Assembly: GCA_025356095.1 (NCBI GenBank)
Contig: JANXUR010000062.1
Span: 1-64,000 of the forward strand
Length of the DNA stretch: 64,000 bases
Direction of reading: 5' to 3'
Source of the DNA: Acidobacteriaceae bacterium
GTDB taxonomy: Bacteria > Acidobacteriota > Terriglobia > Terriglobales > Acidobacteriaceae
Shown here: positions 1 through 64,000 of the stretch, piece by piece
How the letters are laid out: each line of letters starts with the position of its first letter
How positions within the stretch are numbered: the stretch's first letter is position 1
The notes under the pieces: model-generated
Told to the model about the DNA's origin: nothing
The model's input: the letters and a program-made list of their open reading frames with translations, nothing else
Databases searched by the model: none
Position numbers and translations under genes: made by a program

Positions 1-138
1 TCGAGGCAGCGCTGGAGCGGGTGCGTCGAACACGCGTCGGCTGGGTTCGGCGTCGAGCAGCCCGTACCGATGGTAGCAACAGAAGGTCACAAAATGACCC
101 TGCCCCGTTTGCTGGAATCGCTTGAGATGGCTCGGCAT
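1..138 (-). CDS. REP-associated tyrosine transposase (RAYT), N-terminal part, runs off the window
   Basis: An open frame reads leftward from an ATG at 138 to the window edge (46 codons, no stop). It begins MPSHLKRF and contains GHFVTFCCYHR followed by LLD. This matches the N-terminal signature of single-copy Y1 transposases of the RAYT/IS200-like group, in which an xHFxTFxCYxR strand carries part of the active-site fold. The HUH pair and catalytic Tyr would lie beyond the edge. Members of this family are normally flanked by the REP palindromes they act on, and such a palindrome lies about 80 bp upstream (216-254). The family call rests on the short motif and that context; whether the gene is intact cannot be seen. 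Confidence 0.72.
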   Translation of the reverse strand, partial: MPSHLKRFQQTGQGHFVTFCCYHRYGLLDAEPSRRVFDAPAPALPR

Positions 139-189
139 GGGAAGACTATGCCATGAGCGGCCCGGCGAAGGCTGTGACGGATAGACATC

Positions 190-254
190 GTGGCCACGGT
201 TACCGTGGCTACACTGCCCCACTCAAGCCAAAAGATGGCTTGAATGGGCCACCC
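190..254. repeat. REP/BIME-like element, two adjacent palindromes (copy 1)
   Basis: Two imperfect palindromes lie side by side. The first, 190-212, pairs GTGGCCACGG with CCGTGGCTAC. The second, 216-254, pairs CCACTCAAGCCA with TGGCTTGAATGG across a 5-base loop. The second recurs in inverse orientation at 24394-24429 with two mismatches in 36 bases, so it belongs to a dispersed family. It sits directly upstream of the RAYT gene. The rest of the gap up to the LexA-type palindrome (255-409) shows no ORF or clear signal. Confidence 0.8.
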
Positions 255-409
255 GCCCCCCTACGCCGCAACCATCCGTCTTCAGCGGTACGGATTCCGC
301 CCGATGCACCTCGCTTAAATTCACTGCACTAACCCGTTAGGGAAACGAATTACTGGCCACAACCCGAACCCGGCACTCAGACCGCGGCAGCCACACCGCT
401 GCCCGGTTT

Positions 410-426
410 AGTACCAAATCGGTACT
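410..426. promoter_or_regulatory. Candidate LexA operator
   Basis: A perfect inverted repeat, AGTACC-N5-GGTACT, lies 57 bp before the lexA ATG and 29 bp upstream of the -35 element. lexA genes are normally autorepressed through a palindromic box just upstream, and this is the only strong palindrome in the lexA promoter region. It resembles the RGTAC half-site of cyanobacterial LexA boxes but with longer spacing. Assignment is by position and symmetry, not by a known consensus for this phylum. Confidence 0.5.
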
Positions 427-454
427 GGGTGTCGACATTTTTGCTGCTACCCCC

Positions 455-482
455 TTGACATTCGCCTTTCATTCGCTAAACT
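455..482 (+). promoter_or_regulatory. lexA promoter (TTGACA-N16-TAAACT)
   Basis: A perfect -35 TTGACA (455-460) and a TAAACT -10 (477-482) are separated by 16 bp. The -10 ends directly before the ATG at 483, so transcription should start near 488-490, on or next to the second in-frame ATG at 489. No Shine-Dalgarno precedes either ATG. This suggests a leaderless lexA mRNA starting at 489. Confidence 0.6.
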
Positions 483-1103
483 ATGGCTATGGCTATAACC
501 AAGCGGCAACATCAGGTGCATGACTTCATCGCTCGCTTCATCGGTGAGCACGGCTACTGCCCCTCCTACGAAGAAATCGGCAACGGTCTGGGCCTCAGTT
601 CGCTGGCCACCGTCCACAAGCATGTGACGAATCTGGAGAAAAAGGGCCTGCTGAAACGTCAGGAAAACCGCAGCCGCTCCATTGACGTGCTGCCCAACCG
701 CAGCAAGGGGAAGATGCCAGAACCGCGCGGCTTGGAATTGCCCCTGATTGGCCGCATCGCCGCTGGTCGCCCGGTGGAGGCACTGGAAAATCCTGAGACG
801 ATTTCGCTCTCTGACTTTACCCGCTCTAAGGATGTGTACGTGCTGGAAGTAAGCGGCGAATCCATGAAGGATGACCACATTCTGAACGGGGACTATGTGT
901 TGATTGAAAAAACCAAGACCGCCCGTGATGGCGAGATTGTGGTTGCACTGGTGGATGGTGCGGACGCCACCCTAAAACGCTGGTTCAGGCAAGGGGATAG
1001 CGTGCGTTTGCAGCCGGCGAATTCGGCCATGCAGCCCATGATCTTTCCTGCTGCCATGGTGGCGGTGCAGGGCCGGGTAATTGGGGTGTTGCGGAAGTAC
1101 TAG
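483..1103 (+). CDS. lexA: LexA repressor (S24 autoprotease)
   Basis: SOS-response repressor that cleaves itself when stimulated by RecA on single-stranded DNA. Of 206 residues, 1-70 form the winged-helix DNA-binding domain (TKRQHQVHDFI, then SSLATVHKHV as recognition helix). The cleavage site is Ala94-Gly95 in RIAAGRPVEA. The nucleophile is Ser127 in SGESMKD and the general base is Lys165 in ATLKRW. All catalytic elements are present and length is normal. The second Met (position 489) may be the true start, because the promoter -10 abuts the first ATG and no ribosome-binding site is visible. A hairpin terminator follows at 1162. Confidence 0.97.
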   Translation: MAMAITKRQHQVHDFIARFIGEHGYCPSYEEIGNGLGLSSLATVHKHVTNLEKKGLLKRQENRSRSIDVLPNRSKGKMPEPRGLELPLIGRIAAGRPVEALENPETISLSDFTRSKDVYVLEVSGESMKDDHILNGDYVLIEKTKTARDGEIVVALVDGADATLKRWFRQGDSVRLQPANSAMQPMIFPAAMVAVQGRVIGVLRKY

Positions 1104-1119
1104 CGACCTGCCTTCAAAC

Positions 1120-1161
1120 GTGTACGACAAGGCGTGTACGACAAGGCGTGTACAACAAGAA
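1120..1161. repeat. 14-bp tandem repeat, 3 copies
   Basis: GTGTACGACAAGGC occurs twice in tandem (1120-1133, 1134-1147), followed by a third, diverged unit (1148-1161), between the lexA stop and its terminator hairpin. Confidence 0.85.
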
Positions 1162-1190
1162 CGGCTGCCCGTGGGCAGCCGCTTTCTATT
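1162..1190 (+). terminator. Intrinsic terminator of lexA
   Basis: CGGCTGCCC (1162-1170) pairs perfectly with GGGCAGCCG (1173-1181) and is followed by CTTTCTATT. It lies between lexA and the oppositely oriented DUF6526-like gene. Confidence 0.7.
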
Positions 1191-1211
1191 CCTGAGTAGG
1201 AGTTCAGTACG

Positions 1212-1643
1212 TCAAACCCGCATGTCATCCCGACGCCAGTTGACAATCGCCTGCTTGATTGCCTTGGGGTCCATGCCGTCCAGCGCCTTCTGCACCAGTC
1301 CGGCCACATCGCCATCGGAGGCGAAGCGCAAGGCCACCAACTGCTTGACGGTGAGTTCGCTGATGCGCCCGCGCAGCGGGTCCGCCAAGATCGCCGACAA
1401 GCGAATCCGCTCTTCCAGGCGAATGACGCGGTCTTGCACCTTCATCGAGTAAATACGCATTCGGAACAATGCGAACAGCGCCGCCAAGGCCAGCACAACG
1501 TGCAGCCACGTGAGGAGGTTGGAGTGCTGAATGGCGAAAACCACCGTTGAAATGAACGTGGTGACAAATACCGGCATCAGAAAGAAGTGAAAAATTGGAT
1601 CGTAGCGCACGTGGTTGCTAAAGTTCTGGGGAGTCTCAGCCAT
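1212..1643 (-). CDS. DUF6526-like small membrane protein
   Basis: 143 residues beginning MAETPQNFSNHVRYDPIFHFF. Two hydrophobic segments at about 21-40 and 46-62 form a membrane hairpin. The rest is a charged cytoplasmic tail with a helical DRVIRLEERIRL stretch and a C-terminal region ending DGMDPKAIKQAIVNWRRDD. The N-terminal QNFxNHxRxDPxFHFF signature recalls the uncharacterised DUF6526 family; that assignment is from memory of the family pattern. It follows trxA in the same direction after 87 bp, so co-transcription is possible. No function can be assigned. Confidence 0.75.
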   Translation of the reverse strand: MAETPQNFSNHVRYDPIFHFFLMPVFVTTFISTVVFAIQHSNLLTWLHVVLALAALFALFRMRIYSMKVQDRVIRLEERIRLSAILADPLRGRISELTVKQLVALRFASDGDVAGLVQKALDGMDPKAIKQAIVNWRRDDMRV

Positions 1644-1730
1644 TCCGTCAAATCTTCCTAACCATCAGATTTTCACAGCCACCACAGCCGTGCACCTACT
1701 GAATGCGCGGGCTACCTCTGTTGCTTCGAC

Positions 1731-2063
1731 TTAGACGCCAGCCTTGGCGAGAGCCTTTTCAATCACATCTTTGCCCACATAACCCACAATTTGATCGGAC
1801 ACTTGGCCGCCCTTAAACACCAACAGAGTTGGGATGCCGCGCACGCCATAGCGCTGCGGGGTGGCGGGGTTGCTGTCCACATCCAACTTGCCAACAACCG
1901 CGCGGCCCTTATAGGCCAACGCAAGCTCCTCGACGATGGGGGCAATGGCGCGGCAGGGGCCGCACCAAGTGGCCCAAAAATCTACCAGCACTGGCTGGTC
2001 ACTCTTCAACACCTCTGCATCAAAGTTTGCGTCGGTCACTTCCAAAATTGCATCGCTTGCCAT
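1731..2063 (-). CDS. trxA: Thioredoxin
   Basis: Cytosolic dithiol-disulfide oxidoreductase, 110 residues, the usual length. The active site is W33-C34-G35-P36-C37 within FWATWCGPCRAIAP, and the cis-proline is Pro78 in RGIPTLLVF. There is no signal peptide. The start is supported by AGGAG seven bases before the ATG. The DUF6526-like gene lies downstream on the same strand. Confidence 0.97.
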   Translation of the reverse strand: MASDAILEVTDANFDAEVLKSDQPVLVDFWATWCGPCRAIAPIVEELALAYKGRAVVGKLDVDSNPATPQRYGVRGIPTLLVFKGGQVSDQIVGYVGKDVIEKALAKAGV

Positions 2064-2271
2064 GTTGTTTCTCCTGAAGAGGCGTCGGTCGCGATTTGCA
2101 TCGCGCGTCGCACTCGTCTCCTATGCTGAGGTACAAGAAGCCTTTGTTGAGCGGGCACGAAAACTCTAGATGTTCATGGTACCACTCGTTTAGATGCGCA
2201 GGGTGTGGCAAGGTCGCAAACCCGGTTCAAGCTCTTTGCTATCAATCTGCTAGCCACAGCGCAAGGCCCCC

Positions 2272-2324
2272 GGCAAAGTTCTGGCAGAGTTCTGGCAGAG
2301 TCTCGGCAAAGTCTCGGCAAAAAG
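2272..2324. repeat. 11-bp tandem repeat, about 4.5 copies
   Basis: Units of the form GGCARAGTYTC/T repeat exactly every 11 bp from 2272 (2272, 2283, 2294, 2305, then a partial unit) and run into the terminator of the BNR gene. The rest of the 312-bp gap 2064-2375 holds only the trxA upstream region. Confidence 0.85.
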
Positions 2325-2351
2325 AAAAGGCGCGGCCACAAGGCCGCGCCT
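2319..2351 (-). terminator. Intrinsic terminator of BNR gene 1
   Basis: Read on the minus strand, a 10-bp perfect stem (2342-2351 with 2328-2337, loop of 4) is followed by a T-rich run complementary to the A tract at 2319-2328. It lies 25 bases after the stop codon of the BNR gene. Confidence 0.85.
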
Positions 2352-2375
2352 CTGGTGCATTGTGAACTGCCACGC

Positions 2376-5300
2376 CTACTTGTTCTTGGCCTTCCAGTCG
2401 TCCTCAGCCATGAGCTTGATCGGGTCCAGCTTCGATTTGGCCAAAGTTGGAGATAACGCCGCGGCTTCCGTTCCCTTGGCTTGGAGCTTGGCGGCTGCGT
2501 CGTCGAGCTGTTTGCTCAGTGTACCCATGTAGTCTAGCTGCGACTGCGTGGGCCGTCCGGGATAGCCGTTTACTGAGCCATAAAGTTCGCCCAGTTTTTC
2601 GCGGAGTTTGCGTTCGCCCGTAATGGCACCGCCTTCCTTGATTGCCAGAATCGAGCCGCGCAGTTCGTTCATGTCATCGGCGAGCTTGGTAAGGCTGGCT
2701 TTCAGGGCCTTATCGGCCTTGGTCGTACCAGTCACCTTTTCTGCGCGCGCCTTGGCTTGATCGCGCAGGTCGTTGCCCGCGTCCACAAGATAGGTTAGCT
2801 TGGCCAACATGTTGTAGAGCTTGAACGCCGTGTCATTGGAAAAGGCACGATCGTCCACTGAATCGGTGGAGCGCGGGTCGGCAACCAATTTGATTTCGCC
2901 GTTGTAGGTATTCTTGCCCTTTGTCATCTTGACCGTATAGGTGCCCTCGGGGACTTGCGGCCCCTGGAAGGCGTACTGGCTTTGAATCAAGCTGGCGGCG
3001 GGAGGCACCTTGGGTGCTTTCAGCCGCTGGGCCCAGTAGATGCGATTCAGTCCGCGACGTTTGTCGCCTGTGATGGTCGTGAGCAGGGTGCCTTTGCTGT
3101 CAAAGATCTCGAACTTCAAGTCGCCAAAGACGTGGCGCTTCTTCTGGTAGTAAACAATGGGCGAATCCGTGGACAAGGTGCGGCCAACAAACTCGGCGTC
3201 GCCATCCATACGCTGTTCGCCTGAAGGCAAGGGCAGCAGCGCGGGCCGAGCCGGAAGAATCGCTGCTTCTGAAGCAAGTATCTCTGGGGTAAGAGCACGC
3301 AGCGGGGTCAGGTCGTCAAGAATGAAGATACCGCGGCCATGCGTTGCGATAAGCAAATCCTGTTCGCGGGGATGAATCACGATATCGCGCACTGCAACGT
3401 TCACCGGGAACGACCCCTTCATCTGTGCCCAGTGTGTGCCACCATCGAGGCTTAGATAGAGTCCGAACTCGGTTCCCGCAAACAGCAGGTTGGGGTTGAC
3501 CGTATCTTGACGAACGGTGTGGGCATAGCCGGTGACGTCTGCGGTGGCCAGCGCCTTCCAGGTTTTGCCGTAGTCGGACGTTTTGTAGATGTAAGTTTTC
3601 TTGTCGCCCTTCGCGTGGCCGTCGAAGGTGGCGAACGCCGTGCCGGTATCAAAGGCTCCTGCGTTTACCGTGGAAACCCAAGTACCCGCCGGTACGCCGG
3701 TTGCATTGGTGGAAACATCCGTCCAGCTCTTACCGCCATCACGCGTTACCTGCAGTCGGCCGTCGTCGGTGCCGACCCAAATTACGTTGGCATCTTTGGG
3801 GCTTTCAGAGATGGAAATAATGGTCTCGAATTTTTCAGCGTCGGAGTTGTCGGTCGTCAAGCCGCCGGATTTTTCCTGATGCTGGCGTTCGGGGTCGTTG
3901 GTCGTCAGGTCGCCTGAAATACGCTCCCACGATTCGCCCCCATTGGTTGAACGGAAGAGAATTTGTGCGCCGATATACAGTGCGCCCGACTTCGGTCCAA
4001 TGTGCATCGCGGCATTCCAGTTGAAGCGGAAGTCCGGCTCGCCCGGACGTGGCAGAGGCTGTACATCCTTAAACTCGCCATTGGATTTGCGATGCCGCAG
4101 AATGTGGCCGCCCTGATATTCGACGTACACAACGTCCTGATCCTTGGCATCTACCAGCGCCCAGAAGCCGTCACCAAACCCAATGTTGTTCCAGTGGCGA
4201 TTGGCGATGCCACCATCGTGGCGCGACGGACCGAACCAAGTACCGTTGTCTTGCAGTCCGCCATAAACGTTGTAGGGGAACTGCATGTCGTAACTCACGT
4301 GGTAGAACTGCGAGAGTGGCAGCGCCTGCAAAAAGCGCCACTTGGCTCCGCGGTCCATGGATTGATACAAGCCGCCGTCGCTTACGGTGAGCAACTGCTC
4401 GGTGTTGCTCGGGTTAATCCACACGGCATGGAAGTCACCATGCACTCCTTGCGAATCATCATCGCCAATACCGCTGGTGCTGAACGTCTTGCCACCGTCA
4501 TCACTCACCGTATTGTTGAAACCCGGCTTGTACACGCGATCAGGGTTGCTGGGATCCACCACCAGCCGCGCAAAGTAAAACGGCCGTCCAGAAATATTAG
4601 AGGAGCTATTCGTCTCGGCCCAGGTTGCGCCCGAGTCATCCGAACGGAATAAGGCTGTGTGGTTGAGCGCTTCTACCACGGCATAAACACGCGATGGCTG
4701 CGACGGAGCAATCCCGATGCCGATGCGGCCGAGGTCCCCTTTGGGCATCCCTTCGCGAAGTTCTTTCCAGGTTTTGCCGCCGTCGGTGGTCTTGAAGAGT
4801 CCGCTGCCCGGCCCACCCGAAGTGAAAGTATGCGGCTCGCGCTTAACCTGCCACATTGCGGCGTAAAGCACGTCGGGGTTCTTGGGATCCATCTTGAGAT
4901 CGGCGCAACCAGTCTTGTCGTCGCGATAGAAGACTTTGGCCCACGTCTTGCCGCCATCGGTCGTCTTGAATACGCCGCGCTCATCGTTGCTGTCCCACAA
5001 ATGACCCAGGGCGCAGGTATAAACGGTATTGCCGTCTTTGGGATGAATCGCAATAGCGCTGATGTGTTCGCTGTCTTTCAGGCCGACCTGCGTCCAGTTT
5101 TCGCCATTGTCATGCGTAACGTAAACGCCTGTGCCAATGGAGACGCTGTTGCGCGTCCACGATTCGCCGGTGCCTACCCAAACCGTTTTGCTGTCGGAAG
5201 GGTCCACCACGACAGAGCCGATGGATTGCGTGTACTTGTCGAAGACGGGCTTAAATGTAGTGCCGCCATCGAGCGAGCGCCACACGCCACCGCCCGCAGA

Positions 5301-5507
5301 ACCAATCCAGATGGTCAGACGCTTGCCATCCACAGCAGTCATATCGGCGATACGGCCACCCAAGACTGCGGGGCCAATGGCGCGCGGGGCAAAACCGCTG
5401 ATCGCGTCGGAATCGAAATCCTGCGCGGTTAGACGCATGGCGCCGGTGCCGCACAGAGTTGCTAGTACTACCGCTGCCGCCAACCACGCACGCAGACGCA
5501 TCTTCAT
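2376..5507 (-). CDS. Secreted BNR/sortilin (VPS10)-like beta-propeller protein 1
   Basis: 1043 residues. A Sec signal peptide (MKMRLRAWLAAAVVLATLCG...) is followed by a large beta-propeller region. It has about eleven Asp-box (BNR) motifs of the S/T-x-D-G-G-x-T-W type, for example SLDGGTTF, TTDGGKTW (twice), TRDGGKSW and SLDGGTHW. The blade region ends near the ATHGRGIFILDD motif at about 700. A beta-rich module and a helical, Lys-rich C-terminus follow. Related proteins are often annotated as sortilins or glycosyl hydrolases, but no catalytic residues can be named. The start at 5507 was chosen because GAGGGA precedes it by six bases and the signal peptide begins there. A paralogue of the same design lies at 25006-28170. 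Confidence 0.88.
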   Translation of the reverse strand: MKMRLRAWLAAAVVLATLCGTGAMRLTAQDFDSDAISGFAPRAIGPAVLGGRIADMTAVDGKRLTIWIGSAGGGVWRSLDGGTTFKPVFDKYTQSIGSVVVDPSDSKTVWVGTGESWTRNSVSIGTGVYVTHDNGENWTQVGLKDSEHISAIAIHPKDGNTVYTCALGHLWDSNDERGVFKTTDGGKTWAKVFYRDDKTGCADLKMDPKNPDVLYAAMWQVKREPHTFTSGGPGSGLFKTTDGGKTWKELREGMPKGDLGRIGIGIAPSQPSRVYAVVEALNHTALFRSDDSGATWAETNSSSNISGRPFYFARLVVDPSNPDRVYKPGFNNTVSDDGGKTFSTSGIGDDDSQGVHGDFHAVWINPSNTEQLLTVSDGGLYQSMDRGAKWRFLQALPLSQFYHVSYDMQFPYNVYGGLQDNGTWFGPSRHDGGIANRHWNNIGFGDGFWALVDAKDQDVVYVEYQGGHILRHRKSNGEFKDVQPLPRPGEPDFRFNWNAAMHIGPKSGALYIGAQILFRSTNGGESWERISGDLTTNDPERQHQEKSGGLTTDNSDAEKFETIISISESPKDANVIWVGTDDGRLQVTRDGGKSWTDVSTNATGVPAGTWVSTVNAGAFDTGTAFATFDGHAKGDKKTYIYKTSDYGKTWKALATADVTGYAHTVRQDTVNPNLLFAGTEFGLYLSLDGGTHWAQMKGSFPVNVAVRDIVIHPREQDLLIATHGRGIFILDDLTPLRALTPEILASEAAILPARPALLPLPSGEQRMDGDAEFVGRTLSTDSPIVYYQKKRHVFGDLKFEIFDSKGTLLTTITGDKRRGLNRIYWAQRLKAPKVPPAASLIQSQYAFQGPQVPEGTYTVKMTKGKNTYNGEIKLVADPRSTDSVDDRAFSNDTAFKLYNMLAKLTYLVDAGNDLRDQAKARAEKVTGTTKADKALKASLTKLADDMNELRGSILAIKEGGAITGERKLREKLGELYGSVNGYPGRPTQSQLDYMGTLSKQLDDAAAKLQAKGTEAAALSPTLAKSKLDPIKLMAEDDWKAKNK

Positions 5508-5517
5508 AATGGATCCC

Positions 5518-5541
5518 TCGATTGAACACTCGATTGAACAG
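5518..5541. repeat. 12-bp tandem repeat, 2 copies, before the BNR gene start
   Basis: TCGATTGAACAC/G repeats at 5518-5529 and 5530-5541, immediately upstream of the BNR ribosome-binding site. Read on the minus strand, the proximal unit runs into the GAGGGA Shine-Dalgarno. Confidence 0.8.
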
Positions 5542-5629
5542 ATAATTAGGAAAAATAAAACTGTGGGAAGCTTGCCCGTGCTAAGGCCGAGCGGGGCCAG
5601 ATTGCGCTGACCCCGCATCGAGACAGCCA

Positions 5630-6415
5630 TTACTTCTTCGGCATTTCTTTGGGTGCGTCTTTCGGCGTTTCCACCTTAGGTGCCATCGCTGGCATCTTGA
5701 ACGACGCGTCATCCAGTGGCGCGTTAATCTCAAACTTGTCAATGGTGATCTTCTGGTGCTGGTCGGAGCCCTTCAGGCCGCTATCCATCGAATGCGCAAG
5801 AATCAAGCCATCCACTTCCTTGTAATCGCCCATCGCCGTTTCGAATTCCTGGTCGGTGCCGCGGACGTTGCGCTTGCCTTCTTCCTTGATCTCCAGAAAA
5901 TTGTCGGCATCAATGTATTGCGTCATCACGTCGCCGTTCTTCAGCGTCACTTTCAGTTTGTAGGCGTCGGTGCCTTCGACCTTTTCTTTGCCCAGCAGTT
6001 CGACTTTGTGGCCCTTGTCTTTATAGTCCACCAGCGGCCCATCCATGTCGGCTTGTTCTTCGATTTCCTTCTTGTCGTCGGCGGTCATGGGCTCGGCATC
6101 TTTTTTGCCGCCAAAGGGCATCAGCGCCCAGCCGTTGGCCCCGTCAAAAGCCTGAATCCCCGTCATGCCTTGAATCGTAAACTCCATGCGTGCCATCATG
6201 GGGCGCTTGAGCGCCAAGCTGAATGGTGCTTCCATGGGGCCCATGCTCATCTTTCCGGTGGCTTTAATGCTCTTGACGGCTTTGATCTTGGCCACGCCGC
6301 CGCGCGCTTCCAGATGCTTGGCAATCACGTCATCCGCGCTCAACTCGGTCTGTGCGGTGAGGGCGGGAACGAACAAGGCGAGGGCGAAAAGTGCTAGAAC
6401 GATCTTGCGAATCAT
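5630..6415 (-). CDS. LolA-like periplasmic/outer-membrane lipoprotein-sorting-type protein
   Basis: 261 residues with a Sec signal peptide (MIRKIVLALFALALFVPALTAQ). The start at 6415 is supported by AGGAG eight bases upstream. The mature N-terminus reads SADDVIAKHLEARGGVAKIKAVKSIKATG, typical of proteins that share the half-barrel fold of LolA/LolB and the outer-membrane lipoprotein-sorting family. Beta strands follow (YKLKVTLKNGDVMTQYIDADNFLEIKEE) and the tail is Pro/Lys-rich. The gene lies just upstream of BNR gene 1 on the same strand, so the two may be co-transcribed. Its client molecule is unknown. Confidence 0.75.
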   Translation of the reverse strand: MIRKIVLALFALALFVPALTAQTELSADDVIAKHLEARGGVAKIKAVKSIKATGKMSMGPMEAPFSLALKRPMMARMEFTIQGMTGIQAFDGANGWALMPFGGKKDAEPMTADDKKEIEEQADMDGPLVDYKDKGHKVELLGKEKVEGTDAYKLKVTLKNGDVMTQYIDADNFLEIKEEGKRNVRGTDQEFETAMGDYKEVDGLILAHSMDSGLKGSDQHQKITIDKFEINAPLDDASFKMPAMAPKVETPKDAPKEMPKK

Positions 6416-6520
6416 GCGATTTCTCCTGAAAAAATGTGTAGTCACCACGTATTGTCACTTTAATAAGATATGCAGCATCAGACGAAAGCCATGTTTCGGG
6501 TGGCCTCGGGAGGAGCCAAT

Positions 6521-6610
6521 CTTGCCAGTCTTGCCAGTCTTGCCAGTCTTGCCAGTCTTGCCAGTCTTGCCTGCCTTGGCTACCTTGGCTGCCTCGCCAG
6601 ATTTGCCTAA
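6521..6610. repeat. 9-bp tandem repeat, 5 perfect plus about 4 degenerate copies
   Basis: CTTGCCAGT occurs five times without error (6521-6565). The 9-bp phase continues in diverged units such as CTTGCCTGC, CTTGGCTAC, CTTGGCTGC and CTCGCCAGA. It lies in the 500-bp divergent gap 6416-6915 between the LolA-like gene and fpr, which also holds the fpr promoter. Confidence 0.9.
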
Positions 6611-6765
6611 TTTTGCCTGAAACGAGCAGAAGTATCCCGCTTGAGACCATAGCGCCGGGCCGCGGTGAAGTCAAACCACTGACCCATGCCTTTTGTATAT
6701 ACGTACTACCGGGCAAAAGGTTTCACAGCGTTGGCTGCATTCAACGAATTTGAGTCGCGAGCAAA

Positions 6766-6794
6766 TTGCGTGTGCTCTGCGTCACTGGTATAAA
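6766..6794 (+). promoter_or_regulatory. Candidate fpr promoter (TTGCGT-N17-TATAAA)
   Basis: TTGCGT (6766-6771) and TATAAA (6789-6794) are spaced by 17 bp, about 120 bp upstream of fpr. A second TATAAAC heptamer follows 18 bp later. Between there and the start, GCTAGA-type heptamers recur four times (about 6830-6871). Confidence 0.45.
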
Positions 6795-6915
6795 CGGTGG
6801 GCCTGTATAAACTGATTCGTTTGCTAGATCACTGCTAGATTACTCCGAGATAGCAGCTAGATAACGCTAGACCACGGGCGATCCGGGGACCCGGCGCCAG
6901 CGAGGACTCATACCG

Positions 6916-7701
6916 ATGCAAAGCGAAGACAAATTCTACCGTGCTACCATCACCGACCGTTCTGAATTCGCCGAAGACCTTTGGCGCATCCGCGTCAATC
7001 CCAATGGCGAATTTACCCACGTGCCCGGCCAATACGCCACGCTGGCCGTCGAGGTGGACGGCAAACCGCTGCAGCGCGCCTATTCCATCGTCTCTTCTCC
7101 GTATGAGAGCGAAATCGAGTTTTTCTTCGAGCTGGTGCCGCAAGGCGCCCTGACCCCTCGGCTTTACGAGTTGAAGACTGGCGACCCGGTCTGGATGCGC
7201 AAGGGTGCGAAGGGTCGCTTTACCCTCGACCTTAAGTCTGGCCACAAAAAGCACCTCCTCGTCGGTACCGTTACCGGCCTCGCTCCCTACGTCAGCTATG
7301 TGCGGACCATGTATAAGGACTTCAAGGAAGGCGGTGAACACTTTCCCGCCGGGCACCACCTCTACATCCTCGATGGCGCCAGCCGCAGCCACGAGTTTGG
7401 CTACCACGAGGAGTTGGAGAAGATTGCCGCCGAAGTGCCGTGGCTGACCACGGTATTCACCGTGAGCCGCCCCTGGCTGGAGCCGGAGTGGAAGGGCGAA
7501 ACCGGTCGCGTGGATGAACTGATCCGCAAGTACACGGATTTGTGGGAGATGACCGGTGCGGACACCACCGGCTACCTCTGCGGCCATCCCGACATGATCG
7601 AAAACGGCAAGGGCATCCTGAAGCGCAAGGGCTTCCCCAAAGAATCCATGTTCGAAGAGGTGTACTGGATTCCGGCCAAGGGGGATGGCGCGGAGGAATG
7701 A
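6916..7701 (+). CDS. fpr: Ferredoxin/flavodoxin--NADP+ reductase
   Basis: FAD enzyme passing electrons between NADPH and ferredoxin or flavodoxin; 261 residues, cytosolic. The FAD-binding motif RAYS lies at 54-57 (QRAYSIVSSP). The NADP-binding loop is GTVTGLAPYVS at 117-127. A CGHPDMIEN motif near 226-234 and an aromatic C-terminal region (EEVYWIPAK) complete the subclass pattern, close to E. coli Fpr. GAGGA precedes the ATG. The last 90 bases of the gene are duplicated downstream at 8068-8142, beyond an antitoxin-like gene. Confidence 0.93.
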   Translation: MQSEDKFYRATITDRSEFAEDLWRIRVNPNGEFTHVPGQYATLAVEVDGKPLQRAYSIVSSPYESEIEFFFELVPQGALTPRLYELKTGDPVWMRKGAKGRFTLDLKSGHKKHLLVGTVTGLAPYVSYVRTMYKDFKEGGEHFPAGHHLYILDGASRSHEFGYHEELEKIAAEVPWLTTVFTVSRPWLEPEWKGETGRVDELIRKYTDLWEMTGADTTGYLCGHPDMIENGKGILKRKGFPKESMFEEVYWIPAKGDGAEE

Positions 7702-7711
7702 GGCGACAATG

Positions 7712-7727
7712 GTAACATATACGTTAC
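7712..7727. promoter_or_regulatory. Palindrome GTAAC-N6-GTTAC, candidate autoregulatory operator
   Basis: A perfect 5-bp inverted repeat with a 6-bp spacer lies 10 bp after the fpr stop and 16 bp before the likely start of the HTH antitoxin-like gene. Antitoxins of this type commonly repress their own promoter; use of this site is inferred from position. Confidence 0.45.
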
Positions 7728-7743
7728 TATAAGGATGGCTGAC

Positions 7744-8064
7744 ATGCCCCTGACCCGCGACTTCAAAGAGACCATCCGCGCCCGCGCTCTCGGCGATGCC
7801 AAGTTCCGCAAGGAGTTGCTTCGCGAAGGCGTCGAATGCATGATTGCTGGCGACACCGCGACGGCGAAGGCCATCCTGCGCGACTACATCAACGCGACCG
7901 TCGGGTTCACCGACGTGGCACAGGCAACAAGCATCCCGCCGAAGAGCCTGATGCGTATGCTGGGCCCAGCGGGCAACCCCCGCGCCGGCAACCTGTTTGA
8001 CATCCTCAGCTACCTGCAACAACGTGAAGGCGTGCGCCTTCGAGTAACCGCAAGACTCGCCTGA
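7744..8064 (+). CDS. HTH antitoxin-like DNA-binding protein
   Basis: 106 residues from the ATG at 7744, preceded by AAGG at a workable distance; an ATG at 7735 gives 109. The sequence LTRDFKETIRARAL...LREGVECMIAGDTATAKAILRDYINATVGF and the helix-turn-helix PPKSLMRMLGPAGNPRAGNLF match the putative addiction-module antidote family usually paired with a RelE/HigB-like toxin. No toxin ORF lies next to it: upstream is fpr, downstream is a duplicated fpr fragment. It may be an orphan antitoxin or repressor. The gene sits exactly between two 75-bp direct repeats, which marks it as an acquired segment. Confidence 0.8.
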   Translation: MPLTRDFKETIRARALGDAKFRKELLREGVECMIAGDTATAKAILRDYINATVGFTDVAQATSIPPKSLMRMLGPAGNPRAGNLFDILSYLQQREGVRLRVTARLA

Positions 8065-8067
8065 CTC

Positions 8068-8142
8068 GGCATCCTGAAGCACAAGGGCTTCCCCAAAGAA
8101 TCCATGTTCGAAGAGGTGTACTGGATTCCGGCCAAGGGGGAT
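8068..8142 (+). pseudogene. Duplicated 3' end of fpr (75-bp direct repeat of 7612-7686)
   Basis: 74 of 75 bases match 7612-7686; the only difference is G7625 versus A8081. The copy keeps the fpr reading frame for the C-terminal residues but has no start, so it is a gene fragment. Weaker similarity continues for roughly 15 bases beyond the exact repeat (GGAGGA-N-CAGG). The repeat period is 456 bp and encloses the antitoxin-like gene. Confidence 0.93.
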
Positions 8143-8188
8143 TGGGGGGGAGGAGCAGGCTCTGCTCACTTCGGTGGAGTTATGGTAG

Positions 8189-8217
8189 AATCTTCCTAGT
8201 TAGGAATAAGGAAGATT
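8189..8217. promoter_or_regulatory. vapBC operator palindrome
   Basis: AATCTTCC (8189-8196) and GGAAGATT (8210-8217) form a perfect 8-bp inverted repeat, with a nested CCTA-GT-TAGG palindrome at 8195-8204. The site ends one base before the vapB ATG and includes its AAGGA ribosome-binding site, as expected for an operator bound by the VapBC complex. Confidence 0.65.
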
Positions 8218-8218
8218 T

Positions 8219-8476
8219 ATGCCGATCAACATCAAGGATCCCGACACCGACCGACTTGCCCGCGAGCTTGCCCGAGCCACCGGCGAGAAGATCACGCAGG
8301 CGGTGGCGACCGCACTGCGCGAGCGGCTGGAGCGGGTGCGGGGAGTCGGATTCGCGCCGGACCTGCTCGGCGACCTGCGCAGCATCTCCCGGCGCTGCGC
8401 GGCGCTGCCCCTGCGCGATCGGCGCGCGGGCGATGACATTCTGTATAACGAGCGCGGCCTGCCGCGCGAGGGTTAG
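8219..8476 (+). CDS. vapB: VapB-type antitoxin
   Basis: 85 residues. The N-terminus MPINIKDPDTDRLARELARATGEKITQAVATALRERL (read in parts) has the short strand plus helices of Rv0623-like/PSK-type VapB antitoxins that bind DNA as ribbon-helix-helix dimers. The C-terminal third (LPLRDRRAGDDILYNERGLP) is the toxin-wrapping tail typical of this subgroup. It is translationally coupled to the toxin, whose ATG lies 3 bp after the stop. The pair looks richer in G+C than its neighbours, consistent with transfer. Confidence 0.92.
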   Translation: MPINIKDPDTDRLARELARATGEKITQAVATALRERLERVRGVGFAPDLLGDLRSISRRCAALPLRDRRAGDDILYNERGLPREG

Positions 8477-8478
8477 CC

Positions 8479-8871
8479 ATGGTGCTGGATGCGTCCGCTT
8501 TGGTGGCGATTCTGGAGGGCGAGCCGGAAGCCGAGCGCCTGATGCAGGCGATTGTGGCCGACCCCAAGCGGCTTATCTCCGCCGCGACGCTGGTGGAGGC
8601 CGGAATCGTGATCGAGGCGCGGCGCGGCGAAGCGGCTGGCCGCGAGCTTGACCTGCTGTTGCACCGCCTGCGGGCTGAAGTAGTTGCCGTGGACGCGCAA
8701 CAGGCCGAGGCGGCCCGGGGAGCCTACCGGCGGTTCGGCAAAGGCGTGGCCGCGCCCGGCCTCAACCTTGGCGATACGTTTACGTACGCTCTGGCGCGGG
8801 CCAGCGGCGAGCCGGTGCTGGCTTTGGGTACGGAGTTTGCGGAAGCTGGACTGGCGGTAGTGGTGCGGTGA
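8479..8871 (+). CDS. vapC: VapC-type PIN-domain ribonuclease toxin, possibly impaired
   Basis: 130-residue PIN-domain protein. Members cleave RNA with Mg2+ or Mn2+ held by four acidic residues. Three are evident: Asp4 (VLDASALVAIL), Glu40 (TLVEAG) and Asp99 (NLGDTFTYALA). The fourth, normally the Asp of a GxDFxxTD motif near the C-terminus, is missing: the aligned segment here is GTEFAEAGLAVV (117-128). Some PIN enzymes tolerate loss of the fourth acid, so activity is uncertain. It follows vapB after 2 intervening bases. Confidence 0.9.
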   Translation: MVLDASALVAILEGEPEAERLMQAIVADPKRLISAATLVEAGIVIEARRGEAAGRELDLLLHRLRAEVVAVDAQQAEAARGAYRRFGKGVAAPGLNLGDTFTYALARASGEPVLALGTEFAEAGLAVVVR

Positions 8872-8921
8872 ATCCATTACACAAGCGAGTCGGGCACCAG
8901 CACGCGCAGGAAGGTGTACCT

Positions 8922-8981
8922 CGGGGGCTGAAGCCCGATTTTTTTGGGCGAGTGGCCGCGGGGCTGGAAGCCCCGCTCTAC
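8922..8981. repeat. GC-rich dispersed palindromic element, family 2 (copy 1)
   Basis: Two palindromes, CGGGGGCTGAAGCCCG (8922-8937) and CCGCGGGGCTGGAAGCCCCG followed by CTCTAC (8956-8981), are joined by a T-rich linker. The second half recurs inverted at 13111-13139. The arrangement is typical of intergenic GGGGCTGAAGCCCC-type repeats seen widely in Acidobacteriota genomes. Confidence 0.7.
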
Positions 8982-9043
8982 CGGGCTTGCCTCAGGCTGG
9001 ATTGAGGGCCTGTTGAGGCTGAGCCCGACTAGATCCCCAGTTG

Positions 9044-9292
9044 TGCTATACTAAGTTCACGCTTAATTGTGCGGTGGTGTGTGGTGCGGTTTACTGGGCT
9101 TGTGACCAAGAAATAAACGGTCTGTCGGGCCTCTTAAGATCAATTCAGATCTTCCCGCCTTCGGTCCAAGCCGTTTCGTCTTCAGCGTAAAAATTGCATT
9201 GCACTGGTAACCCAGTCATCCGGCTGCCCGGACACCTGTACTTGTACTTCCACACTCGCAGCCTTTGCCTAGCCAGACAGAAAGATTACAAC
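9044..9292 (+). promoter_or_regulatory. Extended -10 promoter and long structured leader of the DEAD-box gene
   Basis: TGC-TATACT (9044-9052) is an extended -10. From there a leader of about 230 nt runs to the TTG start at 9293. It contains an AAGATC-N6-GATCTT hairpin (9136-9153) enclosed by AAACGG (9115-9120) and CCGTTT (9171-9176). Long structured leaders are known on cold-shock DEAD-box mRNAs; a similar role here is only inferred. No other gene is seen in 8872-9292. Confidence 0.45.
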
Positions 9293-10702
9293 TTGAATCA
9301 CTTTTCTGAGCTGCCTCTCTCCGCTTTTTTGCAGGAGAAGCTGGCAGCCGCTCAATTCTCTGTACCCACCCCGGTACAGGCGGTTGCGATTCCCCACGCC
9401 CTGCAGGGCACAGACGTTCTGGCTACGGCACAGGCGGGTACCGGCAAAACGCTGGCCTTCCTGCTGCCCATGCTGGAAATGTTGCTGAAGGATCGCGCGG
9501 CCATGTCTCCGGTGGAGGCCAAGGCGGTCGGCATCCATGCTTTGGTACTGGTACCCACTCGCGAACTTGCCATTCAGGTGGCAACGCAGTTTAACGTTCT
9601 GCGCGGCACCAAACTGGCTCCGGCTGCGGCTGTGGTTGGGGGGATGAGCGAACAGACCCAACTTCAGGCCATCCGGCAGGGTGCGCGGCTCGTGGTCGCC
9701 ACGCCCGGACGCTTGGAAGATCTGCTTAGCCGTCGTCTGGTCAAGTTCCCGGGACTGAAGATGCTGGTACTGGACGAAGCCGACCGCATGTTGGACATGG
9801 GTTTTGAGCCCGCCGTCCGCCGCATTGCGCAGGCGTTGCCCAAGGAGCGCCAAACCATGTGCTTTTCGGCGACGCTGGAAGCTTCGGTTGCGCAACTGGT
9901 CAAAGACTTTATGCGCAAACCAGCGCGAGTCGCGATCGGTTCTGTCACCAAGCCTTCGGATACGGTCACGCTTCATGCTTTCGAGGTTCACCCGGACGAC
10001 AAACCAGCCGTCTTGCAGGAACTTTTGGATAAGAATGATGGCCGCGTTCTGGTTTTTGCAAGAACCAAACGCGGTACCGAACGGTTGGCCAAGCGCCTGA
10101 GTCAAGATGGCTTTGCGGCCACCATGATTCATGGCGACCGCTCGCAGTCACAGCGGAACGCCGCGCTGGCTGGATTTCAGCAAGGCCGCTACATGGTGCT
10201 CGTCGCAACCGACGTAGCATCGCGCGGCATCCACGTGCAAGATATCGCGCATGTCATCAACTATGACTTGCCGGAGATTGCCGAGGACTTTATCCATCGC
10301 ATCGGACGTACCGGACGCGCGGGCAAAAAGGGCACCGCGTCCACCTTCTTCGAACGCAGCCAGACGCGGGAGATTCTGCAACTGGAACGCACGCTGGGCG
10401 TGAAGATGGAACGCAAGACCGCAGCATCGGCCCGTGTAGCAGGCAAACCAGCCTCTGACCACAAGCCGATGGAGAGCATTGACGAAAGCCGGGCACGGCG
10501 CATCGCGGCTAACCCGCCGCAGCGCGCTGAAACCCCTACCAAGCCGCGTAAATACGGCAAGTCAGCCCAAGGCAAATCGGCTCACGGCAAAAATGCCGGA
10601 CGCCCTGCCAGTGGCGGCAGCTTCCGCGACAAAAAGGTGGTGGTGCTGCCCGGCGAAAGCCGGGGCCGCGACCGTCGCGACAACGACCGCCGCTACGCGT
10701 AA
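9293..10702 (+). CDS. rhlE: DEAD-box ATP-dependent RNA helicase (RhlE-like)
   Basis: ATP-driven RNA duplex unwinding, ribosome assembly or RNA turnover. The conserved protein starts at LNHFSEL, so the TTG at 9293, with AGAAAGA upstream, is preferred; the longer frame from 9194 adds 33 unconserved residues. Motifs in order: Q motif (FSVPTPVQ), Walker A AQAGTGKT (about 46-53), PTRELA, DEAD (VLDEADRMLDMGFEP), SAT, and HRIGRTGRAGKKG in the second RecA domain. The C-terminal tail of about 100 residues is basic, low-complexity and Lys/Gly/Ser-rich, typical of RhlE proteins. A strong terminator follows. Confidence 0.93.
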   Translation: MNHFSELPLSAFLQEKLAAAQFSVPTPVQAVAIPHALQGTDVLATAQAGTGKTLAFLLPMLEMLLKDRAAMSPVEAKAVGIHALVLVPTRELAIQVATQFNVLRGTKLAPAAAVVGGMSEQTQLQAIRQGARLVVATPGRLEDLLSRRLVKFPGLKMLVLDEADRMLDMGFEPAVRRIAQALPKERQTMCFSATLEASVAQLVKDFMRKPARVAIGSVTKPSDTVTLHAFEVHPDDKPAVLQELLDKNDGRVLVFARTKRGTERLAKRLSQDGFAATMIHGDRSQSQRNAALAGFQQGRYMVLVATDVASRGIHVQDIAHVINYDLPEIAEDFIHRIGRTGRAGKKGTASTFFERSQTREILQLERTLGVKMERKTAASARVAGKPASDHKPMESIDESRARRIAANPPQRAETPTKPRKYGKSAQGKSAHGKNAGRPASGGSFRDKKVVVLPGESRGRDRRDNDRRYA

Positions 10703-10776
10703 ACGCGGAGCGGTTTGTCCGGGGTATTCCGCCGAGCGGAGCCTTGGGCAGGCACTAGATGCTTGCGTAGCAGAAT

Positions 10777-10810
10777 AAAAAAAGCCGTGCCGAACCGGGC
10801 ACGGCTTTTC
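10777..10810. terminator. Bidirectional intrinsic terminator after the helicase
   Basis: AGCCGTGCC (10783-10791) pairs with GGCACGGCT (10798-10806), with seven A upstream and TTTT downstream, so it can act on either strand. Confidence 0.9.
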
Positions 10811-10887
10811 TGCGTCACGGCTTTGGGTCACTTTTCTGCGTCACTTTTCTGGGTCACTTATTTGGGTCACTTTTTTGGGTCACAAGG
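10810..10887. repeat. 13-bp tandem repeat, 6 copies
   Basis: Units of the form YTGSGTCACTTTT repeat every 13 bp from 10810 to 10887, starting at the last base of the helicase terminator. The gap 10888-11063 beyond it shows no ORF and no motif I recognise. Confidence 0.9.
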
Positions 10888-11063
10888 CTGAGAGAGACGG
10901 GTCACAGCCGGGTCCATGCCTTGCGGCGCATAATGGCGCCTACGGCGGGTTAAGCATAAGGGCCCCGCGTCTCCCAGCACCCTCGGAGCGTGTGCGAGGC
11001 GAGGTTCCGAGCCGAACCCTTAGCGGAACCACCGTATCTGTGTAGTCACCCCCCACTTTCGTG

Positions 11064-11125
11064 CTATGGCACGGCGCGGGGGTGCCATAGGCGGCATTGG
11101 ATTGCCGCTCAATAATCAATTGAGC
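11064..11125 (+). promoter_or_regulatory. Run of three consecutive hairpins in the leader of the haloperoxidase-like gene
   Basis: Three inverted repeats follow one another. CTATGGCAC/GTGCCATAG is at 11064-11072 with 11082-11090, GCGGCA/TGCCGC at 11091-11096 with 11103-11108, and GCTCAA/TTGAGC at 11107-11112 with 11120-11125. The second and third overlap by two bases, so they may be alternative folds. No known riboswitch class was recognised. Confidence 0.4.
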
Positions 11126-11174
11126 CGTGGTAACCCCGTATCCGGCGAACTCAGTGACTGGAGACCCACCTAAT

Positions 11175-12938
11175 ATGAGCAAGGCCCCTCAAGACGTTGA
11201 AATTTTAAATGTCAACGAATCGCCCGCCGATCGCAGAACGGCGAGCCGTCGTAAGTTTCTTGGTCAGGTAGGCGGCGCTGCCGCTGCCGCTCTGGCCGCC
11301 AATGCCTTGGTAAGCCCCACGGAAGCGGATGCTCAAGTCGCCGCTCCCCACGTTCCTCCCGCGGTTGCGGCTCGTGTGCAAACCGATTACAACAAGCGCC
11401 TCGCGATTGCGAACCGCGCTTTGGCCGTGCCCGCCGCGCCGCACAACACCAACGGTGACGAACAGCGCTATGCTGACTGGTCGGGCAGCTACTCCAAGGG
11501 CCTGCTGCAGGATGACATCGGCGTGGTAAACCCCGGAGCATGGGCTTCGTTCCAGACCGCATTGGCCAATCCGACGATGGCGAACTGGAATGCCCTAATC
11601 ACAGGTGGCCCGCGCACGCAGAACGGTCCTCAAGGCGCTTATGCTTATGACGTAGAAGGCGATGATTCCACTCAGTTCGGCAACACCCCCTGGCCCCCCA
11701 GCGGACACACCCCTGTAGTCTGCCCGCCAGCCCCGGCCGTTGCCAGCGAGACCTACGGCTCCGAGTTGCTGGAGCACTACTGGGCAGCCTTGCTGTCTGA
11801 CGTTGCGTTCACGGACTATTCGACCAATACCACCGCGATTACAGCCGCAGCCGAACTGAACACCTTCCCCGGCTACAATGGCCCGCGTGATTCCTTTGGC
11901 CGTGTGACCACCGCCAACCTGTTCCGTGGCAACTTCCAGGGTGAACAGGCCGGTCCTTACATCAGCCAGGCCTTCATCACCCCCACCAACTTCGGTCACC
12001 AGACACTCTCGCAGCAGTTCAGCCGCTTCGTGCCGGGCGTGTTATACATGACCAATGAGACCGCTTATCAGGCTGTGCAGAACGGCTCCAAGCCAGCCGG
12101 CGCGGCAATTGACACCTCTAACAACTACTTCATGCAAAACGGTCGCGGTCTAGCGACTTGGACCCATGACGATGTGCTGTATCAAGGTCTGTTCATCGCC
12201 GGTCTGGTTTTGGCTGGACTGAAGGTACCTTCGAACCCGGGCAACCCCTACAACGGCAACCTGACCCAGAATGGCTTCTGCACCTTTGGCGGTCCAGACA
12301 TCTTCCAGACCGTCGGTGAAGTCGCCGCGCGTGCGTTGCAGCGCGTGTGGTTCCAGAAGTGGTTGATTCACCTGCGTCATCGTCCGGAAGCGGGCGGCGC
12401 GTTGCTGCGTCAGCAACTGAACCCGAACGGGCACACCAAGCTGCCGCTGGCCAAGGTCAACAACAATGTGTTGAACTCGCAGGGCGTGGCGCAGTGCCAC
12501 AGCCAGTTCGGCGACTACTTTCTGCCGCAGAACTTCCCGGAAGGTTCACCCACCCACCCGTGCTATCCGACGGGTCACGGTACGGTGACGGGTGCGGGCA
12601 TCACGGTGCTGAAGTTCTTCTTTGATTGCTCGCAGAAGTGGAGCACCTACGGTGCGGTGCAGCAGCCCAGTTCCGATGGTCTCAGCCTCCAGCCGTACGC
12701 TGGCACCGACGGCGGCGACCTGACGATCAACGGCGAACTCAACAAGCTGGCGTCGAACATCTCCTTCGGCCACGGCATCCACGCCGGTATTCACTTCCGG
12801 TCGTCCACTCTGAACTCCATGTTGCTGGGCGAAGCGCTGGCTCTCAGCATCCTGCGCGACAAGGCCAGCCTCTACAACGAGAAGTTCAGCGTCACCATCA
12901 CTCGTTTGGATGGCTCGCCTTACACCATCAGCAACTAG
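11175..12938 (+). CDS. Tat-exported vanadium-dependent haloperoxidase / PAP2-like protein
   Basis: 587 residues from the ATG at 11175. A twin-arginine signal (ASRRKFLGQVGG, then an Ala-rich core) indicates folded export. The phosphatase/vanadate-site motifs are KWLIHLRHRP (about 395-405), HPCYPTGHGTVTGA (about 460-473, the PSGH motif with Thr for Ser), and GIHAGIHFRSS (about 534-544) carrying the active-site His. In classical vanadium haloperoxidases the third motif is G-R-x-x-x-G-V-H; here the Arg position reads His. The protein is therefore an outlying member whose cofactor, vanadate or phosphate ester, is uncertain. It has its own terminator and is apparently monocistronic. Confidence 0.8.
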   Translation: MSKAPQDVEILNVNESPADRRTASRRKFLGQVGGAAAAALAANALVSPTEADAQVAAPHVPPAVAARVQTDYNKRLAIANRALAVPAAPHNTNGDEQRYADWSGSYSKGLLQDDIGVVNPGAWASFQTALANPTMANWNALITGGPRTQNGPQGAYAYDVEGDDSTQFGNTPWPPSGHTPVVCPPAPAVASETYGSELLEHYWAALLSDVAFTDYSTNTTAITAAAELNTFPGYNGPRDSFGRVTTANLFRGNFQGEQAGPYISQAFITPTNFGHQTLSQQFSRFVPGVLYMTNETAYQAVQNGSKPAGAAIDTSNNYFMQNGRGLATWTHDDVLYQGLFIAGLVLAGLKVPSNPGNPYNGNLTQNGFCTFGGPDIFQTVGEVAARALQRVWFQKWLIHLRHRPEAGGALLRQQLNPNGHTKLPLAKVNNNVLNSQGVAQCHSQFGDYFLPQNFPEGSPTHPCYPTGHGTVTGAGITVLKFFFDCSQKWSTYGAVQQPSSDGLSLQPYAGTDGGDLTINGELNKLASNISFGHGIHAGIHFRSSTLNSMLLGEALALSILRDKASLYNEKFSVTITRLDGSPYTISN

Positions 12939-12962
12939 TAATCAGTAGTTGCAGCAAACTCG

Positions 12963-12997
12963 AGCGGCCCGGGAGCGATTCCGGGCCGCTTTTTTTC
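12963..12997 (+). terminator. Intrinsic terminator of the haloperoxidase-like gene
   Basis: A perfect 10-bp GC-rich stem (12963-12972 with 12981-12990) is followed by a run of T. Confidence 0.93.
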
Positions 12998-13110
12998 TGC
13001 CTGCACACACCCGAACTGAGGCCCATCCGACCCAAGCGGCCCCCCCCCGAACTGAAGCGCTCAGCCGCCCGAAGCGCTCAACCACCGGCGCCGAGGCACT
13101 CCGGGTAGAG

Positions 13111-13139
13111 GTAGAGCAGCGGGGGTTCAGCCCCGCGGT
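13111..13139. repeat. GC-rich dispersed palindromic element, family 2 (copy 2, inverted)
   Basis: The reverse complement of this stretch reads ACCGCGGGGCTGAACC... and ends CTCTAC, matching 8955-8981 with small differences. The surrounding gap 12998-13583 holds no convincing gene. It also contains a partial CGAAGCGCTCA repeat near 13050-13080, the AT-rich element and the 11-bp repeat listed next. Confidence 0.65.
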
Positions 13140-13283
13140 CAGGCGCGTCGCCAGAGAAGCGGCTGCGGCCGCCGAGGAAGCACCGAGGAAACCTCCGCGT
13201 CCGCCACCCCGACCCTTCCCCGGCCACGGATGGCGCCAACGGCAGTCGTGGCGTAACTTGCACAAGTCGCGAGCCGGAAATCT

Positions 13284-13312
13284 TACCCTACTATAGTAAT
13301 TATGTGGCTATA
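13284..13312. repeat. 29-bp AT-rich dispersed element (copy 1)
   Basis: An AT-rich stretch with a TACTATAGTA palindrome is identical over 29 bp to 24533-24561, and similarity continues for about 20 more bases on the right. It lies 270 bp upstream of the ABC-F gene. Confidence 0.88.
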
Positions 13313-13358
13313 CATTTATTTTGCCGCACGTCATAGATACTCCCTTCCCGCCAATTTT

Positions 13359-13432
13359 CCCCGGCGCATCCCCGGCGCATCCCCGGCGCGTCCCCGGCGC
13401 GTCCCCGGCGCGTCCCCGGCGCGTCCCCGGCA
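13359..13432. repeat. 11-bp tandem repeat, 6 full copies
   Basis: CCCCGGCGCRT is repeated six times (13359-13424) plus a partial unit, between the AT-rich element and the ABC-F start. Confidence 0.92.
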
Positions 13433-13583
13433 TGATATCCTTATGCTTGTAGCAATACCCGCCTTTCGGCACTATTTCCCGCTGTCTTTTGGCTTTTTCG
13501 ATCTCTGCAACCCACCCCCGTCGCTTCTGCGGGGCCACAAAACCGCAGAGCGAATCGCAGCAGAACAGCAAATTGAGCAACCC

Positions 13584-15215
13584 ATGATTTCTGTCAGCAA
13601 TGTTTCCATGCGCTACGGCGCCAAAGTTCTGTTTGATGAAGTTTCCACCGGATTTTCGCCGGGCAAGCGCTATGGTCTCACCGGGCCGAATGGCGCGGGC
13701 AAATCCACGTTTATGAAGCTGCTGACCGGCGAACTCGACCCCCAGAAGGGCAATGTTGTCCGTCCTAAAAAGCTCGGAGTCCTCAGCCAAGATCAGTTCG
13801 CCTTTGACGCGTTTAACGTGATTGACACCGTCATTATGGGGAATAAACGCTTGTGGGCGGCGCTGGAAGAGCGCAACCACCTTTACGACAAAGCCGAGAT
13901 GACCGACGAAGACGGCATGAGGCTAGGCGAACTGGAAGGCGTGGTGGGCGAGGAAGATGGCTACTCCGCCGAAAGCGATGCGGCGATCTTGCTGCAAGGG
14001 CTGGATATTGCCGATGAGTTGCACACGCGCAAGATGGGCGAGCTGCAAGGTGGACAGAAAGTGCGCGTGCTGCTGGCGCAGGCGCTATTTGGCAATCCTC
14101 CGGCGCTGTTGCTGGATGAACCGACGAACCACTTGGATCTTGATTCGATTCACTGGCTGCAGGAGTTTTTGAATCGCTATCAGGGGATCTTGATCGTCAT
14201 CTCGCATGATCGCCATTTTCTGAACAGTGTGTGTACGCACATCGCCGATATTGACTACCAAACCATCATCACCTACACCGGCAGCTATGACGACATGGTG
14301 ATTGCGAAGACGCAGATTCGCTCGCAAATTGAGTCGCAAAACGCGCAGCGCGAAAAGAAGATTTCGCAACTGAACGAGTTCATCGCGCGGTTCGCGGCTG
14401 GTACGCGGTCGAGCCAGGTGCAGTCGCGCAAGAAGGAAGTAGAGCGGCTGCAAGTGAACGATCTGGCGCGGTCTAATATAGCGCGTCCGTTTATTAAATT
14501 TGAGCAGAAGCGGCCTTCGGGTAAGTACTTGCTGGAAGTAGAAGGCCTAACCAAGAGTTATGAAGATGATGTAACTGCAGTAGAGCCATTTACCGCTGGT
14601 GTGATGCGTGGCGATAAGATTGGCATTATCGGGCGTAACGGTGCGGGTAAGACGACGCTACTGAATGCCTTGCTGGCGAACTCGCCGACGGTGCCGCTGA
14701 GTGAGTTGCGCGACACCAGTGGTTATACTGGCGATTTTGTAACTGGCGGCAAAGTAGTTTGGGGGCACGAAGCTTCGGTTGGGTACTTTGCGCAGGATCA
14801 CAAAGCGTCTATTCAAAAAGGCATGACGGTCTTCGAGTGGTTGTTCCAGTATGACCCCGCGTCGTCGAATGAAGAGATTCGCGGACTACTGGGGCAGATG
14901 CTGTTCCAGAAGGATGATGCGCTGAAATCAACCAATGTACTTTCGGGCGGTGAGGCGGCGAGGCTACTTTTTTGTAAGTTGATGCTGCAAAAGCCGAATG
15001 TACTCATCTTCGACGAACCGACCAACCACTTAGACTTGGAATCCATTAACGCGCTGAATATCGCGCTGCAAAAGTATCAAGGCACAGTGCTGCTGGTAAC
15101 TCACGACCATGACCTGATTGACGAAGTGGCCACGCGCATATGGCACGTGGAAAACCACGAAGTCGAAGACTTCAAGGGGACGTATGAGGAGTATCAGGCG
15201 CAGGTGGTGGCGTAG
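13584..15215 (+). CDS. ybiT: ABC-F family ATPase, YbiT-like
   Basis: 543 residues from the ATG at 13584 (MISVSNVSMRYG). Longer upstream frames only translate repeat DNA. Two ABC cassettes without membrane segments are joined by a charged linker (about 255-310), as in translation-associated ABC-F proteins acting on the ribosomal E site. The N-terminal cassette has Walker A GPNGAGKS (34-41), a variant signature LQGGQK and LLLDEPTNHLD. The C-terminal one has GRNGAGKT, LSGGEAAR and LIFDEPTNHLD. The residues QDQFAFDAFNVIDTVIMGNK and GEEDGYSAE match E. coli YbiT closely. No clear Shine-Dalgarno is visible. Confidence 0.93.
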   Translation: MISVSNVSMRYGAKVLFDEVSTGFSPGKRYGLTGPNGAGKSTFMKLLTGELDPQKGNVVRPKKLGVLSQDQFAFDAFNVIDTVIMGNKRLWAALEERNHLYDKAEMTDEDGMRLGELEGVVGEEDGYSAESDAAILLQGLDIADELHTRKMGELQGGQKVRVLLAQALFGNPPALLLDEPTNHLDLDSIHWLQEFLNRYQGILIVISHDRHFLNSVCTHIADIDYQTIITYTGSYDDMVIAKTQIRSQIESQNAQREKKISQLNEFIARFAAGTRSSQVQSRKKEVERLQVNDLARSNIARPFIKFEQKRPSGKYLLEVEGLTKSYEDDVTAVEPFTAGVMRGDKIGIIGRNGAGKTTLLNALLANSPTVPLSELRDTSGYTGDFVTGGKVVWGHEASVGYFAQDHKASIQKGMTVFEWLFQYDPASSNEEIRGLLGQMLFQKDDALKSTNVLSGGEAARLLFCKLMLQKPNVLIFDEPTNHLDLESINALNIALQKYQGTVLLVTHDHDLIDEVATRIWHVENHEVEDFKGTYEEYQAQVVA

Positions 15216-15571
15216 GGGGCGTGCATCCAAACAGTAGCCTAACAATTCCGAGGAACGCGACCATTCCGAGCCCTCACCAGAGGGCTTGGGGTCCGTAGGA
15301 CTCTTGCTTGCGGGAATTGCCGACCGTGGGGCGACTTTCCACAGTATGCAGCGAGTCAGTTCTTACGTCGGGTATCCAGTGGAGTGTTGTTTCGCAGATT
15401 TCCGGAAGAGGTATACGCGCTTCGACTGATCCACGGCCCAGACAAAAGCGCCGGTTATGATTGCTGCCTTGGCGAATGCATGGCTTACTAGAGTCGGAAT
15501 TTCTTCACGATCGTACCCCGCCGATCAGACTCCTCGGATTCACCGCCTCAAATCCCGAGTAGCGCATTTAT
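15216..15571. other. 356-bp gap without a recognisable gene
   Basis: No ORF above 60 codons is convincing. On the minus strand a short frame reads REEIPTLVSHAFAKAA... then stops. It faintly recalls the start of membrane metal-dependent hydrolases and could be debris. The region lies just downstream of the truncated phosphoesterase gene and probably belongs to the same decayed segment. Confidence 0.4.
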
Positions 15572-16075
15572 TCAGCGCCCTTCGTAAAAGCTCTCGCGGC
15601 TGAATGCAGAAGTTGGTAGTTTTGGTAAATCCTGCGAATTTTCCGCTATTTCGCGCAGCATTTGGTGGACTTGCTCTGGTGACAGTCTTCCGTCTGGGGC
15701 GTGTGTTGGGGCGGCGGGGCTGGGCGGGTTGTCGGTATTGGGTACGCCAGTGGATAGGTTGGTGATGGAGCTAGCGTTGTGCCAGTCGGGGCTGTTGTCG
15801 CTCTGCACGCCGAAGTTGGAGGCACCGACCATTTCCAGATAGTTGGTGAGGCTGGGGTGGCCAATGGCAAAGTAGTTGGTGGCCAGATTGGCCGAAGTGG
15901 CTTCCGCATTGATGAACGGAGCGTTGGGGTTGTTGATGATCTGGCCGTAGCCATGGTTTTCCATCACGATGGCGAAGACGTGGTCGAGCGTATTCACGGC
16001 AGCGGGGGCGTTGTCCGCGGCCATCGCAAACGAGCTCAGCGCAGCCACTAGGGTAGTAAGGATGAATTTCTTCAC
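15572..16075 (-). pseudogene. N-terminal fragment of a secreted phosphoesterase (acid phosphatase-like)
   Basis: 167 codons starting with GTG. A Sec signal peptide (MKKFILTTLVAALSSFAMA) is followed by HVFAIVMENHGYGQIINN and NYFAIGHPSLTNYLEMVG. These are the opening motifs of the PF04185 phosphoesterase family, whose members are usually at least 270 residues. Homologous-looking sequence stops at about residue 130. The last 35 residues (RLSPEQVHQMLREIAENSQ) look unrelated, and the metal-binding C-terminal half is absent. This is a truncated gene or a deletion junction rather than a complete enzyme. Confidence 0.7.
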
Positions 16076-16211
16076 GGGGTACTTCTCGTGTAGAGCAGGA
16101 TGTCGAGGTGCCTTGTCGGGCTGGGCAATTCTCGAGGCATTCCAAGGCTAGGCACGACTTGTTCATGCAGGGTTAAGGAGCCCTGAATGCTGTGTGAATT
16201 GCGGGCAGCCG

Positions 16212-16248
16212 GATTGTCCGAAGCGATTGTCCGAAGCGATTGCTAAAA
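16212..16248. repeat. 13-bp tandem repeat, 2.5 copies
   Basis: GATTGTCCGAAGC occurs at 16212-16224 and 16225-16237, with a partial third unit. Confidence 0.75.
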
Positions 16249-16276
16249 GATTCCGCAGCAGTCAGCCACCAACAAA

Positions 16277-16309
16277 CACGGCCTACCCGGTAGAGCGGGG
16301 TAGGCCGTG
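16277..16309 (-). terminator. Long perfect hairpin, terminator-like on the minus strand
   Basis: CACGGCCTACCC (16277-16288) pairs over 12 bp with 16298-16309. On the minus strand it is followed by TTTGTTGG, so it could terminate the 16332-16637 fragment; the T run is weak. Confidence 0.5.
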
Positions 16310-16331
16310 TGAGGCAGTGCGTTGGTTCGGT

Positions 16332-16637
16332 CTAGCGGCTTCCGGCAGGCTTGTCGTCTGCGTCGCTGTCTGCGTCGCCGCCCGAGGCACCATTGCGAAT
16401 CGTGGGATAGGGCGACTTGCTGCCGTTCAGGCCTTCCCACAGAATCCGATTGAATTGATTGGTGTCCAGTTTGTCTTTTACGCTGAAGTTGAACTCGCGG
16501 GATTGCTTTGCCCACCAGGCCTGTTGAATTCTTGGAGAAGAGCGCAGAATGCGTTTCGCGGGCGCGGCTATCATCCGGTTCGCCTCTGGCAACGTCAAAT
16601 AGTTAGCTGAACGCGGATATGATGGTGAGGTTGGCAA
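16332..16637 (-). pseudogene. C-terminal fragment of an alkaline-phosphatase/phosphoesterase-like protein
   Basis: 101 codons. Residues 35-85 contain AWWAKQSREFNFSVKDKLD and FNRILWEGLNGSKSPYPTIRNG. These match the C-terminal end of large YncE/alkaline-phosphatase-type proteins (pattern FNxILWxxxKGxxxPYP). The first 30 residues do not fit, and no upstream part of such a gene exists in either direction. It is therefore read as the surviving 3' end of a deleted gene. The Asp/Gly-rich tail (GGDADSDADDKPAGSR) is low complexity. Confidence 0.6.
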
Positions 16638-16694
16638 GTCTCGGCCACTTTATGCTTTGGAGGGTAGGCGACGCAGTCGGTCGCATCGCTATCC

Positions 16695-16799
16695 GTCAGA
16701 GCGTTGTCCGTTAGAGCGTTGTCCGTTAGAGCGTTGTCTGTTAGAGCGTTGCCTGTTAGAGCGTTGTCTGTTAGAGCGTTGTCTGTCAGAGCGTTGTCT
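16695..16799. repeat. 15-bp tandem repeat, 7 copies, upstream of the RND operon
   Basis: GTYAGAGCGTTGYCY repeats seven times in exact register. Degenerate units flank it on both sides (16680-16694 and from 16800). The array ends 45 bp before the mdtA-like start. Because 15 is a multiple of 3, it leaves an open frame (SVRAL repeated) that falsely extends the gene upstream. Confidence 0.95.
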
Positions 16800-16844
16800 G
16801 TTCGAATCGCTGTTTGTTCAATTAAAGGAAGGATTCACCGCATC

Positions 16845-18122
16845 ATGGATCTCACTCCCAGAGCCGCCTTCACCAGCTCGCGGCTCATTCACACCCTCAT
16901 TTTCGCCCTCCTCCTAGTGCTGCTTCTGGCAGGCTGCAAAAAGGCTGATACTGCGGCCACGGCGCGTTTGGCAGGGCCGCAGGCGGTGCCCGTAGCGGTG
17001 GCCACCGCGCAACGCATGGATTTGGCCGTTTACCTCTCTGGGCTGGGTACGGTGACTCCGTCAAACTCGGTAGCCATCCGGAGCCGGGTGGATGGCCAAC
17101 TGACGGAAATCGGCTTCCAAGAAGGGCAAGAGGTAAAAAAGGGGCAGTTGCTGGCGGTGATTGATTCGCGTCCGTTTGAAGTTCAGTTGGCGCAGGCTCA
17201 GGCCATGCTTTTCAGCCATCAGGCCCAGTTGCGCGACGCCAAGCTGAACTTGAAGCGTTTTACCGACTTGTTCAAGGATTCAGGTGCGGTGTCGCAGCAG
17301 CAGGTGGATACCCAGACCGCGCTGTCGAATCAGATCGAGGGTACCCTGCGCAACGATCAGGCGCTGATTGATAGCGCCAAGCTGCAAATCACTTATTGCC
17401 ACATCACGGCTCCTATCGCTGGGCGAATCGGCCTGCGCATGGTAGACGTGGGCAATATTGTTCATGCAAATGATGCGAACCCGCTCCTTATCATCACCCA
17501 ACTACAGCCGATTGCTGTGCTGTTTTCGTTGCCGGAGGATCAATTGCCGACGGTCGCCAAGCACATGAAGTCGGCAACGCTGAGTGTGGAAGCGTACAGC
17601 CGAGACGACCAGACCAAGCTAGCCACCGGCCAATTGGGCACGATAGACAACCAGATTGACCAAACCACTGGCACCGGGCGGCTGAAAGCCCTGTTCAACA
17701 ATCAAGACAATGCGCTGTGGCCCAGCCAGTTTGTTAATGCGAGGTTGCTGTTGGAGACGCGGAAGAATGCGATTGTAGTGCCATCGGCGGCAGTGCAACG
17801 GGGTCCGCAGGGCACTTTCGCCTATGTGGTGAAAGCGGATAAGACAGTGGAAGCGCGGGCGGTGACGATTGACTTCCAGCAAGGCAACCAGACAGCGCTG
17901 AGCCAGGGCTTGACCGAAGGCGAGAGCGTGGTGACCGATGGCCAAGACAAGCTGCGTGCAGGGGCACTGGTGGAACCAGCCTCCGTTGGGGGACGGCGAG
18001 GCGGGAACGACGCCCGGCCAGCCGTCGCGGCACCGGCTAGCAGCGCTGCTCCACAAGGTGCACTTGCCCCTCCCCGTACACCCGCCGAACAACCCGCAGG
18101 GCGTCACAGGAAGGCTCAATGA
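16845..18122 (+). CDS. mdtA: RND efflux periplasmic adaptor (MdtA-like, lipoprotein)
   Basis: Membrane-fusion protein linking the RND pumps to an outer-membrane channel. 425 residues from the ATG at 16845, with AAAGGAAGGA upstream. The N-terminus carries a lipoprotein signal ([12 protein letters not shown]), so Cys is acylated. It has the biotinyl-lipoyl-like region ([28 protein letters not shown]), a coiled-coil hairpin (about 110-170), the closing [17 protein letters not shown] motif and a beta-barrel domain. The C-terminus is Pro/Ala-rich. Its stop overlaps the next start (ATGA), so translation is coupled. No outer-membrane channel gene is in the window. Confidence 0.92.
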
Positions 18123-21100
18123 ATCCGTCGCGCATCTTTATTGAGCGACCGGTCGCGACATCGCTGCTGATGATTGCCATCATGCTGGTGGGCATGGTGG
18201 CGTACAAGCAATTGCCCGTCTCGGCCTTGCCTGAAGTGGATTATCCGACGATTCAGGTGGTCACCTTTTACCCTGGGGCTTCGCCGGACGTAATGGCGTC
18301 CTCTGTGACTGCTCCGATGGAGCGGCAGTTTGGTCAGGTTCCCGGACTGAGTCAGATGACCTCCACCAGTTCTTTGGGCAGCTCGATCATCACGTTACAG
18401 TTTGGGCTGGACCAGAATATTGATGTAGCCGAGCAGCAGGTGCAGGCGGCGATTAACGCGTCGGGAACCTACCTGCCTCGCGACTTGCCGAACCCGCCGA
18501 TCTACAGCAAGGTCAACCCTGCGGATTCGCCGATTCTTACGCTCGCGTTGACTTCGGAGTCTCTGGGACTCTCAAAGATTGAAGACTTGGCGGATACTGC
18601 GCTGGCGCAGAAGATTTCGCAGTTGCCGGGGGTTGGTCTGGTATCCATCAGCGGCGGGCAGAAGCCAGCGGTGCGCATTCAGGCCAATCCCACTGCACTG
18701 GCTTCTTACGGATTGAGTCTTGAGGATGTGCGTGCGGCCCTTGGCCTGGCGAATGTTGACCAAGCCAAAGGTGTGATTGATGGGCCGAGACAGTCCTTCA
18801 CGATCGGGGCCAACGACCAACTCAATTCCAGTGCCAGCTATAGTTCGATTGTGATCGCTTACCGGAGGGGTGCCGCGGTGCGGCTCTCTGACGTTGCCAA
18901 TGTAATTGATGGCACGGAGAACAATCGGCAAGCCGCCTGGATGAACCTGACACCCGCGGTGATTGTGAACGTGCAGCGCCAGCCGGGCGCGAACATTATC
19001 GCGGTGGCGGATAGCGTTAAAAAGTTATTGCCGCAACTGCAATTCTCGCTACCCTCGTCTGTGAAAGTGCAGATTTTAAGCGATCGCACCGAGACGATTC
19101 GCGCATCGGTGAAAGACGTACAGTTTGAACTGATGCTCACAGTTGGACTGGTGGTGATGGTGATGTTCCTGTTCCTGCGGAGCATTGCCGCCACTATCAT
19201 TCCCAGCGTGGCGGTACCGCTGTCACTGGTTGGCACCTTTGGCGTGATGTACGTGCTCGGGTATAGCTTGAATAATCTCTCACTCATGGCTCTGACGATC
19301 TCCACGGGATTTGTGGTGGACGATGCCATTGTGATGATCGAGAACATTGATCGTTTTCTGGAAGAGGGCGACTCGCCGCTGGAAGCAGCACTCAAGGGCT
19401 CCAAGCAAATTGGCTTCACCATTGTTTCGTTGACCGTCTCGCTGATCGCTGTACTCATCCCGCTGCTATTTATGGGCGACATTGTGGGCCGCTTGTTCCG
19501 CGAATTTGCGGTAACGCTTGCGGTAACCATTCTGGTCTCGGCGTTCGTTTCGCTCACGCTGACGCCGATGATGTGCGCCAAGCTGCTGAAGACACCGAAG
19601 AAGAAAAAGGTGGCCCATTCGGTGGAAATGTACAGCGGATTTTACGGGCGGATTGTGCAGCTCTACGGAAAGTGTTTGCGCGTGGTGCTGCGGCATCGCA
19701 CCGTAACCTTGGTAGTGACTGTCGCCACGCTAGTCCTCACTTTCGCGCTCTACATTTATGTTCCTAAGGGCTTCTTCCCGGTGCAGGATACGGGCGCAAT
19801 TCTGGGCATTTCCGAAGCGCCGGCTTCAGTCTCTTTCACGGCCATGGCGGAGAGGCAACAGGCGCTGGCGCAGGTGATTTTGCAAGACTCTGCCGTGGTC
19901 AGCCTCTCGTCGTTTATTGGAGTAGACGGCACCAATGTAACGCCGAATAGCGGGCGCATCCAGATCAACTTGAAGCCTCGAGAGCAACGCAGCGAAACGG
20001 CATCGGATGTGATTCGGCGCTTGCAGACGCAGCTCGCCAAGGTCGAGGGCATCACCCTCTACTTGCAGCCGGTGCAGGATTTGACCGTGGAAGACCGCGT
20101 CAGCCGGACGCAGTATCAATACTCACTCGAAGATGCCAGCGCCGATGAGCTCAGCATCTGGGTGCCGAAGCTGGTGGAGAAGCTCAAGGCGCTTCCGCAA
20201 CTGCGCGATGTGGCCAGTGACCAGCAGAACGGCGGACTGCGCGCCGATGTGGTGATCAATCGTGACACGGCATCGCAACTGGGCATTCTGCCGCAGGCCA
20301 TTGACGACACGCTTTACGACGCTTTTGGCCAGCGTCAGGTTTCTACCATCTTCACGCAACTGAATCAGTACCACGTAGTGCTGGAGGTTGACCCCAGCTT
20401 CCAGCAGAGTCCGGATGCGTTGAAGGACATCTATGTGCGCTCCAGCACGGGGACGCAAGTTCCGCTGGAGTCGTTCGCCCAGATTGAGCAACATCACACG
20501 CCCCTTACGATTAACCATCAGGGGCAATTCCCGGTGGTAACCCTTTCCTTCAACCTTGCCCCCGGAGTATCCCTCGGCGACGCCACGAAAGTGATTGAGC
20601 AAGCCGAGCGCGAAATCACATTGCCTGCCAGCATTCACGCCAGCTTTCAGGGAACGGCAGCCGCCTTCCGCAACTCGCTCTCGTCAGAGCCGCTGCTGAT
20701 TCTTGCCGCGATCATCACCGTCTATATTGTGTTGGGTGTTTTGTATGAAAGCTACATCCATCCCATCACAATTCTTTCCACCTTGCCGTCTGCGGGCATT
20801 GGAGCGATTCTGGCCTTGATGCTAACCGGCAACGACCTGAGCATCGTCGGGCTTATAGGCATTATTCTGCTGATAGGTATTGTGAAGAAAAACGCCATCA
20901 TGATGATTGACTTTGCCATTGAAGCCGAGCGGGTGGAAAAGAAGTCGCCGGAAGAAGCAATCTATCAGGCATGCCTGCTGCGACTGCGCCCCATCCTGAT
21001 GACGACCATGGCAGCGCTGTTGGGCGGCCTGCCACTGGCGCTGGGTACCGGCACCGGTTCGGAATTGCGGCATCCGCTCGGAATAACGATTGTTGGCGGA

Positions 21101-21226
21101 TTGCTGCTCAGTCAGTTGCTGACGCTGTTCACTACGCCGGTCGTCTATTTGGCGTTCGACAGCGTTGCCCGACGGTTCTCCCGCTATTCCGTCGGAAACG
21201 AAATTGGCGACGCGGTGGCGGAGTAG
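18119..21226 (+). CDS. mdtB: RND multidrug efflux permease, MdtB-like
   Basis: 1035 residues, inner-membrane proton/drug antiporter with twelve expected membrane segments and two large periplasmic loops. The opening ([16 protein letters not shown] and [18 protein letters not shown]) and [20 protein letters not shown] closely follow E. coli MdtB. The proton-relay pair is Asp401-Asp402 in [14 protein letters not shown] of TM4, and [14 protein letters not shown] lies in TM10. It is the middle gene of an mdtABC-like operon, 3 bp before mdtC. In E. coli MdtB and MdtC form a mixed trimer exporting bile salts and novobiocin; substrates here are unknown. Confidence 0.93.
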
Positions 21227-21229
21227 CTG

Positions 21230-24200
21230 ATGAACATTTCCGCTCCCTTCATCAAACGACCGGTAGGAACCTGGCTGCTCACGCTGGCATTGCTGTTGGC
21301 AGGTGGCATCGCGTTCCGCTATCTGCCAGTTTCACCACTGCCGCAGGTGGAGTTCCCCGTTATACAGGTGCAGGCGGGCCTGCCGGGTGGCAGTCCGGAG
21401 ACGATGGCTTCTGCGGTCGCCACCCCTCTGGAACGTGAGTTTGGACGGATTGCCGGTATTACCCAGATGACTTCTTCCAGCCAACTGGGTTCGACGAACG
21501 TGACGCTGCAGTTTGACCTGAATCGCAATATTGACGCAGCGGCCCGCGACGTACAAGCGGCGATCAACGCGGCACGCGGGCACCTGCCTACCAACCTGCC
21601 CAACAACCCCACCTACCGTAAGGTAAACCCCGCCGATGCACCGGTCATTATTTTGGCACTGACCTCTGACACCATTTCTCTGCCCAATATTTATGACGTG
21701 GCCGACACGGTTCTGGGCCAAAAGTTGGCACAGGTGCAAGGTGTGGGGCAGGTGTTTGTGGGCGGAGGTGCGCGGCCAGCAGTGCGGGCTGAGCTGAATC
21801 CCACGCTGCTGAACCAGTTGGGGGTGGGCCTCGATAGTGTGCGCATCGCGTTGGGCAATGCCAACGCTAACCGCCCTAAAGGACAAATTTCTGGTGCGAC
21901 AAACTCTTGGGCGATTCAAGCCAATGACCAGATCTACAAAGCCGATGACTATCGCAAGGTGATCGTGGGGTCAAGCCCTAAAGGAGTGGTGCGGCTTGGC
22001 GATGTGGGCACCGTCACGGATTCAGTGGAGGACGTGCGGAACACGGGTCTGGCAAATGGCAAGCCGGCCGTGCTCATCATTCTTTCGCGGCAACCGGGTG
22101 CCAACATTATTGAGACGGCTGACCGCGTGCTGAGCATATTGCCGCAGATGCGCGCTTCCATTTCGCCCGCGATTGACATCAGCGTAGTGATGGATCGCAC
22201 TACGACCATCCGCGCTTCGGTTGCTGACACCGAACGAACTTTGCTGCTTTCCATTGTGTTGGTTGTGATGGTGGTGTTTGTGTTTCTGCGCAGCCCGCGC
22301 GCTACGCTGATCCCCAGCATCTCGGTGCCGCTTTCGCTGATTGGCACCTTCGCGGTGATGTACCTGCTTGGCTACAGCGTCGACAACCTCTCGCTGATGG
22401 CGTTGGCGATCTCCACTGGCTTTGTGGTGGACGACGCCATTGTCGTGCTGGAAAATATCACCCGCTATATTGAGCAGGGCATGGACCCGGTGCAAGCCGC
22501 GTACCGTGGTGCCAAGGAGATCAGTTTTACAGTTCTATCCATGAGCACCTCGCTGGTTGCGGTGTTCATTCCAATTCTGCTGATGGCGGGAATTGTAGGC
22601 CGTCTTTTTCGCGAATTTGCGGTCACGCTAAGTGTGGCGATTGGAGTTTCGCTTCTGGTTTCGCTGACCACGACTCCCATGCTCTGCGCCAAATTCCTTC
22701 GTCCGCAAGCGGGCCACAAGCACAACAAGCTTTATCTGGTGACGGAACGCGCCTTCCAGGGGCTGTTGAACTTTTATGCGCGCTGCTTGCGGTGGGTACT
22801 GAAGCATCAACCACTGACGCTCGGAGTGACGCTGGCGACTGCGGTTTTGAGCGTTTACTTGTACGTGATTGTGCCCAAGGGATTCTTTCCGCAGCAAGAC
22901 ACTGGGCGAATTGGGGGTTCGGTCCAAGCGGCTCAGGACATTTCTTTTCTCGCATTGCGCGCCAAGATGGAGCAGTTTGTTGACATCGTGGGCAAGGATC
23001 CTGCGGTGCAAACTGTCGTGGGATTTGCGGGCGGCGGCACCCAGAACACCGGACGTATGTTCCTGACGCTCAAGCCACTGGCGGAGCGGAAAATAAGCTC
23101 GGATCAAGTGATTGGGCGGCTGCGCGGAAAGCTGGCAGTGGTGCCGGGCGCGACGCTGTTTTTGCAGTCGGCGCAAGACCTGCAAATCGGTGGTCGCCAG
23201 AGCAATTCGCAATTCCAATTCACTCTGCAGGCCGACGACCTGAAAGACTTGAACTACTGGTCGCCTCTGGTGTTGCAGAGGTTGCGCAGTCTGACACAGT
23301 TGAAGGACGTTAATACTGACCAGCAGAATCGCGGCCTGCAAAGCTATGTAGAAATTGACCGCCCCACCGCCGCGCGGCTTGGCGTGACACCCAAAGCGAT
23401 TGACGATGCACTCTACGACGCGTTTGGGCAGCGGCAGGTCTCTACCATGTACCGCCAGCTCAACCAATATCACGTGGTGATGGAGGTGGCGTCGGAACAG
23501 CAGCAGAGTGTGGACGCATTGACCAATTCCTATGTCCGCTCCTCGAACGGCGGCATGGTGCCGCTGGCAGCGATGGTGCGCTTCGCGCCGTCGAATACTC
23601 CGTTGGCGGTAAACCATCAGGGGCAAGTGCCGGCGGTGACGCTTTCATTCAATCTGGCACCCGACGTCGCCTTGGGCGACGCCACCAAGCTGGTGACCGA
23701 TGCGATGCGTGCCATCAGCGTGCCAGCCAGTGTACGGGCCAGCTTCCAGGGTACCGCCGCAGCGTTTCAGGATTCTTCTTCTACGCAGGGGCTGCTGATT
23801 CTCGCGGCGTTGCTCACCGTTTATATTGTGCTGGGCATTTTGTACGAAAGCTTAATTCACCCCATCACTATTCTTTCTACGTTGCCTTCAGCAGGCGTCG
23901 GTGCGCTGCTGGCGATTTTGCTGACCAAGGGCGACCTGAACGTGATTGCGCTCATAGGAATCTTGCTGCTGATTGGCATCGTGAAGAAGAATGCCATCAT
24001 GATGATTGACTTCGCCTTGCACGTGGAACGGACCGAGGGCAAGAATTCCACGGAAGCCATTTACGACGCTTGCGTGATGCGCTTTCGGCCCATTATGATG
24101 ACGACGGCGGCGGCGCTGCTGGGCGGCTTGCCGCTTGCGCTGGGGACGGGCGTAGGTTCAGAGTTGCGGCGACCGCTCGGCACAACCATCGTCGGTGGCT

Positions 24201-24331
24201 TGATTCTGAGCCAGTTGCTCACGCTGTTTACTACTCCTGTGGTTTACGTTTACCTCGACCGCCTAAGCCTGTGGGGGCGGAGTTGGCGCCGCAAAGCGGT
24301 CCCGACCGCCAGTACCAGCGCCACCACCTGA
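21230..24331 (+). CDS. mdtC: RND multidrug efflux permease, MdtC-like
   Basis: 1033 residues, paralogue of the preceding permease. The signature VSPLPQVEFPVIQVQ, GGSPETMASAVATPLERE and ARDVQAAINAARGHLP is the MdtC pattern, while the upstream gene has the MdtB pattern. That supports a heteromeric pump. The proton-relay pair Asp401-Asp402 is intact ([13 protein letters not shown]). GGAG lies six bases before the ATG. The C-terminus ends in a short Ser/Thr/Ala tail. Confidence 0.93.
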   Translation: MNISAPFIKRPVGTWLLTLALLLAGGIAFRYLPVSPLPQVEFPVIQVQAGLPGGSPETMASAVATPLEREFGRIAGITQMTSSSQLGSTNVTLQFDLNRNIDAAARDVQAAINAARGHLPTNLPNNPTYRKVNPADAPVIILALTSDTISLPNIYDVADTVLGQKLAQVQGVGQVFVGGGARPAVRAELNPTLLNQLGVGLDSVRIALGNANANRPKGQISGATNSWAIQANDQIYKADDYRKVIVGSSPKGVVRLGDVGTVTDSVEDVRNTGLANGKPAVLIILSRQPGANIIETADRVLSILPQMRASISPAIDISVVMDRTTTIRASVADTERTLLLSIVLVVMVVFVFLRSPRATLIPSISVPLSLIGTFAVMYLLGYSVDNLSLMALAISTGFVVDDAIVVLENITRYIEQGMDPVQAAYRGAKEISFTVLSMSTSLVAVFIPILLMAGIVGRLFREFAVTLSVAIGVSLLVSLTTTPMLCAKFLRPQAGHKHNKLYLVTERAFQGLLNFYARCLRWVLKHQPLTLGVTLATAVLSVYLYVIVPKGFFPQQDTGRIGGSVQAAQDISFLALRAKMEQFVDIVGKDPAVQTVVGFAGGGTQNTGRMFLTLKPLAERKISSDQVIGRLRGKLAVVPGATLFLQSAQDLQIGGRQSNSQFQFTLQADDLKDLNYWSPLVLQRLRSLTQLKDVNTDQQNRGLQSYVEIDRPTAARLGVTPKAIDDALYDAFGQRQVSTMYRQLNQYHVVMEVASEQQQSVDALTNSYVRSSNGGMVPLAAMVRFAPSNTPLAVNHQGQVPAVTLSFNLAPDVALGDATKLVTDAMRAISVPASVRASFQGTAAAFQDSSSTQGLLILAALLTVYIVLGILYESLIHPITILSTLPSAGVGALLAILLTKGDLNVIALIGILLLIGIVKKNAIMMIDFALHVERTEGKNSTEAIYDACVMRFRPIMMTTAAALLGGLPLALGTGVGSELRRPLGTTIVGGLILSQLLTLFTTPVVYVYLDRLSLWGRSWRRKAVPTASTSATT

Positions 24332-24393
24332 TCGACCCGCAACCGTTGGCTGCCTGATTGAGCCGCGACCCTTGGCCGCGTGATTCAACCGCT

Positions 24394-24429
24394 GGTGGCC
24401 CATTCAAGCCCGCTTTTGGCTTGAGTGGG
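24394..24429. repeat. REP palindrome (copy 2)
   Basis: Matches the reverse complement of 216-254 over 36 bases with two differences, both in the loop. It lies 60 bp after the RND operon stop. Linked here to the RAYT gene at the left edge of the window. Confidence 0.88.
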
Positions 24430-24532
24430 ATGCAGAATGCTGAATGCAGATGTAGGGTACGCACATCGCACCGATGGAAAGCCAAGGGAGGGGCGCCCAC
24501 AATCCCGGACTCGGAATTCGCCATCTTAAATA

Positions 24533-24561
24533 TACCCTACTATAGTAATTATGTGGCTATA
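24533..24561. repeat. 29-bp AT-rich dispersed element (copy 2)
   Basis: Identical over 29 bp and in the same orientation as 13284-13312. It lies between the REP and the nearly G-free block, upstream of BNR gene 2. Confidence 0.88.
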
Positions 24562-24595
24562 GTATTTATTCTGGCCACGCCATATTTCTTCTTCA

Positions 24596-24912
24596 TGCCG
24601 CACACCCACACGCCTCACACCCACATGCCGCACACGCCTCACACACTCACACCTCACACCTCAGACACTCACCCCTCACGCGCCTTACACCCTCACGCCG
24701 CACACCCACACCGCGCTCACACACTCACACCTCACACCTCAGACACTCACCCTCACTTTCCTCACCCCTCTCTTTCCTCACACCCACACCCGCTCACTCT
24801 CACTTTCCTCACCCTTCACTTTCCTCACACCCACACCCGCACACTCTCACTCTCCTCACCCTCACTTTTCCCGCTACCCCTCACTTTCCCGCTACCCCTC
24901 ACCCCTTCCGCC
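24596..24912. repeat. Nearly G-free C/A/T block of nested tandem repeats
   Basis: About 320 bp built from CACAC, CTCAC and TTCCTCAC units. A 36-bp segment recurs perfectly (24638-24673 and 24716-24751). Shorter duplications follow, for example TTCCTCACACCCACACCCG and TCCCGCTACCCCTCAC. G is almost absent from the plus strand. The apparent His/Pro/Thr ORF over it is a by-product of the composition. The rest of the 24332-25005 gap holds the REP and the AT-rich element; no gene is seen. Confidence 0.93.
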
Positions 24913-25005
24913 GCTACTTGAGGTTAAAATACACAGTCACAGAATTTTCCAGTCAAACTATCTTCTTTTGCTGGCTGGATTTTTCCCATCTCCGCGAGGT
25001 GCATC

Positions 25006-28000
25006 GTGCGTTCATCGGCTTGCTGGCATAAAACAATCTGGCTTTTGCTGCTCACTCCGGCCCTGCTGTCACTCAGCCTCGGCCAAGCCACCGGCAATCC
25101 CGCTGACAAACCCAACCCGGAAGCCGCCCTGCGCTTTCGCTTTGTTGGACCTCGCGTTGGGAACCGCGTCTCGGCCATCGCTGGCGTACCGGGCGACCCT
25201 TCCACCTACTACGCTGGTGCCGCTTCCGGCGGCATTTGGAAGTCGTCTGACGGGGGGAGCAACTGGGATCCCATCTTCGACTCTCAACCCGTCGCCGCCA
25301 TCGGCGCCCTCGCCGTCGCCGCGTCTGACCCCAACGTTGTCTACGCGGGCACGGGCGAAGCGTGGGCTATTCGAGACTCCGACGTCATCGGCAACGGCGT
25401 ATATAAGTCCACCGACGCAGGCCGCACCTGGACCCACATGGGTCTGGACGAAACCGGCCGCATTGGCCGCATCATCGTGCACCCCAAAAATCCTGATATT
25501 GCATTTGTCTGCGCACTTGGTCGCCTGACTGGGCCGCAAAAGGAGCGTGGCGTCTACCGCACCTTGGATGGCGGCCAGCACTGGGATCTCGTGCTCTTTC
25601 CCGATGAAAATACCGGCTGCTCCGGCCTTTCACTGGACGCGCAAAACCCGCGGACCCTCGTCGCTGGAACCTGGCAGGCAGAGATGCACACGTATGCGAT
25701 GTTGAGCGGCGGCGCTGGCAGCGGGGTGTATGTGTCGCACGATGGCGGCAGCAAGTGGAAGCGCATTGAAGGGAACGGACTGCCCAAGTCGCCGGTCGGC
25801 AAGATTGATGTGGCGATTGCACCCAACGATTCTGACCGCGTATATGCGCTGATTCAAACTGCCGACCAAGGCTCGCTTTGGCGTTCGGACGACGGTGGCG
25901 ACAATTGGCGCGTAGTGAGTTGGGATCGCACCCTGAGCGGTCGGGCAGGATATTACATTCGCCTCGCGGTCTCGCCCACCAATGCGAATGAAGTGCTGGT
26001 GGCGAGCAGTCAAGTGCACCAGTCGCTGGATGGGGGAGAAGTCTTCCGCAACTCGCCATGGTCGTGGGGCGGCGACACGCATGATATCTGGATTGATCCG
26101 CTGAACGCAGACCGCTTTGTGGTGACCGACGATGGCGGCATGAACATCACCACGGTGCATGGCCGTGGCTTTAACAATGTGAAGCTCCCCATCGCGCAGA
26201 TGTATCACGTAGCGGTGGACAATCAGGTGCCGTACTTGGTTTATGGCAACATGCAGGACGATGGCACTATGCGTGGGTCTAACTTTGGCGACTATGACTT
26301 GGGGGGCAACAGTTGGGAACACCACATGGGCGGCTGCGAATCGGGCTTCACCATCCCCGACCCGACTGACACCAATATCGTTTGGGCTACGTGCTATGGC
26401 GACGAAGTGACCCGCTGGGATGCCCGTAGCAAGAGCGCGCGCTCGGTAAGTCCGTGGAAGCACACCTTGGATTCGCCGCCCAATGGCCTGAAGTATCGCT
26501 GCCACTGGACGCCACCACTGGCGATTGACCCCTTCGACCACAACACGGTTTACTACGGTTGCCAAAAGATATTGAAGACGAGCAACGCCGGACAAAGCTG
26601 GACGGAAATCAGTCCAGACCTTTCCACCAACGACCCGGCGCGCATTATTCCTTCAGGCGGCATTGTTGGGGATAACCTCGGCCAATTTTATGGGGAAATC
26701 GTCTTTGCGATTGCTCCCTCGAAGATGCAGAAAGGCATGATCTGGGCAGGCACCAACGATGGACAGGTGTGGCTTACCGAAGACGGCGGCGGCAATTGGA
26801 GCAATGTTTCCAAGAACATCGCTGATCTGCCCAAGTGGGGCACCATCACCAGCATTCAGCCTTCATTTTTCGACGCGGCGACTGCTTACATTTCGGTGGA
26901 CTTCCATATGATGGACAACCGCGACCCTTTCGTTTACAAGACGGCGGATCGCGGTAAAACGTGGAAGCGAATTGGCGACGGGCTGCCCAAGCATCCGCTG
27001 GCGTATGTGCGGGTGATTGCGGAAGACCCCAATCGGCAGGGATTGCTCTTCGCCGGAACTGGCAACGGTGTTTACTATTCGCTGGACGATGGCGGCAAGT
27101 GGACGCCGCTAGCGGCGGGTCTGCCGCACGCTCCAGTCTCTTGGGCGGTGGTGCAACCGGAGGCGCATGATTTGGTGGTCTCCACCTATGGCCGCGGTAT
27201 TTACATTCTGGACGACCTTACTCCGCTGGAACAACGTGCCCGCAGCACCGAGCCGGACGTGCAGTTGTTTACACCGCGTCCCACCTATCGCTGGTCGAGC
27301 TTCGGTGGAGCTACCATCACCTTCAGTCTGAAGGACGCATCCAAAGCGCCCGTCAAACTCGCCGTCATGGATGCCGACGGCAAGGTGATCCACGAATGGG
27401 AACAGCCCGGCAAGGCGGGGCTGAACCGTACGACGTGGAACTTGCGCTACGATGGGCCGCGTCTGGTGGCGTTGCGCACCACACCAGTTGAGAACCCTAA
27501 CATCTGGCTGGAACCACGCTTTTGGGGCAAAGATTCACGGCCGGTGACCCACTGGGGCATGGATGCGAATGAGATCAGCGGCCCCAAAGTGTTGCCCGGT
27601 AAGTACACCGTGCAGATCACCGCGGATGACAAGAAGTTTACCCAACCGCTGGAAGTGCGTCGCGATCCGCGAACTACAACTCCAGACGACGAACTGAAGC
27701 GTTCTTTGGATCTGCAAGTGAAGGTGCGAGATGACATCAGCGAAGCGGCAGACATGATCAACCAGATTGAATGGGTGCGCAAGCAGCTCGACACTACGGT
27801 TGCCATGCAGCGCAGCACCAAGGCGGCTGCGGACCAGATCAAGGCTACCGAAGAGTTCCAAACGAAGCTGTTGCAAGTGGAACGAAAGCTCATCTCTAAC
27901 GCGCTAAGTATGACCGACGACAAGTACTTTCAGGAGCCGTACAAGATTTACTACGATTTGATCTGGCTCTATGCCGAGATGGGCCCTGGCGCGGGCGATG

Positions 28001-28170
28001 TGGCGGGCGGAAGCGATTTCGCGCCCACTGACAATGAAGTTGCGCTGGCACAAGAGTGGGAAACCGATTTGGCAGCGGTGAAGGCGGACTACAAAGACCT
28101 TATGGAAAAGCAGATGCCGGCTTTCGGCCGTTCGCTATTGGAGCATGGTGTGGTTCCGCCGCCGAAGTAG
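25006..28170 (+). CDS. Secreted BNR/sortilin (VPS10)-like beta-propeller protein 2
   Basis: 1054 residues from a GTG start with GAGGTG eight bases upstream. Sec signal peptide WLLLLTPALLSLSLGQA. Asp-box motifs include SSDGGSNW, STDAGRTW, TLDGGQHW, SHDGGSKW, SDDGGDNW, TSNAGQSW, TEDGGGNW and TADRGKTW. The propeller ends with STYGRGIYILDDLTPLEQ, matching THGRGIFILDDLTPLRA in the first BNR protein. A helical C-terminal region follows. The shared order of Asp boxes, the ILDDLTP junction and the helical tail show the two are paralogues. Role unknown; possibly carbohydrate or peptide binding at the cell surface. Confidence 0.88.
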   Translation: MRSSACWHKTIWLLLLTPALLSLSLGQATGNPADKPNPEAALRFRFVGPRVGNRVSAIAGVPGDPSTYYAGAASGGIWKSSDGGSNWDPIFDSQPVAAIGALAVAASDPNVVYAGTGEAWAIRDSDVIGNGVYKSTDAGRTWTHMGLDETGRIGRIIVHPKNPDIAFVCALGRLTGPQKERGVYRTLDGGQHWDLVLFPDENTGCSGLSLDAQNPRTLVAGTWQAEMHTYAMLSGGAGSGVYVSHDGGSKWKRIEGNGLPKSPVGKIDVAIAPNDSDRVYALIQTADQGSLWRSDDGGDNWRVVSWDRTLSGRAGYYIRLAVSPTNANEVLVASSQVHQSLDGGEVFRNSPWSWGGDTHDIWIDPLNADRFVVTDDGGMNITTVHGRGFNNVKLPIAQMYHVAVDNQVPYLVYGNMQDDGTMRGSNFGDYDLGGNSWEHHMGGCESGFTIPDPTDTNIVWATCYGDEVTRWDARSKSARSVSPWKHTLDSPPNGLKYRCHWTPPLAIDPFDHNTVYYGCQKILKTSNAGQSWTEISPDLSTNDPARIIPSGGIVGDNLGQFYGEIVFAIAPSKMQKGMIWAGTNDGQVWLTEDGGGNWSNVSKNIADLPKWGTITSIQPSFFDAATAYISVDFHMMDNRDPFVYKTADRGKTWKRIGDGLPKHPLAYVRVIAEDPNRQGLLFAGTGNGVYYSLDDGGKWTPLAAGLPHAPVSWAVVQPEAHDLVVSTYGRGIYILDDLTPLEQRARSTEPDVQLFTPRPTYRWSSFGGATITFSLKDASKAPVKLAVMDADGKVIHEWEQPGKAGLNRTTWNLRYDGPRLVALRTTPVENPNIWLEPRFWGKDSRPVTHWGMDANEISGPKVLPGKYTVQITADDKKFTQPLEVRRDPRTTTPDDELKRSLDLQVKVRDDISEAADMINQIEWVRKQLDTTVAMQRSTKAAADQIKATEEFQTKLLQVERKLISNALSMTDDKYFQEPYKIYYDLIWLYAEMGPGAGDVAGGSDFAPTDNEVALAQEWETDLAAVKADYKDLMEKQMPAFGRSLLEHGVVPPPK

Positions 28171-28345
28171 GAAGTAGTAGGCTCGCCGGCAGCGCCGGAT
28201 GAACTCTGTTGACCTTGGATGCTTTGACAGTTACAAAATCGCCCACAGCGGAAGTGTGCCTCGGATGTCCTAGCCTCTATAAAACGCGAATCCGGCAACG
28301 GCCAAACGTACTGCATCCCGCGCATAAAATGGCAAGGGCTACCCT

Positions 28346-28844
<499 letters not shown>

Positions 28845-28921
28845 ACGTGTGCGTTTGGTGCGGCCCAACGAGGAAAGGGGTTCCATGCAGGAGCAAGGCC
28901 GAACGCGGATGCAACTCCCAG

Positions 28922-28927
28922 ATTATA
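28922..28927 (-). promoter_or_regulatory. Consensus -10 (TATAAT) for tRNA-Pro
   Basis: A perfect TATAAT on the minus strand, about 78 bp upstream of the mature tRNA 5' end. No clear -35 hexamer is visible. Confidence 0.5.
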
Positions 28928-29144
28928 CCATTCGGCGGGCATCTGCCCATGGTGGCGGTGCTTGGGTGTCTGCTTGGGGCCAGATGTTTGGGGCGAGCGG
29001 GGGCGGCAATAAGGGTAGGGGTATTTCGCTTCGCTCAATATGACATTTGGAAATTACATATGAACATGGCACATAAAAGCCGGACTAGGGGCGGCGTGCG
29101 CGCTTGGCGACACATTTGTAGCAAAAACGGCTGAAGCCTCACTT

Positions 29145-29225
29145 GCTTGATGGACGTCTGCTTGATTGGACTTTACTTGATGGAAACTGCTTGATGGAAA
29201 CCAGTTGGTGGGAATTACTTAATGG
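29145..29225. repeat. 14/15-bp imperfect tandem repeat over the 3' end of the DUF202 gene
   Basis: Units resembling RCTTGATGGAAACY recur about six times with decreasing similarity. The last unit overlaps the stop codon and final codons of the DUF202 gene. The remaining gap 28845-29144 carries the tRNA promoter and no visible gene. Confidence 0.75.
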
Positions 29226-29679
29226 AAATCAAATAAACCGCCACGGCGATGCCTGAAAGCGCCATGATGGTGGCCACGGAAACACCTAGTTTGGAGGGGC
29301 GATTGAGGTCGAGTGTGCCGGAGTTCATCTCATGCACCATGCGAAAGTGATCCCACATGCTGAACACGTTGATGGCCACGCCCATCAGCACCATGGCGGT
29401 ACCAAACCAAAATGACATGCCGTAGGACTTGAAGGGCAAGCCGGGCTGGGCGGAATGCATCTCTTCTAAAAACAGACCAAACCGCGCCACTACAAACCCG
29501 AAGCCCATCATGGCCAGGCCAGTGCGAATCCAGGCCAAAAACGTGCGCTCCGCCGCCAAATACACGCGCGGGTCGGAACTGAGAATCTCTACCATATTGG
29601 GATTTCCCTTCGCTTCTGGTTCACGCTCGGTTTGCGCTTGGTTCGCGTTTGGTTCACGTTTGGTTTGCGCTTGAAACAT
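29215..29679 (-). CDS. DUF202 (YidH-type) membrane protein
   Basis: 154 residues from the ATG at 29679, with AGGAG eight bases upstream; an internal ATG at 29595 gives the 126-residue conserved core. The core begins DPRVYLAAERTFLAWIRTGLAMMGFGFVVARFG, the signature of DUF202, and has three membrane segments. The extra N-terminus is Gln/Arg/Glu-rich and encoded by an 11-bp tandem repeat. Function unknown; E. coli YidH is an uncharacterised inner-membrane protein. Confidence 0.88.
   Translation of the reverse strand: MFQAQTKREPNANQAQTEREPEAKGNPNMVEILSSDPRVYLAAERTFLAWIRTGLAMMGFGFVVARFGLFLEEMHSAQPGLPFKSYGMSFWFGTAMVLMGVAINVFSMWDHFRMVHEMNSGTLDLNRPSKLGVSVATIMALSGIAVAVYLISIK
29618..29672. repeat. 11-bp tandem repeat, 5 copies, inside the DUF202 5' coding region
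   Basis: GGTTYRCGYTT/C units repeat every 11 bp (29618, 29629, 29640, 29651, 29662). Because 11 is not a multiple of 3, each unit is read in a different frame. Confidence 0.9.
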
Positions 29680-29806
29680 CCCGGAGACTCCTGACGCTAC
29701 TGAGCTTCCGGTGCAAAACACGGCCAGTAAGCTGAGCGGTGCGCAGCGAGTCAATCCAGTCAATCGTTCAGCGTCAAATTGTTTCGCAGCGTTCAGCAGC
29801 AAAACG

Positions 29807-30949
29807 TTAGTCGCGCAGCGTTACCCACCCACGTTGCTGCGAGCTACGGGCAATTGCTTCACACAGCACCAGCCCACGGTGGCCGGTGGCAAAGGTGGGG
29901 AAGGAGCGCGGTGCGGCAAAGTCGCCAGCTTCAACATACGCGTAAAAGTCGCGGAACAACTGCACGAAGGTATCAGGATAGCCCTCCGCGTGGCCACCCG
30001 GATAGGCCGCATAGCCACGCGCGGCTGGGCTCATCAGGCCCGGATCTTTAATCAAGGAGCCGTTGGCGGAGTCGCGGTGGCCCAGCCACAGCACGTTGGG
30101 GTTTTCTTGATCCCACGCCAGCGAGCCTTCTGAGCCGTCAACTTCCCACCACAAGCGGTTCTTGCGTCCAGCGCTAATCTGCGAAACAGTCATCACGCCA
30201 CGCAGTGCGCCCGAATAGTGCAGCAGCACCGAAGCATAGTCGTCGCTAGTGATGGTGACGTCCACAGTGTTGGAGCCATCAAGCTTTTGAAAGGTAAGAA
30301 CCGGCCCTTTGGGCTGGTGGCGCACGGGAATTACGGTGGCCACATCGGCGCAGAGTTCGGTGATTGTCCGGCCGGTAATCCAAGTAGTCAGGTCCATCCA
30401 GTGAGTACCGATGTCGGCGACGGTGCGCAGCGAGCCGCCCACTTCCGGCTCCAAGCGCCAACTCCAATCGTTCGGCGACCACAGCCAGTCCTGCAGATAG
30501 TGTCCGTGCACCAGACGGGGCTCGCCGATGGCACCACTTTGCACCAGCGCACGCGCTTCTTGATTCAGGGGATAGTAGCGCAAATTGTGCGCGACGGCGC
30601 CCACCAGATTCTTCTCAGCGGCGAGCGCCACCAACGCGGAAGTTTCTTCGGTATTCATCGCCAGCGGCTTTTCGCAAAGCACGTGCTTGCCAGCCCGCAG
30701 CACGGCTTCCGCCTGTGCACGATGCACATGGTTTGGCGTGCAGATGTGGACGACATCCACCTCGGAGTCGGCGGCGAGTTCCTCCACCGAGGCGTAAGCG
30801 CGCGCATCTGCCAGACGCAAGCCAACGCAAGCCTCGCGTGTACGCTCCACTGTGCTGCCCAGCAAACCGACGATAGGAATGCCGATTCGCCGCAAAGCCT
30901 CAATGTGCGCTTTGCCCACAAAGCCGGCACCAATGACTGCTGCTTTCAT
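29807..30949 (-). CDS. Gfo/Idh/MocA family oxidoreductase
   Basis: 380 residues, NAD(P)-dependent sugar or inositol dehydrogenase type. The N-terminal Rossmann motif GAGFVGKAH (residues 7-15) and the catalytic-Lys motif CEKPLAMN (about 93-100) are intact. The C-terminal alpha/beta domain contains DIGTHWMDL with the conserved His. There is no signal peptide, so it is cytosolic. The gene is last in a minus-strand run with two isomerase-like proteins, a GMC oxidoreductase and its partner. That suggests the pathway's redox step on an imported keto sugar. The exact substrate cannot be read from sequence. Confidence 0.92.
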   Translation of the reverse strand: MKAAVIGAGFVGKAHIEALRRIGIPIVGLLGSTVERTREACVGLRLADARAYASVEELAADSEVDVVHICTPNHVHRAQAEAVLRAGKHVLCEKPLAMNTEETSALVALAAEKNLVGAVAHNLRYYPLNQEARALVQSGAIGEPRLVHGHYLQDWLWSPNDWSWRLEPEVGGSLRTVADIGTHWMDLTTWITGRTITELCADVATVIPVRHQPKGPVLTFQKLDGSNTVDVTITSDDYASVLLHYSGALRGVMTVSQISAGRKNRLWWEVDGSEGSLAWDQENPNVLWLGHRDSANGSLIKDPGLMSPAARGYAAYPGGHAEGYPDTFVQLFRDFYAYVEAGDFAAPRSFPTFATGHRGLVLCEAIARSSQQRGWVTLRD

Positions 30950-30977
30950 ACTGGTTACGCGTGACTGGTTACGCGTG
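30950..30977. repeat. 14-bp perfect tandem duplication containing a stop codon
   Basis: ACTGGTTACGCGTG occurs twice. On the minus strand it places the TAA stop of the isomerase-like gene and a second in-repeat TAA between that gene and the ATG of the Gfo/Idh/MocA gene. Confidence 0.92.
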
Positions 30978-32090
30978 CTCCCCTAGAATTTCTGCGCGAA
31001 TATTTTTCAACACATAGGCAGCGCGCTCTACACCCACCGGCCCCGGCAGAATCGGATCTTCATTCTCAATGCTGAAGAAGCCGTTGTACCCGACTTCCAT
31101 GTAGGCCATCAGAATGTCTTTCCACTGCGCGGCGCTGTGTCCGTAGCCAACGGCGCGGAAGGTGGCAGACGCGTTGGGTAGATCGTCGGTGTCGAAGGCA
31201 AAGTTGAGTACGCCATATTTGGCGGCGTTCTCCGGGAAGATCACAGTGTCTTTCATGTGCGCATGGAAGATGGCCTTTTGCTTGCCCAACATTCGGATGA
31301 CTTCCACGGCGTTGCAGCCCTGCCAGAAAAGGTGGCTTAAATCGCAGTTGGCGCCAATCTCTTCACCCACCGCCTCGCGCAGGCGCAGCAAAGTGCGCGG
31401 ATTGTAAACCGAGAAGTTGGGATGCATCTCTAGCGCGAGTTGATGTACGCCATGCTCGCGGGCAAACTTCGCTGCATCCTTCCAGTAGGGGATCAAGTTT
31501 TCTTTCCACTGCCACTCGCGCGCCGCGTAGTGCTCGGGCGGCCATCCGTAGGTGACCCAGGCGGGAGTCTTGTCGCCGGGGGCGCCGCCGGGGCAGCCAG
31601 AGAAACCCACAATCGTCTTTACACCTAGCATCTCGGCAAGGCGTACCGTCTTGCGGAAGGTTTGCTTGTCGTGCTCGGCGATTTCAGGATTGGGATGCAC
31701 GGGATTGCCATGGCAGCTCAGCGTGCGCACGGCAATGCCGCGGTCGCTGAATTTCTTCATCCACGCCTTCGCCTTTGCCGGGTCGGCAATCAGATCATCA
31801 AGCGCGCAATGTTTGTTGCCGGGATAGCCGCCCGTGCCAATCTCCATCGCTTCGAGACCGAGCGCAGTGACCACGTCCAGCATCGCGTCCAGACCAAGTT
31901 CGCTGTACACCGGGTCGAAGACGCCAATCTGAATCTTGTAGGGCTTGAAGGTGTGTTCTGGCATGGCGGCCTGCATTTCGGCCGCAGCCGGAGTAGCCGC
32001 TGCACCCGAAACCGCAGCCGCACCCAGCAAACCGCCGGTCACTGCCAAAAAATCGCGACGGCTCGATGAAAATACATTGTCGTTACCCAT
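30969..32090 (-). CDS. Tat-exported sugar phosphate isomerase/epimerase-like TIM-barrel protein (373 aa)
   Basis: Twin-arginine signal SSRRDFLAVTGG followed by an Ala-rich segment. The mature part belongs to the AP-endonuclease-2/xylose-isomerase-like TIM-barrel family. It reads KIQIGVFDPVYSELGLDAMLDVV, with metal-ligand candidates in LALEMHPNFSVYNP, GANCDLSHLFWQG, HAHMKD and GFFSIENEDP. GGAG lies eight bases before the ATG. Export to the periplasm argues against a phosphorylated substrate. In this context a keto-glycoside or free sugar is more likely. Confidence 0.88.
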   Translation of the reverse strand: MGNDNVFSSSRRDFLAVTGGLLGAAAVSGAAATPAAAEMQAAMPEHTFKPYKIQIGVFDPVYSELGLDAMLDVVTALGLEAMEIGTGGYPGNKHCALDDLIADPAKAKAWMKKFSDRGIAVRTLSCHGNPVHPNPEIAEHDKQTFRKTVRLAEMLGVKTIVGFSGCPGGAPGDKTPAWVTYGWPPEHYAAREWQWKENLIPYWKDAAKFAREHGVHQLALEMHPNFSVYNPRTLLRLREAVGEEIGANCDLSHLFWQGCNAVEVIRMLGKQKAIFHAHMKDTVIFPENAAKYGVLNFAFDTDDLPNASATFRAVGYGHSAAQWKDILMAYMEVGYNGFFSIENEDPILPGPVGVERAAYVLKNIRAEILGEHA

Positions 32091-32120
32091 GATTCATTTC
32101 TCCTATGTTTCTGGGAATTC

Positions 32121-32756
32121 TTAGCCTTGTTTTGTGGGTGAAGGCGCAGCCACAGGTGCCAAATCCGGCACTGGCGGGCAGCCCGTCCACGTCTTCAAAA
32201 ATTTATTGCCACGATAGTCCAGATCCTTCACGCCAATTTCGCTGGTGAAGTATCCGTCCATGGTCATTTCACGAAGCTGGTCAAAAAACTCTACGCCGGT
32301 TTGCAAGCTGGGGTCAGCTTTGGCATTTTTGCGATAGGCAATCCCGTCCAGCACCTGCTTCTGCTGCTCGGGCGCGCATTCCAGATAGCCCGCATCAAAG
32401 CGGGCACCGCATTGCGCGTCCAGCCACACCATGCCACCGCTTAACTGCCGCTGCAGGTGTTCATTTTCGCTGGTCACCAAGTCTATCCATTCGGGCGCGC
32501 CAGCTTCCATGGCGCCGCCGCTGCGGTCATCCGCTGGAATAATCGTCTGGCAAAGTTGCTGCAGCATCGTCCACTGCCGCGGATTAAAGAACTTTGGAGC
32601 GTAGGCTCCGGCGGGCGAAGCCGCCTGCTCCGCCGCCACCATCTGGTGGGTATGCTCCGCTGCTTCCGCTGGAATCACGCTGAGCACTGAGGTGGTGGCC
32701 ACGCCCAGGCCAAGAGTCTTCAGAATGTTGCGCCGCGTCATCGCGTCGTAGGACAT
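32121..32756 (-). CDS. Gluconate 2-dehydrogenase subunit 3-like protein, Tat-exported
   Basis: 211 residues with a twin-arginine signal (MTRRNILKTLGLG) and the PF13618-type region (QWTMLQQLCQTIIPADDRSGGAMEAGAPEWID). Family members are the small exported chaperone-like subunit of membrane sugar dehydrogenases, carrying the FAD subunit through the Tat pathway as a hitchhiker. The start codon immediately follows the stop of the GMC gene (TAA-ATG), fixing the two as a translational unit. The C-terminus is Pro/Ala-rich. Confidence 0.9.
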   Translation of the reverse strand: MSYDAMTRRNILKTLGLGVATTSVLSVIPAEAAEHTHQMVAAEQAASPAGAYAPKFFNPRQWTMLQQLCQTIIPADDRSGGAMEAGAPEWIDLVTSENEHLQRQLSGGMVWLDAQCGARFDAGYLECAPEQQKQVLDGIAYRKNAKADPSLQTGVEFFDQLREMTMDGYFTSEIGVKDLDYRGNKFLKTWTGCPPVPDLAPVAAPSPTKQG

Positions 32757-34457
32757 TTAGAGATCCCCCTTTTGCGCTTGGTCCAGCAGGTACTCAGACG
32801 CGCGCCAAGTCAGTGCCATAATCGTCAGGGTTGGGTTTTTATCAGGGTTGGTTACAAAACTTGCAGCATCGGTCACAAACAAATTTTTAACTTCGTGCGC
32901 CTGGCAGAAAGAATTCAGCGCCGAGGTGCGCGGGTTGCTGCCCATGCGGACTACGCCAAGTTCGTGGATAATCACACCACCATCGGCAATGCCATATGGG
33001 TTCTCACCCTCCGGCCCCTTCTTCGTCTTGTAAACGCCGCCCGCTGCTTCCACAATGCCCTTGAACGTCTCTTGCATGTCTTTAGCCATTTTCACTTCGT
33101 TGTCGCTCCACTTCCAGTGGAAGCGCAAGACCGGAATGCCAAAACGGTCAGTAACGTTGGGGTCAATCTCGCAGAAACTATTTTCATTGGGAATCATTTC
33201 GCCGCGTCCGGCGAAGCCAATGGTGGTGCCGTAGCTCTCGCGGCACTTCTGCTTCAAGCCTGCGCCGTAGCCTTCGAACTCATCGGCCACGTCGCCAAAC
33301 ATACCAATCCCCGGCATATCTTGTCCGCCGCCAAATTCAATGTGATAGCCGCGCAAAAAGTCATTCTTGCGGTCGAACTTCCACCACGGCATATACATGT
33401 GCATGCCGCCTACGCCGTCGTGATTGTGCTTGGGCACCTTTGCCATCTGCGGAAAGTAGCCATAGCCGTCGCTGCCCACCGAGTCGGTCAGGTAGCGGCC
33501 CACCACTCCAGAGGAGTTCGCCAGCCCGTTGGGGAAGAGCGCCGACTTGGAATTCAGCAGCAGGCGTGCCGATTCGCAAGCGCTGGCTCCCACCACAAAT
33601 GCCTTGGCGTAAATGCGCTTCTCTTCCAGCGTCTGCTTGTCTATGTAAGAGGCAGCCTGCACTTTGCCATCTTTGCCCACCACCAACTCGCGCACCATCG
33701 CGTGCGTAATCAAGGTGAGGCGGCCGGTCTTCTTCGCAGGCGGAATCATCACCTGACTTGAGCTGAAATTGGACGCAGTACGGCATCCCCGGCCGCACTG
33801 GCCGCAGTAGTGGCAAGCAGCGCGCCCATTCACCGGCTTGGTGAGGATGGCCAGGCGCGAGGGCACGCACAGCACCCCCAGCTTGTCGCACGCGTTCTTG
33901 ATGACCGTCTCACTGCAGCGCGGCACGGGCGGCGGCAGAAAGTCACCGTCCGGCGCACTGGAGATATTCTCTTTGGTGCCGAACACGCCTATGTATTTTT
34001 CCACCTTGCTGTAGTAAGGCGCCAGCTCATCGTAGGTGATCGGCCAATCATCGCCCATGCCATCGCTGGAGCGCGACTTAAAATCCACCGGCGCGAAGCG
34101 CAGCGCAATGCGGCCCCAATGGTTGGTGCGCCCGCCAACGATGCGCGAACGGAACCAGCGAAACTTCGAGCCAGGCGCCGCAGTGTAAGGCTCGCCCTCA
34201 ATCTCCCAAAAACCGTTGGGCGCAAGAAATTCACCAAAATTTTCGCCCTTGGCACCCTTTCCTGCCCCGCGATGTGGCAGGTCATAGGGCATCATGTGCT
34301 CTTTGTAGTCGGTGTCAGGATTCACCGGCCCGCCAGCCTCCAGCATCACCACATTCAGGCCACCCTCGGTGAGAATCTTGGCTGCGGTTCCGCCCGAGGC
34401 GCCCGAGCCGATGATGCACACGTCATAAGTCTTTGGCGTTCGCACTACTTGAAACAT
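32757..34457 (-). CDS. GMC-family sugar oxidoreductase (FAD subunit)
   Basis: 566 residues. The FAD-binding motif IIGSGASGGTAAKIL lies near the N-terminus (about 15-29). Cys-rich segment CHYCGQCGRGC is near 220-230. The C-terminal active-site region has VIIHELGVVRMG (His) and NPDKNPTLTIMAL (Asn). It has no signal of its own and would be exported with the adjacent subunit 3. This pairing is that of glucoside 3-dehydrogenases and related flavin sugar dehydrogenases passing electrons to the respiratory chain. Substrate not determinable. Confidence 0.9.
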   Translation of the reverse strand: MFQVVRTPKTYDVCIIGSGASGGTAAKILTEGGLNVVMLEAGGPVNPDTDYKEHMMPYDLPHRGAGKGAKGENFGEFLAPNGFWEIEGEPYTAAPGSKFRWFRSRIVGGRTNHWGRIALRFAPVDFKSRSSDGMGDDWPITYDELAPYYSKVEKYIGVFGTKENISSAPDGDFLPPPVPRCSETVIKNACDKLGVLCVPSRLAILTKPVNGRAACHYCGQCGRGCRTASNFSSSQVMIPPAKKTGRLTLITHAMVRELVVGKDGKVQAASYIDKQTLEEKRIYAKAFVVGASACESARLLLNSKSALFPNGLANSSGVVGRYLTDSVGSDGYGYFPQMAKVPKHNHDGVGGMHMYMPWWKFDRKNDFLRGYHIEFGGGQDMPGIGMFGDVADEFEGYGAGLKQKCRESYGTTIGFAGRGEMIPNENSFCEIDPNVTDRFGIPVLRFHWKWSDNEVKMAKDMQETFKGIVEAAGGVYKTKKGPEGENPYGIADGGVIIHELGVVRMGSNPRTSALNSFCQAHEVKNLFVTDAASFVTNPDKNPTLTIMALTWRASEYLLDQAQKGDL

Positions 34458-34540
34458 TCGTCGGTAGCCTTTCTGTGTGGCCCTGAATATTTTTCGCCGC
34501 GCCGCGGATCGCCGCGAGTTGCGCGTCTTGCCGCGTACGC

Positions 34541-35410
34541 CTAGAACTTCAATCCGCGCAAATAGCGCTGGCTGTTGGTGATCATCGCAATCGGGTCCTT
34601 TGCGTTATCCTGCTCCACAAAGTAGTACTTCACGCCGTGCGCCGGTGCCACTTCCAATATTTTGGCGAAGTCAATGCCGCCCTGCCCAACATCCACTTGG
34701 GCTGCATCGCCAATGGCCATCTCGTTGTCCTTGGTGGAGCGGGTGGTCATACCTTTCGCCATATCCTTTAGGTGCAACGATACGAAGCGCTTGGGGTATT
34801 TTGCCATGTAGGCCAGCGGGTCAGCGCCTGCGAACGTCATCCAGAACAAATCGGCCTCAAAGCTAACGTTCGCTGCGTCCGTGTGCTGTAACAAGACGTC
34901 ATAGCCGCGCTTGCCTTCTGCTCCCCCGAACTCGAAATTGTGATTGTGGTATGCAAACTGAAGCCCCGCTTTCCGCACCCGCTCTCCAGCCTGATTAAAA
35001 GCCTCGGCGGTCTTTTCCCAGCTTCCGGGCGCGCTCCGCTCTTCCTCCGCAATCCACGGACACACCAGCAACTTGTGGCCAATGGTATGGGCCAGTTCCA
35101 GCGTTTTGGGCCACTGCTCTGCGCTTAGCATGCTGAGTTCCAGATGCGCCGCCGGTGCAGTCAGCTTGTTGGCGTCGAGCATCTCCCGCACCTGCTTGGG
35201 CGTGTGGTCAAAGTAGCCAGCGAACTCCACATCGTTGTAGCCAGCCTTGGCCACTTGGGCGAGCGTACCTGCCATGTCGGCCTTCATCTGGTTGCGCACG
35301 GTGTACAACTGCAAGCCGATGCGGTCGAGTTGGTGTGAAGCGGCGGCGGACGCCGTGCGGGCAGTAGCCAGGGCAGCAGTCATCGCTCCCAGAAACACTC
35401 TTCGGTTCAT
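34541..35410 (-). CDS. Exported sugar phosphate isomerase/epimerase-like TIM-barrel protein (289 aa)
   Basis: Start at 35410 (MNRRVFLGAM...), with GGAGAA upstream; the signal has a twin-arginine-like RRVFLG and an Ala-rich core. The fold is the same TIM-barrel superfamily: LDRIGLQLYTVRNQM, YHNHNFEF, NVSFEADLFWM, FVSLHLKDM and the C-terminal YYFVEQDN match the inosose dehydratase/IolE-like group. It is first in the minus-strand cluster and divergent from trehalase. With the second family member at 30969 it may convert the 3-keto sugar made by the GMC enzyme; this is inference. Confidence 0.88.
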   Translation of the reverse strand: MNRRVFLGAMTAALATARTASAAASHQLDRIGLQLYTVRNQMKADMAGTLAQVAKAGYNDVEFAGYFDHTPKQVREMLDANKLTAPAAHLELSMLSAEQWPKTLELAHTIGHKLLVCPWIAEEERSAPGSWEKTAEAFNQAGERVRKAGLQFAYHNHNFEFGGAEGKRGYDVLLQHTDAANVSFEADLFWMTFAGADPLAYMAKYPKRFVSLHLKDMAKGMTTRSTKDNEMAIGDAAQVDVGQGGIDFAKILEVAPAHGVKYYFVEQDNAKDPIAMITNSQRYLRGLKF

Positions 35411-35585
35411 AGCTTTCTCCAGACGCTCCAGAAATGGCTTCACAGTTCTACGCTATTGGGCGATGCTTTTGCAAGAACGTTTATCTAAGCCCGAATCAGC
35501 AATCTGCTATGGCGAAATATTGCGGAATGCGAAACAATCGGTTGTCGAATTTTCTCACCAATTTTGTCGTCGCTGGGGGTTCTGC

Positions 35586-37268
35586 ATGAAGCGTTCTGTG
35601 CTGGGTTGCTTGTTGCTGTTTGTTTCTTTACTGCTGGCCTCGGCTGACGCTCAGGCCGCGCCCGCCCACCAACCACCCGCGGCACTGCACAATCCGCGGC
35701 TCGACCCCATCCTGCAATACATATCTCATGGTTGGGACACCCTGACCCGCACCATGGAAGATTGCGCCACCGTCCACGACCCCAAGGTGGCTGCGGCTTC
35801 CATTCTTTATCTGCCTGCTGGCATGGACGTACCCGGCTCGGTCAAAAAGCTTCAGCAGAATTGCAATGTGAAAGTGGAGCACCTGCCTGCGGTCATCACC
35901 GGCCCCGGCCAAGTGGATACCGCCAAGTTCTCACCCCATGGCCTGCTTTACCTGCCCAACAGATATGTTGTGCCTGGCGGCCGCTTCAATGAGATGTACG
36001 GCTGGGATTCCTACTTCATTCTGCGTGGATTGCTGCGCGATGGCCGCGCCGATTTGGCTCGAGATATTGTGGAGAATTATTTTTTCGAGATTGAGCACTA
36101 TGGCGGCTTCCTGAACGCCAACCGTACCTACTACCTCTCCCGCTCGCAGCCGCCCTTTCTCAGCTCCATGGTATTGGGTGTGTTTGAAGCTGAGAAGCAC
36201 GCTGGCCACGCCGACAATGCGTGGCTCGCCAAGGGCTACGCGTATGTAGAAAAAGATCACGCCGCCTGGCTGGCCGCGCCGCATCAGGCGGGCAAGACTG
36301 GCCTAGCCCGCTACTACGACTTCGGCTCCACCCCGCCGCCCGAGGGTCTTCAGGATGAATCTGGCTACTACCGCCAAGTGCTGGCATGGAGCATCGCCCA
36401 CCCCGGCCAGCTTGATGATCTGGTGGTGGATGCGAAGTCGCCAGACGGCTCTGGTGCCAGCTACAGCACACAGGTTTGCGACGTGGCCACCACCATGGAG
36501 AAGCCGCACTGCGAGCCGCCTGTAGCGCTGAAATTGAGCCGTGACTTTTACAAAGGCGACCGGGCGATGCGCGAGTCTGGATTCGATATCTCCTTTCGGT
36601 TTGGCCCCTTTAGCGCCCGTACCCACCATTTTGCCCCGGTGTGCCTGAATAGCCTTATCTACAAAGAAGAACTTGACTTGGTGCATATGGCTCGGCTGTT
36701 GGGCAAGCCCACCGAAGCCGCCAAGTGGGAGGCACAGGCCGCTGCCCGCAAGCGGAACATCACGAAATATCTTTGGGATGCTGAGCGCGGCTTGTTCTTC
36801 GACTACGACTATGTCGCTGGCAAGCGCTCCACCTACGCCTACATCACCACGTTCTATCCGCTCTTCGCGGGACTCGCTACCACCGAGCAAGCCCGCGCTG
36901 TGGTGCGTAACTTGGGTGTATTCGAGCACCCCGGCGGGCTGGCCATGAGCACTGAAACCACCGGCTTGCAGTGGGACTTGCCCTTTGGCTGGGCTCCTAC
37001 GAACCTGCTGGCGATTGACGGCATGAGGCGCTACGCCTTTGACAAAGAAGCGAATCGCGTCTCGGTCGCGTTTCTTTCTACCATTGAAGAAAACTTCCGC
37101 CGCGATGGCACCATCCGCGAAAAATACGATGTGATCACGCGCTCATCTGAGGCACACGCCACCACCGGCTACCACGCGAATGTGATTGGGTTTGGTTGGA
37201 CGAATGGAGCGTTTTTGGAGTTGCTGCATGGACTGCCCCCGGAAGAGGCGGCCAAACTGGGCCAGTAG
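35586..37268 (+). CDS. treA: Secreted trehalase, GH37, divergent
   Basis: 560 residues, signal peptide MKRSVLGCLLLFVSLLLASADA; hydrolyses trehalose to glucose in the periplasm. Trehalase signature 1 is PGGRFNEMYGWDSYF (129-143), signature 2 region LQWDLPFGWAP (460-470). The catalytic acid candidate is Asp334 in ESGFDISFRF and the base Glu512 in EKYDV. The glycine-rich GGGGEY motif that follows EKYD in typical GH37 enzymes is replaced by SSEAHATTGYHANVIGFGWTNG (given in two parts: residues about 518-529, then GFGWTNG). The upstream frame from 35247 is spurious. Shares a bidirectional terminator with fructokinase. Confidence 0.9.
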   Translation: MKRSVLGCLLLFVSLLLASADAQAAPAHQPPAALHNPRLDPILQYISHGWDTLTRTMEDCATVHDPKVAAASILYLPAGMDVPGSVKKLQQNCNVKVEHLPAVITGPGQVDTAKFSPHGLLYLPNRYVVPGGRFNEMYGWDSYFILRGLLRDGRADLARDIVENYFFEIEHYGGFLNANRTYYLSRSQPPFLSSMVLGVFEAEKHAGHADNAWLAKGYAYVEKDHAAWLAAPHQAGKTGLARYYDFGSTPPPEGLQDESGYYRQVLAWSIAHPGQLDDLVVDAKSPDGSGASYSTQVCDVATTMEKPHCEPPVALKLSRDFYKGDRAMRESGFDISFRFGPFSARTHHFAPVCLNSLIYKEELDLVHMARLLGKPTEAAKWEAQAAARKRNITKYLWDAERGLFFDYDYVAGKRSTYAYITTFYPLFAGLATTEQARAVVRNLGVFEHPGGLAMSTETTGLQWDLPFGWAPTNLLAIDGMRRYAFDKEANRVSVAFLSTIEENFRRDGTIREKYDVITRSSEAHATTGYHANVIGFGWTNGAFLELLHGLPPEEAAKLGQ

Positions 37269-37279
37269 GCTTGAGTGGC

Positions 37280-37304
37280 AAACGGGGCAGCCCCTGCCCC
37301 GTTT
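37280..37304. terminator. Bidirectional terminator between trehalase and fructokinase
   Basis: AAACGGGGCA (37280-37289) pairs perfectly with TGCCCCGTTT (37295-37304) between two convergent genes; it ends one base before the fructokinase stop codon. Confidence 0.85.
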
Positions 37305-37305
37305 G

Positions 37306-38208
37306 TTAAGCCTTGGCTGCCTTTATCGCTTCGATCTCGCCCGGCTCCGGCTTGGGCATGGCACCCGCCCGTGATGCCACCCACGAACCGGTGCGGTTGG
37401 CCGTCTCGTTCATCTGGGCCAGCGAAGCGCCCCGAAGATATTGATGCACTAGACCGGCGGTGAAAGCATCGCCTGCGCCTATCGTATCGGCCACGGTGAC
37501 ACAAAGCCCCGGGTGGGCTGATACTTCGTCCTCGCTTACAATCAGACTGCCCGCATTGCCGCGAGTCACACACACCAGCTTCAGTTCCATGGCGCGGCGC
37601 AGCCGCTGTGCATTTTCGGCTTCACTCCCCATCGGCAAACCTAGCAATGCGACAATCTGCGGCAGTTCTTCATGGTTCAACTTCACCACATCCGCCAACC
37701 GGATAGACTCCGCCAGTATCTGTGCCGAGAAAAATTTCTGCCGCAAGTTCACGTCGAAGATACGGACCGATTCTTCGCGAGTTGCCTGCACGAATTTTCG
37801 CACTGTATCCCGCGCCGAGGGCGAGCGCTGCGCCAACGACCCAAAACATACCGCATCCACGGTCTGGGCCAACTCATGCCACTGCGGCGTCCATTCCAGA
37901 AAATCCCACGCCACCCCTTCGCAAATCTCGTAGTGCGGCTGTCCGCCCGCAAACTCCACCTTCACCACGCCCGTAGAGTGCGTTGCGTCCTGCTGCACAT
38001 GCTTTGTCTCGACTCCCACTGCGGCAAGTTGGGCGAGCGCCTCCTCCCCCAGCGTATCTGACCCTACCCGGCTGGCAACTGCGCCCGCATCCCCCAACAG
38101 ACGCGTAATGTAGGCAAAGTTGGCTGGAGCTCCGCCTAGCTTCTTGCCTTCGGGTAAAACATCCCATAACAGCTCGCCAATGCCCACTACTTTATAGACT
38201 TGCTTCAC
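37306..38208 (-). CDS. Fructokinase-like PfkB carbohydrate kinase
   Basis: 300 residues, GTG start with GGCGGA close upstream. Ribokinase/PfkB fold: GELLWDVLP, the substrate glycine motif GGAPANFAYITRLLG and the anion-hole/catalytic motif DTIGAGDAFTAGL with Asp247 as base. The GELLWD opening and the NLR segment (FDVNLRQKFF) fit bacterial fructokinases making fructose 6-phosphate from ATP and fructose. Fructose could come from the GH32 enzyme encoded at 52988. Cytosolic. Convergent with trehalase. Confidence 0.88.
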   Translation of the reverse strand: MKQVYKVVGIGELLWDVLPEGKKLGGAPANFAYITRLLGDAGAVASRVGSDTLGEEALAQLAAVGVETKHVQQDATHSTGVVKVEFAGGQPHYEICEGVAWDFLEWTPQWHELAQTVDAVCFGSLAQRSPSARDTVRKFVQATREESVRIFDVNLRQKFFSAQILAESIRLADVVKLNHEELPQIVALLGLPMGSEAENAQRLRRAMELKLVCVTRGNAGSLIVSEDEVSAHPGLCVTVADTIGAGDAFTAGLVHQYLRGASLAQMNETANRTGSWVASRAGAMPKPEPGEIEAIKAAKA

Positions 38209-38271
38209 AGTTCCGCCTTCTGTGTTGTGCGTAAGGTATCTACTTGCTACAACCCGCAGACTTCGGTCGGG

Positions 38272-39381
38272 TTACGGCTTAACTGCGTCTGGCCCAGATT
38301 GCAATTGCAGGGCGCGCTTCAACTCGCGCTCTGCTTCTTCCGTCTTGCCTAAGTCCCGGTAGGCCGTGCCCAGCAGGTGGTGGGTGATGGGATTGTTCGG
38401 ATCCATCGTCACCGCGCGCGTGAGCGCCCGAATTGCCAGTACCGGCTCGCCCTTCTTCTGCAATACCTTACCAAGTAAGATGAATGGCCCGGTCGAAGTG
38501 GCATCCAGCCAGATGGAGCGCTGCAGCAATCGCTCGGCATCGTCGTACTTCTGCACCCGCGAGTACGCATCTGCCAATTCATACAACGTGGGTGCATGCG
38601 CCGGATTGAGTGCCAATTCTGCCTCAAACTGCGCGATGGACTCTGGAATTCTGGACTTATACAAGTACAATTCGCCCAGCAGAAAGTGCGCCAGCGGCAG
38701 CTTCGGGTCTGCTGCTACTGCCTTCAACGCGTACTCTTCAGCCACCGGATCGTACTCTTGCCGCTTTAGCATTCGGGCGGTAAACAGATAACTCGCCGCC
38801 GAATCCTTGGGCACATCGAACATCCTGGCAAACGCCTCGCGCGCCTGCTCGTATTGCTTGGCCTGTATGTAACAGATTCCTAGGATATAAGTTGCATCCA
38901 CGTTGGCCCGCGGATACCAAGATTGCACCTTCTCCAAATACGGAATCGCTTCTGGCGGCTTGCCCGCAAGGTAGTAGGAAAGCCCGGTCAACTGCACAAC
39001 TTCCTTGTCGCTGGGGTCTTCTTGCTGTGCCTTTAGTAGCGCCGGAATCGCACTGGCGTAGTCACCTTTGGTGTAGTAAGTAGATCCCAGTTCACGCCAT
39101 AGCCCTTTGGGCGAAGGCACTTGCGACTGTATCGCCGTAAGCGCGGCAACCGCTTCATCATAGTGCCCGTGCTGAGCCAGCGACCGCGCGTTGGCGAACA
39201 CCGCCTCCGGGGTGGCAATCGCCTGTCCGGGGGCCTGCGCAGCGGGCTCAGCGACTGTTGGCCCATCCACCTGAGCCGCAGTAACAAGACCCTGCGAGTG
39301 GGCTGAGGCACTGAGCATAGCTGCTAGCAGCAAACGAATGGCGCTTCTTTGTGTCAGACCAGTAAGGGAACTTTGAATCAT
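38272..39381 (-). CDS. Secreted TPR-repeat protein (369 aa)
   Basis: Signal peptide SAIRLLLAAMLSASAHSQG, then about seven to eight tetratricopeptide repeats. Examples are GKPPEAIPYLEKVQSWYPRA, AHFLLGELYLYKSRIPES and TLYELADAYSRVQKYDDAER. The ATG at 39381 is preferred; a TTG at 39414 would add 11 residues. It lies downstream of the TonB receptor on the same strand but behind a strong terminator. A protein-binding scaffold in the periplasm is likely; the partner is unknown. Confidence 0.85.
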   Translation of the reverse strand: MIQSSLTGLTQRSAIRLLLAAMLSASAHSQGLVTAAQVDGPTVAEPAAQAPGQAIATPEAVFANARSLAQHGHYDEAVAALTAIQSQVPSPKGLWRELGSTYYTKGDYASAIPALLKAQQEDPSDKEVVQLTGLSYYLAGKPPEAIPYLEKVQSWYPRANVDATYILGICYIQAKQYEQAREAFARMFDVPKDSAASYLFTARMLKRQEYDPVAEEYALKAVAADPKLPLAHFLLGELYLYKSRIPESIAQFEAELALNPAHAPTLYELADAYSRVQKYDDAERLLQRSIWLDATSTGPFILLGKVLQKKGEPVLAIRALTRAVTMDPNNPITHHLLGTAYRDLGKTEEAERELKRALQLQSGPDAVKP

Positions 39382-39429
39382 GAACGGCTCAAACCAGAAT
39401 GGCGCAGGTTGCAATCACACTTGTGGACG

Positions 39430-39462
39430 AAAAAAGCGGGGAGCCGATGAAACGGCTCCCCC
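39430..39462 (-). terminator. Intrinsic terminator of the TonB receptor gene
   Basis: On the minus strand a 9-bp GC-rich stem (39453-39461 with 39438-39446) is followed by GCTTTTTTC, 26 bases after the receptor stop. Confidence 0.92.
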
Positions 39463-39487
39463 TGGGTTTGTTGCTGTTCTAATCAGA

Positions 39488-42400
39488 TTAGAAGTTGAGG
39501 TGGACTCCAACCTGCATCTGACGCGGTGCCGTATCACCCTGCAAGCTGGTAATGAAGCCGGAGTTGCCTCCGCAATCAATACAGTTGTTGGGCGAGTTGA
39601 GCACCTGATGGTTGAACACGTTGAAGAACTCGATGCGAATCTGAGCCTTAATCCGCTCGGTCACCGCGAAGCTCTTGAACAGTGAGGCATCCGACAGGAA
39701 CTCGCCGGGGCCGGTGAAGCTGTTGCGCGCTACGTTGCCAAAGGTACCAGCCTGTGGCCGGATGAACACACCGCTCTGGGCACCATTGGTCGTCAACGGA
39801 GCAACTGGCGTGAAGAAGTGCACACGCTTGTTGGCTGCGTCGAAGCTGCCGGTGCTGGAGCTGAATGAACCCTTGATGCTCGGACGGCAAGGACCGGTGT
39901 CTTGGTCCTGACCGCACTCACCATAGCTCGGTGTGTACGGCAAGCCGCTGGCCACTGTCCAGGTGGAGTTCACCTGCCAGCCGCCGATGATCAGGTCCGC
40001 TGCTTTGCTGGAGCTGCCCATAAACTGCTTGCCCTTACCGAACGGCAGTTCATAGAGCACTGTCGCCACAAACACGTTGGCGCGATTATAGTCATCACGC
40101 CCGGTACCCACGGCCCGATCCAGCGGATAAGATCCATCCGAACCCGTCGCGCGGGAATAGGTGTAGTGAGCCAGGAACTGCAAGCCGTGGCTGAACCGAT
40201 GATCCAGCTTGGTCTGCAGTGAGTTGTAGTGGTTATCGGCATCGTTACCGTTGTAGCTGACATCGCCCGTGCAGCAGACGACGTTGGTGGTGACGCCATT
40301 CGCATCCGTATAGGGCGTGATGAACTTGCCGTTCAACGGGCGACGGTTACTCTGACTGATGGTACCAAACCCAACGATGCTGGGCTGGTTGGCGTTGTAA
40401 GTGTTGCCGTTGCCCTGGAAGGTGTGCGTACCCTTGTTGGCAACGTAACCGATTTCCACGCTGGTGGTGCTGTTCAGCTGGCGCTGAACCGTGATGTTCC
40501 ACTGGTCAATCGTGGGCAGGCGAACCGTATCAGGCCGTACGCGCGGAGTGACATCGCCCAAGGGGCCGCGGAAAGGCAGAATGCCATTCGCGGGAACCGT
40601 GGGGAAGATTTCCGGTGCCGGACCCTGCACGAAGTTGAATGCCGGGGTGTAGCCGTTCGTCGTGGCCAGGTTCTGGTTTGCCAGAACCGGCAGGTTCTGG
40701 GTCACAGTGTGTCCGAACAACGAACCGAACACGCCGAGATCGAAGCTGCGGCCGTAGCCCATGCGGACGACCGTCTTGGAGTTGAACTGGTAGGCGATAC
40801 CTAGGCGAGGAGCAAATGCCTTGGTTGCATAGCCAGTGCTGCCGTTGTTGGAGATGCCACCGTAGCCGGCAACCCGAATCACGCCTTCCGGCAGGACGGC
40901 GAAACCACCGCGACCCTGTCCGTTCACCGCTTCAGGGGAGAAGATTTCGTAGCGCAGCCCGTAGTTGATGGTCAACTTCGAGTTATAGCGCCAAGTGTCT
41001 TGTCCGTAGAAGAACATGCGGTTCTGGTGTTCGCTGGCACTCAATTCGCCCGCAGCCACGTTGCCTACGTAACGGTTGAAGCTGTTGACGGTACCGAACA
41101 GGAACGAGCCCAGATCTAAACCGCCTACCGTGGACGAGTGGTTCTCATTGCCGCCATCGGAGGTCGAGGTGTGGCTGAAGTGCAATTCGCCGGTCCGGTT
41201 TGCATCCGACGGAGTGCGCAGGTTGGTGGCATGCCGCAGATCCACACCGAACTTAATCTGGTGGTTGCCGCGGATGTTGGTCCAGTTGTTCACGAATTGA
41301 GCCTGACGTTCACGCTCAGTCAGCGGGCAGTTGCAACGGCCGACGCCCAAGCTTTCGCCCAGGTTGCCGTTGGGGCCTTGGCTCGCCTGATCCAGCGTGC
41401 CATCAAAGAACAATCCCGGCAACCCAAGGGTTGAGGAGTCGTTTGCGAGGTTCAGACCGGGCAGACCGAGGGAATTCGCCCCCGAAGCGCCTTGGTCAAA
41501 CTTGGTGGCATGCGGGTTGTACTGGAACCAGCCAAACCGGAAATCGGTGAGCCAAGTGTTGCTGAAGGCATAGTCAAAACCGGTTGCAATGCTACGGTTT
41601 TTGATTTCCGACTGCCCAGCTAGACCGCCCTGACCGAAGCCCGGACCGCCAATGCTGTTGCCGAAGATTGGAGCGCCAGCAATCTTGAAGTTCGCCAAGC
41701 TGAAGCGGCCGAAAACGGTCAGTTTCTGGGTGGCAGTGTAATCCCAGCGGGTGTTGAAGGCGTTGTCATTAAAGTTGCCCGAACCAGCGGCGCTGTAGTT
41801 ATCCAGCACACCGTTGGAGTTGCCCGCAGTGTTCGGAGCGGGCAGCAGGTTCAGGATGCCTTCGGCGATCGAGCCCGCAGCTCCAAAGTCTGCTTTGGGA
41901 ATGGCTACGTTATTCGCAATTGTGGAATGCTGCGGATCCCCTGGGACTTCCGTGTAGTAACCCACACCTGTATTCGGGTTGTAAAGCTGACCACCCGGAA
42001 CCAAATTGCCCTTGAGGGTTCCGTCGGTGTAGAGACGAACGTCATGGTTGTCAAAACCACCCCCAGAGAGACCGGAGTTGACGTACTCGCTCAAGTCGCA
42101 GGTTGCACTGGCTGGATTCAGACAGGTCGAACGAACCAGCGCGGTAGGAACCGTAACGGTCAGGTTCGAGCCGGTGATGCGACGAGTGCCTTGGTAGTCG
42201 CCAAAGAAGAATAACTTGTCTTTGATGACCGCGCCGCCGATGGATCCACCAAACTGGTTCCAGATGTTCTTGGCAAAAACCTTGCTGCCAAACGGATCCG
42301 TCGCACGGCCCGCGTTGTCGCGATGGAACCAAAAGCCGCTACCGTGATACTGGTTGCTGCCCGACTTGGTTTGGGTAGAGACGATACCGGCAACAGCTTT

Positions 42401-43114
42401 GCCGATTTCGGCGTCATAAGCCTGCAGGCTGAACTTGGCTTCGGTGACCGACTCCAGAGTCGGGTTCACGATGATGATGCCAAGAATCGGATCCTGATTG
42501 TCGGTTCCGTCGAGCAGGAAGCCGGTGCCGCTAAAGTGCTGGCCGTTCACAAAGATCTGCTGGCCGCCCTGCGGATTTTCAGTCGAAGCGTGGCTCCAGC
42601 CGGTAATCTTCTGGGTGCCGGGCGAAAGCAGCTCGAAGCTGGTGAAGTTGCGGTTCAGAATCGGCAGTTCGCTGACGGCCTTTTCGTTAAAAGTCGTCGC
42701 GACGTCTGCACGGTCAGTCTTCAACTGCGGTGCTTCGCCGGTTACTTCCACAACTTCCGTGGAGGCGCCGCTCACCGTGAACTGTCCGTTCACATGCGAA
42801 CTGGTATCCGCCGAAACCACTACGTCCTTGATTTCAAAGCTCTTGAAACCCTGCTGCTCGGCCTTAAAGTTATAGGTATCGGGCACAAGGTGGGTGACGT
42901 TATAGTTTCCGTCAGCGTTGGTGGTGGTGGTCTCCGTTACGCCCTTGCGTACGTTGGTAACGGCCACTTTCGCGCCCGCTACTGCCGCACCGGTCGAATC
43001 GGTGATCGTGCCGCTGATCGAGCCATAAATGGCCTGACCCAATGCTATTTGCGGCATCACGGTGAGAGCTAAGCACAGCACCATGAATGCTGTGAGGGTA
43101 ATTCTCCACTTCAT
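39488..43114 (-). CDS. Oar-like TonB-dependent receptor with carboxypeptidase-regulatory N-terminal domain
   Basis: 1208 residues. The start at 43114 has GGAGG at good spacing and begins the signal peptide MKWRITLTAFMVLCLALTVM. A carboxypeptidase-regulatory-like Ig domain follows (about 30-115: GSISGTITDSTGAAVAGAKV, DGNYNVTHLVPDTYNF). Next are a plug domain and a large beta-barrel ending in Phe (MQVGVHLNF), the outer-membrane assembly signal. It belongs to the large acidobacterial group that takes up bulky substrates, probably plant polymers or oligosaccharides, using TonB. No TonB genes are nearby. Promoter and palindrome at 43335-43368. Confidence 0.93.
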   Translation of the reverse strand: MKWRITLTAFMVLCLALTVMPQIALGQAIYGSISGTITDSTGAAVAGAKVAVTNVRKGVTETTTTNADGNYNVTHLVPDTYNFKAEQQGFKSFEIKDVVVSADTSSHVNGQFTVSGASTEVVEVTGEAPQLKTDRADVATTFNEKAVSELPILNRNFTSFELLSPGTQKITGWSHASTENPQGGQQIFVNGQHFSGTGFLLDGTDNQDPILGIIIVNPTLESVTEAKFSLQAYDAEIGKAVAGIVSTQTKSGSNQYHGSGFWFHRDNAGRATDPFGSKVFAKNIWNQFGGSIGGAVIKDKLFFFGDYQGTRRITGSNLTVTVPTALVRSTCLNPASATCDLSEYVNSGLSGGGFDNHDVRLYTDGTLKGNLVPGGQLYNPNTGVGYYTEVPGDPQHSTIANNVAIPKADFGAAGSIAEGILNLLPAPNTAGNSNGVLDNYSAAGSGNFNDNAFNTRWDYTATQKLTVFGRFSLANFKIAGAPIFGNSIGGPGFGQGGLAGQSEIKNRSIATGFDYAFSNTWLTDFRFGWFQYNPHATKFDQGASGANSLGLPGLNLANDSSTLGLPGLFFDGTLDQASQGPNGNLGESLGVGRCNCPLTERERQAQFVNNWTNIRGNHQIKFGVDLRHATNLRTPSDANRTGELHFSHTSTSDGGNENHSSTVGGLDLGSFLFGTVNSFNRYVGNVAAGELSASEHQNRMFFYGQDTWRYNSKLTINYGLRYEIFSPEAVNGQGRGGFAVLPEGVIRVAGYGGISNNGSTGYATKAFAPRLGIAYQFNSKTVVRMGYGRSFDLGVFGSLFGHTVTQNLPVLANQNLATTNGYTPAFNFVQGPAPEIFPTVPANGILPFRGPLGDVTPRVRPDTVRLPTIDQWNITVQRQLNSTTSVEIGYVANKGTHTFQGNGNTYNANQPSIVGFGTISQSNRRPLNGKFITPYTDANGVTTNVVCCTGDVSYNGNDADNHYNSLQTKLDHRFSHGLQFLAHYTYSRATGSDGSYPLDRAVGTGRDDYNRANVFVATVLYELPFGKGKQFMGSSSKAADLIIGGWQVNSTWTVASGLPYTPSYGECGQDQDTGPCRPSIKGSFSSSTGSFDAANKRVHFFTPVAPLTTNGAQSGVFIRPQAGTFGNVARNSFTGPGEFLSDASLFKSFAVTERIKAQIRIEFFNVFNHQVLNSPNNCIDCGGNSGFITSLQGDTAPRQMQVGVHLNF

Positions 43115-43334
43115 TGGTTTCGCCTCCGAGTTTGCTTGCACTGCCCTGCCAAAGTTTTTGAGAGCCACAGTTTTGTCTGGTGGCTTCTGTCCCTGGCCCT
43201 ACTTAATACTGCCAAGAGGAGTTTGCCGTGGACACAACTAGACGGCAATTCCTCAAGCGTCGCAAAGACCGAACCGGTCGTTCGGCAGGTCTTATTCAAA
43301 ATCCAAATCGGATCAATTAGATAGTCGTATCCGA

Positions 43335-43368
43335 GGCGTAAATTACGCCCTCGTAAATGTGTTGTCAA
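43335..43368 (-). promoter_or_regulatory. TonB receptor promoter with palindrome over the -10
   Basis: TTGACA (43363-43368, minus strand) and TAATTT (43340-43345) are 17 bp apart. A perfect GGCGTAA-N-TTACGCC palindrome (43335-43349) covers the -10 element. A repressor binding there would block the promoter. The leader to the ATG is about 220 nt, and the rest of gap 43115-43488 is AT-rich without a gene. Confidence 0.65.
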
Positions 43369-43488
43369 TTAAAAAATTAAGCCCCGAAAAGCTGTATATA
43401 CATCTTTCGTTAATACGTATACCAATCATGGAATAATATGACATTTGGGAAGCTGGCGCTTCATCTAAGTCTCTGATTATATTGACTA

Positions 43489-45093
43489 TTAGTGGTTCGA
43501 TGGATCAAGACTAGGGTTTAGTTCACTTGCCCTCTTGAGTTCACGCTTTGCACCTTCTTCGTCACCCATCTGGCGAAGGGCCAACCCCAGGTTGTAGTGG
43601 GCGAGGGCGAAGTCTGGAGACGCTTTAAGCGCCGCCTGAAACTGAGAAATGGCGCCGTCAAGGTCGCCCGCGGCCATCATCCGGCGGCCGGAGTTGGTGG
43701 AAAACCCGGCCGTTTGCTCTGCCGTTTTGCTCTTGCTCAGCTCCTGGCCAAGCTGGTTTTCCGCTTTGGCCCCCTCCACGTCCCCCATCTGCCGTAGAAC
43801 CGCCGCCAAAGTGGTATGGGCTCCGGCGAAGTCGGGCTGAAGGCGGAGTGCTTCGCGCAAAGCGGCCGCCGACTCTGCCAGTTTCGACTGCTGCTTAAGA
43901 ACCGTGCCAAGGGTGTAGAACGCCTCGGCGTAGTCGGGTCGAATCGCAGTCGCCGCCTGCAGCGCGGTCACCGCGGCATCAAAATGACCCTGTTGCCACG
44001 AGGTGACGCCCAGCGTGTACTGGATATCCGATTGTGCGGGATCCAGTTCGGCCGCCTTGCGGAGTTCAGTGACCGCACCGGGTAGATCGTCTTTCAACTT
44101 GAGGGCAAGGCCCAAGTTGTAGTGCAGGGTAGCCTTTTGCGGAGCTAGTAGCAGGGCTCTGCGAAACTCAGCAATCGCCCCATCGAAATCGGCCTTCTGC
44201 ATATGCGCGATGCCGAGATTCTCGCGGTAGTCCACGTCATCCGGCCGCAAGCGCATGGCGGTTTGAAATTGCGGAATCGAACCCGGTGCATCGCCCGCCT
44301 GAATCAGTGCCAAACCCAAATTGTTGTGGAGGTCAGGATCGTTGGGCCGCAATTCCGTCGCCTTGCGGAAGGCAACCACGGCACCCACGCCATCGCCGGA
44401 ATGCTGCAACACAAGCCCGAGCTGCAACTGAGCGTCGGGGCTGTCGGGTTGCACTTCTGCCGAACGCCGCAGCGCGCGCGCTGCGCCAGCATTGTCTCCA
44501 CTTTCGGCGAGCACCCGCCCCAGATAGTAAAGCGCAGGGCCACTTGGCGGCGGCAGACCTGCGGCATTTTCCAGCAAGGTGCGCGCTTCCTCCAGCCGCT
44601 TTTGCTGCCAGCGAACCACGGCCAAGTGAACCAACGCCGGAACCAAAGTGGGTTGCAGCTTGAGCGCCTCAACAAACTGCTCGGCGGCATTTTCCATCAA
44701 GCCACCTTGTGCCAGCGCCGAGCCAAAATCATCGCGCAGATCAGCACGTTGGGGATCGAGGTCCACCGCCTTGCGCATCTCCCCCAGAGCACTCGTCTGG
44801 TCGCCACGGACGCTCAGGGTACGGCCCAGCATGCGATGCGCCTCGGCGCTGCGGGGCAAAGCCTTGACCATCGCCTGAAAAGCCACGAGAGCGGCATGCA
44901 AATCGCCTTTGGCGAGCGCCTGCTGGCCTAAGCGCAACTGAGCTTCGCCGCTGACCGCTGGTTTATGCGATGGTGCTGGACCTGCCGCCAAAAGGATTGG
45001 CACCTGCACCAGCACAACCGTCAGTAATGCCACACAGCGCCGAACCGCAAAGCTGAATCGGGTTGTCAGGGGAAAATTCATCACCATTTGCAT
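43489..45093 (-). CDS. Secreted TPR-repeat protein (534 aa)
   Basis: Signal peptide region RRCVALLTVVLVQVPILLAAG, then roughly twelve tetratricopeptide repeats from residue 50 on. Examples are LGQQALAKGDLHAALVAFQA, HNNLGLALIQAGDAPGSIP, HYNLGLALKLKDDLPGAVTE and HYNLGLALRQMGDEEGAKRE. ATG at 45093 or, three codons later, 45084, which has AGGA at better spacing. It lies upstream of and in line with the TonB receptor, and divergent from a CRTAC1 gene. TPR and CRTAC1 proteins co-occur often in Acidobacteriota; no function is known. Confidence 0.88.
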   Translation of the reverse strand: MQMVMNFPLTTRFSFAVRRCVALLTVVLVQVPILLAAGPAPSHKPAVSGEAQLRLGQQALAKGDLHAALVAFQAMVKALPRSAEAHRMLGRTLSVRGDQTSALGEMRKAVDLDPQRADLRDDFGSALAQGGLMENAAEQFVEALKLQPTLVPALVHLAVVRWQQKRLEEARTLLENAAGLPPPSGPALYYLGRVLAESGDNAGAARALRRSAEVQPDSPDAQLQLGLVLQHSGDGVGAVVAFRKATELRPNDPDLHNNLGLALIQAGDAPGSIPQFQTAMRLRPDDVDYRENLGIAHMQKADFDGAIAEFRRALLLAPQKATLHYNLGLALKLKDDLPGAVTELRKAAELDPAQSDIQYTLGVTSWQQGHFDAAVTALQAATAIRPDYAEAFYTLGTVLKQQSKLAESAAALREALRLQPDFAGAHTTLAAVLRQMGDVEGAKAENQLGQELSKSKTAEQTAGFSTNSGRRMMAAGDLDGAISQFQAALKASPDFALAHYNLGLALRQMGDEEGAKRELKRASELNPSLDPSNH

Positions 45094-45224
45094 CCTAATA
45101 CGAATGCACCTAAAGGCTCAGGCGCGTCTAGGCAGCACCAGCGAAGCGATACCAGCGCACCGACGCTAGCGCAGCGAACTAGCACGGCCGGGCTTGACCG
45201 CTTCCCGCGTCCGCCCTAAAGTCA

Positions 45225-45252
45225 AAACAGTGCTATGTAAACAGTGCTACTT
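45225..45252. repeat. 14-bp tandem duplication before the CRTAC1 start
   Basis: AAACAGTGCTATGT and AAACAGTGCTACTT are adjacent (45225-45238, 45239-45252), eight bases before the ATG at 45261. The gap 45094-45224 shows nothing else. Confidence 0.8.
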
Positions 45253-45260
45253 GAAGACCA

Positions 45261-47051
45261 ATGACCCCTAACCGTCTTTGCCTCATTTTTTCGCTGTTCG
45301 CGCGGACGCTTATTTGCGCAACCCCATGGGCTTGGTGGGGCCTGTGTGCTTTGGCCCAAAGTTCCGCTCCCCCAGCAGTTGCGCCAGCCAGCACCACAGG
45401 CCCCCTCGTCCACTACACCGATGTTGCTGCCAAGGCAGGCCTCACCACGCCAATCACATTTGGTGGGGAAGAGAGCAAACGCTACATCATTGAAACGACC
45501 GGAACCGGCGCTGCCATCTTCGACTACGATAATGACGGTTGGCCCGACATTTTTCTGCAAAACGGCACCACCCTCGAGGGCTTCCCCAAGGGCAAGGAAC
45601 CGACCTCTCACCTTTACCACAACAACCATGACGGAACCTTCACCGACGTGACCGGAGCCGTCGGCCTGAATACCACGGGTTGGGGGCAAGGAGTCTGCAT
45701 CGGCGACTACGATAACGACGGCTGGGAAGATATTTACGCCACCTATTACGGCAAAAATCGGCTCTACCACAATGCGCACGGACGTTTTGTGGAAGTCGGC
45801 GACCAGTCTGGGGTGGCAGGCGACGGGAAGTCGTGGGGCAATGGCTGCGCGTGGGTAGACTATGACCGCGACGGCAAGCTCGATCTGGTGATCTCTAACT
45901 ATGTGGACTTTGACTTAGCCACCGCACCCAAGCCCGGCGAACGCGCCAATTGCATGTGGAAGGGCGCGCCGGTCATGTGCGGGCCTGCTGGTCTGCCTCG
46001 TGCTAGTAACATCTTGTATCACAATCGCGGCGACGGTACGTTCGAAAATGTAACTAAGAAGGCTGGGATAGACAAGACCGAGGGTCATTACTCACTTAGT
46101 ATCTCCACCTTCGACTACGACGATGACGGGTGGCCCGACATTTATGTAGCCTGCGACAGTACTCCTAGTATTCTCTACCGCAATAACCACGACGGCACCT
46201 TTACTGATGTAGCAGTGCTGGCCGGGGCTGCTTTCAACGAAGATGGCCGAGAACAAGCTGGCATGGGTTCTAGCATTGCTGATTATGACGGCGATGGGCG
46301 GCTGGACATTTTCAAGACAAATTTCTCTGACGACACTTCCACGCTCTACCACAACAATGGCGACGGCACCTTTACCGACGCTACCTTTCCTGCCGGACTC
46401 GGTTTGCATACCAAGTATTTGGGCTGGGGTGCGATGTTCTTCGACTTCGACAACGACTCGTGGCCAGATATTCTCGTGGTGAACGGACACGTCTATCCTG
46501 AAGTGGAAAAGTATCACTTAGGCAGCAACTACCGCGAGCCGCGCATTCTTTACCACAACAACGGCAATGGCACCTTTGCCGATATCTCTGACAATGCTGG
46601 CCCCGGCATTACTACACCGGCATCCTCACGCGGGCTTGCCGTGGGCGACTTGTGGAATAACGGGCAGTTGAGCGCAGTAATCACTAACATGAGCGCGCCG
46701 CCCAGCTTATTGGTCAATGACGTGAAGAATAGTAACCATTGGGTCGCCTTCAAGCTAACAGGGACAAAGTCGAATCGCAGCGGGATTGGTGCGAAGCTTA
46801 CAGTGACGATTACCACACCCAAGGGCAAACGCGTGCTTGTAGATGAAGTCCGCAGTGGCTCCAGCTACGACTCCAACAACGACGAGCGTATCCACTTCGG
46901 CCTAGGTGCGGTGGATAAACTGGATGCAGTACAAGTGCGCTGGCTTAGTGGATTGGCCGAGAAATTCGACGGCATGGGAGTGGATAGGATTCAGGAACTG
47001 AAGGAAGGCAGCGGGATGGCGGTGCCACAAGCCGCTGCGCCCGCAAAGTAA
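45261..47051 (+). CDS. CRTAC1-family protein (FG-GAP/VCBS propeller plus ASPIC/UnbV domain), Sec-type signal
   Basis: 596 residues with an N-terminal hydrophobic export signal. Calcium-binding VCBS/FG-GAP repeats recur: FDYDNDGWPDIFLQNG, GDYDNDGWEDIYATYYG, VDYDRDGKLDLVISNY, FDYDDDGWPDIYVACD, ADYDGDGRLDIFKTNF and FDFDNDSWPDILVVNG. Together they predict a seven-bladed propeller. The C-terminal ASPIC/UnbV domain is seen in KSNRSGIGAKLTVTI, VRSGSSYDSNNDERIHFGLG and VQVRWLSG. Probably surface or periplasmic adhesion or carbohydrate binding. Faces a paralogue across an 8-bp gap. Confidence 0.9.
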   Translation: MTPNRLCLIFSLFARTLICATPWAWWGLCALAQSSAPPAVAPASTTGPLVHYTDVAAKAGLTTPITFGGEESKRYIIETTGTGAAIFDYDNDGWPDIFLQNGTTLEGFPKGKEPTSHLYHNNHDGTFTDVTGAVGLNTTGWGQGVCIGDYDNDGWEDIYATYYGKNRLYHNAHGRFVEVGDQSGVAGDGKSWGNGCAWVDYDRDGKLDLVISNYVDFDLATAPKPGERANCMWKGAPVMCGPAGLPRASNILYHNRGDGTFENVTKKAGIDKTEGHYSLSISTFDYDDDGWPDIYVACDSTPSILYRNNHDGTFTDVAVLAGAAFNEDGREQAGMGSSIADYDGDGRLDIFKTNFSDDTSTLYHNNGDGTFTDATFPAGLGLHTKYLGWGAMFFDFDNDSWPDILVVNGHVYPEVEKYHLGSNYREPRILYHNNGNGTFADISDNAGPGITTPASSRGLAVGDLWNNGQLSAVITNMSAPPSLLVNDVKNSNHWVAFKLTGTKSNRSGIGAKLTVTITTPKGKRVLVDEVRSGSSYDSNNDERIHFGLGAVDKLDAVQVRWLSGLAEKFDGMGVDRIQELKEGSGMAVPQAAAPAK

Positions 47052-47059
47052 AGTCTAGC

Positions 47060-48910
47060 CTAACTAAACTTCTGGCTCTTTATAATCCCCTCGCCTTCCT
47101 TCACGTAGATCAATTGATTCACGGCAACATCCTTCAGCGACTGCACCAATCCGTTGGGCCAGCGAATTTCCAGCAAATCTACCTTCATGGCCTTGCCTAG
47201 CCCGAAGTGGATGCGCAGGTCATTTTGCGAATAGTAGCCGCCACCGCTGCGCACTTCATCCATCTGCGCGTGGGGTTTCGCTTCGCCTTCGACGGAGGTC
47301 ACGCAGCGAATGCGCGCGCCAATGCCGCTCCGGTTGGACTTCACGCCAATTGTCCGCACCTTGATCCAATTGTTTGCCGCCTTCTTGTTAGGCGTCTTCC
47401 AGTCGCAGCGAAGTAACTGCGGCAGATCATTCACCGTGTTGATGATTACGTCCACATCGCCGTCGTTGTCGAAGTCGCCAAATGCGCAACCACGCGAGGC
47501 AGCGGGATCACTAATGCCTGAGCCCGCGATCAGCGATACGTCTTGAAACTTGCCATTGCGCAGATTGCGATAGAGTAACTTGCGTTGCGCGTACCCAGCT
47601 TCCGTTTCCAGTTGCTGCACTTCGGGATACACATGCCCGTTACACAGTAGTATGTCTGCCCAGCCGTCATTGTCGAAGTCGAAGAAGCCACAACCCCATC
47701 CCAAATATTGGGTATGCGCACCCAACCCGCCCTGAAATGTCGCGTCTTCGAAATTTGCACCGCCAGTGCTGCGGTAAAGCGAGGGTACATCCCCCGCAAA
47801 GTTTGTCTTGATGATGTCGAAGTTGCCGTCTAAGTCATAGTCGGCTGCTGCCACCCCCATACCTGCCTGCGGCTTGCCATCCGGACTTAACGCGCAACCC
47901 GCGTCAATTGCAATATCAGTGAAGGTTCCGTTCTTGTTGTTTTGGTAGAGCAGGCTGGGCGTGGAATCGTTGGCGACATAGATATCTGGCCAGCCGTCGT
48001 TGTCAAAGTCCGCAACCAGCACTCCTAAGCCAAAGGTTCCGTTGACCTTGGTGATGCCTGCCTTCTCACTTATGTCGGTAAAAGTACCGTCGCCGTTGTT
48101 GTGGTACAGGATGTTAGTCCCGCCCGTCAACCCCGGGGGCCCACACGCTACCATCACGCCCTTATACAGGCACGGGCCGGACTCCGGCACTGGCGCAGTT
48201 TTCAGGTCTAAGTCAATATAGTTGGCAACAAAAAGGTCGAGCTTGCCATCGCGATCGTAGTCCACAAAGGCACAGCCCGATCCCCAACGATCCTTTGTTC
48301 CTGCTACGCCCGCTTTTACACTAACGTCTTCAAAGGTGCCATCGCCCATATTGCGATAGAGCACGTTCCGGCCAAAGTAGCTGATAAACAGATCCTCGAA
48401 GCCGTCGTTGTTGTAGTCGCCGATGCAGCACCCCTGGCCCCAGCCCGTATGCACCAGCCCAGCCTTCACCGTTACGTCAGTGAAAGTACCGTCGCGATTG
48501 TTCTTGTAGAGTCGCGAGGTCGGCTCGTGGCCCGGGGGGAAGCCCTCGAGCCGGGTGCCGTTCACCAGAAAAACATCGAGCCAGCCGTCGTTGTCGTAAT
48601 CGTAGAAAGCGACTCCGCAACCGGTGGTTTCCAGCAGATATTTGTTCTTTTTTTCGCCCCCGAATGTGGTCTTGCGGTTCAGCCCCGCTTCGCGAGCCAC
48701 GTTCAGAAAACTAACGTCGAGTTCCGCGGCGGGCTTGGGCGCCGGAGCAACCGCCAGCCCGGCGGGGGATGCTCCCGCTGCCGGGGCGGGTGCACCCTGC
48801 GCCCCAGCCGTGCGCAGCCCGGGCAGAACGGACGCCAGCAGAGAATCCAGCGACAAAACCATGGCTGAGCGGCTCAGCGATTGCAAGAATCTGCGGCGGG
48901 ATGAGGCCAA
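47060..48910 (-). CDS. CRTAC1-family protein (FG-GAP/VCBS plus ASPIC/UnbV), Tat-type signal
   Basis: About 616 residues. A TTG at 48910 is preferred because GGAGGAG lies at normal spacing; the TTG at 48919 would be almost on the Shine-Dalgarno. The signal SSRRRFLQSLSRSAM is a twin-arginine type, unlike its paralogue. VCBS repeats include YDYDNDGWLDVFLVNG, GDYNNDGFEDLFISYFG, VDYDRDGKLDLFVANY and FDFDNDGWADILLCNG. The C-terminal ASPIC/UnbV domain has GVKSNRSGIGARIR and VRSGGGYYSQNDLRIHFGLG. Convergent with the other CRTAC1 gene, with no terminator between them. Confidence 0.9.
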   Translation of the reverse strand: MASSRRRFLQSLSRSAMVLSLDSLLASVLPGLRTAGAQGAPAPAAGASPAGLAVAPAPKPAAELDVSFLNVAREAGLNRKTTFGGEKKNKYLLETTGCGVAFYDYDNDGWLDVFLVNGTRLEGFPPGHEPTSRLYKNNRDGTFTDVTVKAGLVHTGWGQGCCIGDYNNDGFEDLFISYFGRNVLYRNMGDGTFEDVSVKAGVAGTKDRWGSGCAFVDYDRDGKLDLFVANYIDLDLKTAPVPESGPCLYKGVMVACGPPGLTGGTNILYHNNGDGTFTDISEKAGITKVNGTFGLGVLVADFDNDGWPDIYVANDSTPSLLYQNNKNGTFTDIAIDAGCALSPDGKPQAGMGVAAADYDLDGNFDIIKTNFAGDVPSLYRSTGGANFEDATFQGGLGAHTQYLGWGCGFFDFDNDGWADILLCNGHVYPEVQQLETEAGYAQRKLLYRNLRNGKFQDVSLIAGSGISDPAASRGCAFGDFDNDGDVDVIINTVNDLPQLLRCDWKTPNKKAANNWIKVRTIGVKSNRSGIGARIRCVTSVEGEAKPHAQMDEVRSGGGYYSQNDLRIHFGLGKAMKVDLLEIRWPNGLVQSLKDVAVNQLIYVKEGEGIIKSQKFS

Positions 48911-48979
48911 GTTTCGCAACTCCTCCGGCTCAACGTGCTAAAATTCGCGCCGAAACTCCATAGTAGCGCAGGATCATTC

Positions 48980-51616
48980 ATGCGATTAGCTCGCCGTACC
49001 GTCCGCTGCCTTCGATTCGTGATTTTTGTGGCTATTTTGGCGCTCTTGCCGGTGTTTTCTGCAGTGCCCGTCGCACTTGCACAGGTCGCGCCGCCAGCCG
49101 AGCAAGCCCCCGCCGCGCTGCCAGAGATCATCCGCCCGGTTCGTCCTTGGGAGTTCCTCTCTGCCACCGGCCAGCGGGCCGGGCTGTACGGCAAAGAGGA
49201 TGGCAACTTTGAGGCGTGGGTGTACCCCCTCAAGGTGCTCAAGAATTTCCACCTGCGCTTCCACTCGCAAGGTCAAGTAATGGAGGCCTCGACTCTGGCT
49301 CGTACCCTCATCGCACGGCCTGACTCGCAGACGATTGTGTACGCCTCCAACTCGGTTCAGGTGAAAGAGACGTTGCTGGTGCCGATTGAGTCGCCCGGTG
49401 CCATCCTCATCTTCGACGTGCAAGGCACCCAGTCGGTCGAAATTGAGGCGGTTTTCGAACGCGACCTCCAGTTCATGTGGCCAGCCGGACTCGGCCAGAG
49501 TTTTTCCGGATGGCAACCCGAACTGCATTCGTTTGTGATGTCGGACACTTCCGGCAAGAACGTCGGCATCGTGGGTTCCCCCAGCGGCGAAGTTGGGATG
49601 CAGGAAAATTTCAGCAACTCCGCCGTCACCAGCGAAAACTCGATCCGCCTCGGCGTGTGTCCTCCCGGAGCTTGCCAGAGACTGCTCGTCATCGCGGGCT
49701 CCATGGCAGGCCGGGATGAGGCCATCCACGCCGCCAAAGAAATGGCCCACCATTGGGCTGAGTTGCTCGCCTCCTCCGCCGACTACTACCGCGACTACCT
49801 CAATCGCACCGTGAGCCTCGATTTGCCCGATAAGCAGTTGCAGCAGGCTTACGACTGGGCGCGGGTCAGTACCATCCAAGGCATGGTCAGCAACCCGCAA
49901 CTTGGCAAGGGTCTGGTGGCGGGCTACCGCACCTCGGCGGGCGATGGCCGTCCCGGCTTTGCGTGGTTTTTTGGCCGCGACTCGCTGTGGACGGATTTTG
50001 CCCTGCAATCGGCAGGCGACTACAGCAGCGCCAAAACAGCGCTGGAATTTGTAATGAAGTTTCAGCGGGCCGATGGCCGGGTGCCGCATGAGATTGCACA
50101 GTCCGCCGGACTCGTAGATTGGTTTAAGGCTTATCCCTACGGTTGGGCCAGCGCGGACGCGACGCCGCTGCTGATCCTGACGGTGGAAGACTATGTGCGC
50201 CAGAGCGGCGACGTGGAATTCGCTAAAGCGCATTGGGACAATTGCTGGCGTGCCTACCAGTTCCTGAAGAGCACCTACGGGCCAGACGGCTTCCCGAAGA
50301 ACGAAGGTGTTGGCCACGGCTGGATTGAGGGCGGACCGCTGCTCCCCGTTCGCAGCGAACTCTACCAGAGCGGAATAGGCGCAGAAGCGCTGCGCGCACT
50401 GGCAGGTTTAGCCGCCACGGTCAACGAGCGAAAAATCAGCCAGGAGTTGAATCAGGAATACGCCACTCAGAAGGTCAAAGTGAACGCTGCCTTCTGGTCA
50501 CCCGAAGGCAAGTTCTTTGACTATGCGCTCGATACCAGCGGCAAGCGCATTGATACCCCCAGCGTACTCACCACGGTGCCTATGTGGTTTGGCGTACTCG
50601 ATAGCGACAAGACCGACGCCACCATCAACGTCCTCGCTGGTGCCGACCATCAGGCGGATTGGGGGATGCGCATCATCTCGCAGAAGCATCCCGAATATGA
50701 ACCTAGCGGCTACCACTTTGGTTCGGTGTGGCCGTTGTTCACGGGCTGGGCATCGGTGGGCGAGTATCGCTACCACCGTCCCCTGCCGGCGTACGCCAAT
50801 CTGCGGGCCAACGCTTTGCTGGCGCTGGAGGGCTCGGCGGGCCATGTGACCGAAGTGCTTTCCGGCGACTTCTACCAGACCCTCGCCACCGGCTCGCCGC
50901 ACCAAATCTGGTCTGCTGCCATGGTCATAAGCCCCATGCTGCGGGGTATGTTGGGTTTACAGGTTGACGCCTTGAAAGGCGAGCTGTCTTTCGCGCCGCA
51001 TCTTCCGGCAAGATGGAACAGCGCTACAATCCGCCATGTGAGGGTGGGGGCAAGCAGCGTTGACCTAGCGATTCGGCGAAATGGCCCGCTGCTCAGTCTG
51101 AACGTCACGAACGCAGGTTCCTCACCGGTCCAAGTCATATTTTCGCCTGCCGTCAGCCTTAGGGCCGCGGTGACTTCCGCGACAGTGAACCGGGCACGCG
51201 CTCACTTTGACCTAGCACCAAGCCTGAACGATCAGCACGTAACGATGCAGTTCAGCGCCCCGCCGGGAACAACCTCCGTGCAGATTGACTTGGCGCATGA
51301 CTTTGCCTTCGACATACCCGCGTCCCTGCCAGCTCTGGGCAGCACAAGTGAAGGCCTGCGCGTCGTCAGCGAGGTCTGGAACACGAAGCATGACACGCTA
51401 ACAGTGACGCTTAGCGGCCTTGCGGGAAGGAGCTACCACTTGCCGCTCCTAGACAACAACCACGACCTTGAGGCGGTCACGGGTGCCACGATTACCTCGG
51501 AGACCTCGGAACTTCTTCCTGCCACCGCACTGGTTTCCTTTGGTGGTGGCAGCGGTTACGTGAGTCAGAGCGTCACCTTCCACTTCGCAAGCCACGCAGC
51601 TCCGGGCGTCCGGTGA
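48980..51616 (+). CDS. Secreted six-hairpin glycosidase (amylo-alpha-1,6-glucosidase-like)
   Basis: 878 residues from the ATG at 48980 (AGGA upstream). Signal peptide RFVIFVAILALLPVFSAVPVALA. An N-terminal beta-sandwich is followed by an (alpha/alpha)6 barrel: QLQQAYDWARVSTIQGMV, GFAWFFGRDSLWTDFALQS, SADATPLLILTVEDYVRQSGD, GHGWIEGGPLLPVRSELYQSG and VTEVLSGDFYQTL. A C-terminal beta domain follows. The pattern fits the glycogen-debranching/GH15-GH63-like clan; catalytic acids are probably the Asp/Glu of GRDS and WIEGG. Divergent from the Tat CRTAC1 gene. Likely acts on alpha-glucans or related oligosaccharides. Confidence 0.78.
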   Translation: MRLARRTVRCLRFVIFVAILALLPVFSAVPVALAQVAPPAEQAPAALPEIIRPVRPWEFLSATGQRAGLYGKEDGNFEAWVYPLKVLKNFHLRFHSQGQVMEASTLARTLIARPDSQTIVYASNSVQVKETLLVPIESPGAILIFDVQGTQSVEIEAVFERDLQFMWPAGLGQSFSGWQPELHSFVMSDTSGKNVGIVGSPSGEVGMQENFSNSAVTSENSIRLGVCPPGACQRLLVIAGSMAGRDEAIHAAKEMAHHWAELLASSADYYRDYLNRTVSLDLPDKQLQQAYDWARVSTIQGMVSNPQLGKGLVAGYRTSAGDGRPGFAWFFGRDSLWTDFALQSAGDYSSAKTALEFVMKFQRADGRVPHEIAQSAGLVDWFKAYPYGWASADATPLLILTVEDYVRQSGDVEFAKAHWDNCWRAYQFLKSTYGPDGFPKNEGVGHGWIEGGPLLPVRSELYQSGIGAEALRALAGLAATVNERKISQELNQEYATQKVKVNAAFWSPEGKFFDYALDTSGKRIDTPSVLTTVPMWFGVLDSDKTDATINVLAGADHQADWGMRIISQKHPEYEPSGYHFGSVWPLFTGWASVGEYRYHRPLPAYANLRANALLALEGSAGHVTEVLSGDFYQTLATGSPHQIWSAAMVISPMLRGMLGLQVDALKGELSFAPHLPARWNSATIRHVRVGASSVDLAIRRNGPLLSLNVTNAGSSPVQVIFSPAVSLRAAVTSATVNRARAHFDLAPSLNDQHVTMQFSAPPGTTSVQIDLAHDFAFDIPASLPALGSTSEGLRVVSEVWNTKHDTLTVTLSGLAGRSYHLPLLDNNHDLEAVTGATITSETSELLPATALVSFGGGSGYVSQSVTFHFASHAAPGVR

Positions 51617-51843
51617 GCAAGGCGCGGCTCCACGTTTCGGCGCCCCAAGGACGAGTTCAGAATCGCGTGGTGGACACGGTTGGGCAGAAAGTTGTATTGT
51701 CCACAATCGGGGCTGATTCGGTGTAGCTGTCTTGCCTGATGGAACTCCAGCACGTCGGAATTGGCGGTGCCGGGTTCTCGATCACGCAGGTTCAGAATCG
51801 CCGAATCCGCAGCCTGAAGCAAATTCATTCTCAGGATTTTTCA

Positions 51844-52956
51844 TTGAGAGAATCTACGCAACCCATTTACCGCCAGATTTTGAACGAGCTCCGCGAGGCC
51901 ATTCTGCAGGGCAAGTACGCTGCTGGCGAGCGCCTGCCCAGCGAAGCGGACTTGGTTGGCCGCTTCACCACTTCGCGCCTTACCGTGCAACGTGCGCTGA
52001 AAGAGCTGCAGCATGAGGGCTTGATTGAGCGCCGTGCGGGATCGGGCACCTACGTCCGTCACGTGGATCAAACCAAGTGTTTTGTCTTCGGTCTACTGAT
52101 TCCCGGCCTCGGCGAGACAGAAATTTTCGAGCCCATCTGCCAAGGCGTAGCTCGCGCCACCGCCGCTGCCGGACACTCCTTGCTCTGGGGCGACACCACC
52201 CAGAACTCCAGCAACAAGGACCAGCAGACCAAAGAACTGTGCGACTACTATTTGGCAAGAAAGGTGTCAGGTATTTTCTTCGCTCCGCTCGAGCTTTCGC
52301 CCACCAAGGACGATGTGAATCATCGCGTGGTAGAGGCGCTGGAGAAAGCCAATATTCCCATCGTGCTGCTGGATCGCTGCCTGTATCAGTATCCGCGCCG
52401 CAGCCGTTTCGATTTGGTGGGCATTGACAACCGCCGCGCCGGATTTCTGGTCACCGAACACCTGTTACGTCACGGATGCCAGCGCTTGATTTTTCTGGCG
52501 GCGCCCAATTCAGCGGCGACGGTGGATTCCCGTATTCAGGGTTTTCAAGACGCAGTGGACGCCTTTGCCATTGCTGGCGGTGCCAAGCGCATCCACATCG
52601 GCAGCGCCGATGATGCCGACGGCATCAAAGCCATGCTGGGCCGGCTAACGCCCGATGGCATCGTCTGTGCCAATGACATTACCGCCGCGCGCCTGATGCA
52701 GACGCTGGAGCGTCTGGACGTGAAAGTGCCGCAGCAGATTCGCATCATCGGCATAGACGACGTGCGCTACGGTGGCCTGCTCGCAGTGCCACTAACCACG
52801 CTGCACCAGCCCTGCCGCGAGCTCGGCGAAGTTGCGGTAGCTGCCATGTTGCAGCGAATCGCCGCACCCGATATGCCCACTCGCGATATTCTGCTGGATT
52901 GTAAGCTGGTTATCCGCCGCTCCTGCGGGACGCACGCGGATGCACGACATGGCTAG
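51844..52956 (+). CDS. GntR-type winged-helix / LacI-type sensor hybrid regulator
   Basis: 370 residues from a TTG at 51844 with AGGA upstream; an in-frame ATG at 51739 would add 35 unconserved residues. The N-terminal GntR domain has PIYRQILNELREAILQGKY, LPSEADLVGRFTTSRLTVQRAL and GLIERRAGSGTYV. The rest is a periplasmic-binding-protein-like effector domain of the LacI/AraR kind (FGLLIPGL, KVSGIFFAPLE, IGIDDVRYGGLLAVPLTT). AraR-type architecture suggests derepression by a sugar. It overlaps the start region of the GH32 gene, so that gene and the next transporter are the likely targets. Confidence 0.9.
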   Translation: MRESTQPIYRQILNELREAILQGKYAAGERLPSEADLVGRFTTSRLTVQRALKELQHEGLIERRAGSGTYVRHVDQTKCFVFGLLIPGLGETEIFEPICQGVARATAAAGHSLLWGDTTQNSSNKDQQTKELCDYYLARKVSGIFFAPLELSPTKDDVNHRVVEALEKANIPIVLLDRCLYQYPRRSRFDLVGIDNRRAGFLVTEHLLRHGCQRLIFLAAPNSAATVDSRIQGFQDAVDAFAIAGGAKRIHIGSADDADGIKAMLGRLTPDGIVCANDITAARLMQTLERLDVKVPQQIRIIGIDDVRYGGLLAVPLTTLHQPCRELGEVAVAAMLQRIAAPDMPTRDILLDCKLVIRRSCGTHADARHG

Positions 52957-52987
52957 GATGAACACGACTGCTGAAGAAAGGCACACG

Positions 52988-53035
52988 ATGCGACATGCGA
53001 TGCGACATGCGATGCCACACACCATGCGACATGCG
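52988..53035. repeat. 12-bp tandem repeat, 4 units, each starting with an in-frame ATG
   Basis: ATGCGACATGCG is present at 52988, 53000 and 53024, with a diverged unit at 53012. Each unit begins with ATG in the GH32 frame, giving MRHA repeated at the protein start. Confidence 0.93.
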
Positions 53036-54685
53036 ATCCTAACGCTCACCGGTGTGGCGATGCTGTGGTTTGCCCCGGTCAGAATTTCCGGGCAAACCCA
53101 AGCGACGCAAGTAGCGCAAGCAAAGCAAGCGACGCAAGCAAAGAGTGCTTCTGAGCTGCCTCCAGCCCATTTCGATGAGCCTTACCGTCCGCAATATCAC
53201 TTTACGCCGGCGATCAACTGGACGAACGACCCCAACGGCGCGGTTTACTATCAAGGCGAATACCACCTCTTTTACCAGTTCAACCCGTTCGGTGACCAGT
53301 GGGGCCATATGACGTGGGGCCATGCCGTGAGCCCCGATCTGGTTCACTGGCAGCAACTGCCTCCGGCGATTCCGGAAGAAGATGGCGTCATGATTTTCTC
53401 CGGCAGCGTTGTCGTGGACTGGAAGAACAGCAGCGGATTTTGCACGAGCCAGGCGGAAGGCCACGATAAGGCGGGGAATTTCGCGAGCTGGACGGTTCCC
53501 TGCCTCGTCGCCATCTACGCCGGGCACACCGAGCATGATGCCAAGCGCGATGGCAAACCGTTGCAGACGCAGAATCTTGCATTCAGCAATGATCGCGGCC
53601 GCAGTTGGACTAAGTTCTCAGGCAATCCTGTAATTGACTTGCACCTGAGCGACTTCCGCGATCCGAAAGTCTTTTGGCACCAGGGTACGCAGCGTTGGGT
53701 GATGGTGGTGTCGCTGCCAGCCGAACACAAGGTGCGCTTTTTCAGCTCGAAAAACCTGCGCGAGTGGGAACCGCTCTCTGACTTTGGGCCAGCGGGAGCC
53801 ACCGACGGCTTTTGGGAGTGCCCTGACCTGTTTGAGCTGCCAGTCATCAACGCAACCGGCGCATCTGCCAAGACGCGTTGGGTGCTGAGCGTGAACATCA
53901 ACCCCGGTGCGCCCGCAGGCGGCTCGGGCAATCAATATTTCGTCGGCACCTTCGACGGCAAAACCTTCACCAGCGACAATCCCGCCGAGACGAAGCTGTG
54001 GGCTGACTACGGCAAGGACTTTTACGCCTCGACCTCATTCTCTGACGCGCCCAATGGCAGGCGTATCTGGATCGCGTGGATGTCCAACTGGGACTACGCG
54101 CGCGATGTGCCGACCAGCCCGTGGCGCGGCGGCATGACCATTCCGCGCGAGCTAAAGCTGGGGCAAACTAGCGACGGGCTGCGGCTCGTGCAAGCGCCGG
54201 TCGCGGAGTTGGCGACTCTGCGCGCAGCAGCGTTCACGATGCAGGCCGCGACCGCGGAGCAAGTGAACAGCGCGATCAGGAACCAGTCTTTCGGGGAATC
54301 CTTTGAAGTGGAAATGGACGTGGAACTGGGTAAGAGCAAGTCGGCTGGGCTCAAGGTTCGCGTGGGCAAAGGCGAAGCAACCGTAGTCGGAATCAACGGG
54401 GATCCTTACCAACTGGTGGTGAATCGGTCATTTTCTAGCGCAATCGGTTTCAACCAGAAATTCGCCGGGCTGCAGGGTGCGCCGCTCATTCGGCAGCCCG
54501 GTGCTCTGCACCTTCGGGTGTTTGTAGACCGCGCTTCGGTCGAGGTCTTTAACGAAGAAACCGCCATCACCGACCTGATCTTTCCTTCAGCGGGAAGCCT
54601 TGGCATCGAATTTTTCTCCGATGGTCGCCAAGCCACCTTTCGCAGCGTAAAAATTTGGAAGTTGAAGTCAGCCGTGCGCTATTGA
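52988..54685 (+). CDS. GH32 fructosidase (levanase/invertase-like), exported
   Basis: 565 residues from the ATG at 52988, chosen for AAAGG six bases upstream. In-frame ATGs from 52940 overlap the regulator. The N-terminus is built from two tandem repeats around a hydrophobic export segment (ILTLTGVAMLWFAPV). Catalytic residues: nucleophile Asp81 in INWTNDPNG, transition-state stabiliser Asp225 in FRDPKVF, acid/base Glu277 in WECPDLF. A C-terminal beta-sandwich ends in DRASVEVFNEE. Family members release fructose from sucrose, levan or inulin. A sugar MFS carrier follows. Confidence 0.93.
   Translation: MRHAMRHAMPHTMRHAILTLTGVAMLWFAPVRISGQTQATQVAQAKQATQAKSASELPPAHFDEPYRPQYHFTPAINWTNDPNGAVYYQGEYHLFYQFNPFGDQWGHMTWGHAVSPDLVHWQQLPPAIPEEDGVMIFSGSVVVDWKNSSGFCTSQAEGHDKAGNFASWTVPCLVAIYAGHTEHDAKRDGKPLQTQNLAFSNDRGRSWTKFSGNPVIDLHLSDFRDPKVFWHQGTQRWVMVVSLPAEHKVRFFSSKNLREWEPLSDFGPAGATDGFWECPDLFELPVINATGASAKTRWVLSVNINPGAPAGGSGNQYFVGTFDGKTFTSDNPAETKLWADYGKDFYASTSFSDAPNGRRIWIAWMSNWDYARDVPTSPWRGGMTIPRELKLGQTSDGLRLVQAPVAELATLRAAAFTMQAATAEQVNSAIRNQSFGESFEVEMDVELGKSKSAGLKVRVGKGEATVVGINGDPYQLVVNRSFSSAIGFNQKFAGLQGAPLIRQPGALHLRVFVDRASVEVFNEETAITDLIFPSAGSLGIEFFSDGRQATFRSVKIWKLKSAVRY
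53099..53143. repeat. 9-bp coding tandem repeat, 5 units, in GH32
   Basis: CAAGYRRMG units encode a Gln/Ala/Thr/Lys linker (QATQVAQAKQATQAK) between the export segment and the catalytic domain. Confidence 0.85.
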
Positions 54686-54750
54686 GTAAGAGGTAGTGCG
54701 TTGTGGAGTAACTGTCAAAGCGGAAGAATCTGCACTCGGGAAAGGCACCC

Positions 54751-56070
54751 ATGAACTCGTCTCTACTCAAAAGCACGATCGTCGGAGCGCTCGGTGGCCT
54801 GCTATTTGGCTTCGATACCGTCGTCATCGCTGGCACCAACCAGCAGCTCACCCAGATCTTCCACCTAACGCCATACACGCTCGGCATTACTGTGATGAGC
54901 GCGCTGATTGGCACCACCATCGGCGCGATGGTGGCTGGCATTCCCGGCGACCGCTATGGCCGCCGCGACAGCTTGCGGGGACTGGCGGTACTGTATGTAA
55001 TCTCAGCGCTCGGCTGCGCCTTCGCCACCGATTGGACGATGCTGATCATCTTCCGCGTGATCGGCGGGCTGGCCATTGGCGGTTCGTCGGTGCTGGGCCC
55101 GATGTACATCGCCGAAATCGCTCCTGCAAAACGGCGCGGCACACTGGTAGGCATTTTCCAGTTCAACGTGGTCTTCGGCATTTTGATCGCCTACCTTTCG
55201 AATTACCTGATTGGGTTACAGCAGTTCGGCGACAACGAGTGGCGGTGGAAGCTCGGCATTGCGGCTCTGCCCGCAGTGTTTTTCTTCGCCATGCTGTTCG
55301 GGATTCCGCGCAGTCCGCGCTGGCTCGCCAAGCAGAACCGCCTGACGGAAGCCCGCGCCACGCTGGCGCTGATCGGCGAACCCGACCCCGACCGGGAACT
55401 GAAAGACATTGTGGATTCGCTCGATTCGGAACATCACGTGGGCGAGCATTGGTTTTCGTGGAAGTACCGACTGCCAATTTTTCTCGCCATCACCATCGGC
55501 ATGTTCAACCAGCTTTCCGGCATCAACGCGATTCTGTATTACCTCAACACCATCTTCACGCAGGCCGGCTTTTCTAAAGTCTCGGGCGACCTGCAATCGG
55601 TCGCAGTAGGTGCCACGAACCTGCTTTTCACTATGGTGGGCATGGCGGTGATTGACCGCGTGGGCCGCAAGCCTTTGCTGCTGGTAGGCTCGGTGGGTAC
55701 TGCCTTCTCCCTTGCGGGCGTTGCGTATATTTTCTTCAGCAATCAATATCAGGCGATGCTGCTATGGTGCCTGGTTGGCTTTATCGCCTTCTTCGCGCTC
55801 TCCCAAGGCGCCGTCATCTGGGTCTATATCGGCGAGGTGTTCCCCAACCGGGTGCGCGCGCAAGGCCAGAGTCTGGGCAGTTTCTCCCACTGGTTTATGA
55901 ACACGCTCATCTCGTTCATCTTCCCGCAGATGGCCGCCCGGTCGGGCGGTTATCCTTTCGCGTTTTTTGCGGCAATGATGGTGGTGCAGTTTTTTGTGGT
56001 CTTTGCCTTCTATCCAGAAACCAAAGGCATTTCGCTGGAAGATATGCCGAAGAAATTGAAGATCGCCTAA
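54751..56070 (+). CDS. MFS sugar transporter, sugar-porter family
   Basis: 439 residues, twelve predicted membrane segments. Sugar-porter signatures: GGLLFGFDTVVIAG in TM1, GDRYGRRDSL, RVIGGLAIGG, PRSPRWLAKQ after TM6, QLSGINAILYY in TM7, DRVGRKPLLL and the C-terminal YPETKGISLED. Imports a monosaccharide, probably with protons. Its place right after GH32 points to fructose or glucose. Starts 65 bp downstream of GH32 and is probably in the same transcript. Confidence 0.92.
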   Translation: MNSSLLKSTIVGALGGLLFGFDTVVIAGTNQQLTQIFHLTPYTLGITVMSALIGTTIGAMVAGIPGDRYGRRDSLRGLAVLYVISALGCAFATDWTMLIIFRVIGGLAIGGSSVLGPMYIAEIAPAKRRGTLVGIFQFNVVFGILIAYLSNYLIGLQQFGDNEWRWKLGIAALPAVFFFAMLFGIPRSPRWLAKQNRLTEARATLALIGEPDPDRELKDIVDSLDSEHHVGEHWFSWKYRLPIFLAITIGMFNQLSGINAILYYLNTIFTQAGFSKVSGDLQSVAVGATNLLFTMVGMAVIDRVGRKPLLLVGSVGTAFSLAGVAYIFFSNQYQAMLLWCLVGFIAFFALSQGAVIWVYIGEVFPNRVRAQGQSLGSFSHWFMNTLISFIFPQMAARSGGYPFAFFAAMMVVQFFVVFAFYPETKGISLEDMPKKLKIA

Positions 56071-56139
56071 GCGCAACTTGAATTCCAGCCCCGGAACGCG
56101 GACACTGTGAAAGCTCAGTTTCGCGTTCCGGAGGCTTGC

Positions 56140-57147
56140 ATGTTTGTGCTGCGTCGCAAAGGGCTGCTGACCACGGCAGTTTTGTTGTTTACAGTTCTTT
56201 TGGCTACATCCGTGCTGGTGGCACAAACTGCGGTGCCCGCCACCCCCGTCCCGGGCGCCGCCAACCCGCTGGCCGTCAAGCTCGGCTTTCCGCCGGACGC
56301 CAAGTTGCTCATTATTCATGCCGACGATTTGGGGATGAACCACTCGCTGAACCGCGCCACATTTGAAGCTCTAGACCATGGCTGGGTTTCTTCCGCCAGC
56401 ATTCTGGTGCCGTGTCCGTGGTTTCCGGAAGTCGCGATTTGGGCCAAGTCGCACCCCAAAGCCGACCTTGGCATCCATCTGGCGCTCACCAGCGAATGGT
56501 TGGACGTGCGGTGGCGTCCGTTGATGGGCAAGGCTATCGTGCCAACTTTGGTGGATGACGAGGGCTATATGCCGTTGACCGAAACCGCCGCAGCGGCCAG
56601 CGCCGACCCTACCCACGCGAACATTGAACTCCACGCGCAAATCGAGCAAGCCCAGCAGGCGGGCATCCGCATCAGCCATTTTGATACTCACATGGGTACG
56701 CTCTTCCAGACGCAACCGCTCTTCAACCTCTACCGCAAACTGGGCCGCGAATACGGAGTGCCGATTCTGCTGCCCAAAGGAACGCCCACAGCCGACCAGC
56801 CGAAAACCCCAGTGGAAGTGGCTCCCGGGGGCATTGTGCTGGATAGACTGCTGGCCATGGAACCCGGCGTAAAGCTCGAAAACTGGCTCAACGCCTATGA
56901 AGATATGTTGGCACCGCTGCCGCCCGGAACCTATCAGCTCATCGTACATCTAGGCTATGATGACGACGAGATGCGCGGCACCACGCGTGACCATCCTGAC
57001 TACGGTTCGGCCTGGCGGCAGGCGGACTTCCATGTGGTGCGCAGTGAAGAGTTTCGCCGCTTTCTCGCTGACCATCACTTTGTGGTGGTAACTTGGCGTG
57101 ACTTGGCGGCGGCAATGGGGCCGGAGTACCAAAATAAGAATAACTAG
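56140..57147 (+). CDS. Exported ChbG/YdjC-like carbohydrate deacetylase
   Basis: 335 residues from the ATG at 56140 with a perfect GGAGG. Signal peptide GLLTTAVLLFTVLLATSVLVAQ. PF04794 features: LLIIHADDLGMNHSLNRA with Asp metal ligands, DLGIHLALTSEW and RISHFDTHMGT with further His ligands. E. coli ChbG removes one acetyl group from chito-oligosaccharide phosphates in the cytosol. This protein has an export signal, so its substrate must differ. Downstream of the sugar transporter on the same strand. Confidence 0.87.
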   Translation: MFVLRRKGLLTTAVLLFTVLLATSVLVAQTAVPATPVPGAANPLAVKLGFPPDAKLLIIHADDLGMNHSLNRATFEALDHGWVSSASILVPCPWFPEVAIWAKSHPKADLGIHLALTSEWLDVRWRPLMGKAIVPTLVDDEGYMPLTETAAAASADPTHANIELHAQIEQAQQAGIRISHFDTHMGTLFQTQPLFNLYRKLGREYGVPILLPKGTPTADQPKTPVEVAPGGIVLDRLLAMEPGVKLENWLNAYEDMLAPLPPGTYQLIVHLGYDDDEMRGTTRDHPDYGSAWRQADFHVVRSEEFRRFLADHHFVVVTWRDLAAAMGPEYQNKNN

Positions 57148-57215
57148 TGCGAATTGCTATTTAGTCACTGCGACTAAGTCAGCTACTAACTTCTGAAAAC
57201 GAGGATTACTTCCAC

Positions 57216-58748
57216 ATGGCTACTCCCGCGACGCAAGACTTGCGCCAAACCGGTCGCCCCGGCGACCCCTGCACCATGGTTATCTTTGGTGCCACCGGCG
57301 ACCTTACACGCCGAAAGCTCATCCCTGCGCTTTATAATCTGGCAAAAGAAAATCTACTTTCGCGCGAGTTCGCCATCATTGGGGTCGCCCGCAATGAATT
57401 GACTACTGAGCAGTTCCGCGAGAGTCTTACCAAAGATATTCCCGGATTTTTGGGCTGCCCGCTGGATAACGATTTGTGGGAGTGGTTCCTGAAACGCATC
57501 ACTTACCTGCAAGGCGAGTTTAACGACCCGCAAGTCTATGCGCGCCTGCAAGGCGAGTTACAGCGCACTGAAAAAGAACACATGACGCACGGCAATCTGT
57601 TCTATTACCTTGCTGTGGCGCCTACCTTCTTTGGCGAAATCGCCACACAACTTGGGACTGCGGGCATGTTGGCGGAAGAAGATGGCAAGTGGCGCCGCGT
57701 AATTGTAGAAAAGCCCTTTGGCCGCGACCTCGACTCTGCCCATGCGCTCAACCAGCAGCTTCGCAAGGTAATGGGCGAAAGCCAGATTTATCGCATTGAC
57801 CACTACCTTGGCAAGGAGACCGTGCAGAACATCATGGCCTTCCGCTTTGCCAACGGCATCTTTGAGCCGATCTGGAACCGCCGCTACATTGACCACGTAC
57901 AGATAACCGTGGCCGAGACTGTGGGTGTGGAACAGCGCGGCGGATACTATGACACGGCCGGTGCCCTGCGCGACATGGTACCGAACCACATCTTCCAACT
58001 TATCAGCTTGACCGCAATGGAGCCGCCGATTTCATTCCAGGCCGATGCCGTGCGCGACGAGCAGGCGAAGATACTCCATGCCATTCAACCATTTACTGCC
58101 GAAGACGTGTTGACCCACACCGTGCGTGGCCAATATGGCGACAGCGTAGGTACCGACACACGCATGCCAGCCTACCGCGCCGAGCCGCAGGTGCTCGCAG
58201 ATTCTGCCACTGAAACCTATGTGGCAATGAAGTTACAAATAGATAACTGGCGCTGGGCCGGAGTGCCATTTTATCTACGCACCGGCAAGCGTATGGCAGC
58301 GCGACATACTTACATCGCAGTTGAGTTTCGCCGGCCGCCGCTGCGCATCTTCCGCGATACTGCAGTGGATCATCTTACTCCGAACACCTTGGTAATCCAG
58401 ATACAGCCTGAGGAAGGTATCAAGCTCAGCTTCGCGGCGAAAACGCCGGGGCCGATTATGCGGCTGGGTACAGTGGATATGAAGTTCAACTATGCCGACT
58501 ACTTTGGAGTTACTCCCAGCACTGGCTATGAACGTTTGATGCACGACTGCATGATCGGCGACGCCACGCTATTCCAGCGCGCTGACCAAGTGGAAGCTGG
58601 ATGGAGCGTGGTCACTCCCCTGCTCGACGTGTGGAAGGCCCTGCCGCCAAGAAACTTTCCCAACTATCCCGCCGGAAGCTGGGGCCCGAAAGAAGCCGAC
58701 GACTTGCTGGCTCGCGACGGACGCAAGTGGCGGGCGGTGGAGGGGTAG
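57216..58748 (+). CDS. zwf: Glucose-6-phosphate 1-dehydrogenase
   Basis: 510 residues, first enzyme of the oxidative pentose phosphate pathway, cytosolic. NADP-binding motif [11 protein letters not shown] (24-34), EKPFGRD (about 168-174) and active-site motif [10 protein letters not shown] with R193-I-D-H196-Y. The central region ([22 protein letters not shown]) and the C-terminal [13 protein letters not shown] are standard. The ATG lies after an unremarkable 68-bp gap; no strong terminator separates it from the ChbG-like gene. Confidence 0.97.
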
Positions 58749-58880
58749 GAGAGCAGTAGGGCAGCAGCGCAAAAGAGTTGAGAGTTCGGTTTTTTGGGAG
58801 GACCAAGGGTTAGCCCCAGCACTTCCTCGCTGGCGATGGCGTAAAATCGCTGGCGCAAAGTGAAATTTCATTTCGGTGGA

Positions 58881-58952
58881 GTCCACCAAGGTGTCCAGCG
58901 AGGAGCCCAGCAAGCAGTCCACCAAGAAGTCCACCAAGAAGTCCAGCGAGGA
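58881..58952. repeat. 12-bp tandem repeat, 6 units; last unit supplies the Shine-Dalgarno
   Basis: GTCCACCAAGAA/GTCCAGCGAGGA-type units repeat every 12 bp. The unit GTCCAGCGAGGA occurs at 58893 and again at 58941; the second one provides GAGGAG seven bases before the GTG start of the GH13 gene at 58961. Confidence 0.92.
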
Positions 58953-58960
58953 GCCCTCCC

Positions 58961-60433
58961 GTGCGCAGCCATTCACCGTCCGATAAATCTACGTCACGTC
59001 GTGCCAAAAGGAACGCCCACCGCGACGGTCTGGCCGCGCTGGCGGCGCTGGCGGTGCTGGCGATTGCACTGAGCTTCTCCCCCGCCGCGCTCGCCGAGGA
59101 CTCCCGCCCCACCGCGCGCCCCTCCACCGATTGGGTGAAGAGTGGCGTGATTTATGAGTTGAACCTGCACACTTTTTCCGCCAGCGGTGACTTTAAGGGC
59201 GCGGAGGCGCGGCTGGACAAGCTGCACGATCTCGGGGCGACGATCTTGTGGCTCATGCCGATCCACCCCGCTGGCAAACTCAAGGCGAAGGGCACCTACG
59301 GCTCACCCTACGCGGTGCAGGACTACTACGCAGTTAGCCCCGACTTCGGCACCAAGGATGACTTCCGCCACTTTGTGAACGCCGCGCATGCCAAGGGCTT
59401 CAAGGTGATTATTGACATCGTCGCCAACCACACGGCATGGGATAGCGTGATGATGAAACACCCTGAGTGGTACAAGCAGGACGGCAAGGGCAACATTATT
59501 CCTCCCGTGGCCGAGTGGACCGATGTAGCCGGACTGAACTATAACAACCCGGCGTTACGCGTCTACATGATGGATATGCTGAAGTACTGGATGAAAGACT
59601 TCGACCTCGACGGCTATCGTTGCGACGTAGCCGAGCAGGTACCCACCGACTTCTGGGAAAATGCCCGCGCCGAGCTGGAAAAGATCAAGCCCAGCATGAT
59701 GATGCTGGCCGAAGGCAACAAGCCTGAGCTGCTGGTGAAGGGGTTCGATCTGGATTATTCCTGGCCTCTGCTGGGCAACCTGAACTCCGTCATCATGCGC
59801 GGCGAACCGGCATCGTCGCTGATTGACAACATTGAGCGTGAGCACCAGCGGTATCCCCAAGGCGCGATGCAGATGCGCATCACCGACGACCACGATGAGA
59901 CGCGCGCGGTAGTGCGCTACGGCGAGCGTGGCGCGTTGGCGGCTGCTGCTTTCGCCTTTACGCTCGATGGCGTGCCCGTCATCTATAACGGCATGGAAGT
60001 GGGCGACGCCAGCGAATCGGGCGACCCGGCTTTATTTGAAAACATCAAGGTGGTTTGGCAGATTGCCAACCGCCGCCCGTATCAGGCGACGTTTTTTCCG
60101 CAGATGGTGGCTCTGCGCAAGGCGCATCCGGCATTGCAGCAAGGCGCAACGGAGTGGCTGCATAACTCGGCGCAAGATCGCGTAGTGACGTATGTTCGCC
60201 GCGGCGGCACCGGAAAAGAGCGCGAAGAATATTTCGTCGCGGTCAACTTTTCGAACCAGCCGTTCAGCGGCACGGTAGACGCGCCCGCTGGAGACTATGT
60301 GGATGAAACCCCGAACGCGGGCTTTGAGCACAAACGCATTACCCTGCCCGCGCTCACGCTCGGTGCCTTTGAATTCCGCATCTATCGAGTGAACGGGCAC
60401 CCCAACGGCAGCGTCAGCCCCGGGGGCAAGTAG
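58961..60433 (+). CDS. Secreted GH13 alpha-amylase-family glycosidase
   Basis: 490 residues, GTG start. A basic N-terminus and a hydrophobic segment (LAALAALAVLAIALSFSPAALA) form the export signal. The GH13 TIM barrel has the usual regions: IIDIVANHT (region I), GYRCDVAE with nucleophile Asp222, MMLAEGNK with acid/base Glu251, and TDDHDE with Asp312. The usual NHD of region IV is here DHD. It begins VIYELNLHTFSASGDFKG. A C-terminal beta domain is present. Acts on alpha-1,4-glucans or oligosaccharides. Four bases before malQ, so co-transcribed. Confidence 0.92.
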   Translation: MRSHSPSDKSTSRRAKRNAHRDGLAALAALAVLAIALSFSPAALAEDSRPTARPSTDWVKSGVIYELNLHTFSASGDFKGAEARLDKLHDLGATILWLMPIHPAGKLKAKGTYGSPYAVQDYYAVSPDFGTKDDFRHFVNAAHAKGFKVIIDIVANHTAWDSVMMKHPEWYKQDGKGNIIPPVAEWTDVAGLNYNNPALRVYMMDMLKYWMKDFDLDGYRCDVAEQVPTDFWENARAELEKIKPSMMMLAEGNKPELLVKGFDLDYSWPLLGNLNSVIMRGEPASSLIDNIEREHQRYPQGAMQMRITDDHDETRAVVRYGERGALAAAAFAFTLDGVPVIYNGMEVGDASESGDPALFENIKVVWQIANRRPYQATFFPQMVALRKAHPALQQGATEWLHNSAQDRVVTYVRRGGTGKEREEYFVAVNFSNQPFSGTVDAPAGDYVDETPNAGFEHKRITLPALTLGAFEFRIYRVNGHPNGSVSPGGK

Positions 60434-60436
60434 GCG

Positions 60437-61972
60437 ATGGCATTCACCCGTGCGTCTGGCATTCTGCTGCACCCCACGTCTCTGCCTTCGCGGCACGGCG
60501 TGGGTGACCTCGGCCCCGAAGCCCACCGTTTCGTGGATTGGCTTGCCGCTGCCGGGCAAAAACTGTGGCAAGTGTTGCCCTTGAACCCCACCGGCTATGG
60601 CGATTCGCCCTTTCAGTGCTTCTCGGCGTATGCCGGCAACCACCTGCTCATCAGCCTGCAAGGGCTGGTGGAAGACGGCGTACTCACGGCTTCGGACCTT
60701 GCCTCCGCGCCGTTGTTCCCCGCAGATCACGTGGATTACGCTGCCGCCATTGCTTATAAACTCCCGCTGCTGCGCCGCGCCGCTGCTCACTTCTTTTCCA
60801 ACCTGCCGGAAGGCGAGGCGGCTGCCTACGAAGAATTCTGCGTAACCAACGCGGCGTGGCTTGAAGATTTTGCGCTCTACATGGCGATTAAAGATGCGCA
60901 CGACCTTATCGGATGGACGCGCTGGCCGGGGCCGCTGGCCGCGCGCGATCCGGAGGTGCTGGCCACCTGGCGCGCCCGCCTCGCACCACAAATTCACGCG
61001 CACCAATACTGGCAGTTCGTCTTCTTCCGCCAGTGGGGCGCGCTGCGTGACTACGCCCATCAGAACGGCATTCAAATTATCGGCGATGTGCCCATTTACG
61101 TGGCCCACGATAGTGCGGACGTGTGGGCGCAGCGTGATTTTTTTCTACTCGATGAGCACGGCTTTCCTACCGTAATCGCTGGCGTGCCGCCCGATTACTT
61201 CAGCACTACCGGACAGTGCTGGGGCAACCCCATCTACGACTGGCCGCTGCACCACAAAAATGGCTACCAGTGGTGGATCGCCCGCTTCCGTGCGGCGCTG
61301 CAGGTCTATGACCTCGTCCGCATTGATCACTTTCGCGGCTTCGAAGCGTATTGGGAAGTTCCCGGCAACCAGACCACTGCCATCAACGGCAAGTGGGTGA
61401 AAGGCCCGGGTGCGGAGCTATTTCGCGCCCTGAAGGCCGCGCTCGGCGAGTTACCGGTGATTGCCGAAAATCTCGGCTGCATCACGCCCGAAGTCGAAGC
61501 CATCCGCAACGAATTCCACTTGCCCGGCATGGCGATTCTGCAATTCGCTTATGGCACAGACCCCATGGCGCATACGTTCCGTCCGCACAGCTATGAGCGG
61601 AATCTTGTGGCGTACACCGGCACGCATGATAATGACACCGTCGTGGGCTGGTGGCGCAGTGGGCCCGGCCAAGGCAGCACCCGCACTTGGGCTGACATCG
61701 CCAAGGAGCATGACTACGCTCAGGCCTATTTGCACTTCACGGACGGCGACCCCAGCAACCCCGTCCACTGGGTACTGATTCGTGGAGTGCTATCCTCGGT
61801 GGCGGAGACTGCCATTTTGCCGCTGCAAGACGTGTTGGGGCTGGGCGGCGAAGCCCGCATGAACCTGCCGGGCAGTCCAAGCGGTTGGTGGAAGTGGCGC
61901 GCCAAGCCGGGTGCAATGACGGCAGAACTAGCCGCCACACTGCGAGAGATGACAACTTTATACGAGCGGTAA
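60437..61972 (+). CDS. malQ: 4-alpha-glucanotransferase (amylomaltase, GH77)
   Basis: 511 residues, cytosolic; transfers alpha-1,4-glucan segments between maltodextrins and releases glucose. Motifs: ILLHPTSLPSRHGVGDLG, WQVLPLNPTGYGDSPFQ, VRIDHFRGFEAYWEVPG with nucleophile Asp297, VIAENLG with Glu344 and GTHDNDTVVGWW with Asp398. Normal length for the short GH77 type. The preceding secreted GH13 enzyme would feed it maltodextrins, and the following MFS carrier may import them. Confidence 0.97.
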   Translation: MAFTRASGILLHPTSLPSRHGVGDLGPEAHRFVDWLAAAGQKLWQVLPLNPTGYGDSPFQCFSAYAGNHLLISLQGLVEDGVLTASDLASAPLFPADHVDYAAAIAYKLPLLRRAAAHFFSNLPEGEAAAYEEFCVTNAAWLEDFALYMAIKDAHDLIGWTRWPGPLAARDPEVLATWRARLAPQIHAHQYWQFVFFRQWGALRDYAHQNGIQIIGDVPIYVAHDSADVWAQRDFFLLDEHGFPTVIAGVPPDYFSTTGQCWGNPIYDWPLHHKNGYQWWIARFRAALQVYDLVRIDHFRGFEAYWEVPGNQTTAINGKWVKGPGAELFRALKAALGELPVIAENLGCITPEVEAIRNEFHLPGMAILQFAYGTDPMAHTFRPHSYERNLVAYTGTHDNDTVVGWWRSGPGQGSTRTWADIAKEHDYAQAYLHFTDGDPSNPVHWVLIRGVLSSVAETAILPLQDVLGLGGEARMNLPGSPSGWWKWRAKPGAMTAELAATLREMTTLYER

Positions 61973-62019
61973 GTTGGTGGTAGTGAGCGAAGCCGACGCA
62001 ATACGAGGATGAACGAGCA

Positions 62020-63333
62020 ATGACTAAGCCAACCCGCAACTTCTGGCAAATTTGGAACATGAGCTTTGGCTTTCTTGGCATTCAGTTTGGCTGGGGATTG
62101 CAGATGGCTAACATGAGCGCCATCTATGAATATCTGGGAGCCAAGCCAGAGCAGCTTTCGTTGCTGTGGCTGGCCGCGCCGCTCACTGGACTCATCGTGC
62201 AACCCATCATCGGCCATGCCAGTGACCGCACCTGGGGGCCGCTGGGCCGCCGCCGCCCCTACTTTCTTACCGGTGCGATTCTCAGTTCGATTGCTCTCAT
62301 CCTCATGCCTAGCAGCTCCGCCTTGTGGATGGCGGTTGGCCTGCTGTGGATTCTCGACGCGTCCATCAACATCAGCATGGAACCGTTCCGCGCCTTCGTT
62401 GCGGACATGCTGCCACCGGAACAGCGCACCCGCGGCTTCGCCATGCAGAGCCTGTTCATCGGATTTGGCGCGGTGGTGGCTTCGGTGCTGCCCTTTCTCC
62501 TAACCAACGTATTCCACGTGGCGTCGCAATCCACCGCCGGGCACGCGGTGCCACCCTCCATCCAGATTTCGTTCTATCTGGGCGCGGCTGCCTTTTTCAC
62601 CGCCGTCATGTGGACGATCCTGACCACCAAGGAATATCCGCCGGAAGACATGGCTGCATTTAAGAGGGAAAAGGAGAACAAGGCCGGGCTGATGGAAAAT
62701 GCCCGTGAGATTCTTGGCTCCATCGGCGATATGCCGTCGAATATGCGCAAATTGGCGCCGGTGCAGCTTTTCACCTGGCTTGGCCTGTTCTGCATGTGGC
62801 TCTATTTTGGCGTGGCGGTGGCGCACAACGTATTCGGCGCGCCTGACCAAACTTCTCCGCTCTACACGGCGGGCGTCGAGTGGGGAGGCGTCTGCTTCGG
62901 GATGTACTCGGCTGTCTGTTTCTTCTTCTCGTTCGCGCTGCCGGGACTCGCCAAAAAGCTGGGCCAGAAGAACACGCACACGCTGTGCTTGCTCTGCGGC
63001 GCGGCGGGGCTGATGTCGGTTGCCGTGATTCACGACAAATATTGGCTACTGCTTTCGATGGCTGGAGTCGGCATCGCGTGGGCCAGCACACTTTCCATGC
63101 CCTACTGCCTGCTGGCTGGGTCGGTTCCCGCAAACAAAACGGGCGTATTCATGGGCATCTTCAATTTCTTTATCGTCATTCCAGAGATACTCGCATCGCT
63201 GTTTTTTGGATGGATCATGAGCCACTGGCTGGGCAACAATCGCATGTTGGCAGTAGTGGCGGGTGGCGGGTTCATGGCCGTGGCGGCGTTGCTGGTGCAA
63301 CGGGTGCATGAACCAAAAATCACCGCGAACTAG
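62020..63333 (+). CDS. MFS transporter, SLC45/GPH-like, putative maltose or maltodextrin carrier
   Basis: 437 residues with twelve predicted membrane segments. Opening [27 protein letters not shown] and the loop [21 protein letters not shown] are typical of the SLC45-like sugar:proton symporter group. The related MdQxR-type segment is [17 protein letters not shown]. Located between malQ and an aldo/keto reductase; maltose or maltodextrin import is inferred from the neighbours. Confidence 0.85.
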
Positions 63334-63342
63334 GAGCTTTCC

Positions 63343-64000
63343 ATGGAATACCGTTTTCTCGGCCGTAGCGGCCTCAAAGTCAGCGTACTGAGCTACGGCA
63401 CCATGACGTTTGGTGGCCATTCGGAGTGGACGAACCTTGGCAATACTCAGGTTGACGAAGCGAGCGCGCTGGTTGGCGAGTGCATGGCGCAGGGCGTCAA
63501 CCTGTTCGACACAGCGGACATTTACCACGATGGTCAGTCCGAGGAGATTCTCGGCGCGGCGCTGGGCGACCGCCGCAAAGATGTGCTGATCGCCACCAAG
63601 GGCTACGGCACCATGCCTCGCGGCAGTGCGGGCGTGAACAATATTGGCAGCTCGCGCTACCACCTGATCCGCGCTTGTGAAGACAGCCTGCGCCGCCTGA
63701 AGACCGATTACATTGACCTCTATCAAGTGCACAACTACGATGCCTACACCCCAATGGAAGAGACCATGCGCGCGCTCGACGACCTCGTCCGGAGCGGCAA
63801 GGTGCGCTACATCGGCCACTCCAACTTTCCTGGCTGGGCGCTGAGCAAAGCTACGGCCATCAGCAAGCAGCATGGGTGGGAGCGCTGCATCTCGCAGCAG
63901 ATTTATTATTCGTTGCTGTCGCGCGACGCCGAACAGGAACTCGTCCCGGCCGGTCTCGACCAAGGTCTCGGCATGCTGGTGTGGAGCCCGCTTGCTTTCG
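63343..64000 (+). CDS. Aldo/keto reductase, 3' end beyond the window
   Basis: 219 codons visible, no stop. AGGAG precedes the ATG by six bases. The catalytic tetrad is complete: Asp56 and Tyr61 (FDTADIYHDG), Lys86 (ATKGYG) and His130 (YQVHNYDAY). The N-terminus MEYRFLGRSGLKVSVLSYGTM is typical of the YajO/Kv-beta-like branch, NADPH-dependent. The missing C-terminal part would hold the cofactor-selective loops. Confidence 0.93.
   Translation, partial: MEYRFLGRSGLKVSVLSYGTMTFGGHSEWTNLGNTQVDEASALVGECMAQGVNLFDTADIYHDGQSEEILGAALGDRRKDVLIATKGYGTMPRGSAGVNNIGSSRYHLIRACEDSLRRLKTDYIDLYQVHNYDAYTPMEETMRALDDLVRSGKVRYIGHSNFPGWALSKATAISKQHGWERCISQQIYYSLLSRDAEQELVPAGLDQGLGMLVWSPLAF

Follow-up and report, generated by a model that had tools for sequence, protein, structure and literature searches.

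In the 64,000-nucleotide stretch analysed here (the window; contig JANXUR010000062.1 of an Acidobacteriaceae bacterium), the + strand carries an intact fpr-like ferredoxin/flavin-NAD(P) reductase gene (6916-7701, 261 aa, matching PF00175 and PF00970) whose final ~90 bp form one copy of a direct repeat. This copy (R, 7612-7704, + strand) is the fpr 3' end with its stop codon, and the other (R', 8068-8160, + strand) is a displaced or duplicated fpr 3' end that is non-functional. Between them lies a cassette of 363 bp (7705-8067, + strand, with a presumed left boundary) made up of a promoter/operator and an antitoxin gene, and the cassette at each end exceeds this functional unit by no more than a few bases. 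A VapB antitoxin (8219-8476, + strand, PF07704, E 1e-24) and a VapC PIN-domain toxin (8479-8871, + strand, PF01850, E 1e-18) are encoded beyond R', so that the vapBC module placed next to this islet in a preliminary description of the sequence is borne out by Pfam. That description had also noted that one copy keeps fpr intact and that an integrase is lacking; fpr does retain its own stop, and a search of the window's contig for tyrosine recombinases (PF00589) gave no match.

The fpr-end repeat occurs twice in the whole genome and no more. A third copy was sought behind vapBC and found absent, the score there equalling the shuffled mean, and R and R' are the sole non-tandem pair at close distance for which more than 90% identity was reported within the window. 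Other repetitive sequence in the window includes tandem arrays of a 9-bp unit (GCCAGTCTT) preceding fpr at 6506-6613, of a 13-bp unit (CTTTTCTGGGTCA) behind a DEAD-box helicase gene at 10805-10895 and of a 15-bp unit (GTCCGTTAGAGCGTT) at 16661-16810, as well as a CTCACAC-rich tandem stretch at 24598-24877. An AT-rich 52-bp repeat at 13284-13335 and 24533-24584 (79% identical, 11 kb apart) is possibly a dispersed element.

The 75-bp duplication with one mismatch reported in the preliminary description was reproduced, with 74/75 bases identical between 7612-7686 and 8068-8142. Its account of this block as the last coding bases of fpr holds as to the origin in the fpr 3' end, but the 75 bp stop 12 coding bases short of the fpr stop, and weaker similarity continues past it. 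The same ungapped register extends to 7704/8160 at 84/93 identity, with eight of the nine mismatches in the final 18 bases, and a BLAST alignment permitting one extra T gives 95.4% over 87 columns. Because the similarity runs to the fpr stop codon, the repeat comprises more than the last coding bases. R' begins 3 bp beyond the antitoxin stop codon. Its single mismatch in the first 75 bp changes the Arg of an Ile-Leu-Lys-Arg-Lys motif to His; the motif is common to L002 and L003, and the Arg is kept in L004 and L010 too. When the extra T is removed, R' still encodes the fpr tail (GDGGEE versus GDGAEE) and then continues without a stop. Given the Arg-to-His change, the inserted base and the lost stop, R' looks like a decaying, non-coding relic of the fpr end.

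The enclosed open reading frame (7735-8064, + strand, 109 aa) retrieved no match in Pfam or among PDB sequences. Homologues 53-80% identical place it in an antitoxin family of the HI1419/HI1420 type, with homology beginning at Met 7744, and an alignment of its clade (A1) shows full-length homology, the family's invariant residues and 72-78% identity to the nearest members. The AlphaFold model is all-helical (pLDDT 82). Foldseek matches to this model include several HTH repressors and antitoxins (HipB, HigA2, C proteins), all with E >0.5, and as these matches are weak, the identification as an HTH antitoxin rests mainly on gene-neighbourhood homology. A viral origin was considered and rejected, as no relative was found in viral contigs and one weak phage match covered less than half of the protein. 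Upstream of the gene is an operator palindrome (GTAACATATACGTTAC, 7712-7727, + strand) with the consensus GTAAC-N6-GTTAC; thus the one antitoxin-like gene and the palindrome described earlier are both present between the repeat copies.

The homologues are mostly the second gene of a pair, with the toxin ending just upstream. This toxin matches TIGR02683 (RelE/HigB-like, with scores above the TIGR02683 cut-off) and PF05973, and it was detected in 117/153 family units. The palindrome was found in 69/153, with a perfect TTGACA just upstream of it in 13 of these 69. In relatives it lies about 355 bp ahead of the antitoxin, before a toxin that fills the gap, whereas in the window the distance to the antitoxin start is 32 bp. 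The toxin is therefore absent between the window's operator and antitoxin, and a whole-genome search found no TIGR02683 gene anywhere in the host. The arrangement is otherwise that of HI1419/HI1420-type (TIGR02683/TIGR02684) systems, with toxin first, antitoxin second and a palindromic operator in front; the window unit differs in having no toxin and in belonging to an antitoxin clade that scores below the TIGR02684 cut-off. Judged from its sequence, the unit is a toxin-antitoxin (TA) cassette in which the operator and antitoxin have been kept and the toxin is missing, and the antitoxin probably still represses its own promoter. "Orphan", the term used in the preliminary description, is thus better replaced by the antitoxin of an HI1419/HI1420-type pair that lost its toxin and kept its operator. 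In another locus, L109, the operator likewise lies 24 bp before the antitoxin and the toxin has been lost (around 2974-3000), and in L037 the toxin is reduced to its first and last codons (around 2940-3006). L046 and L128 have partial toxins. The cases of L037 and L109 suggest that toxin loss with retention of operator and antitoxin has been repeated in the family.

We compared the fpr 3' regions of relatives, as the preliminary description had advised. Orthologues in the host's own family share 57-70% amino-acid identity with the window's fpr. None of the other 60 genomes searched (all from outside the host's genus, with fpr at ~70% identity or less) has a second fpr 3' end, and none of the relatives searched, again at ~70% identity or less, has the antitoxin behind fpr; in genomes of the family, antitoxin matches lie on different contigs from fpr. 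Since no fpr in the relatives searched has a second 3' end, the old duplication shared by all relatives that had been named as the alternative is not what these genomes contain.

To place the islet among its relatives, 142 units of the antitoxin family were surveyed for direct repeats by comparing the 450 bp upstream with the 450 bp downstream of the TA pair (or antitoxin), at a cut-off of at least 33 bits. Such repeats flank 14/142 units, versus 3/287 shifted positions (p 3e-5) and 1/152 other genes of the same loci (p 2e-4). With exclusions chosen after the fact, the figures become 9/137 versus 1/152 (p 0.006) when the window and four dispersed or interspersed cases are left out, p 0.012 when L160 (the same thiC system as L161) is also removed, and p 0.016 when 12 repeat-free plasmid units are added. 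The excess of repeat-flanked units is real but moderate. About 90% of family members have no flanking repeat, as do all of the plasmid-borne relatives (0/12). Repeats were found at 0/18 vapBC units examined, so the pattern may not extend to TA modules at large.

In the window and in three other loci (L071, L161 and L168), the downstream copy starts 0-3 bp past the stop codon of the antitoxin. Repeats of several other loci were set aside as evidence, those of L198, L136 and L060 for having further copies nearby and that of L184 for carrying a motif read as dispersed, and for L093 (92% over 427 bp) and L075 an ordinary local duplication could account for the repeats. In L071 the repeat resembles the 3' end of a tRNA or tmRNA; an intact tRNA or tmRNA in L071 or L073 was rejected, as there is only a fragment and ARAGORN and Rfam find no gene. 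The L168 repeat was considered as a gene 3' end and is, by our reading, an ABC-F 5'-end fragment instead. In that locus (G698:C19) the antitoxin stop overlaps the start of the ABC-F 5'-end fragment, and the unit is preceded by a second fragment of this kind.

The clearest parallel to the fpr islet is found behind thiC in two Burkholderiales genomes of the same family. In G580 (L161, L269), thiC is followed by the operator, the toxin, the antitoxin, a second thiC 3' end that has a stop codon of its own, and a HicB-like gene. Four extra thiC-end fragments (R) lie behind the thiC of G493, where the order is thiC, a HicB-like gene, R, HigBA, an antitoxin of the window's type, an XRE gene, R, HipBA, the antitoxin again, R, MazEF and R (L268 4400-11190; G493:C28, about 34400-41190), with a type III-like modification methylase next. 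The modules were assigned by Pfam, apart from the HicB-like gene of G493, which has no Pfam match and was assigned by likeness to that of G580 (49% over 47 residues). The thiC bodies of the two genomes are 88.9% identical. Three of the four G493 fragments (R1, R3 and R4) are 88-93% identical to the functional thiC end of G580, whereas all four are only 61-67% identical to G493's own thiC end, and the junction between antitoxin and R is identical in both genomes. Closer as they are to the G580 thiC end (three of the four) than to G493's own, the fragments were not made from the adjoining thiC and arrived with the modules, an instance of thiC 3'-end fragments travelling with TA modules. As to which thiC-end version is native, the evidence conflicts, with body identity favouring one version and both the outgroup tails and the HicB-like neighbour favouring the other. 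The flanking regions examined contain no further R copies, and an integrase is likewise absent within 75 kb of the array in G493. Nested within that array, a repeated 76-bp fragment resembling a higA start (L268 7227-7302 and 8217-8292) flanks the antitoxin and XRE gene.

We favour the reading, at a probability of roughly 0.55, that a TA cassette inserted at the fpr 3' end with a long target duplication, its toxin being lost afterwards or already missing. An HI1419/HI1420-type cassette (operator, toxin and antitoxin) would have entered the fpr 3' end, so that ~90 bp of it came to stand on either side (an insertion with long target duplication). Copy R would complete fpr, and R' would be free to decay. 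The toxin would then have been lost by a small deletion, if it was not missing already, leaving the antitoxin under its palindromic operator. The cassette may have entered through an integrase supplied in trans and acting on gene ends that resemble attachment sites, or it may have been captured at a staggered break with fill-in and kept, as addictive cassettes resist deletion. Sequence between direct repeats is prone to deletion, but losing an addictive module carries a penalty, which would explain why the repeats persist; this argument fails for a copy without a toxin, and so suggests that the window's toxin was lost recently or that its antitoxin has another use. The islet proposed earlier at the fpr 3' end is supported, as are the copy that keeps fpr intact and the lack of an integrase, and the decay of R' and the single fpr end in the relatives searched agree with it; that it was inserted, and by which route, we infer.

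A single insertion event is the simplest account of the window. Local tandem duplication, in which a TA unit or antitoxin already behind fpr was duplicated together with the fpr end and the second antitoxin then deleted, requires no recombinase and would yield two fpr-end copies of nearly the same sequence, as observed; long repeats such as that of L093 do look local. It demands two events with exact end points, however, no fpr relative searched has a TA unit behind it, and the spare thiC ends of G493 do not match the adjacent thiC and (three of the four) are closer to G580, so that at least there the spare ends were imported. We consider it unlikely for the window. The tight borders bear also on a decayed larger integrative element, with R and R' as attL and attR and with the integrase and cargo deleted. 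Integrases classically target the 3' ends of genes, the gene is made whole again on one side, a block of identity followed by diverged tails resembles an att site, and the tRNA/tmRNA-like repeat of L071 would fit. Such a deletion must nevertheless have halted, to the left and to the right of the antitoxin, only a few bases away from it, with the repeats still matching at 74/75; equally tight borders recur at several unrelated loci, and the window's contig has no integrase, making this origin improbable. We regard as similarly improbable a homology-assisted transfer, in which DNA of a related strain carrying fpr and the antitoxin recombined within fpr on one side, the other side being formed by an illegitimate joining inside the fpr end. 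It accounts for the differing thiC 3'-end versions side by side and for the abrupt divergence of the fpr tail, but its right junction is expected to be random and lies at most 3 bp from the antitoxin stop in four loci.

Insertion with long, variable target duplications, on the order of 100 bp, is described for restriction-modification units (PMC3874152, citing Nobusato 2000 and Furuta 2010), and PMC2654758 also cites long target duplication for these systems. Similar to them, the window has a small addictive type of unit, no transposase and direct repeats of the target of ~100 bp. It differs in that the unit is a type II TA module with its toxin lost, and in that several of the targets seen here are gene 3' ends and the thiC site was reused, giving an array. 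The literature we found, the coverage of which is patchy, holds no established example of long target duplication at a TA module, which is weak evidence.

Two further known arrangements invite comparison. CIMEs, and the accretion of islands at gene 3' ends as in a streptococcal ICE family, consist of att-flanked cargo without an integrase of its own, in tandem behind a gene; in contrast, the units discussed here range in size from only a few hundred bp up to some 2000 bp, and no related integrase was found nearby. Integron TA cassettes are likewise tandem TA modules divided by repeats that resemble recombination sites, but here the repeats are gene 3' ends and not attC, and no integron integrase lies near the loci. 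An integron cassette was rejected for the window specifically, as the repeat is fpr coding sequence and the contig has no tyrosine recombinase. Neither a recombinase for the cassette nor its active movement was seen. More tentatively, and with clearly less confidence than in the insertion at fpr, minimal mobile TA cassettes might carry the 3' end of their target gene as an integration site and build TA arrays behind housekeeping genes, with no recombinase or a borrowed one.

How chromosomal TA modules enter without a visible mobile element is a long-standing question, and a duplicated gene end set tightly against the module is a concrete, recurring signature to search for. It links TA modules to the movement by long target duplication proposed for restriction-modification systems and makes that mechanism testable. 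The window catches a late step, a state found in other members of the family, in which the toxin is gone and the antitoxin and operator remain. These observations suggest that cassettes of this kind can become established behind genes and duplicate the end of the gene even where no recombinase is encoded nearby.
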